A stretch of DNA of 35,172 nucleotides from Thermoplasmata archaeon (GTDB lineage: Archaea > Thermoplasmatota > Thermoplasmata > Lutacidiplasmatales > UBA184), in assembly GCA_030041735.1 (NCBI GenBank), contig JASIBA010000098.1:1-35172 (forward strand), written 5' to 3'. Position 1 is the first letter of the stretch. The number at the start of each line of letters is the position of its first letter. Below, piece after piece: positions 1-35,172 of this stretch. The position numbers and the translations under genes were made by a program. The notes under the pieces were generated by a model. That model had not been told where the DNA came from and made no database searches. It worked only from the letters and a program-made list of their open reading frames with translations.

Positions 1-107
1 TCCCAGCCGCGGACGGCGGGCGCGGTGCGCGGCGGGCGGCGGGACATCGGCGCCGCCGAAGGACGGCGGTGGAAAACCTTACCGTCCCGCGGGACTCCGC
101 GCCCCCG

Positions 108-566
108 ATGCCGGAAGGGAACCTCGAGCGCACCCTGGTCGTGATCAAGCCGGACGGCGTCAAGCGGGGCCTCGTCGGCGAGATCCTGACGCGCTTCGAG
201 CGCAAGGGGCTCACGATCGTGGCCGCGAAGATGCTCCGCGTCCCGCCCGAGCTCGCGCAGCGGCACTACGCCGAGCACCAGGGCAAGCCGTTCTACCCGT
301 CGCTCATCCAGCACATCACCTCGGGTCCCGTGCTCGCGCTCGCCCTCGAGGGGCGCTCGGCGATCGCGGTGGTCCGCCTCCTCACCGGCGCGACGAACCC
401 CCAGACGGCGACGCCGGGGACCGTGCGCGGGGACCTCGCGCTCGGGATCACCACCAACCTCGTGCACGCGTCCGACTCCGCGGAGTCGGCCGCGCGCGAG
501 CTCGCGCTCTACTTCACCGCGGACGACTACCTCGGCTACGCGCGCGTCGGTGAGGAGCTCTTCTAG
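108..566 (+). CDS. ndk: Nucleoside diphosphate kinase
   Basis: [38 protein letters not shown] active-site region. ATG at 108 preferred over GTG at 69 because the family begins near [10 protein letters not shown]. Confidence 0.95.
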
Positions 567-570
567 CCCG

Positions 571-1134
571 ATGGCCGGGCTCGAGCCCGCCCTCAGGGCG
601 CTCGCGGACGGCGGGATCATCGTCTATCCGACCGACACGCTGCTCGGCCTCGGGGTCCGTGCGGGGGACCGGTCGGCGGTCGCCCGCCTGCGCGCGCTCA
701 AGGACCGCCCCTCGGGGATGCCGGTGTCGGTCGTCGTGAGCTCGACCGAGGAGGTCGAGGCGCTCGCCGACCTCTCGCCGATGGCCCGTCGTTTCGTCCG
801 GACCCACCTCCCCGGCCCGTACACGGTGCTCGTGACCCCGACGCCCCGGGGTCGCGCGCGGGTCGCGCCCGAGATCCTCGGACCGGCCGGCCGTCTCGGC
901 TTCCGGGTCCCCGACCACCCGCTCGCGCGCGAGCTCGCCCGCCGGGCGGGCCCGATCACGTCCACGTCGGCGAACCGGCACGGCGAGCCGCCGTGCGCGA
1001 CCCCGGCGGAGGCGCGGCGGGCGTTCGGCCCCGCGGTGGCCGTCTATCTGTCCGGAGGTCCGCGCCCGTCCGGGCGCCCCTCCGCGATCGTCGACCTCAC
1101 CGGCGACGCCCCGCGACCGGTGCGGCGGGGGTGA
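571..1134 (+). CDS. Sua5/YrdC/YciO family protein (threonylcarbamoyl-AMP synthase-like)
   Basis: GGIIVYPTDTLLGLGVRAGD, LKDRPSGMPVSV, TSTSANRHGEPP motifs of the YrdC domain; ATG at 571 just after the ndk stop. Confidence 0.88.
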   Translation: MAGLEPALRALADGGIIVYPTDTLLGLGVRAGDRSAVARLRALKDRPSGMPVSVVVSSTEEVEALADLSPMARRFVRTHLPGPYTVLVTPTPRGRARVAPEILGPAGRLGFRVPDHPLARELARRAGPITSTSANRHGEPPCATPAEARRAFGPAVAVYLSGGPRPSGRPSAIVDLTGDAPRPVRRG

Positions 1135-1137
1135 ACC

Positions 1138-2025
1138 GTGGGCCCGACGGCCGAGGAGCTTCCACGGTGGCGCGCGGCGGCCCGGATCGCCTCGCGGGCG
1201 CGCGATCTCGGGGTCGGCTTGGTCGTGCCCGGGGCGCGGCGGCGCGACGTGGCCGACCAGATCGAGGCGTTCATCCGCGCGGAGGGCGCCGAGCCGGCGT
1301 TCCCGACCAACCTCTCGCGGAACGACGAGGCCGCGCACTTCACGCCCGGGCCGGACGACCCCGCGACGTTCGGGGCCGGCGACCTCGTGAAGGTCGACGT
1401 CGGCGCCCACCTGGACGGGGCGATCGCGGACACCGCGGACACGGTGGAGGTCGGCGGGACCCGTCGCTACGAGAACCTGATCCGCGCCGCGCGCGAGGGC
1501 CTGCGCGCCGGGATCGCCGAGGTCCGCGCCGGCGCCGAGATCGAGGCGATCGGCCGCGCGGTGGCGGCGGCGATCCGCGCGCGGGGCTTCAAGCCGATCG
1601 TCGACCTCACGGGCCACTCGATCGAGCGCTACCTTCTCCACGCGGGGACGTCGATCCCGAACGTCCCCGGCCACGCGTCGGGCCGGCTCTCGGAGGGCGA
1701 GATCATCGCGATCGAGCCGTTCGCGACGAACGGGGTCGGATCGATCGGGAACGGGCCGTTCGGGAACATCCTGCGCTTCCGCGCCGACCCCGGTCCGGCC
1801 GATCCCGTGCTCGCCCGCCTCTACGGCCGGTTCCGCACGCTGCCGTTCGCGACGCGCTGGGCCGACGCGCCCGAGGAGCGCGAGGCGCTCCGCCGGGCCC
1901 GGCGCACCCTGCAGTCGTACCCGGTCTTCGTCGAGCGGGGCCACGGCTGGGTCGCGCAGGCCGAGCACACCGTGCGGGTCGGCGCGGCGGGCGCCGAGGT
2001 CCTCAGCGCCCCGGTCGGTCCCTGA
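1138..2025 (+). CDS. map: Type II methionine aminopeptidase
   Basis: DLVKVDVGAHLDGAIADTADTV, DLTGHSIERYLLHAGTSIPNV, EGEIIAIEPFATNG, AQAEHTV; GTG start. Confidence 0.93.
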   Translation: MGPTAEELPRWRAAARIASRARDLGVGLVVPGARRRDVADQIEAFIRAEGAEPAFPTNLSRNDEAAHFTPGPDDPATFGAGDLVKVDVGAHLDGAIADTADTVEVGGTRRYENLIRAAREGLRAGIAEVRAGAEIEAIGRAVAAAIRARGFKPIVDLTGHSIERYLLHAGTSIPNVPGHASGRLSEGEIIAIEPFATNGVGSIGNGPFGNILRFRADPGPADPVLARLYGRFRTLPFATRWADAPEEREALRRARRTLQSYPVFVERGHGWVAQAEHTVRVGAAGAEVLSAPVGP

Positions 2026-2031
2026 TCGGGC

Positions 2032-3180
2032 TCAGGCCCGCGGGTTCGCGAACTCCGCGCGGGCGAGCGCCGCGCCCGCGACGATCGCCTCGAGCTTGCG
2101 GCGCGCGACGTCCAGGCTGCGCGTCCGCAGTCCGCAGTCCGGGTTGACCCAGATGCGCGCGGGGTCGCCGAGATACTTCGCGGCCCGCCGGATGCGGTCG
2201 GCGATGAGCGCCGGGCTCTCGACCTCGTCGCGGTGGACGTCCGCGACCCCGAGGCCGATCTCCCGGGTGTCGCCGTACTCGGCGAGCGCCTTCAGGACCT
2301 CGTAGCCGTCGCGGCCGTCCCGGTCCCGGTTCGCGAACTCCCAGGCCCACTGCCGGCACCGCTTCGCCTCCAGCAGCGTGGGGAGGAGGTCGCGGTACTC
2401 GGAGTAGCAGATGTGCATCGAGAACTCCGCTTGGAGCCCCTCGGTCGCCGCGTTGAACCCCTCGACCACGAGGTCGGCCTCGTCCGGGTGCGTCCCGGCG
2501 GCCGGCTCGTCGATCTGGATCACGCGGCAGCCGTGCTCGATCAGGGCGGCGAGCGTCGGGCGGATCGCCCGGCGGGCGAGGTCGACCACGAACTCGCGCT
2601 GGGCGGCGCGGCGCGCGCTCCGGCCCTTCCAGCCGGGCTGGCGGGCGAGGTAGTGCTCGTTGTACGACCAGTCGGCGAGCGTGTACGGCCCGGTGATCGG
2701 GAGCTTCGGCTCGCCGCGGGCGTGCCGCCGGACGAAGTCGAACTCCTCGAGGTGGTACGGGTGCTCCAGCCGGACCTCGTCGGTCACGGACGCCTTGAGG
2801 TAGTACTTGTGGTCGAACGAGCGGACGTGCCCGTGGAAGGTGAAGCCGCGCATCTGCCGGATCGGGTACTCGTACATCTCGATGCGGCGCGCCTCGCCGT
2901 CGTAGACCCGGGCGAGACCGGCGCGCTCGAACAGCCGGAGCGCGAACAGCGCGCCGAGGTCCCGGACCGCGTCGGCCCCGACCTCGCGGGCGCGCCCGGC
3001 GAGCAGCGCCTCCGCGGCGCTCGGGAGCTCGTCCCCGAAGTGGGTGCGGCCGTTCTCGTCCGAGAACTCCGTGCGGGCCCGCGGGTCCAGCGGCTCGGCG
3101 TGCTGGCCCTGGATCTGCCAGCGCGGCTTCATCAGGCTCCCGATCTCCTGGGCCGGGAACAGCTCGCGGCTCGCCGTCAT
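2032..3180 (-). CDS. metE: MetE-type cobalamin-independent methionine synthase core domain
   Basis: Zn-ligand motifs MHICYSEY and NPDCGLRTR, IQIDEPAAG; ATG overlaps the stop of the upstream gene (ATGA). Confidence 0.88.
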   Translation of the reverse strand: MTASRELFPAQEIGSLMKPRWQIQGQHAEPLDPRARTEFSDENGRTHFGDELPSAAEALLAGRAREVGADAVRDLGALFALRLFERAGLARVYDGEARRIEMYEYPIRQMRGFTFHGHVRSFDHKYYLKASVTDEVRLEHPYHLEEFDFVRRHARGEPKLPITGPYTLADWSYNEHYLARQPGWKGRSARRAAQREFVVDLARRAIRPTLAALIEHGCRVIQIDEPAAGTHPDEADLVVEGFNAATEGLQAEFSMHICYSEYRDLLPTLLEAKRCRQWAWEFANRDRDGRDGYEVLKALAEYGDTREIGLGVADVHRDEVESPALIADRIRRAAKYLGDPARIWVNPDCGLRTRSLDVARRKLEAIVAGAALARAEFANPRA

Positions 3181-4154
3181 CGGCGCCCTCCGTTTCCGTC
3201 CTGGAGCGCCTGCCGGGCCGCCGCGAGCAGGTGGACCTTCTGCGTCGCGGGCTCCCAGGGGAGGAGGTCGAGGGGACCGCCCGGGCCGAGGAGGAACTGG
3301 GTCGGGCGCCGTCGCTCGTTCAGCGCCCGCACGATGCGCGTGACCTCGGCGGGGTCCTCGACGAGCGTCGTGCGCGGATCGAGGATGCCGAGCCCGAGGC
3401 CCCGGCGCTCGGAGGTCGCCGGGATCTCCTCCCAGTCGGTCTCCGCCAGGTCGACGCCGACCGCCGTGACCGGCAGCCGGTCCAGGAGCGGGAAGGCGGC
3501 GACGGCGCTCGCCCCGTAGGTCCAGACGAACGTGGTCGCCCCGTCGCTCGCGTCGTGGATCGAGCGGTACGCCGCCACCACCGCCTCGGCGAGCGCGCCC
3601 TCCGGCGGCCGATCGACCAGCAGCGGCTCCGAGAACTCGAACGTCGCGAGGCCGGTCGCGGCCAGCTCGCGGACCTCGTCGGCGAAGAGGCGGCCCAGCC
3701 GGTGGACGAGCGCCTCCGGCGTCTCGCCCGACCGGTTGTCGAGGAGACCCGCGAACGTGTACGGCCCGGGCAGCAGCGCGCCCCCGTGCGCCGGGTCCTG
3801 GCGGGCGGCGGGGGGCAGCCAGCCCGCGATCGCCCCGGGGACCCGGGCGGGCGGAGCGTGCAGGATCGGCTGGCGGAAGAACGTGTTCGTCTGGAACCAC
3901 CGGGTGAGCGGGCCGACGGTGAAGCCCTCCCACGTCTCCGCGAACGGGCGGAACGGGTCGGCCCAGCGGAGGTAGCCGCCGGTCACCCAGTCGAGGCCGA
4001 GCCGGCGCTCGAGCGCCGCGACGTCGGCCTCCGTGCGCGCGAAGACCTCCTCCACCGCCTCCGGCGACGCGCGGCCGCGGTCGAGGTCCCGCGTGGCGGC
4101 GACGAGCGGCTCCGGCCGCGGGAACGGGCCGGTGAGCCCGGTGCGTACGATCAT
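3177..4154 (-). CDS. MetE-like TIM-barrel paralogue lacking recognisable Zn ligands
   Basis: TGPFPRPEPL, LLPGPYTFAGLL, FEFSEPLL; no H-x-C or NPDCG motif; ATGA overlap with the next gene; TATA-like ccgttaagcg about 28 nt upstream of ATG 4154. Confidence 0.75.
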   Translation of the reverse strand: MIVRTGLTGPFPRPEPLVAATRDLDRGRASPEAVEEVFARTEADVAALERRLGLDWVTGGYLRWADPFRPFAETWEGFTVGPLTRWFQTNTFFRQPILHAPPARVPGAIAGWLPPAARQDPAHGGALLPGPYTFAGLLDNRSGETPEALVHRLGRLFADEVRELAATGLATFEFSEPLLVDRPPEGALAEAVVAAYRSIHDASDGATTFVWTYGASAVAAFPLLDRLPVTAVGVDLAETDWEEIPATSERRGLGLGILDPRTTLVEDPAEVTRIVRALNERRRPTQFLLGPGGPLDLLPWEPATQKVHLLAAARQALQDGNGGRR

Positions 4155-4235
4155 CGACCGCAACCACCGGGCGACGCGCTTAACGGTACCGTGGTGCGAG
4201 GCGCGAAACGCGGTTGCGTCGGGGGCAACCCACCG

Positions 4236-5321
4236 TCAGGCGGCGAGGTTGGCGCCGACGATCCGGTCGAAGTCCGCCGGCTTCGGAGGCCACCCCTCGG
4301 TCATGTAGACGCGGAACGCCTCGCGGGTCGGCTGGAGCAGCGCCTCGTTGACCGCGCGCTCGAAGCCGAGCGAGGAGACGTACCGGTCCGGGAGCGCGTG
4401 CCGGGCCCCGTAGTGCGCCGGGTACACCTCGGTCTGCGGCGGGAGCTTGAGGAGCTTCTCCGTGAGGCTCTCCCACAGGAGGTCGGGCGAGCCGTCGCCG
4501 AGGTCGGTGCGGCCGCACGAGCCCAGGAGGAGCGTGTCGCCGGTGAAGATGTGGTCGCGCACGCGGAGCGTGAGGTGGTCCCGCGTGTGCCCCGGGGTCT
4601 CGAGGACCGAGATCTCCTCGCGGCCGAACGGGAGGCCGTTCCCCTCCTCGAGCGTTCGATGCGGATAGGCCGCGGGGGAGCGGTGGCTGACGAAGATCGG
4701 CGCACCGGTCGCCGCGTGGAGACGGGCGTGCCCGGCCAGGTGGTCCGCGTGCGTGTGGGTCTCCACGATCGCGGCGAGGCGCCATTCCCCCTCGCGGAGG
4801 AGGTCGAGGTAGGGATCCACCGAGATCCCCGGGTCGACCAGCACGCCGACGCGCTCCACCGGGTCGCCGAGGAAGTAGGCGAGGCATCCGGTCTCGGGCC
4901 GGGGGATCTGACGGACCAGAAGATCGAGGGCCCCCTCCTCGAGGTCGTAGCGGGCGATCGCCGGGTCGGCGACGCGGGCGTACTCGTCGATGCCGCCCTC
5001 GAGGGCGACCGCGAGCGGGAACCCGCGGTCCTGCAGGAACTCGGCGGCCCGGCGAGCCCGCGCGCCGTACTGGTCGTATGCGACGATCGGCCGGTCGCGC
5101 GGGAGCCCGGCGAGGCCGGACGGCAACGCATCGATCGGAAGGTGATGGTCGCCGGGGAGCCGAGCGAGACGGCGCTCTCCCTCGGAACGGACATCCAGGA
5201 GGTACGGGGGCGCGGACCCGCCGAGCAGCTGGGCCAGCTCCCGCGGACCGACGAGGGGAGCCGCGCCCGAGCGTGGCGGCCGGTGGAACGGGTGCGGGAG
5301 CGTCGGTGCGGCGGCCGCCAT
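4236..5321 (-). CDS. Rhodanese-like domain fused to an ETHE1-like (persulfide dioxygenase type) metallo-beta-lactamase
   Basis: N-terminal YLLDVRSEGERRLARLPG...VAYDQYGARARRAAEF; C-terminal THTHADHLAGH, ETPGHTRDHL, FTGDTLLLGSCGRTDL. TATA (cctaaatac) about 28 nt upstream of ATG 5321. Confidence 0.85.
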   Translation of the reverse strand: MAAAAPTLPHPFHRPPRSGAAPLVGPRELAQLLGGSAPPYLLDVRSEGERRLARLPGDHHLPIDALPSGLAGLPRDRPIVAYDQYGARARRAAEFLQDRGFPLAVALEGGIDEYARVADPAIARYDLEEGALDLLVRQIPRPETGCLAYFLGDPVERVGVLVDPGISVDPYLDLLREGEWRLAAIVETHTHADHLAGHARLHAATGAPIFVSHRSPAAYPHRTLEEGNGLPFGREEISVLETPGHTRDHLTLRVRDHIFTGDTLLLGSCGRTDLGDGSPDLLWESLTEKLLKLPPQTEVYPAHYGARHALPDRYVSSLGFERAVNEALLQPTREAFRVYMTEGWPPKPADFDRIVGANLAA

Positions 5322-5482
5322 GGGCTCGGCCGCGACATCGGCCGGACCGGTATTTAGGCTCAAGGCCCGGCGCCGGATCGGCCACCCGCGCGCGGTCGAG
5401 GGAGATTCCGACAATCGCCGAACTCGCCCTACGTCTGTGGAAATTGATTAATAGCGGCGGCCTCGCTGGCCGGGACGTCCTC

Positions 5483-6922
5483 ATGGCCGAGAGCACCGCC
5501 GCGCCGGTCGATGACGGCCGACCGGCCCGACGGGGGGCGCGGGCTCGCCGCTCGGCCGGGACGCGCGGCGAGGGTCAGACCAAGGCGCTCGGCCGTCGGG
5601 CGGTCGCGCTCTCGGGGTTCTACCAGGGCAAGGTCGAGACCGTCCCGAAGGTGCCGGTCCGCTCGCTGCGCGACTTCGCGCTCTGGTACACGCCCGGCGT
5701 CGCCGAGGTCTCGCGCCGCATCCAGGCGGACCCCGAGCTCGCGTTCGATCTCACGGGGCGCTGGAACACGATCGCGATCGTGACCGACGGCTCCCGCGTC
5801 CTCGGCCTCGGCGACATCGGACCGCAGGCCGCGCTGCCGGTGATGGAGGGGAAGGCGCTCCTGTTCAAGTGGCTCGGCGGGGTCGACGCGGTCCCGCTGC
5901 CGGTGAGCGCGAAGACGCCGGACGAGTTCGTGCGGGTCGTGGAGAGCCTCGCGCCCGCGTTCGGCGGGATCAACCTCGAGGACATCGCGTCGCCGAAGTG
6001 CTTCGGGATCCTCGAGACCCTGCAGCAGCGCCTGACGATCCCGGTCTGGCACGACGACCAGCTCGGGACCGCGGCCGCCACGATCGCGGGCCTGCTCAAC
6101 GCGCTGACGCTCACGCACCGCTCCGTCGCGACCACGCGGACGGTCCTCCTCGGCGCCGGAGCGGCGAACCTGGTCACGGCCCGCCTGCTCCTCGCGCTGG
6201 GCCACGACCCCACGCGCCTCACACTCGTGGACCAGCACGGGATCCTCGACGCGGAGCGGGACGACGTCGACGAGCTGATGCTGCGGAACCCGTGGAAGTA
6301 CCGCCTCGCGCTCCGCACGAACGGCGGCGGGCGTCAGGGCGACCTCGCGGCCGCGCTGGTGGGCGCCGACGTGCTCCTCGCCGCCTCGACCCCGAACCCG
6401 AACACCGTGCGCCCCGAGCACATCCGCGCGATGGCCCGCGACCCGATCGTCTTCGCGCTCGCGAACCCGGTCCCCGAGATCTGGCCCGAGGTCGCGCGCG
6501 AGGCGGGCGCGGCGATCGTGGCGACCGGCCGGAGCGACTTCCCGAATCAGGTCAACAACTCGCTGATCTTCCCCGCGGTGTTCCGCGGCGTGCTCGACGC
6601 CCGCGCGCGCGCGATCCCCGACGAGATCGTGATCGCCGCCGCGAAGGAGCTCGCGCGCCACGCGGCCGACAAGGGGCTCTCGCCCGCGCACATCCTGCCG
6701 ACCATGGAGGAGGTCGAGGTGTTCCCGCACCTCGCCGCCGCGGTCGGCGACGCGGCCGTCGCGCTCGGCATCGCCGGGCGCCGCCGCACCCATGACGAGT
6801 TCCTCGAGCGCGCGCGCGCGATCATGGGCCGGTCGGCCCGTCTGGTCCGGGCGCTCGCCCGCGCCCGGCTGACCCCGGCGATGCCGAGCGTGAAGTCGCT
6901 CGAGGGACGGAACGAGCCATGA
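5483..6922 (+). CDS. NAD(P)-dependent malic enzyme
   Basis: FALWYTPGVAEVSRRI, VTDGSRVLGLGDIGPQAALPVMEGKALLFK, VWHDDQLGTAAATIAGLLNAL, LLGAGAANLV. ATG 5483 with gattaata about 33 nt upstream. Confidence 0.93.
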   Translation: MAESTAAPVDDGRPARRGARARRSAGTRGEGQTKALGRRAVALSGFYQGKVETVPKVPVRSLRDFALWYTPGVAEVSRRIQADPELAFDLTGRWNTIAIVTDGSRVLGLGDIGPQAALPVMEGKALLFKWLGGVDAVPLPVSAKTPDEFVRVVESLAPAFGGINLEDIASPKCFGILETLQQRLTIPVWHDDQLGTAAATIAGLLNALTLTHRSVATTRTVLLGAGAANLVTARLLLALGHDPTRLTLVDQHGILDAERDDVDELMLRNPWKYRLALRTNGGGRQGDLAAALVGADVLLAASTPNPNTVRPEHIRAMARDPIVFALANPVPEIWPEVAREAGAAIVATGRSDFPNQVNNSLIFPAVFRGVLDARARAIPDEIVIAAAKELARHAADKGLSPAHILPTMEEVEVFPHLAAAVGDAAVALGIAGRRRTHDEFLERARAIMGRSARLVRALARARLTPAMPSVKSLEGRNEP

Positions 6923-7455
6923 GCGCGAGCAGCGAGACCGGCGCGAGCCCCGGCGGACCGAGCGAGACCCCCGCGATCCCGATCCACCTGCGACCGGCCC
7001 GCGCGGCGGACGTGCCGGCGCTGGTTCCGCTCCTCCTCCGTTTGAAGCGGCTCAACGAGGAGTTCGACCCGCTCCTCAAGGTGCGCGAGGATGCCGAGTC
7101 GCAGGCGAAGAGCGTGCTCGCCGCGCAGCTCGACGACCCGAAGTCGGTGGTCCTCGCCGCGGAGGGCGTCGGCGCGGACAAGGACAAGGTCGTGGGGTTC
7201 GTCCGGGCGGTCGTCCGCGAGCGGCCGTTCTACACCCCCGAGTACGAGGGCGTCATCACGGACATCTATCTCCTGCCGCTCTACCGCCGGCACGGGGTCG
7301 GCGAGTACCTCCTGAAGGAGGCCTCGAACGCGCTCAAGGCGAAGGGCGCCGGGGTCGTCGTCGCGGAGTTCCCCGCCCAGAACGAGATCGCGATCCGCTT
7401 CTACGCGAAGCGCGGCTTCCGCCCGATCCAGCTCTTGCACGCCCGCCCGCTCTGA
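6919..7455 (+). CDS. GNAT family N-acetyltransferase
   Basis: IHLRPARAADVPALVPLLLRL, ITDIYLLPLYRRHGVGEYLL, IRFYAKRGFRPIQL; ATGA overlap with the malic enzyme. Confidence 0.88.
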   Translation: MSASSETGASPGGPSETPAIPIHLRPARAADVPALVPLLLRLKRLNEEFDPLLKVREDAESQAKSVLAAQLDDPKSVVLAAEGVGADKDKVVGFVRAVVRERPFYTPEYEGVITDIYLLPLYRRHGVGEYLLKEASNALKAKGAGVVVAEFPAQNEIAIRFYAKRGFRPIQLLHARPL

Positions 7456-7473
7456 TCGAGCGGTCGCCGGCGA

Positions 7474-7956
7474 TCACGGCGGCGGGCCGAGCCGCTTGAG
7501 GAGGTGGAAGCTCATCGGAGCGTACCCGAGCTTCTCGTAGAGCCGCATCGCGTCCGGATTGTCGGCGAAGACGTTGAGGCCCACCTCGGCGGCACCGAGG
7601 CGGACCGCCTCTTCCTCAAGCGTGCGGAGGGTCGCGGTCGCGAGGCCCCGGCGCCGGTGCGGGGGCTCGATCCAGATCCAGTCGATCCAGAAGGTCACGG
7701 CCGGGCCGCGGGACCGAACGGTGTACCACGCCTCCCCGACCCGCTCGCCGGTGCGCTCGTCGACGACATGCCGGAACTGGAAGCCCGGGGTCGCGAGGCC
7801 CTGAGGGAGGAGCTCCGCGAAATCGCTCCGGCTCCGCGCGAGGGCGGAGGCCGGCGCCGCCCGGCCCCGGGCCACGAGCTGGTCGGCGTAGCGCGGGATG
7901 GAGCGCTCGAGCGACCGGCGGAAGTCCGCCTCGGACATCGGCTCGAGCCGGATCAT
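7474..7956 (-). CDS. GNAT family N-acetyltransferase
   Basis: IDWIWIEPPHRRRGLATATLRTLEEEAVRLGAAEVGLNVFADNPDAMRLYEKLGYAP; start ATG 7956. Confidence 0.87.
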   Translation of the reverse strand: MIRLEPMSEADFRRSLERSIPRYADQLVARGRAAPASALARSRSDFAELLPQGLATPGFQFRHVVDERTGERVGEAWYTVRSRGPAVTFWIDWIWIEPPHRRRGLATATLRTLEEEAVRLGAAEVGLNVFADNPDAMRLYEKLGYAPMSFHLLKRLGPPP

Positions 7957-8035
7957 CGGGACGGGATCCGCCTTTTCGTAGAAACCGTCTCTCTCCGGCG
8001 GGAAGGGGCATAAGCGGCGGTCGGTTCCTCGGGCC

Positions 8036-8902
8036 ATGACCGACCCCTCCACCCGGGCGGAGGCGTTCCGCCAGCTCCATCTCGCGGACCGACCCTTCGT
8101 CCTTCCCAACGCGTGGGACGTCGCGACCGCACGGTTGTTCGAGGACGCCGGGTTCCCCGCGATCGCCACCTCGAGCGCGGCGTTGATGGTCGCGCGCGGG
8201 TATCCGGACGGCGAGGAGATGCCCCGGCGCGAGTTCCTCGACGCCACGGGCCGGATCGCGCGCGCGGTCTCCGTGCCGGTCAGCGCCGACCTCGTCTCGG
8301 GGTACGGCCGGGGCCCGAAGGCGATCGCCGCCACCGTGCGGGCCGCGGTCGCGGCCGGGGCGATCGGGCTCAACCTCGAGGACCTCGACACCGGTTCGGG
8401 CGCCCTCTTCCGCGTGCCGGCCCAGGTGAAGAAGATCCGTGCGATCCGGGCGCTCGCCGGCGAGCTCGGGATCCCGATCGTGATCAACGGGCGGACCGAC
8501 GCCCTCCGCCGCGCCCCGGGCGACGACGCCGCCCGGCTCAAGGAGGCCATCCGGCGCGCGGTCGCGTACCGGGATGCGGGAGCGGACTGCGTCTACCCGA
8601 TGGGGCTCACGGACGCGACGTCGATCGCCACCTTCGTCGAGGCCGTCCACTGCCCCGTGAACGTGATGGTGCGCGCCGGGCTCCCGCCGCTCGCGGAGCT
8701 CGCGCGGCTTGGCGTCCGCCGGGTGAGCTTCGGCCCCTCGGCGGCCTACGCGGCGCTCGGCTTCCTGAAGCGCGCGAGCCAGGACGTGCTCGCCCGCGGG
8801 GTGTTCGATGGGCTCACCGAGGGCGCGATCTCGTACGACGAGCTCAACGCGCTGGCCCGGCCGCGGGCCCCGCCGCCGGCCCCGGCGCCCGCCGGAGCGT
8901 AG
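8036..8902 (+). CDS. Isocitrate lyase/PEP mutase superfamily protein
   Basis: FVLPNAWDVATARLFEDAGFPAIATSSAA, PVSADLVSGYG, GLNLEDLD, INGRTDA, ADCVYPMG; TATA-like cataagc about 24 nt upstream. Confidence 0.9.
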   Translation: MTDPSTRAEAFRQLHLADRPFVLPNAWDVATARLFEDAGFPAIATSSAALMVARGYPDGEEMPRREFLDATGRIARAVSVPVSADLVSGYGRGPKAIAATVRAAVAAGAIGLNLEDLDTGSGALFRVPAQVKKIRAIRALAGELGIPIVINGRTDALRRAPGDDAARLKEAIRRAVAYRDAGADCVYPMGLTDATSIATFVEAVHCPVNVMVRAGLPPLAELARLGVRRVSFGPSAAYAALGFLKRASQDVLARGVFDGLTEGAISYDELNALARPRAPPPAPAPAGA

Positions 8903-8947
8903 CGCGGCCCCGGATACGTTAAGCAATCGCGTTCCCCTCGGCCGCGC

Positions 8948-9901
8948 ATGCCGAAGGCCACCGCGCCCGCGATGCCCGCCGCTCCGAAGTTCCTGCGCCG
9001 CGGGAAGGTCAAGGAGGTCTACGAGATCTCGCCGACGGAGCTCGAGTTCCGCTTCACGAACGACATCTCCGTCTTCGACAAGCACATCCCGAGCGAGATC
9101 CCGCACAAGGGGGAGACGCTGGCCCGGACCGCGGCCCACTGGTTCGAGCTCTGCTCGCGGCTCGGCGTGCCCCACCATTACCTGGGCCTGTCGGGTCCCA
9201 CGACGATGCGGGTGAAGCGCGTGCAGGTCGTCCCGCAGCCGAAGACGCTCGGGCCCCACCCGAAGGGCTACCTCGTCCCGCTCGAGCTGATCGTCCGGTA
9301 CTATCTCGCCGGCTCGATGTGGGACCGCGTGAAGAGCGGGGCGGTCACGGCGAAGGACCTCGGGTTCCCGGCCGACACCACGCTCGTCTACGGGGTGAAG
9401 CTCCCCCAGCCGCACTTCGAGGTCACCACCAAGCTCGAGCCGATCGACCGGCTGCTCACGTTCGCCGAGGCCTTGGAGCTCGCCCAGATCGACCGGCGCC
9501 AGCTCGACGCGATCCGCGAGATGATCCTGAAGGTCGACGAGTCGATGCAGCGGGAGATCGGCCCGCGCGGGCTCATCCACGTCGACGGCAAGAAGGAGTT
9601 CGGGATCGACGACGCGGGGGCCCTGATGGTCGTCGACACCTTCGGCACGGCCGACGAGGACCGCTTCTGGGACAAGGACGCCTACGAGCGCGGGCGCCAG
9701 GTCGACTTCTCGAAGGAGTTCGTCCGCCAGCACTACCGGCAGACCGGCTACTACGACCAGCTCCAGAAGGCGCGCGCGGCCCACCAGCCCGAGCCGACGA
9801 TCCCCCCGCTCCCGCCCCTCCTCGTCGACGAGGCGAGCCGGCTCTACACGACCGTCTTCCAGCGGCTCACGGGCCAGCCGTTCGCGGCGACCCCGGGATA
9901 G
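8948..9901 (+). CDS. purC: Phosphoribosylaminoimidazole-succinocarboxamide synthase
   Basis: LRRGKVKEVYEI, FTNDISVFDKHIPSEIPHKGETL, VPLELIVRYYLAGS, GLIHVDGKKEFG; acgttaagc about 27 nt upstream. Confidence 0.95.
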   Translation: MPKATAPAMPAAPKFLRRGKVKEVYEISPTELEFRFTNDISVFDKHIPSEIPHKGETLARTAAHWFELCSRLGVPHHYLGLSGPTTMRVKRVQVVPQPKTLGPHPKGYLVPLELIVRYYLAGSMWDRVKSGAVTAKDLGFPADTTLVYGVKLPQPHFEVTTKLEPIDRLLTFAEALELAQIDRRQLDAIREMILKVDESMQREIGPRGLIHVDGKKEFGIDDAGALMVVDTFGTADEDRFWDKDAYERGRQVDFSKEFVRQHYRQTGYYDQLQKARAAHQPEPTIPPLPPLLVDEASRLYTTVFQRLTGQPFAATPG

Positions 9902-9913
9902 GCCCGGCGACCG

Positions 9914-9958
9914 CCTCGCTCCGGCGAGGGTCCCGGTGCGGCCCCGGCCCGCGGGACC
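9914..9958. terminator. Two adjacent inverted repeats between convergent genes (possible 3'-end structures)
   Basis: CCTCGC-TCCG-GCGAGG (9914-9929, cUNCGg tetraloop pattern) and GGTCCCG (9929-9935)/CGGGACC (9952-9958). Confidence 0.4.
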
Positions 9959-9967
9959 GCGGCGTCC

Positions 9968-10531
9968 TCAGGGGATCTTGATCAGACCGATCAAGGCCTC
10001 GGGCTTCCGATCCGGGTCCTTGAATCGGAACAGGAACGTCTCGAGACCGGGGCGAACGCGGGGCGAGCCCGGGTCGGGCGTGTCCGCCGGCACGAGCGCG
10101 TCACGGTCGTAGATCAGCAGCAGATCGATCCGCAGGGGGCGCCCCCGATCGATCGGGGCGTCTTCGTAGAAGTGTCGCATCACGCCGGCGAAGAAGGACG
10201 CAGCTCCGGGCTCGCGGCCGAACGGCCCGCCCTGGAGGTCGGCGTGGTACGGCGCGAACTGCTCGTGCGCGACGCCCCGCCGTTCGGGGTCGTACCGGTC
10301 CGTCCCCTTCGCCCGGATCCGGTGGGCGAGCTGATCCAGGGTGAGCGGCGGGTGGTCCGCCGAACTGATCGCACGGACGATGATGCGGTGCACGTCGAAG
10401 TGGTCGCGGATCACCCGATCCACGTTCTCGCCGAGCGTGTAATCCGGCGGGCCCTCGATGCGATAGCCCGGGAGGGGCACGGCGTAGACGCGGACCTTCG
10501 GCCTTCGTCCCCGGATCGGTGGCCCCGGCAT
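9968..10531 (-). CDS. Hypothetical protein
   Basis: Open frame with protein-like composition ([60 protein letters not shown]...), convergent with purC; no recognised family. Confidence 0.6.
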
Positions 10532-10624
10532 CCCCCCTCGACGGGATCCCAACGGCGGGGCACCGTTCACCGTTTCGGCACCCCTCCCCCCACGCTTATC
10601 TTCCCCGGGCCCGGTCTCGCCGTC

Positions 10625-11626
10625 GTGCCGACGAAGAGCCCCGGGCGCGGCTCCGCCACCGCCGAGACCGCTCCCGAGCCGAAGCCCGAGATCGCCCTCG
10701 AAGACCTCCCCGGTATCGGGGCGACGATCGCCGAGAAGCTGCGCGAGGCCGGGTACACCGACCTCATGGAGCTCGCGGTAGCCTCGCCGGGGGACGTCGC
10801 CGAGGCCGCGGAGATCGGGACCGCCATCGCCCAGAAGATCATCGGCGAGGCGCGCCGGAAGGCGGACGTCGGGCAGTTCGAGAGCGGCACGACGCTGCTC
10901 GAGCGGAGGAAGAAGCTCGGGCGGATCACGACCGGCGCCAAGTCGCTCGACGAGCTGCTCGGCGGCGGGGTCGAGACCCAGGCGATCACCGAGTTCTCCG
11001 GCGAGTTCGGGAGCGGGAAGACCCAGCTGGCGCACCAGATCGCCGTCAACGTGCAGCTCCCCGTCGACCAGGGCGGCCTCGCCGGCGAAGCGGTTTACAT
11101 CGACACCGAGAGCACGTTCCGGCCCGAGCGGATCGTCGACATGGCGAAGGGGAGCGGCGTGGACCCCGCCGACGCGCTCCGCCGGATCCACGTCGCGCGC
11201 GCGTTCAACTCCAACCACCAGATGCTGCTCGTGCAGAAGGCGCAGGAGCTCGCCCGCGAGCGGCCGATCCGGCTCCTCGTGGTCGACTCGCTCACCGCCC
11301 ACTTCCGCAGCGAGTACGTCGGGCGGGCCGAGCTCGCGCCCCGGCAGCAGCTCCTCAACAAGCACCTGCACGAGCTGCTGCGCTTCTCGGACACGTACAA
11401 CGCCTCGATCGTCGTCACGAACCAGGTCTCGGCCCGGCCGGACATCCTGTTCGGCGACCCGACCCGCCCGATCGGCGGGAACATCGTGGCCCACGCCGCG
11501 ACGTACCGGGTCTACCTGCGGAAGTCGAAGCCGCCCCGCCGCATCGCCCGGCTGATCGACTCGCCCAACCTTCCCGAGGGCGAGGCGGTCTTCTCGCTCA
11601 CGACCGAGGGGATCCGGGGCGAGTAG
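10625..11626 (+). CDS. radA: DNA repair and recombination protein RadA
   Basis: Helix-hairpin-helix [25 protein letters not shown]; Walker [35 protein letters not shown] start 10625 with cgcttatctt about 26 nt upstream. Confidence 0.97.
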
Positions 11627-11668
11627 CCCCGCGCGGCTCAAGAGCGGGCCGCGGCTCGCGGCCGGGGC

Positions 11669-12715
11669 GTGCAGCGCAACGGGGTCTGCTACGACGTCGG
11701 CCGCACGATGCTCGGCCAGGACTGGCGACCCGACTTCGACCCAGCGATCGTCCGGCGCGAGCTCGCGATCATCCACGACGACCTCCACTGCAACGCGGTC
11801 CGACTCCAGGGGTTCGACCTCGGCCGGCTCACCACCGCGACCGCGCTCGCGTTCGACGCGGGACTCGAGGTCTGGTTCTCCCCCGAGATGTGGGACCGGA
11901 CGCCCGAGGAGATGCTCCCGTACCTCGCGGAGGCCGCGGCCCGGGCCGAGGGGCTGCGCCGCGACCACCCCGACCGCATCGTGTTCAGCGTCGGCAGCGA
12001 GATCTCGCTGTTCGCGCAGGGATTCCTCCCGGGCACGAACGTGCTGAAGCGCCTCGCGAATCCGAAGCTGCGGGAGATTCTGTTCTCCGGCGCCCTCCGA
12101 GCGCCGATCAACGCGTTCCTCGCGACCGCGGCCCGGACCGTGCGCGCGGCGTTCGGCGGCCCGCTCACCTACGCGTCCGTGGGCTTCGAGGAGGTCGACT
12201 GGGGCCCGTTCGACTTCGTCGGGGCGGACCTCTACCGGGGCGACCCCCACTACGATCAGTACCCGGCGCTCCTCGAGCGGTACACGAAGCTCGGGAAGCC
12301 CCTCGCGAACCTGGAGTTCGGCTGCTGCACGTTCCGGGGGGCCGACCACTGGGGCGGTCGCGGCTGGCAGATCGTCGACTGGGGGCACCGAACCCCGCGG
12401 CTCACGGCCGACGTGGTCTACGACCCGGGCACGCAGGCGCGGGAGGACGCCGAGCTGCTGCGCCTCAACGACGCGGCCGGGGTCAACGCGACGTTCGTGT
12501 TCACGTTCGTCGAGCCCGGCGCCGGCTTGACACCGCGGCTGCGGCGACGGCTCGCCCGGCTGCCCTTCGATCCCGACCTCCCGCGCTACAGCCTCGTCCG
12601 GAGCCTTCCCGAGGGCCAACACGGCGCGACGTACCCGGATCTGCCGTGGGAGCCGAAGGAGTCGTTCCGGTCCGTCGCGGAATTCTACGCGACGCACCCG
12701 CCCCGCGCGCCCTAG
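11669..12715 (+). CDS. Putative TIM-barrel glycosidase-like protein; resembles actinobacterial proteins annotated as 'abortive infection protein'
   Basis: NGVCYDVGR, IIHDDLHCNAVRLQG, LEVWFSPEMWDRTPEEMLPYL, LEFGCCTFRGADHWGGRGWQIVDW, VNATFVFTFVEP, TYPDLPWEPKESF; family recognised from memory, not searched. Confidence 0.65.
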   Translation: MQRNGVCYDVGRTMLGQDWRPDFDPAIVRRELAIIHDDLHCNAVRLQGFDLGRLTTATALAFDAGLEVWFSPEMWDRTPEEMLPYLAEAAARAEGLRRDHPDRIVFSVGSEISLFAQGFLPGTNVLKRLANPKLREILFSGALRAPINAFLATAARTVRAAFGGPLTYASVGFEEVDWGPFDFVGADLYRGDPHYDQYPALLERYTKLGKPLANLEFGCCTFRGADHWGGRGWQIVDWGHRTPRLTADVVYDPGTQAREDAELLRLNDAAGVNATFVFTFVEPGAGLTPRLRRRLARLPFDPDLPRYSLVRSLPEGQHGATYPDLPWEPKESFRSVAEFYATHPPRAP

Positions 12716-13392
12716 CCCCGCGCCGCCGCACCCGCGGCTCCGGCCACCCGGCGGAGGGCCGTGGCCTTGACGTAGAGTAGGACGCGGACGCCCGGCCGCA
12801 GCCGGAGCTGGCGGACCGGCTCCTCCGTCAGGGCGACCCGGAGGGTCGCGCCCGGGACCCGCACGCGGAGCGTCAGATCGAGCCCGGACGGATCGCGCTC
12901 GACGCGCTCCACGGTCCCGGCGATCACGTTCCGCGCGCTCGAGGGGAACCGGCGGCGGGCGACGACGATCGCCTCCGGGTCCAGCACGAGCCGGAGCGCC
13001 TCCCCGTCGGACGCGGAGAACGCGACGCGGAGCCGGAGGTCCGACGCCACCTCGACCTCGGGCGGAGGACCGGCCCGGTAGACGCCCCGGAGCAGGTTGG
13101 GGCGGGGCCCTCCCACGACCGAGCGCGCGTCCAGGAGCTCGATCGTGTCGAACCCGCCGCGGAGCACGCGGTCCCCGAGCGGCGTCAGCGCGGTGCCCCC
13201 GTGGGCGCGGCCCCCGCGGGCGCCCTGGACGACGGGGCCACCGAAGGCCCGCGCGAGGCGACCCAGCCGGTAGACCGCGCGGTCGCGGGAGATCCCCAGC
13301 GCGCGGCTCGCGGCCACGACGGAATGCGAGCGCCCGATCGAGCGGAGCAGCGCGACGTCCGTGTCCGTGACCCGGCTCGGACGTTCGGCCAT
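12712..13392 (-). CDS. ModE-like regulator (HTH plus TOBE domain)
   Basis: N-terminal HTH LLRSIGRSHSVVAASRALGISRDRAVYRLGRLARAFG; C-terminal TOBE-like EAIVVARRRFPSSARNVIAGTVERVE; last gene of a Mo/W ABC operon. Confidence 0.83.
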   Translation of the reverse strand: MAERPSRVTDTDVALLRSIGRSHSVVAASRALGISRDRAVYRLGRLARAFGGPVVQGARGGRAHGGTALTPLGDRVLRGGFDTIELLDARSVVGGPRPNLLRGVYRAGPPPEVEVASDLRLRVAFSASDGEALRLVLDPEAIVVARRRFPSSARNVIAGTVERVERDPSGLDLTLRVRVPGATLRVALTEEPVRQLRLRPGVRVLLYVKATALRRVAGAAGAAARG

Positions 13393-13396
13393 GCGC

Positions 13397-14410
13397 CTAG
13401 CTCCACGGACCGAGGGCGCGCAGGCTCTCCTCGTTTACGGAGAACCGGAACGCCTGGCCCGGCGCCGGGACCGGTCCGGTCCGTGGGAGGGGGAGCGCGA
13501 GCTCGATCCAGAGCCCATCCGCGCGCACCGTCACGGCGAGACCCTCCGGGGTCGGGCGGACCCCGTGGACGGTCCCCGACCAGGGCCCGCCCTCGGCGGC
13601 GAGCCGCACGCAGGGAAAGGCGACTCCCTGGGGGCCGGCGCGTCTGGCGAGCCAGGCGCCCAGCGAGGCCGGAGCGGCCCCGTCGAGCGTCGGCCGGTCG
13701 AACACGTTGTCGAACCCGACGAACCGGGCGGCGAACGCGTCGGGAGGATGCGCGAGCAGCGCCGCCGCGTCGCCGCTCAACTGCACCGCGCCCTCGCGCA
13801 GCACGACGAAGTGGTCCGCGGTCGCGAACGCGAGCGAGGGGTCGTGCGTCACCAGCACGACGGGGACGCGCTCGTCCTGCTTCATCTCCTGGACGACCAG
13901 CGCGAGGTCGTGGCGCGCCTCGACGTCGAGCGACTGGCTCGGCTCGTCCCAGACGATCAGTTCGGGCTCGGCCGCGAGCGCCCGGGCGAGCGCGACCCGC
14001 TGCGCCTCGCCGCCGCTGAGCCGGGCGGGGTACCGTCCGGCGAGCCGGCCGAGGCCGAACCGTTCGAGCAGCTCCCGGCTCCGGGCGCGGGCGTCGGTCC
14101 GGCCCCGGACCTCGAGCGGGTAGCTCACGTTCCGCTCGACCGTCCGGTGCGGGAACAGGCCCAGCCCCTGGGGCACGTAGCCGAGACCCCGGCGCTCCGG
14201 AGGGAGCCGGGCGACGTCGTGCCCATCGCGCAGGATGCGCCCGGCGCTGAGCCCCAGGAATCCGGCCAGGGTCCGCAGCAGCGTGGTCTTGCCGGAGCCC
14301 GAGGCGCCCAGGATCGCGACCACGCGCCCCGGGGCGAGCTCGAGGTCGATCGGGCCGAGGTGGAACCGGTCGACCGCGGTCTCGAGCCCGGCGACCGTCC
14401 AGACGCTCAC
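13397..14410 (-). CDS. wtpC: Molybdate/tungstate ABC transporter ATP-binding protein
   Basis: Walker A GASGSGKTTLLRT, signature LSGGEAQRVALARALA, Walker B ELIVWDEP; C-terminal TOBE-like extension. Confidence 0.87.
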   Translation of the reverse strand: MSVWTVAGLETAVDRFHLGPIDLELAPGRVVAILGASGSGKTTLLRTLAGFLGLSAGRILRDGHDVARLPPERRGLGYVPQGLGLFPHRTVERNVSYPLEVRGRTDARARSRELLERFGLGRLAGRYPARLSGGEAQRVALARALAAEPELIVWDEPSQSLDVEARHDLALVVQEMKQDERVPVVLVTHDPSLAFATADHFVVLREGAVQLSGDAAALLAHPPDAFAARFVGFDNVFDRPTLDGAAPASLGAWLARRAGPQGVAFPCVRLAAEGGPWSGTVHGVRPTPEGLAVTVRADGLWIELALPLPRTGPVPAPGQAFRFSVNEESLRALGPWS

Positions 14411-15285
14411 GGGGTGAGCTCCCCGCGGCGCCAGGGCAGCCAGCCCGATCGCTCGCCGAGACGGACGGCGAGGAACAGCGCGAAGGCGATCAGCAGGAAG
14501 ACCGAGCTCACCGCGGCCGCTCCCTTCAGGTTCCCCGCCTGGAACAGGTTGTAGACGAGCACGGAGATCGTCGAGGTGACGGGACCGTTGTACGGCCCGC
14601 CGGGATAGACCGCGTAGGCGATGATCAGGATCCCGCCGATCTCGCTCACCGCGCGCGCCCAGGTGAGGAGCAGGCCCGCGACGATCCCGCGGAGCGCGAG
14701 CGGGAACGAGACCGTGAGGAACGCGGTGGCGGGCCCCGCGCCGAGCGAGCGGGCCGCCTCGAGCGTCCGGTCGTCGATCGCCCGGAACGACAGGTCCGCC
14801 GCGAGGACGGTGTACGGCGCGCTGACGAACGCCATCACGAGGACCACGCCCCAGATCGTGTCGTAGACGGGGAAGCCGATCCAGGTCGTGAACCGGAACG
14901 CGGGGCTGCCGGGCAGCAGCAGCAGGAAGAGGCCCAACCCCACCAGGAGGTGGGGCACCACCACCGGCAGAGCGACCACCGCCTCGACGACGCTGCGACC
15001 GGGGAAGCGCCGGCGCGCGAGCAGGTAGCCGAGCGGGATCGCGAAGACGACCGCGATGAGCAGCGTGATCGCCGACGCGTAGAACGTGAGCCAGAGCGCG
15101 GCGTCGACGGCCGCGTTGTCGAACGCCGCGACGATCTCGGAGAGGGGGGCGTAGGTGAACAGCGCGTAGATCGGCAGCAGGAACAGCAGCAGCAGCGAGC
15201 CCGCCAGGACGAGCTGGAGGACCAGCCAGGGAGCGCCGCCGAGCTTCGGTCGCGTCGTGGGGGCCGGCACGGCCCCCGGGTTCAT
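14407..15285 (-). CDS. wtpB: Molybdate/tungstate ABC transporter permease
   Basis: Multiple TM segments; permease loop EAARSLGAGPATAFLTVSFPLALRGIVAGLLLTWARAVSEIGG; ATGA overlaps on both sides. Confidence 0.87.
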   Translation of the reverse strand: MNPGAVPAPTTRPKLGGAPWLVLQLVLAGSLLLLFLLPIYALFTYAPLSEIVAAFDNAAVDAALWLTFYASAITLLIAVVFAIPLGYLLARRRFPGRSVVEAVVALPVVVPHLLVGLGLFLLLLPGSPAFRFTTWIGFPVYDTIWGVVLVMAFVSAPYTVLAADLSFRAIDDRTLEAARSLGAGPATAFLTVSFPLALRGIVAGLLLTWARAVSEIGGILIIAYAVYPGGPYNGPVTSTISVLVYNLFQAGNLKGAAAVSSVFLLIAFALFLAVRLGERSGWLPWRRGELTP

Positions 15286-16430
15286 GGAATGAACGGAGCC
15301 GCCCACGCGGGGAGCGACGTCACGTCCGGCTGCAGGAGGCCCGGCACCGCGCTGGGCGTCGGCGACCAACCGGGGAAGATCGGCGTCCACGCGTCATCCT
15401 CGGCCAGGATCGCGCTGCCCTGGGGGGAGAGCAGGAGGTGGAGGAACAGCGCCCCGAGCGCGGCGTTCGGGGCGTTCGAGGGCACCGTCGCCGCGAACAG
15501 GATCGGGGCGGGGACGACCGAGACGAGGGTCCCGGCCGAGCCGATGATCTGCGTCGAGAGCTTCGAGTAGGCGGTGAGCGCGAACGAGGTGTTCGCGCCC
15601 AGCCCGACGGTCGAGTTCAGGAGCACGTAGCTCAGGTGGTTCTGGATGGCGACCGCCTTGTACGTGATCACGGCCGAGAGGACACCCGTGTTCATCAGGG
15701 TCGCCGCCTGCGACTCGTGCTCGATCTTGGTGTACGAGGGGTTCGGGGTCGCGTACGAGCCCGGCGCGCCGCTGTACAGCTGGTTGTACACCGCGCTCGT
15801 GCTGCCGTTCTGGAACTGGCCCTGCAGCATCATCGAGAAGATCTCGTTGTAGCCGTTCGGGTCGGTCGAGGCGTTCCAGACCCCGAACGGCGCGTTGCCG
15901 GGGGTCTTGACGTCCTGGACCAGCTTCCAGCCCCAGTTCGAGGCGTTGACCCCGTGGAACGCCGGGAGGCTCGCGTTGTAGATCAGGACCTCCTGGGTCT
16001 GGGCGAACACGACCTCGTACGAGGCGTAGGTCGGCTGGAGCAGCTGCGGGATCAGGCGGAAGTCGGCCAGCGCCGCCACGTCCGCCTTCGCGCCTGTGGA
16101 CGTGATCGCGGTCGTGATGTCGAGCGAGCCCTCGTAGGTCTGGGCCGCGGCCGGCGCGGTGACCCCGGGGGTCTCGTTGACCAGGGCGTTGGCGACCATG
16201 GGGAACGTGTCGACCAGCGTGCCCGCCCCGAGGATCGAGAGGGTGTTGTTGGCGGCCGTGCTCGGCGAGGCGGCCGGCGAGCCACGATACTCGTACCCCG
16301 CGTAGAATCCGGCGCCGCCGACGGCGGCCGCCACGACGATGAGGACGACGACCCAGACGGCGGTGCTCGTGCCGCGGGCCGGGGGTGGCAGGGAGGTCGT
16401 TTCCGAGGGCGCCGGAGTGGGGGCGGACAT
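15282..16430 (-). CDS. wtpA: Molybdate/tungstate-type ABC transporter substrate-binding protein (N-terminal membrane anchor)
   Basis: TM anchor VVVLIVVAAAVGGAGFYAG then LSILGAGTLVDTFPMVANAL...KADVAALADFRLIP; first gene of the operon; acttatccg TATA about 25 nt upstream. Confidence 0.8.
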   Translation of the reverse strand: MSAPTPAPSETTSLPPPARGTSTAVWVVVLIVVAAAVGGAGFYAGYEYRGSPAASPSTAANNTLSILGAGTLVDTFPMVANALVNETPGVTAPAAAQTYEGSLDITTAITSTGAKADVAALADFRLIPQLLQPTYASYEVVFAQTQEVLIYNASLPAFHGVNASNWGWKLVQDVKTPGNAPFGVWNASTDPNGYNEIFSMMLQGQFQNGSTSAVYNQLYSGAPGSYATPNPSYTKIEHESQAATLMNTGVLSAVITYKAVAIQNHLSYVLLNSTVGLGANTSFALTAYSKLSTQIIGSAGTLVSVVPAPILFAATVPSNAPNAALGALFLHLLLSPQGSAILAEDDAWTPIFPGWSPTPSAVPGLLQPDVTSLPAWAAPFIP

Positions 16431-16453
16431 CGATGTGGCATTTTCACATATCG
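16431..16453. promoter_or_regulatory. Imperfect palindrome between the TATA box and start codon of the Mo/W transporter operon (candidate ModE-like operator)
   Basis: Minus strand CGATATGTGAAAATGCCACATCG: ATGTG-n7-CACAT arms directly upstream of ATG 16430. Confidence 0.4.
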
Positions 16454-16494
16454 GATAAGTCCTTCGCGACGCGGCCGTCGGCGGCCGGTCCCCG

Positions 16495-16872
16495 TCAGAG
16501 CGCGCGACGGCGGTCCCCCGGGAAGTATATCCGGTAGGCGCGGCCGACGATCGCATCGAGCCCCACCGGGCCGAAGCGCCGGCTGTCGCGGGCGACCTCC
16601 GGGGCGTCGCCGACGACCGCTACGGTACGTCCGGTGGGGTCGACCGCGCCGACCCGTTTGATCAGCCACCGGTCCGGCGCCTCCGGATCGACGAGCACGA
16701 CGATCTCCCCCGCGCGGGGAAGTCGGGCCCGGAACGCGCCCCGGTCGATCCAGAGCCGGTCGCCCGGCTCCAAGGTCGGGCGCATGCTCCCGTCGCGCAC
16801 GACCACGCGGGCCCGATCTCGCCAGCGCGGCCGGGTCGACGCGGCGGATTCCTCCTCGGGACTCCCCGGCAT
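16495..16872 (-). CDS. sodX: S26-family peptidase, likely nickel-SOD maturation protease (start uncertain: ATG 16872 or GTG 16806/16800)
   Basis: Ser/Lys dyad motifs VVVRDGSMRPTLEPGDRLWID and DRWLIKRVGAV; divergent neighbour of sodN. Confidence 0.8.
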   Translation of the reverse strand: MPGSPEEESAASTRPRWRDRARVVVRDGSMRPTLEPGDRLWIDRGAFRARLPRAGEIVVLVDPEAPDRWLIKRVGAVDPTGRTVAVVGDAPEVARDSRRFGPVGLDAIVGRAYRIYFPGDRRRAL

Positions 16873-16902
16873 CTTTATCGGGGCCTCCGGGCTCGCGCGA
16901 CC

Positions 16903-17430
16903 ATGCCGCGCCCACCGTTCTCGCTCGGACTCGTCGACCGCCTCCGGGACGCCGTCCATCCCCCCCGACCCGTGTACGCGCACTGCGACATTCCGTGCGG
17001 TATTTACGACCCGCACGAGGCGCAGATCGCCGCTCTCACGGTGGTCCGCATGGACCAGCTGATCGGAGAGCTCCCGGCGCCCGCGGCGGACGCGAAGCCG
17101 GAGGACCGCGCCGCGTACGGCTCGAAGCTCGCGCGGTACACGGCGGTCAAGGAGACCCACGCGGAGCGCGTCAAGAGCGAGGTCCGCGTGATCTGGGGCG
17201 ACTACTTCACCCCCGATCACGTCAAGCAGTTCCCGCAGACCCACGACCTCGTCTGGCGCACGCTCAAGGCGGCCTCGAAGGCGCGGCAGGGCACGAGCCT
17301 CGCCGACGCCCAGGACCTGCTGAAGCTCGTCCAGGAGTTCTCCGAGCTCTTCTGGCAGACCAAGGGGGCCAAGACGCGACGGATCCCCTCGATGCAGAAG
17401 TCCGGCGGCGAGCTCGTCGTCCCGGCGTAG
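16903..17430 (+). CDS. sodN: Nickel superoxide dismutase precursor
   Basis: Ni-hook HCDIPCGIYDP after a 26-residue propeptide (MPRPPFSLGLVDRLRDAVHPPRPVYA); RVIWGDYFTPDHVKQFPQTHDLVWRTLKAASKAR; ctttatcg about 26 nt upstream. Confidence 0.95.
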   Translation: MPRPPFSLGLVDRLRDAVHPPRPVYAHCDIPCGIYDPHEAQIAALTVVRMDQLIGELPAPAADAKPEDRAAYGSKLARYTAVKETHAERVKSEVRVIWGDYFTPDHVKQFPQTHDLVWRTLKAASKARQGTSLADAQDLLKLVQEFSELFWQTKGAKTRRIPSMQKSGGELVVPA

Positions 17431-17482
17431 GACGGGCTCGCGTGGCGCATCGGCCCGCGCGGTCGGGCAGGGGGCGCCGAAC

Positions 17483-19009
17483 GTGAGCGAACCGGTCCCG
17501 ATCGACGGCCGCTCCCTCTCGCTCGACCGGTTCCTCGCGGTCGCCCGGCGCGGGCACCCCGTCGCGGTCGGGGAGGACGCGCGCGCGGCCTGCGCGGAGA
17601 GCCGGGCTGCGGTCGAGCGGGTGGTCGCCCAGCGCCGGGTCGTCTACGGCGTCACGACCGGATTCGGAGGGCTCTCGCATCGGGTGATCTCGCCCGAGCA
17701 GGCGCACGAGCTCCAGACGTCGCTCGTCCGCAGCCACGCGAGCGGCGTGGGACCGGCGCTCCCGACCGACGTCGTCCGCGGCCTGGTCCTGCTCCGGCTG
17801 AACTCGCTCGCCGTCGGTCGCTCGGGCGTCCGAGCCGAGGTCCTCGACCGCCTCGCGGACGTCCTGAACCGCGACCTCGTTCCCTGGATCCCCGAGCAGG
17901 GGTCCGTCGGCGCCTCCGGCGATCTGGCCCCGCTCGCGCACCTCGCGTACGCCCTGATCGGTGAGGGCGCGTTCGTGGACCGGGGCAGCGGGTCGCCGCT
18001 CCCGGCGTCGGAGCTGCTCCGACGGGAGGGGATCCCACCCCTCTCGCTGCACGAGAAAGAAGGGGTGGCCCTGCTCAACGGTACGGCGCTCATGGCGTCG
18101 TACCTCGCGCTCGCGGTCGAGGACCTGCGGAGCCTACTCGACGCGGCGCTCGTCGCCGCCGCACTGTCGTACGACGCGCTCGAGGGCGACCCCGAGGCGC
18201 TGGACGACCGGCTCGGGGAGGTGCGGAACCTCGAGGAGCAGCGGTCCGTCGCGCGGGCGATGCGGACCCTGCTGGCGGGCAGCGAGCTCTCCGGCCATCG
18301 GCGGGAGTGGGCCGGCCAGGACCCGTACACCCTGCGCTGCATCCCGCAGGTGCTCGCCGCGGTCGAGATCGCCCGGGCGTTCGGCGAGCGCGTGGTGGTC
18401 CCCGAGCTCAACGCCGTGACCGACAACCCGGTCGTGTTCGGCGACGAGTTCGTGAGCGGCGGTAACTTCCACGGCCAGCCGCTCGCGCTCGCGCTCGACA
18501 CCCTCGCCGTTGCGGTCTCCTACGTCGCGGCGTTCTCGGAGCGGCGGATCCACCGGCTCGTCCACCCGGCCCTCAACCGCGGCCTCCCCGCTTTCCTCGC
18601 CCCGGCGGCCGGGGTCAGCTCCGGGTTCATGATCCCCCAGTACCTCGCCGCGGCCCTCGTCAACGAGAACGCCACGCTCGTGCATCCGGCGAGCGCCGGC
18701 AGCCTGTCGACCTCGGCCGATCAGGAGGACTACGTCAGCATGGGACCGTGGGCCGGCGCGAAGCTCCGCCGGGCGCTGCAGAACGCCCGTACCGTGATCG
18801 CGATCGAGTGGATCGTCGCGGGCCAGGCGCTCGAGCTGCGTCGCCCGAAGCAGGGCGGCGCGGGCAGCGAGGCCGCGCTGCTCGCGCTCCGGGCGCGCGT
18901 GGCGCCCTGGACCGCGGATCGCAGCCCCGCGGGCGACATCGAACGGATCGCGGGCCTGCTGACCAGCGGGGAGCTGGTCGACGAGGTCCGCGCGCGCGTC
19001 CGGTTCTAG
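17483..19009 (+). CDS. hutH: Histidine ammonia-lyase
   Basis: VVYGVTTGFGGLSH; MIO motif GSVGASGDLAPLAHLAYALIGEG; ALLNGTALM; DNPVVFGDEFVSGGNFHGQPLA. Confidence 0.94.
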   Translation: MSEPVPIDGRSLSLDRFLAVARRGHPVAVGEDARAACAESRAAVERVVAQRRVVYGVTTGFGGLSHRVISPEQAHELQTSLVRSHASGVGPALPTDVVRGLVLLRLNSLAVGRSGVRAEVLDRLADVLNRDLVPWIPEQGSVGASGDLAPLAHLAYALIGEGAFVDRGSGSPLPASELLRREGIPPLSLHEKEGVALLNGTALMASYLALAVEDLRSLLDAALVAAALSYDALEGDPEALDDRLGEVRNLEEQRSVARAMRTLLAGSELSGHRREWAGQDPYTLRCIPQVLAAVEIARAFGERVVVPELNAVTDNPVVFGDEFVSGGNFHGQPLALALDTLAVAVSYVAAFSERRIHRLVHPALNRGLPAFLAPAAGVSSGFMIPQYLAAALVNENATLVHPASAGSLSTSADQEDYVSMGPWAGAKLRRALQNARTVIAIEWIVAGQALELRRPKQGGAGSEAALLALRARVAPWTADRSPAGDIERIAGLLTSGELVDEVRARVRF

Positions 19010-19012
19010 CGG

Positions 19013-19723
19013 TTACGGAGCCCGCGCCGGCATCGCGGTCGCCGACGTCGGGGCCGCGCCGGGGGCCGGGAAGCGGACCATCTGGCCGCATGCCGGACAG
19101 GCGTACTCGCTGACGCCGCGGTGCCGGAGCGCCGTCCGGCACTTCGGACACGGGATCGGCTGCGCGTTGACCCAGGCGGCGAACAGTTCCTGCGATCGCC
19201 GGTCGCTGAGCGGCTGCGACGAGTCACCCGCGGTCGTCGGGGACGGGACCGGGCCGGCGGGAGCCCGCGGCGCGGGGGGCTCGGGCGCGAGGGAGGCGGC
19301 GGTCGACGCGCGGACCGAGGAGAGCCGGCCGCACTGCGGGCAGACCGCGAGGCTGGCCGTGCCGGTCTGCTGCAGGGGAATGCGGCAGCTCGGGCAGAGC
19401 GTCTTGAGGCCGGCGGTCGTCAGGACCGGACCGGGGGCCGAGGGGAGGCGGACGGCCGTGGGCGGCGCGCCCGAGGTCGGCGGCGCCGGCGCGACCGGCG
19501 GGAGATCCGGAAGGGGTCGGGCCCAGCGGACCTGCCGCCGCGCGGGATCGTAGATCACCGGCGAGCCGGGTCGCTCGAGCTCGTGGGCGAGGACGCGTTG
19601 GGCCTTCCGTTCGCGCCACGAGAGGGCGGCCGCGAGGCCGGGGACGGACGTCGTGCCGAGGGACTGCACCGTCGATCGGAGGCGTTCGAGATCCTGCGGA
19701 GAAGGACCGAAGAGAGCGGCCAT
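19013..19723 (-). CDS. Zinc-ribbon protein, function unknown
   Basis: Three CxxC-type knuckle regions: CPSCRIPL/CPQCGRL, CPKCRTAL/CPACGQM; Pro/Ala-rich linkers; ATG 19723. Confidence 0.75.
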   Translation of the reverse strand: MAALFGPSPQDLERLRSTVQSLGTTSVPGLAAALSWRERKAQRVLAHELERPGSPVIYDPARRQVRWARPLPDLPPVAPAPPTSGAPPTAVRLPSAPGPVLTTAGLKTLCPSCRIPLQQTGTASLAVCPQCGRLSSVRASTAASLAPEPPAPRAPAGPVPSPTTAGDSSQPLSDRRSQELFAAWVNAQPIPCPKCRTALRHRGVSEYACPACGQMVRFPAPGAAPTSATAMPARAP

Positions 19724-19971
19724 CGTGGGTCGCTCGCGGCGACCGCCAAAAGAAGCTATCGTCGCACGCGCAGTCAGAGGGAAGGCACCGGCGGGGCCGC
19801 TCCGGGTCTCTTGGACGGTGCCACCAAGAGCCGGCTCCACCGATGCCCGAGGCCAACCACTGTAAATTCGCAGCTCTCTATATAGGTTTCCAGTGCCCTG
19901 GAGGGTGGTCCCTGGGCGGTTCCGGCGGTCCGGTACGCCAGCGGTAAGCCGACCGGAGCGTCGGCGCGGGC

Positions 19972-21468
19972 GTGGACCGCGCGCTCCGGGACCTCGCCCG
20001 CTCGATCGGAGGCACGGTGGCCACGGATGCCGTGCGCCTCGAGCGCGTGAGCCACGACGGCTCCCATCTCCGCGGCCAACCGGCGGCGCTCGTCGCGCCG
20101 CGCGACGCGGACGACGTCGTTCGCGTCGTGCGATGGGCCCGGCGCCACCGGGTGCCGCTCGTGGCGCGGGGTGGCGGGACGTCGCTGGACGGAGAATCGG
20201 TCCCCGGCCCCGGTGCGCTCGTCGTCGACCTGTCCGGTTGGACGCGGATCCACGACGTGCGGGCGGACGACGGCTGGGCGCGCGTCGCGCCGGGCGTGCC
20301 GAACCTCGCCCTGCAGCAGGCGCTCGCGCTCCGCGGAGCGTTCTTTCCGCCGAACCCCGGATCCTGGGCGACCTCGACCATCGGCGGGAACGTCGCGACG
20401 AACGCCTCCGGCCCGCGATCGTTCCGCTACGGCCCGACCCGCCTCTGGGTCCGGGAGATCGAGCTGGTGCTCGGCGACGGCACCCGGACCCGCTGGGGAT
20501 CCCGCGTGCGGAAGCGGTCCGTCGGGCCGGATCTCGTGTCGCTGTTCGTCGGCAGCGAGGGAACGCTGGGGATCGCGACTGAGATCACCGTGCGGATCGC
20601 ACCGCGGCCCGCCGTCCGCCGGGGACTCGTCGTGCCGCTGCCGGCGCGCGGGCCACCGGGCCGCCTCGCGGTCGCGCTGGGCTCGGCGCGCGGCACCGGG
20701 CTCTCGGCGATCGAGTACCTCGATGCGGGCTGCGCGGCCGAGCTCGCGGGTCCCGGTGGGCTGGGACCCGTCGGCCCGGGCCCGCTCGTCCTCCTGGAGG
20801 TCGAGGCCGAGAGCGAGCGCGAGGCCGACCGGCGGGAGTCCGAGGTCGTCCGGACGCTCCGTCGGACCGGAGTCCGCGCGTCGCCCGTGCGTTTCGGCGA
20901 CGCCGACGAGCTCTGGAGCGTCCGGGGGCAGGCCAGCGTCGCGCTGGACCGCCGGTTCGGCGAGCGCATCCGCGAGGACGTCGCGGTCCCGCCGGATCGG
21001 ATCGACGCGCTCGTGGGCGCGATCGACCGCGTCGCCCGGCGCCACGCGGTCCCGGTCTACCTCTTCGGGCACCTCGGGGAGGGGAGCCTGCATCCGAACT
21101 TCGTGGTCCCTCCCGCGAGCCCCACGGCGTCCCGGATCCGCGGAGAGCTCGTCGCGGCGACGCTCGCCCTCGGCGGCACGATCAGCGCGGAGCACGGCAT
21201 CGGGGCGATCAAGGCGGCGCACCTCGAGCGCGAGATCGGCCGCCCTGCGGTGGAGGTGCTGCGGGCGCTGAAGCGCGCCTGCGATCCGGACGGGATCCTC
21301 AATCCGGGGAAGCTCTACCCGCCGCGAGCCGCGCGACGATCTTCTCGGTCGCCTTCGGGAGCGGCAGGGTCTCGATCTCGTCGGGGCGGACCCACCGGCG
21401 GTACGGACCGAGGGGCCGCCGAGCGGACCCCGCGACCGGGCCCTCGAAGACGTGCAGCTCGACCGTGA
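19972..21468 (+). CDS. FAD-linked oxidase (glycolate/D-lactate dehydrogenase family)
   Basis: VARGGGTSLDGESVPGPGALVVDLSGW, WATSTIGGNVATNASGPRSFRYG, GSEGTLGIATEITVRI, GGTISAEHGIGAIKAAHLEREIG, DPDGILNPGKLYP. The family-conserved end is near 21322 but no stop occurs until 21468. Confidence 0.9.
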   Translation: MDRALRDLARSIGGTVATDAVRLERVSHDGSHLRGQPAALVAPRDADDVVRVVRWARRHRVPLVARGGGTSLDGESVPGPGALVVDLSGWTRIHDVRADDGWARVAPGVPNLALQQALALRGAFFPPNPGSWATSTIGGNVATNASGPRSFRYGPTRLWVREIELVLGDGTRTRWGSRVRKRSVGPDLVSLFVGSEGTLGIATEITVRIAPRPAVRRGLVVPLPARGPPGRLAVALGSARGTGLSAIEYLDAGCAAELAGPGGLGPVGPGPLVLLEVEAESEREADRRESEVVRTLRRTGVRASPVRFGDADELWSVRGQASVALDRRFGERIREDVAVPPDRIDALVGAIDRVARRHAVPVYLFGHLGEGSLHPNFVVPPASPTASRIRGELVAATLALGGTISAEHGIGAIKAAHLEREIGRPAVEVLRALKRACDPDGILNPGKLYPPRAARRSSRSPSGAAGSRSRRGGPTGGTDRGAAERTPRPGPRRRAARP

Positions 21469-22414
21469 AGTGGCTGTAGGCGTGCCGCACCACGCCCCGG
21501 GGCGTGAGCGGGCCGGCGCGCAGGCCGGTCTCCTCCGCGAGCTCGCGGCGGGCGGCGGCTTCCGGCGTCTCTCCGCGTTCGATCCGGCCCCCGGGGAACT
21601 CCCAGAGGCCGCCCAGCAGTTCCTCCAGGGGTCGCCGCTGGACGAGCCACCGGCCCCTGCGATGCAGGACCACCACCGCGGCCCGGTGATGGGGGCGAGC
21701 CGGCCGGCGCCGGGGTGGCGGGATCGACCCGGGATCGTCGAGCTCCCGGAACGCCCGGCACCATCGGGTCACCGGGCATCGCGCGCAATCCGGGGCGCTC
21801 GGAAGGCAGACGGTCTCGCCGAGCTCCATCAGCGCTTCGTTGAACCGACCGGCCGATCCGAGGGGCAGATGGGCTCGGAGCGCCCCCTCGAGGCGACGCC
21901 GGGCGGCGGGCCCGTCCGGCCGCCGGGACTCGCGCGTCCAACGCGCCGCGACCCGGAGCCCGTTCGCCTCGAGGGCGACCTCGGGAACGTCGAACGCGAG
22001 GCTGGCGATGGCCCGCGCGATGTACGGACCGACGCCCGGGAGCCGTTCGAGCTCCTCGACGGAGCCCGGTATCCGGCCGGCGTATCGCCGCACCACGAGC
22101 CGGGCCGCCGCGTGGAGGTGACGCGCGCGAGCGTAGTAGCCCGCGCCCTGCCAGGCCTTCAGGACGCGATCGCGGGGTGCGGCGGCGAGCGCGCGCACGG
22201 TCGGGAACTCCCGGACGAACCGCTCGTAGTACGGGATCGCCTGCGCGACGCGCGTCTGCTGCAGCAGGACCTCGGCGACCCAGACGCGGTAGGGGGACCG
22301 GTCGCGGCGCCAGGGGAGCGGGCGCTCCTCGCGGTCGAACCAGCGGAGCAGCGCGCGCGCGAGCGGATCGGGCTCCGCCGGCGCGGGCGACGACCGGGTG
22401 CGGACCTCGGACAC
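21299..22414 (-). CDS. mutY: MutY-like adenine glycosylase with C-terminal NUDIX domain
   Basis: RVWVAEVLLQQTRVAQAIPYYERF, LPGVGPYIARAIASLAF, Fe-S CLPSAPDCARCPVTRWC (C-x6-C-x2-C-x5-C), NUDIX box GRIERGETPEAAARRELAEETGL. In-frame GTG 22414 lies about 30 nt from the ctttaagg TATA. Confidence 0.92.
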   Translation of the reverse strand: MSEVRTRSSPAPAEPDPLARALLRWFDREERPLPWRRDRSPYRVWVAEVLLQQTRVAQAIPYYERFVREFPTVRALAAAPRDRVLKAWQGAGYYARARHLHAAARLVVRRYAGRIPGSVEELERLPGVGPYIARAIASLAFDVPEVALEANGLRVAARWTRESRRPDGPAARRRLEGALRAHLPLGSAGRFNEALMELGETVCLPSAPDCARCPVTRWCRAFRELDDPGSIPPPRRRPARPHHRAAVVVLHRRGRWLVQRRPLEELLGGLWEFPGGRIERGETPEAAARRELAEETGLRAGPLTPRGVVRHAYSHFTVELHVFEGPVAGSARRPLGPYRRWVRPDEIETLPLPKATEKIVARLAAGRASPD

Positions 22415-22478
22415 GGGCGCGACGGGCGCACCGACCGCGGCCTTAAAGCGGGCGGCGGGTTCGATGCGCCGGCGAGCG

Positions 22479-22830
22479 ATGACCGAGCGGGCGGGCCCGG
22501 TCCGGGTCAACGATCTCACGTTCGAGGCCGAGGTGCTGCGCGCCCCCTGCCCCGTGGTCGTCGACTTCTACGCCGACTGGTGCCTCCCGTGCCGGGCGAC
22601 CGCGCCGGTGGTGCGGGACCTCTCCCAGCGCCTCGCTGGCCGGGTGAAGTTCGCGACGGTCGACATCGACGAGTCCGCGATCGTCACGCGCTCCTACGGC
22701 ATCCACTCGATCCCGACGTACGTGTTCGTGCAGGGCGGCCACGAGCGCGGCCGGACCGTCGGTCCGATCGATCCCGTGGCGTTCCGGGCGGCCCTCCGCC
22801 GCCTGTTCGACGAGGGGCGCGCGTCCGCGG

Positions 22831-22859
<29 letters not shown>
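22479..22859 (+). CDS. Thioredoxin
   Basis: VVVDFYADWCLPCRATAPVVRDL, VDIDESAIVTRSYGIHSIPTYVFVQGG. Start ATG 22479 (or ATG 22464). Confidence 0.93.
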
Positions 22860-24399
<1,540 letters not shown>

Positions 24400-24572
24400 T
24401 CCTCTTACCCCGAACGGGGAGGAAGGCGGAAAGATAAGGGTCGCGGCGCGGCGTTCCGTCGCCGCTTCGCTCCCGGGACGCGACCGGACGGCGGCGAGAC
24501 ATCCCGCCCCGCGCCTGCCACCAGAACTAAATACGGCGGGGCGGGCTAAATTACATCCCGGTCGAGGGATCC

Positions 24573-25484
24573 TTGATCCGTCGTCGCCGTTCGATGCGGA
24601 AGTGGCGGCTGCGCAGCCGCAAGGCCCAGGTCTCGGCCGTCGCGACGATCCTGGGTCTCCTGCTCGTCGTCACGTACATCGCGAACTACCTCTCGACGAC
24701 GCTCCCGAGCCAGATGGGCACCAACGACCTCGATCACGTGCTCCAGGTCGAGAACCAGATGGGCCAGTTCCAGGCCCTCCTCGAGCAGTACTCGGCCGCC
24801 GGCGCGGTGGGCGCCCCGGTGACGCAGCCGGTGACGCTCGGATCGGAGGGCCTGCCGCCGTTCGCCGACGCCGACTTCGGTAGCATCGGTCCGCTGAACG
24901 GGTCGTCGTACTCGCTCTCGTACGAGCTGTCGGGTCCCTCCACGATCTCGTCCCAGTACGTCCGCTCCGCGGGGATTGACGTCCACCTGCTGAACACGTA
25001 TGCGCCCCAGGCGGACATCGCGTTCGACGCGGGCGCGGTGCTCTACGCGCAACCGGGCGGGACCCCGCTCGTGATCGATCCGCCCGGGCTCTCGGTCGTG
25101 CGCTCCGGGACGACCGTCACCGCGGTCACACTCTGGGTGCCGACGTTCCTCGGGAGCACGGGCAGCCAGTCGGGCATCGGGACCGCGGAGTTGAGCGCAC
25201 GGCTGGTCGCGCTCAGTTCGATCTCGCTCACCCCGACCTCGAGCTACACCGTCGCGGACAACACGGACATCACGTTCAGCGTCGTCACCCCGTTCGCGGC
25301 GGGATGGTGGAGCTACTTCAACGCGACCTACCCGGCGAGCTGGATCGGCTGCTCGGGAGCCGGGTGCAACGGCCCCTACAGCGGCCTCGGCGACTACGGC
25401 ACCATCACGCTCACGATCCCGACGGGGACGGACCTGAACTACTTCGACCTCGACCTCGCGACGTTCGCGTTCCAGCCGCTCTGA
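24573..25484 (+). CDS. Type IV pilin-like secreted/surface protein
   Basis: Basic N-terminus then hydrophobic helix RSRKAQVSAVATILGLLLVVTYIANYLST; Ser/Thr/Gly-rich ectodomain with a CSGAGC motif. TTG 24573 (24 nt from gctaaatta) or ATG 24594. Confidence 0.65.
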   Translation: MIRRRRSMRKWRLRSRKAQVSAVATILGLLLVVTYIANYLSTTLPSQMGTNDLDHVLQVENQMGQFQALLEQYSAAGAVGAPVTQPVTLGSEGLPPFADADFGSIGPLNGSSYSLSYELSGPSTISSQYVRSAGIDVHLLNTYAPQADIAFDAGAVLYAQPGGTPLVIDPPGLSVVRSGTTVTAVTLWVPTFLGSTGSQSGIGTAELSARLVALSSISLTPTSSYTVADNTDITFSVVTPFAAGWWSYFNATYPASWIGCSGAGCNGPYSGLGDYGTITLTIPTGTDLNYFDLDLATFAFQPL

Positions 25485-25509
25485 GCCCCGGCCGGCGGCG
25501 CGGAAGCGC

Positions 25510-25854
25510 TCAGCCGCTCGACCGGTCGCGGAGCCATCGCTTGGCCCCGCGCAGCGTGCCCCACGTGCGCCGGGTCGTCAGGGTCGTCGTCCGATCCGCG
25601 AGCGGGGCGTTCCAGGCCGACCGCGCGCGGGCGGCGGTGCCGTGGTCGATCTCGGCGATCGCCCGCCGCCCGTCGATGCGGACGATGCGGAACCGTTCGG
25701 AGACCCCCGCGCGGTCGAGGCCGGCGCGGAGCGCGGTCTCCCACCAGCGCGGGGTCAGCGCGGGAAGGTGTTCCCCCGCCGCCTCGATCCCGAGGTAGCG
25801 GGGGCGCCGGGTCGGCGGCCTACCGGACGAGGTCGATGACTTCCTCGGACTCAC
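25510..25854 (-). CDS. rnp2: Probable RNase P protein component 2 (Pop5/Rpp14 family)
   Basis: RRPRYLGIEAAGE...RFRIVRIDGRRAIAEIDHGTAARARSAWNA...RTWGTLRGAKRWLRD resembles the Pop5 pattern including the C-terminal SGTIRAAK-like motif; GTG 25854 overlaps the end of ftsZ. Confidence 0.6.
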   Translation of the reverse strand: MSPRKSSTSSGRPPTRRPRYLGIEAAGEHLPALTPRWWETALRAGLDRAGVSERFRIVRIDGRRAIAEIDHGTAARARSAWNAPLADRTTTLTTRRTWGTLRGAKRWLRDRSSG

Positions 25855-26977
25855 CGGCCGCGTAGCCTCCCTTCTGCCCGAGGAGGCTCGTCGCACGGAC
25901 GCCCGTGATGATCAGGAGCACCTTGATGGTGTTCTCCATGTCGGGGGAGTTCTCCACCGAGCAGCCCCAGATGATGCGGGCGCGCTTCGAGATCTTGCCG
26001 CCGACCAGCGCCGCGGCCTTCTCCGCCTCGCTGACCGTCATGGTTTGACCGCCGATGACGCGCACCAGCGCGCCCGTGGCGTCCTTGAGCTCGACCGAGC
26101 CGAGTAGGGGGCTTGTGAGGGCCTCGGTGACTGCCTCGCTGACCCGGTCCGTCGCGCTCTCGCTCTCGCCGAGCCCGATCAGCGCGACCCCGCCGTCCTT
26201 CATGACGGTCAGAATGTCCGCGTAGTCGAGGTTGACAAGGCCGGGCTTCGTCACGATCTCGGTGATCCCCTTGATCGCGGTCATCAGGACCGCATCCGCG
26301 AGCTTGAACGCGGAGTCGAGCGGCATGCGGGGGACGAGCTCGAGCAGCTTGTCGTTCTGGATGACGATGGTCGTGTCGCAGACGCGGCGCAGGCGCTCCA
26401 AACCGTCCTTGGCCTGCTCCATCCGGGCCGCGCCCTCCCCGGCGAACGGGAGAGTGACGACGCCCATCGTGAGCGCGCCCGCCTCCTTCGCGAGTCGGGC
26501 GACCAGGTGCGCCGATCCGGTCCCGGTGCCCCCGCCCATGCCCGCCGTGACGAACACGATGTGCGCGCCGTTCAGGAAGTGGCGGAGCTCCTCCTCGTTC
26601 TCCCGGGCGGCCTCCTCGCCGACCTCGGGCCGCGCGCCAGCGCCGAGGCCCTTCGTGGCCCGCCGTCCGATCAGGATCTTGCGCGGCGCGTGGATCGTCA
26701 GCAGGTGCTTCGCGTCGGTGTTGATGGCGCACATCTCGGCGCCCTGGATCCCTTCCTCGACACAGCGGTTGATCGTGTTGGAGCCGCTGCCGCCGCAGCC
26801 GACGATGCGGATGTTGACCTTCAGGGTCTCCGCCAGCTTCGCCAGCTCGGCGTCGTCCGCGCTCCCGCCGTACTGCCCGGCGGGCTCAGACGCCTTCTTC
26901 TCCTCGGTGAGGGACTGGTTCTCTTGGTGCTTGGCGATCGCTTCCTGGATGATGGACTTCATCGGTGGTTCTCCCAT
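25820..26977 (-). CDS. ftsZ: Archaeal FtsZ cell-division GTPase (start ATG 26977 or 26962)
   Basis: NIRIVGCGGSGSNTINR, INTDAKHLL, tubulin signature FVTAGMGGGTGTGSAHLVA, VIQNDKLLELV, LVNLDYADILTVMKDGGVALIGLGES. Confidence 0.95.
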   Translation of the reverse strand: MGEPPMKSIIQEAIAKHQENQSLTEEKKASEPAGQYGGSADDAELAKLAETLKVNIRIVGCGGSGSNTINRCVEEGIQGAEMCAINTDAKHLLTIHAPRKILIGRRATKGLGAGARPEVGEEAARENEEELRHFLNGAHIVFVTAGMGGGTGTGSAHLVARLAKEAGALTMGVVTLPFAGEGAARMEQAKDGLERLRRVCDTTIVIQNDKLLELVPRMPLDSAFKLADAVLMTAIKGITEIVTKPGLVNLDYADILTVMKDGGVALIGLGESESATDRVSEAVTEALTSPLLGSVELKDATGALVRVIGGQTMTVSEAEKAAALVGGKISKRARIIWGCSVENSPDMENTIKVLLIITGVRATSLLGQKGGYAAGESEEVIDLVR

Positions 26978-27026
26978 CCCGTTTGTCAGACGAGCGTCAT
27001 ACGCTCTGCGAGGAGACTTCGGAAAT

Positions 27027-27155
27027 CGCTACATAAACATTTGCGTACAGACGCAGGTCCTCGAGCCGTACATCGCCGCTCTGCGCGTGGATCGCGCGTC
27101 CGGTCGTCTCAGAAACCGCGCGGCGCGCGATGTCCGAACGATGGTTTATGTAGCG
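27027..27155. promoter_or_regulatory. Divergent promoter region with a perfect 12-bp inverted repeat (CGCTACATAAAC 27027-27038 / GTTTATGTAGCG 27144-27155)
   Basis: Both arms contain the predicted TATA box: minus strand for ftsZ, plus strand for the membrane protein. Confidence 0.8.
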
Positions 27156-27174
27156 TGGCTCGGGACGCAATCCC

Positions 27175-27612
27175 ATGAACGGGTTGCAGAGCCTGACCCT
27201 GTTCTATCTGATCCCGATCGTGCTCTGGTTGTGCCTGCTGTTGATCGTCTGCTGGATCTGGTGGACGAAGCGCCTCGAGGACAGCCTCGCGTACCTGGTC
27301 TACCTGCGCGAGCGCAAGGTCCTGTTCGTCTCGCTGCTCGCCGCGCTCGCCGCCTTGCGGGTCGTCACGGCCGTGATCAACATCGCGAGCGGCTTCGGGT
27401 ACGTGAGCGCGGCCGCGCTGCTCGAGATCGGCGTGGTCGCCTCGATCATCGGCGGCGTGATCGTGTTCGCCTTCGCGTGGCTGCTGCTCTGGCGCGGCCC
27501 CCGGCGGACCCCGGCGCCGCTCGTCCTCGACGTTCCGCAGCACCTCGCGTACTCGCTGGGGGCTCTCGACCGGGCCGAGTCGCACCGTACCGAGCCTACG
27601 CCGCCCCACTAG
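27175..27612 (+). CDS. Uncharacterised integral membrane protein (about 4 TM)
   Basis: Hydrophobic segments LFYLIPIVLWLCLLLIVCWIWW, VLFVSLLAALAALRVVTAVI, LLEIGVVASIIGGVIVFAFAWLLLW; leaderless ATG 27 nt from gtttatgta. Confidence 0.75.
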   Translation: MNGLQSLTLFYLIPIVLWLCLLLIVCWIWWTKRLEDSLAYLVYLRERKVLFVSLLAALAALRVVTAVINIASGFGYVSAAALLEIGVVASIIGGVIVFAFAWLLLWRGPRRTPAPLVLDVPQHLAYSLGALDRAESHRTEPTPPH

Positions 27613-27741
27613 CGCACCCGCGCGCGCCGGCGAACCTCGAGCCCGGCCCTCGCCGAACCCCTCCGGGAGTCGGCCCGAACGCGCTCCTCCGCGCGAGGGC
27701 GGCCCCGCAGAGGACTATCTCGGGTGCCGCCTAGCGGGGCG

Positions 27742-28674
27742 ATGGCGACCCCGGAGCCGAGCGGAGGGCTGTCGTTCCGACGCGAGGACCTCGGGCTCCT
27801 CGCGCTGGTCGCGCTCGTCTGGGGCTCGGCGTACATCTTCATCAAGCAGGGGCTGGTCTACGGCGCCTCGCCGCTCCTGTTCGCCGGCGCGCGCTACGGG
27901 CTCTCGGCGCTCGCGTTCTTCGCCCTCGCCGCCGCGCAGGGCGTCGCGTGGCCGCAGCGCCGGGCGGCCGGCGTCTCGGCCCTTATCGGCGGGACGCTGA
28001 TCATCGGCGGGTACGGCGGCCTCCTCTACTGGGGCGAGCAGTACACGACCGGCGGGTACGCCGCCGTCCTCGCCTCGACCGCGCCGATCCTGACCGTCGC
28101 GATCGCGTTCGTCCTCCTGCCGAACGAGCGGCTCGGGGCCCGGGGCCTGGCCGGCATGGCGCTCGGGCTGCTCGGCGCGGTCATCCTCGTCGCCCCGCAG
28201 CTGTTCGGGAGCGCGGTCGGTACCTGGCCAGGGCCTCTGTACGTCGGGGGCGCGTACGTCGCGGCGGCGCTCGGCACCGTGCTGCTCCGCCGGTACGGCG
28301 GAGGCGCCCAGGGGCTCTGGCAGATCGGCGCGCAGTTCGGCGCGTCCGCGGTCCTGCTGCTCGCGGTCGCCGCCGTCCTGCCCGTGCCCGAGTCGCTGCC
28401 GCTGAGCGAGGGCGTCGTGCTCTGCCTGGTCGCGCTCGTCGGGCTCTCCTCCGTGCTGGGCTATTTCGGATACTTCCGACTTCACCACCGGGTCGGCCCG
28501 GTGCGGGCGAACCTCGTCGCCTACCTCGCGCCGATCACCGGGCTGTTCGTCGGCTCCGGCCTCTTCGGCGAGCCGTTCACGCTCTACGAGCTCGCCGGCT
28601 TCGCGATCGTGCTCGTCGGGGTCACCCTCGTGCTGCTCGAGCGCGCGCGCCCGGCCCCGGCCGCCGCTCGCTGA
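27742..28674 (+). CDS. EamA/DMT-family transporter
   Basis: Ten-TM pattern; ALVWGSAYIFIKQGLVYGASPLLFAGARYGLSALAFF...YLAPITGLFVGSGLFGEPFTLYELAGFAIVLVGVTLVL. Alternative GTG start 27724. Confidence 0.9.
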   Translation: MATPEPSGGLSFRREDLGLLALVALVWGSAYIFIKQGLVYGASPLLFAGARYGLSALAFFALAAAQGVAWPQRRAAGVSALIGGTLIIGGYGGLLYWGEQYTTGGYAAVLASTAPILTVAIAFVLLPNERLGARGLAGMALGLLGAVILVAPQLFGSAVGTWPGPLYVGGAYVAAALGTVLLRRYGGGAQGLWQIGAQFGASAVLLLAVAAVLPVPESLPLSEGVVLCLVALVGLSSVLGYFGYFRLHHRVGPVRANLVAYLAPITGLFVGSGLFGEPFTLYELAGFAIVLVGVTLVLLERARPAPAAAR

Positions 28675-28712
28675 GCGCGCGGATTTATCTCGGGGCGGCG
28701 GGTGGGACGCCC

Positions 28713-31700
28713 GTGGAGTCGTACTTCCGAGCGATCGAGTCGGAGGTCGACCGGGCCTACGCCGTCGCGGAGCGGGCGCGGCAGGAGGGCTACGATCCCG
28801 AGACCCATCCCGAGATCCCGCGCGCCCAGGACATGGCCTCGCGCGTGGAGAAGCTCCTGGCGCACCTCGGCATCGACGGCATCGCCGCGGAGATCCGCGC
28901 CCTCGCGGCGCGCCTCCCGCGCGAGGAGGTCGCGGTGGTCGTCGCGCGTCGGCTCGCGACCGACCCGGCGCGCGGCGGGACCATCGCCGAGCGGGTCGAC
29001 GCGGCGCTCCGCGTCGGGCTCGCAATCCTGACCGAGGGCATCCTGGTCGCGCCCCTGGAAGGGCTCGCGGAAGTGCACGTGCGCGCCGGGGCGGACGGCC
29101 GCTCGCACATCGAGCTGTACTACGCCGGTCCGATCCGGGCGGCCGGGGGGACCGCGCAGGCCCTGAGCGTGCTGCTCGCCGACATCGTGCGCCGCGACCT
29201 CGGGCTCGCGCCGTACCACGCGGACGCCGCGGAGGTCGGCCGCTTCCAGGAGGAGATCCCGCTCTACAAGCACTTCCAGCACCTGCAGTACAGCCCGACG
29301 TCGGAGGAGATCGACCTCGTCGTCCGGAACGTCCCGGTCGCGATCTCGGGCGAGGCGACCGAGGGCGACGCCGAGGTCAGCGCGTTCCGCAACCTCCCGC
29401 GGGTCCGCACGAACGGGATCCGCGGCGGGGCCTGCCTCGTGATCGCCGAGGGACTCTGCCAGAAGGCCGCGAAGCTCCACAAGGTGGTGGAGAGCCTCGG
29501 CATCGACGGCTGGGAGTTCCTCGACCGGCTCGGCCACCATGCGGCCGACGAGGAGGACGATCGCGTCCCGAAGTACCTCCAGGACGCCGTCGGGGGTCGC
29601 CCCGTGCTGGCGCACCCGAACCGCCCCGGCGGGTTCCGGCTCGTCTACGGGCGCGCGCGCACCTCGGGACTCGCCGGCTGCGCGGTCAACCCCGCGACCA
29701 TGCGGGTCCTCCAGGAGTTCGTCGCGATCGGCACCCAGGTCAAGCTCGAGTACCCGGGGAAGGCGGCCGCGATCGGGATCTGCGACACGATCGAGGGCCC
29801 GATCGTCGAGCTCGCCGACGGCACGGTGACCGCCGTCCACGACGTCGACCGCGCCCGCGCACTTGGACCGTACGTCCGCCGCATCCTCGATCTCGGCGAG
29901 TTGCTGGTCTCCTTCGGCGAGTTCGCCGAGAACAACCGCCCGCTCGCGCCGGGCGCCTACAGCCTCGACTGGCACGCGGCGGAGCTCGCCGCCGCCGGCG
30001 CGCCGGTCGCGGCGGGCCTCGCGCCCGAGGACTACGAGTCCGCCGTGCGGCTCGGTCGCGCGCACGGGGTCCCGCTCCACCCCCGCTGGGGACTGTTCTG
30101 GCACGATCTCGCGCCGGCAGAGATCCGCGCGCTCTCCGAGTTCGTCGAGCAGACCGGGCGGTGGGTCGACGGAGCCCTCGAGATCCCGGACGACCCGGCG
30201 TGGCGCGAGGCGCTCGCCCGGCTCGGCTTCCTCTCCGCCCCGGTCGAGGGCCCGGCCCGTCGCGGGGAACCGGACCCGAGCGCCGCGCTGCTCGGCGGCC
30301 TCGGGCTCGGCCGGGACGGCGCGACGATCGTCCGGCGCACGCCGCTCGAGCCGGTCGACCTCGACCCGCTCGCCTACGCGAGCCGGCTGGCCGGCGTCCC
30401 GCTCCGAGCTCGCGCCCCGTCCCGCATCGGGGCGCGCGTCGGCCGGCCGGAGAAAGCGCACCAGCGCGTGATGCAGCCGAACGTCCACGCCCTGTTCCCG
30501 GTCGGGACCGCCGGCGGGACCACCCGGTCGGTGACCGAGGCGGCTCGGCGCACGATCGCGCACGGCACGCGCGTCGAGCTCGGGCTCCGCGCCTGCGCGG
30601 CGTGCGGCCGCACGACCGTCTGGGCGCGCTGCGGCTGCGGCGCGCACACCACGCCGACCGGTCGCGTCCTCCCGCAGGAGCTACCGGTGGCCCGGATCTG
30701 GGCCGAGGCGGTCCAGCGTCTCGGCCTCGCGAAGGTGCCGGCCGTCAAGGGCGTCAAGGGGCTCGCCTCGCCGGGGAAGTGTCCCGAGCCGCTCGAGAAG
30801 GGGATCCTCCGGGCCTCGCACGCGATCTCCGTCTACCAGGACGGGACCGCCCGGTTCGACCTCACGGACCTGCCGCTCACGCACTTCCGACCGGGCGAGA
30901 TCGGGACCGCGCCGGAGCGCCTCGCCGCGCTGGGCTACGCGGTCGACTGGACCGGCGCGCCGCTCGCCGGGCCGGAGCAGCTCGTCGAGCTCGCGCCGCA
31001 GGACGTCGTCGTCTCGCGGTCGTGCGGGGAGTACCTCGTCCGCCTCGCCCAGTGCGTCGACGACGAGCTGGTGCGGCTCTACGGGCTGCCCCCGTTCTAC
31101 CGGGCCGAGCGGCCCGACGACCTGGTGGGCCACCTCGTGGTCGCGCTGGCGCCCCACACGTCGGGCGGCGTGGCGGCCCGCCTCATCGGCTTCACGGACG
31201 CCGAGGCGTGCTTCGCGCATCCGGTCCTCCACGCGGCGAAGCGCCGGAACTGCGACGGCGACGAGGACTCGGTGACGCTGCTCCTCGACGCGCTCGTGAA
31301 CTTCTCGCGGGCGTACCTGCCGGACAGCCGCGGCGCGCTCATGGACAAGCCGCTCGTGCTCACGACGCGCCTCGACCCGGTCGAGGTCGACAAGGAGGCG
31401 CTGAACGTCGACGTCGGGGTCGGCTACCCGCTCGCGGTGTACCGCGCCGCGGCGGAGCGCCGCCCGCCGAAGGAGGTCGCCGGGCTGGTCGACTCGGTCG
31501 GCCGCCGGCTCGGCACCGACCGCGCGCTGCGGGACTACGGGTTCACCCACGACACCCGCGACATCGCGGCCGGTCCGGTCCGCTCGGCCTACCGGGGCCA
31601 GCGCGGCATGCAGGACACGGTTGAGCGGTCGGTCGTGCTCACGAGCCAGATCCGCGCCGTGGACGTCGCGGAGGCGGTGACCCTCGTGCTGAACGGCCAC

Positions 31701-32054
31701 TTTCTCCGCGACGTGATGGGGAACCTGAAGAGCTACGCGACGCAGCGCTTCCGCTGCAAGAGCTGCGGCACGTCGTACCGGCGCCCGCCGCTCGACGGGC
31801 GGTGCGCCGCCGAGCGCCCCGGCGGCGGACGGTGCGACGGCGCGCTCGCCTCGACGGTATTCGAGGCGTCGGTCCGTAAGTACCTGCCGCTCTCCCAGCG
31901 CCTGGGGGAGGTCGAGGGGATCACCCCGTACGTGCGCCAGCGGATCCGCCTCCTCGGCGCCTCGATCGCGACGCTCTTCCCGAACCCGACCGCGCAGACG
32001 ACGCTCGATACGTTCGGCGGGCCGGAGCCGCCCGACCGCGGCGGTCCGGGCTAG
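28713..32054 (+). CDS. polC: Archaeal DNA polymerase D large subunit DP2 (no intein)
   Basis: VESYFRAIESEVDRAYAVAERAR, YYAGPIRAAGGTAQALSVLLAD, RNCDGDEDSVTLLLDALVNFSRAYLPDSRGALMDKPLVLTTRLDP, zinc motifs CAACG/CGCG and CKSCG, C-terminal PIP-box-like QTTLDTFG. GTG 28713, atttatct about 26 nt upstream. Confidence 0.96.
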   Translation: MESYFRAIESEVDRAYAVAERARQEGYDPETHPEIPRAQDMASRVEKLLAHLGIDGIAAEIRALAARLPREEVAVVVARRLATDPARGGTIAERVDAALRVGLAILTEGILVAPLEGLAEVHVRAGADGRSHIELYYAGPIRAAGGTAQALSVLLADIVRRDLGLAPYHADAAEVGRFQEEIPLYKHFQHLQYSPTSEEIDLVVRNVPVAISGEATEGDAEVSAFRNLPRVRTNGIRGGACLVIAEGLCQKAAKLHKVVESLGIDGWEFLDRLGHHAADEEDDRVPKYLQDAVGGRPVLAHPNRPGGFRLVYGRARTSGLAGCAVNPATMRVLQEFVAIGTQVKLEYPGKAAAIGICDTIEGPIVELADGTVTAVHDVDRARALGPYVRRILDLGELLVSFGEFAENNRPLAPGAYSLDWHAAELAAAGAPVAAGLAPEDYESAVRLGRAHGVPLHPRWGLFWHDLAPAEIRALSEFVEQTGRWVDGALEIPDDPAWREALARLGFLSAPVEGPARRGEPDPSAALLGGLGLGRDGATIVRRTPLEPVDLDPLAYASRLAGVPLRARAPSRIGARVGRPEKAHQRVMQPNVHALFPVGTAGGTTRSVTEAARRTIAHGTRVELGLRACAACGRTTVWARCGCGAHTTPTGRVLPQELPVARIWAEAVQRLGLAKVPAVKGVKGLASPGKCPEPLEKGILRASHAISVYQDGTARFDLTDLPLTHFRPGEIGTAPERLAALGYAVDWTGAPLAGPEQLVELAPQDVVVSRSCGEYLVRLAQCVDDELVRLYGLPPFYRAERPDDLVGHLVVALAPHTSGGVAARLIGFTDAEACFAHPVLHAAKRRNCDGDEDSVTLLLDALVNFSRAYLPDSRGALMDKPLVLTTRLDPVEVDKEALNVDVGVGYPLAVYRAAAERRPPKEVAGLVDSVGRRLGTDRALRDYGFTHDTRDIAAGPVRSAYRGQRGMQDTVERSVVLTSQIRAVDVAEAVTLVLNGHFLRDVMGNLKSYATQRFRCKSCGTSYRRPPLDGRCAAERPGGGRCDGALASTVFEASVRKYLPLSQRLGEVEGITPYVRQRIRLLGASIATLFPNPTAQTTLDTFGGPEPPDRGGPG

Positions 32055-32113
32055 CGGGGCGCCCGCGCGCGCGATGGGACAGATAAATAGCGGGAGCCGC
32101 GTGCGACCGGCGC

Positions 32114-32211
32114 GGGCTTGTGGGGTAGTCTGGACTATCCTGTCGGCCTTCGAAGCCGACGACCTGGGTTCGAATTCGCGCGACCGCGCGACGGAACTCC
32201 CAGCAAGCCCG
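32114..32211 (+). tRNA. tRNA-Arg (anticodon TCG, 32150-32152) with a 23-nt intron at 32175-32197 (T-loop, position 59/60)
   Basis: Acceptor GGGCTTG/CAAGCCC (7/7 bp), anticodon stem TCGGC/GCCGA with loop CTTCGAA, T-stem CTGGG/CCCAG, T-loop TTCGAA|T after intron removal, G73; CCA not encoded. TATA gataaatag at 32082-32090. Confidence 0.92.
32175..32197 (+). other. Archaeal tRNA intron with canonical bulge-helix-bulge
   Basis: Outer helix CTGGG/CCCAG; 4-bp central helix TTCG (32169-32172)/CGGA (32192-32195, one U-G); 3-nt bulges AAT (32173-32175) and ACT (32196-32198); intron helix TCGCGCG/CGCGCGA. Confidence 0.87.
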
Positions 32212-32223
32212 TCCGGGTCCGCG

Positions 32224-32529
32224 TCAGCGGAAGTAGCCCGGCGACGGCGTCGGCTCGCTGCGCTTCTCCTCCTCGGGCTTCGCGATCTCGAGGATGTCGA
32301 TCGCGAGCAGCGCCGGGATCGGCACGAGGCGGATCCGACCCTTCTCGTCGCCGTCCGCCCCTTCGAGCTCGAGCGCGAGGATGTTGTCGCCGCCGATGGA
32401 GACCAGGCCCCGGAACAGGCCGGTCGAAACGATCGCCTGGTCGTCCGCGCCGGCGGATCGGACCCGCACGCGCGAGCCCGGCGTGAGGGTGATCGGCGGG
32501 CGCTTCGCGGCCGTCGCCGGCTCGCTCAT
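32224..32529 (-). CDS. Conserved-looking small protein, possibly a small beta-barrel; function unknown
   Basis: PGSRVRVRSAGADDQAIVSTGLFRGLVSIGGDNILALELEG...GRIRLVPIPALLAIDILEI; ATGA overlap with the upstream HTH gene. Confidence 0.65.
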   Translation of the reverse strand: MSEPATAAKRPPITLTPGSRVRVRSAGADDQAIVSTGLFRGLVSIGGDNILALELEGADGDEKGRIRLVPIPALLAIDILEIAKPEEEKRSEPTPSPGYFR

Positions 32530-33095
32530 CGGGCCCCCGCGCGCTCCCGCGCGGCGGCGCGCACCGGGGCGAGCGGGCGGGAAGGCGGCTCCCGGGGGGT
32601 CTCGCGGGTCGCCTCTCGCGTCGGCTCCCGGGGCGGCTCGCGGGCCATCCGATCGACCAGCTCCTGGAGGTGGTTCACCGTCTCCCGGTACCGTCGGAGG
32701 GCGTTCTGGGCGTTCGCCTCCGTGAAGTCCCAGGCGCGCGCGAGGTTCCCGTAGCGCAGGCGGTACCCCTTGCGGCCCTTCCCGTCGGCGATCCCTCCGA
32801 CCTCCTCGAGCAGGTCGAGCGACTTCAGTTTGTTGATGTGCCGATAGACGGTCGGCTTCGAGGTCTTCAGCAGCGCGGTGAGCTCGTCCACGTACCAGGC
32901 GCGGGTCGGGTCCTTCAGCAGGCACTCGCGGACGAGCCGGTACGCGAGGCTCGAGGCGATCGGCCCCTCGGAGCCGCGCCCGTCCTCCCCCTCGGGAAGG
33001 TAGCCGACCAGCCGCAGGAATTCGCGGAGGACCTCGTCGACGTCCGTCAGCGGCGTCAGCGGCGTGCTGTAACGCAACGAAAGTTCAAACGGCAT
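32526..33095 (-). CDS. Winged-helix (ArsR-like) transcriptional regulator
   Basis: RAWYVDELTALLKTSKPTVYRHINKLKSLDLLEEVG...KGYRLRYGNLARAW; ATG 33095; gtttatctct TATA about 33 nt upstream; divergent to the cox-type operon. Confidence 0.82.
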   Translation of the reverse strand: MPFELSLRYSTPLTPLTDVDEVLREFLRLVGYLPEGEDGRGSEGPIASSLAYRLVRECLLKDPTRAWYVDELTALLKTSKPTVYRHINKLKSLDLLEEVGGIADGKGRKGYRLRYGNLARAWDFTEANAQNALRRYRETVNHLQELVDRMAREPPREPTREATRETPREPPSRPLAPVRAAARERAGAR

Positions 33096-33197
33096 GCCGT
33101 GGCGCTGCCAAAACCGTCCCAAGAGATAAACCGGCAGGTTCGGGCCGACGCGAAGCGTGCGCAGAATCGATAAAGGCGGCCCCGGCGCTCCCGCCCC

Positions 33198-34040
33198 GTG
33201 GCGGCGTTCGAGCTCGTCGCGCCGCGCTCGGTGGACGAGGCGGTCGCCGCGCTCCGGGGCGGTCCCCGGACCGAGATCGGGGTGCTCGCCGGGGGTACGG
33301 ACCTCCTGCTCGACCTCGACGAGGGCCGCGCCGAGCCGACCCGGGTCCTCTCGCTCCGCCGGCTCCCGTGGCGGACGCTCGATTGGGCGGCCGGATCGCT
33401 CACGATCGGCAGCACGCTGCCCCTGCGCGCGCTCGAGGATGACCCGGACGTGCGCCAGCGGCTCCCCGGCCTCTGGCAGGCGGTCCGGGCCGTCGGCTCC
33501 GTGGCGCTCCGGCACCGCGCGACCCTCGGAGGGAATCTCGGGCGGGCCGCGCCGGCCTCGGATCTGATCCCGGTCCTGCTCACGCTCGACGCGGAGGTGG
33601 AGCTCGTCGGACCCGACGGGGCCCGCCGGATGCTCGTCGACCGGTTCGTCCGGGCCTCACGACGGACCGAGCTCGGTCCGCACGAGCTGATCCGATCGGT
33701 CCGCATCCCGGAGCCGCGCCGCTCGGCGTACCTCTGGCAGCGGGTGCGACCGGCGAACGACATCTCGCAGCTCGCGGTCGCCGTCGCGCGCGCCGGGGAC
33801 GAGTCCTGGCGCGTCGCCGTGGGCGGCATCCCGCCCCGGGCGACCCTCCTGCCGGACGTCGCGGAGGAGCTGGGCCGAGCGGATCCGGACGATCGTCGCG
33901 TGGCGCGGGCCGCGGACCGGGCCCAGCGAGATGTCGCGATCGTCGCCGACCGGCGCGCCTCGGAGGAGTACCGGCGCCGGCTCGTCGGGACGATGCTCCG
34001 GCGCGCGGTCCGCGCCGTCGGGCAGGAGGTCCGCGCGTGA
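33198..34040 (+). CDS. Xanthine oxidase/CO dehydrogenase family FAD-binding subunit
   Basis: FELVAPRSVDEAVAALRGGPRTEIGVLAGGTDLLLDL, GSVALRHRATLGGNLGRAAPASDLIPVLLTLDAEVEL; GTG 33198, cgataaagg about 26 nt upstream. Confidence 0.92.
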   Translation: MAAFELVAPRSVDEAVAALRGGPRTEIGVLAGGTDLLLDLDEGRAEPTRVLSLRRLPWRTLDWAAGSLTIGSTLPLRALEDDPDVRQRLPGLWQAVRAVGSVALRHRATLGGNLGRAAPASDLIPVLLTLDAEVELVGPDGARRMLVDRFVRASRRTELGPHELIRSVRIPEPRRSAYLWQRVRPANDISQLAVAVARAGDESWRVAVGGIPPRATLLPDVAEELGRADPDDRRVARAADRAQRDVAIVADRRASEEYRRRLVGTMLRRAVRAVGQEVRA

Positions 34041-34513
34041 GCGGAGCCGAGGTGTCGATCCGGGTCAACGGCTCCCCGGTGCCGCTCGAGACGGTCCCCG
34101 ACGATGAGCGGCTGCTCGACACGCTGCGCTGGCGGCTCGGGCTCACGGGCACGAAGGAAGGGTGCCGAACCGGCGACTGCGGGGCGTGCACGGTGCTCGT
34201 CGACGGCCGGAGCGTCCTCGCGTGCCTTACCCTCGCCCACGAGGTCGCGGGATCGGAGGTGCGGACGATCGAGTCGGCCGGCCCGGACCCGGAGGTCGAC
34301 CGGGTCCGTCACGCGTTCGAGAGCGCCGGAGCGCTCCAGTGCGGGTACTGCACGCCCGGCTTCGTCCTCGCGCTCGCGGGCCTTCTCAAGGAGCGAGGTC
34401 CCGGTGCCACGGCCGACGAACTCCTGGAAGGGCTGCAGGGCAACCTGTGCCGCTGTACCGGGTACGCCTCGATCGTCCGCGCCGTCGGACTGATCGCGGG
34501 AGCGCCCCCGTGA
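34037..34513 (+). CDS. Xanthine oxidase/CO dehydrogenase family 2Fe-2S subunit
   Basis: GTKEGCRTGDCGACTVLVDGRSVLACL; CGYCTPGFVLALAGLL; GNLCRCTGYASIVRAV; start overlaps the FAD subunit. Confidence 0.95.
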   Translation: MSGAEVSIRVNGSPVPLETVPDDERLLDTLRWRLGLTGTKEGCRTGDCGACTVLVDGRSVLACLTLAHEVAGSEVRTIESAGPDPEVDRVRHAFESAGALQCGYCTPGFVLALAGLLKERGPGATADELLEGLQGNLCRCTGYASIVRAVGLIAGAPP

Positions 34514-35172
34514 GCGCGGCCTCGCGTCCGGACGCGGCCGCGAAGCTCGCCGGCGGAACGCGGTACGGCAGCGACCTCGCCGCTCCGGGGATGCTCTGGG
34601 CCGCGCTCGTTGGCGCGCCGGTGGCCCACGGGACCCTCCGCGAGGTCGACCTCGCCCCCGCGCGCGCGATGCCCGGCGTGGTCGCGGTTGGACGGGAGGA
34701 GCTCCGCGCGCTCGTGCCCGGAGGGGCGTTCGATCCCGACCGTCCGCTGTTCCCGGACTCCGAGATCGCCTACCGGCATCAGCCGGTGGCCGCGGTCGCG
34801 GCGCCCACGCTGGCGCTGGCCCGCCGCGCGGCGGCGGCCGTGCGGATCCGGGTCGACGCCGCGCCGATCGTCACCGACGTGGAGTCGATATTCCCGGAGT
34901 GGCCCACGCCGGGGTCGCAGCGCTCGCCGCACGTGATCGCCCACGTTCACGCGCGCCGCGGGGACGTCGACGCCGCCTTCCGTTCCGCGGAGCACGTCGT
35001 CGAGGAGACCTACCGGACCGCGAGCGTCCACCAGGTCGCGCTCGAGCCGCACGCGTGCCTCGCGCGCGTCGCGGACGGCGTCTGGCACGTCACGACCTCG
35101 ACCCAGAGTCCGTTCGGGGTCCGGGAGGACGTCTCGTCGCTGCTCGGCATCCCGGAATCGTCGGTCGTCGTG
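34510..35172 (+). CDS. Xanthine oxidase/CO dehydrogenase family molybdopterin-binding large subunit (truncated by window end)
   Basis: KLAGGTRYGSDLAAPGMLWAALVGAPVAHGTLREVDLAPARAMPGVVAV, YRHQPVAAVAAPTLALARRAAAAV, VHQVALEPHACLARV; GTGA overlap; no stop before 35172. Confidence 0.9.
   Translation, partial: MSAASRPDAAAKLAGGTRYGSDLAAPGMLWAALVGAPVAHGTLREVDLAPARAMPGVVAVGREELRALVPGGAFDPDRPLFPDSEIAYRHQPVAAVAAPTLALARRAAAAVRIRVDAAPIVTDVESIFPEWPTPGSQRSPHVIAHVHARRGDVDAAFRSAEHVVEETYRTASVHQVALEPHACLARVADGVWHVTTSTQSPFGVREDVSSLLGIPESSVVV

Follow-up and report, generated by a model that had tools for sequence, protein, structure and literature searches.

Organization of the tRNA-Arg(TCG) locus

Contig C74 (35172 bases) makes up the stretch of DNA analysed here (the window) and comes from the genome of a soil archaeon of the Thermoplasmata; this genome is a MAG of 1.85 Mb and 84% complete. 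The window contains, at 32114-32211 (+), a gene for tRNA-Arg(TCG), which reads the arginine codon CGA and carries a 23-nt intron after position 59 (position 59/60). Its conserved upstream neighbour is polC (27948-32054, +), encoding the large subunit DP2 of DNA polymerase D (assigned by Pfam and synteny), and the tRNA gene lies just downstream of polC throughout the family. A gene for FtsZ (25820-26977, -) is located a short way upstream of polC.

The gene is laid out as GGGCTTG...TCGGC CTTCGAA GCCGA...CTGGG TTCGAA (TTCGCGCGACCGCGCGACGGAAC) T CCCAG CAAGCCC G, with the intron in brackets. The 5' exon (32114-32174, +; positions 1-59) comprises the anticodon TCG (32150-32152), the 5' strand of the T-stem, CTGGG (32164-32168, +), which forms the outer helix of a bulge-helix-bulge (BHB) motif as seen in the fold and in compensatory changes, and the T-loop bases 54-57, TTCG (32169-32172, +), which form the exon strand of the central 4-bp helix in the RNA fold. 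Cleavage in the 5' bulge AA^T (32173-32175, +) is predicted after 32174. The intron itself (32175-32197, +) folds into a hairpin (32176-32191, +) of 7 bp (TCGCGCG at 32176-32182 with CGCGCGA at 32185-32191), followed by the intron strand of the central helix, CGGA (32192-32195, +), and the 3' bulge AC^T (32196-32198, +), for which cleavage is predicted after 32197. The 3' exon (32198-32211, +) consists of T60, the T-stem strand CCCAG, the acceptor strand CAAGCCC and the discriminator G.

An intron-finder script, which strips candidate BHB introns and then scores the cloverleaf, returned one solution, 32175-32197, whose central, outer and inner helices have 4, 5 and 7 pairs, respectively; the cloverleaf is complete only when this segment is excised, which restores TTCGAAT, the 7-bp acceptor stem and the 5-bp T-stem. 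The junction has the strict hBHBh' form, i.e. two 3-nt bulges, a 4-bp helix between them and helices on either side (3-4-3); its location after position 59 is not that of a canonical intron (37/38). Folding of the intact gene (-50.4 kcal/mol, z = -4.6) drew the same bulge-helix-bulge. A 4-bp central helix together with a 7-bp intron helix arose by chance in 2.8e-5 of trials with a shuffled intron, and at a frequency of 6e-5 in random window stretches of 15-40 nt. The coordinates and anatomy given in the original prediction were reproduced exactly by the script and the cloverleaf, and the BHB junction that it described, with its bulges and helices, by the whole-gene fold.

ARAGORN detects the gene and wrongly places its end at 32189, and its Rfam RF00005 score (24.1 bits) is below the cut-off of 29. 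The intron models of tRNAscan-SE 2.0 were trained on Crenarchaeota, Euryarchaeota and Thaumarchaeota (PMC8450103).

A predicted TATA box (ATAAATA, 32083-32089, +) precedes the mature 5' end, at about -31 to -25. Among 65 genomes of the genus, the A+T content is 100% at -28 and -27, and roughly 10-25% at most flanking positions; read as a promoter, this A/T block, which spans -30 to -25 in a G+C-rich genus, is a TATA box at the expected distance.

Conservation of the intron

A DNA search recovered the gene, including its intron, in 66 of the 78 genomes of the genus, in 64 of them over the full length. The original prediction turned on the lack of a second intact tRNA-Arg(TCG) gene; none was found in the genome itself (84% complete) or in a 100% complete genome of the same genus (G029), and no intronless copy was found in either of these or in the DNA search of the 78 genus genomes. 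In the 72 copies that were read, other genera included, the 5-bp T-stem is present throughout (72/72), all four central pairs are formed in 70 and three in the other two, and the 3' bulge is ACT in 65. The exons are near-invariant; the intron is 23-38 nt long and hypervariable in sequence. Across 27 aligned copies, 99.5% of the structure cells are paired, a value reached in none of 500 shuffles, and compensatory changes were found at all six intron-helix pairs scored. The BHB junction covaries across isotypes as well. Covariance model R1 was built from an alignment of tRNA-Arg(TCG) only (A2); mixed-isotype MAFFT alignments misplaced the introns and were dropped. Alignment across related genomes thus bears the prediction out, since at least 64 genus genomes share the intron and its helix covaries.

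That the insert is left unspliced, in a pseudogene or in a tRNA with an enlarged T-loop, is scarcely credible: ARAGORN and Rfam both handle the gene poorly, as they might in such a case, but no other gene for CGA codons was found and these codons are in use (10 of the 194 arginine codons in polC), its stems and promoter are kept in at least 64 genomes, and the BHB survives near-total sequence turnover of the insert. As far as sequence can tell, the locus almost certainly holds a functional tRNA-Arg(TCG) gene, present as a single copy, with a BHB intron at 59/60 that is spliced by proteins.

In a sister clade, made up of genus g24 and a closely related MAG (L149, L152, L211 and L216), the orthologous tRNA gene is present at the polC-linked locus with no intron. 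A DP2 tree groups these four in a single clade (support 99/99), which branches near the family's base, so that gain after the split and loss in that clade are both possible. The genome G038, which belongs to a different family of the same order, has a tRNA-Arg(TCG) with a 13-nt 59/60 intron in addition to a 37/38 intron, which leans towards loss in g24. In G038, tRNA-Arg(TCG) and tRNA-Asn (L281:61-161 and L279:61-176) each combine a 37/38 intron with an A/T-rich 59/60 intron of 13-14 nt.

Splicing endonuclease and ligase genes

The original prediction had called for a host endonuclease able to cut at 59/60. The only EndA found in the genome is encoded by a single frame with two PF01974 units, an arrangement shared by nearly every relative searched. 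Its match to the alpha'2 EndA of A. fulgidus (1r0v; E 1e-28) extends across both units and includes the Tyr, His and Lys positions. The enzyme is of the alpha'2 type, i.e. one polypeptide with two PF01974 units of which the second is catalytic. No Crenarchaea- or ARMAN-specific loop was found in this EndA, in which the region YGSRVGGRLELS is as long as the corresponding YGSEKGDLVTLS of A. fulgidus; with no specific loop and two units only, it does not match the broad-specificity (alpha-beta)2 or epsilon2 type. The endA gene is thereby found and classified, and the predicted cutting ability appears to hold: the strict motif at tRNA-Arg(TCG) should suit a plain, two-domain alpha'2-type EndA, and no special type would be needed.

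A gene for the RtcB ligase is present in two copies (G000:C4:8638-9942 and G000:C145:266-1570), which score nearly equally in this 84%-complete MAG and represent either paralogues or a binning effect. The genome thus encodes both EndA and RtcB. An assignment of family f8 to the Thermoplasmataceae was rejected, as its EndA has 345-349 aa, versus 289 aa in T. acidophilum.

Distribution of 59/60 introns

Every tRNA-like locus of the genome was read, and 13 tRNA genes with a 59/60 intron were found: Arg(TCG), Arg(TCT), Gln(CTG), Asp(GTC), Glu(CTC), Gly(TCC), Ala(GGC), Asn(GTT), Ser(GCT), Ser(GGA), Ser(CGA) and two Lys(TTT). Probable D-loop introns are present in initiator-type Met(CAT), Arg(GCG), Pro(TGG) and both Lys(TTT). 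Canonical introns interrupt Tyr, Leu(TAA) and elongator Met. The loci G000:C143:11047-11349 (L236), G000:C105:5806-6100 (L241) and G000:C21:6543-6819 (L232) hold two tRNA-Lys(TTT) genes, both of which have a 59/60 intron as well as one in the D-loop, and one Met(CAT) gene with a D-loop intron. The D-loop introns of tRNA-Pro(TGG) and tRNA-Arg(GCG) (G000:C83:5756-5864, L291; G000:C2:2465-2570, L243, L290) start alike (GGGGTAGCTACGGA) and possibly have a shared origin.

For other genomes, 59/60 introns were counted by covariance searches, which may miss weak cases. Model R2 represents the T-arm with a 59/60 intron (T-arm-only alignment A4, 24 rows, in one of which, Ser(GGA), the 3' end is two bases out of register). 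G029 and a genome of genus g29 (G243) have an identical set of 14 tRNAs with 59/60 introns; it comprises the tRNAs just listed, Lys being counted once, together with His(GTG) and Leu(TAG). The class-wide search with R2 gave 10-14 such introns per genome in g1, 13 in g25, 14 in g29, 9-10 in g27, 8 in g26, 6 in g28 and 3-6 in g24. Elsewhere, as in other families of the Thermoplasmatota, there are 0-5, and introns found beyond the family are often in Lys(TTT), Arg(CCG) or Arg(TCT). In a phylum-wide sample, every genome outside the family has three or fewer. Several R2 matches were obtained outside the family, most of which resemble, by eye, tRNA-Lys(TTT) with a further intron.

Of 14 genomes from Methanothrix, Methanotrichaceae, Archaeoglobales and Methanosarcina, one match each was obtained in four Methanothrix genomes and none in the others, which suggests that isolated 59/60 introns may occur in other Euryarchaeota too. 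These single 59/60-like matches (L374-L377) are apparently in tRNA-Ser(CGA). The original prediction had described noncanonical introns as less usual in euryarchaeal-type lineages; a noncanonical intron is indeed present here, but the wording understates the case, for this lineage has about 14 such tRNAs.

Nine of the 13 tRNAs with 59/60 introns in the genome score below the Rfam cut-off, so that the tRNA counts used in grading archaeal MAGs come out too low for this group.

Base 57 and the central helix

The base at position 57 faces the intron strand of the central helix and predicts its partner there. Opposite G57 the intron has C in all of 42 cases. A57 faces T, a normal pair, in five of seven cases in other families, versus G in 27 of 29 cases in the family studied here (f1), which leaves three central pairs and an A-G mismatch adjoining the 5' bulge. 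The strict four-pair helix is thus formed by the G57 tRNAs and not by the A57 tRNAs of f1. The A57-G introns make up half the set and are those of Arg(TCT), Glu, Ala, the three Ser, His, Leu(TAG) and some Asp; the tRNA-Arg(TCG) of the window has the strict motif and no A57-G mismatch. A homodimeric endonuclease can also cleave a relaxed, BHL-like motif (PMC8707768), which would fit the A57-G introns of this family.

Proposed processing and origin of the introns

From the structure, covariation, single copy, promoter, distribution, and EndA and RtcB genes, all read from sequence, we infer cleavage, ligation and a docking-site account of the spread of the introns. The conserved TATA box would direct transcription of a pre-tRNA in which the T-stem, the T-loop TTCG paired with the intron CGGA, and the intron hairpin form the strict BHB; the two-domain EndA would cut after A59 and before T60, i.e. 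after the second nucleotide of each bulge, and RtcB would ligate A59 to T60 to restore TTCGAAT. The anatomy suggests that 59/60 may serve as a general docking site for introns: since nearly all tRNAs have the T-loop TTCR-A-A and a 5-bp T-stem, an intron that starts with a hairpin and ends in YGRAAY would form a BHB in almost any of them. Such a site would account for a single position in many isotypes and for common intron 3' ends, and would fit the presence of an intron there in about 14 different tRNAs of the family.

Alternatively, the 59/60 introns might be a mobile family with recent jumps between tRNA genes, as described for Thermoproteales. We consider this quite unlikely. One position in up to 14 tRNAs and the common 3' end YGRAAY would be expected of such a family, but the 3' end is imposed by pairing to the T-loop, and an intron is on average closer to its counterparts in the same tRNA of other genomes (mean similarity 0.594) than to the introns of other tRNAs in its own genome (0.470, which is also the background value, 0.470, for other tRNAs in different genomes). 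Recent intron transposition was tested by this similarity and was not seen. The identical 14-tRNA set in two genera also argues against recent jumps, and any spread therefore predates these genera. Judged by these comparisons, the 59/60 set is evidently old and vertically inherited.

A further proposal concerns why the introns persist, not how they work. Integrases often use the part of a tRNA gene from the T-arm to the 3' end, and position 59/60 falls within this part; introns might thus be kept for breaking the 3' half of tRNA genes, a usual attachment site of integrating elements, which we regard as rather unlikely.

For the family as a whole, we favour, with some reserve, vertical inheritance of about 14 T-loop introns that were built up with the endonuclease type unchanged, the loopless alpha'2 EndA probably cutting the relaxed 3-bp A57-G motif as well.

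Comparison with known systems

Non-canonical BHB introns, including those at 59/60, are known from Crenarchaeota, Nanoarchaeota and Thaumarchaeota (Marck and Grosjean 2003; Sugahara et al. 2008; reviewed in PMC4090602), and 59/60 is listed among the known non-canonical positions (PMC4090602). Reviews regard non-canonical introns as almost exclusively crenarchaeal, a feature of distantly related, heat-loving archaea with another splicing enzyme, and the enzyme type as driving the intron load (PMC4033280, PMC4090602, PMC3218864). Euryarchaeal tRNA genes are described with one intron at the canonical position (PMC4090602), and the alpha4 and alpha2 endonucleases of Euryarchaeota as cleaving only canonical BHB motifs (PMC4033280). 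The alpha'2 enzymes are called narrow in specificity (PMC6379350, PMC4033280), with EndA of T. acidophilum and A. fulgidus listed as such (PMC6379350), and Korarchaeum, whose enzyme has a specific loop, is singled out as the one alpha2 archaeon in which non-canonical introns occur (PMC4033280).

The type and position of the introns are thus already known; their scale and their pairing with a plain alpha'2 enzyme were not found described. No description of the introns of this family was found in the literature searched, and an earlier report of a single 59/60 intron in Thermoplasmata is possible (Marck and Grosjean 2003). If a loopless alpha'2 enzyme does cut the relaxed motif, the accepted link of endonuclease type or specific loop with intron load fails here; 13-14 T-loop introns per genome, with D-loop introns in some tRNAs besides, together with a plain alpha'2 enzyme make this rule directly testable.

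The introns share with those of Crenarchaeota, Nanoarchaeota and Thaumarchaeota the position, the BHB motif, the size class (11-129 nt), the occurrence of several per genome and of some tRNAs with two; they differ in belonging to Thermoplasmata with a single alpha'2-type EndA that lacks the specific loop, and in the many A57 T-loops with an A57-G mismatch in the central helix. In Thermoproteales the introns are scattered, whereas here one position dominates, with 14 tRNAs at 59/60. Canonical 37/38 introns share the hBHBh' motif and presumably also the route through EndA and RtcB, but are set in the anticodon arm; here, the T-loop lies in the central helix and the T-stem forms the outer helix. 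The closest parallel in enzyme type, the alpha2 EndA of Korarchaeum cryptofilum (PMC4033280), is likewise a one-gene, dimeric-type endonuclease found together with non-canonical introns; it is reported with a specific loop, which the EndA described here does not have.
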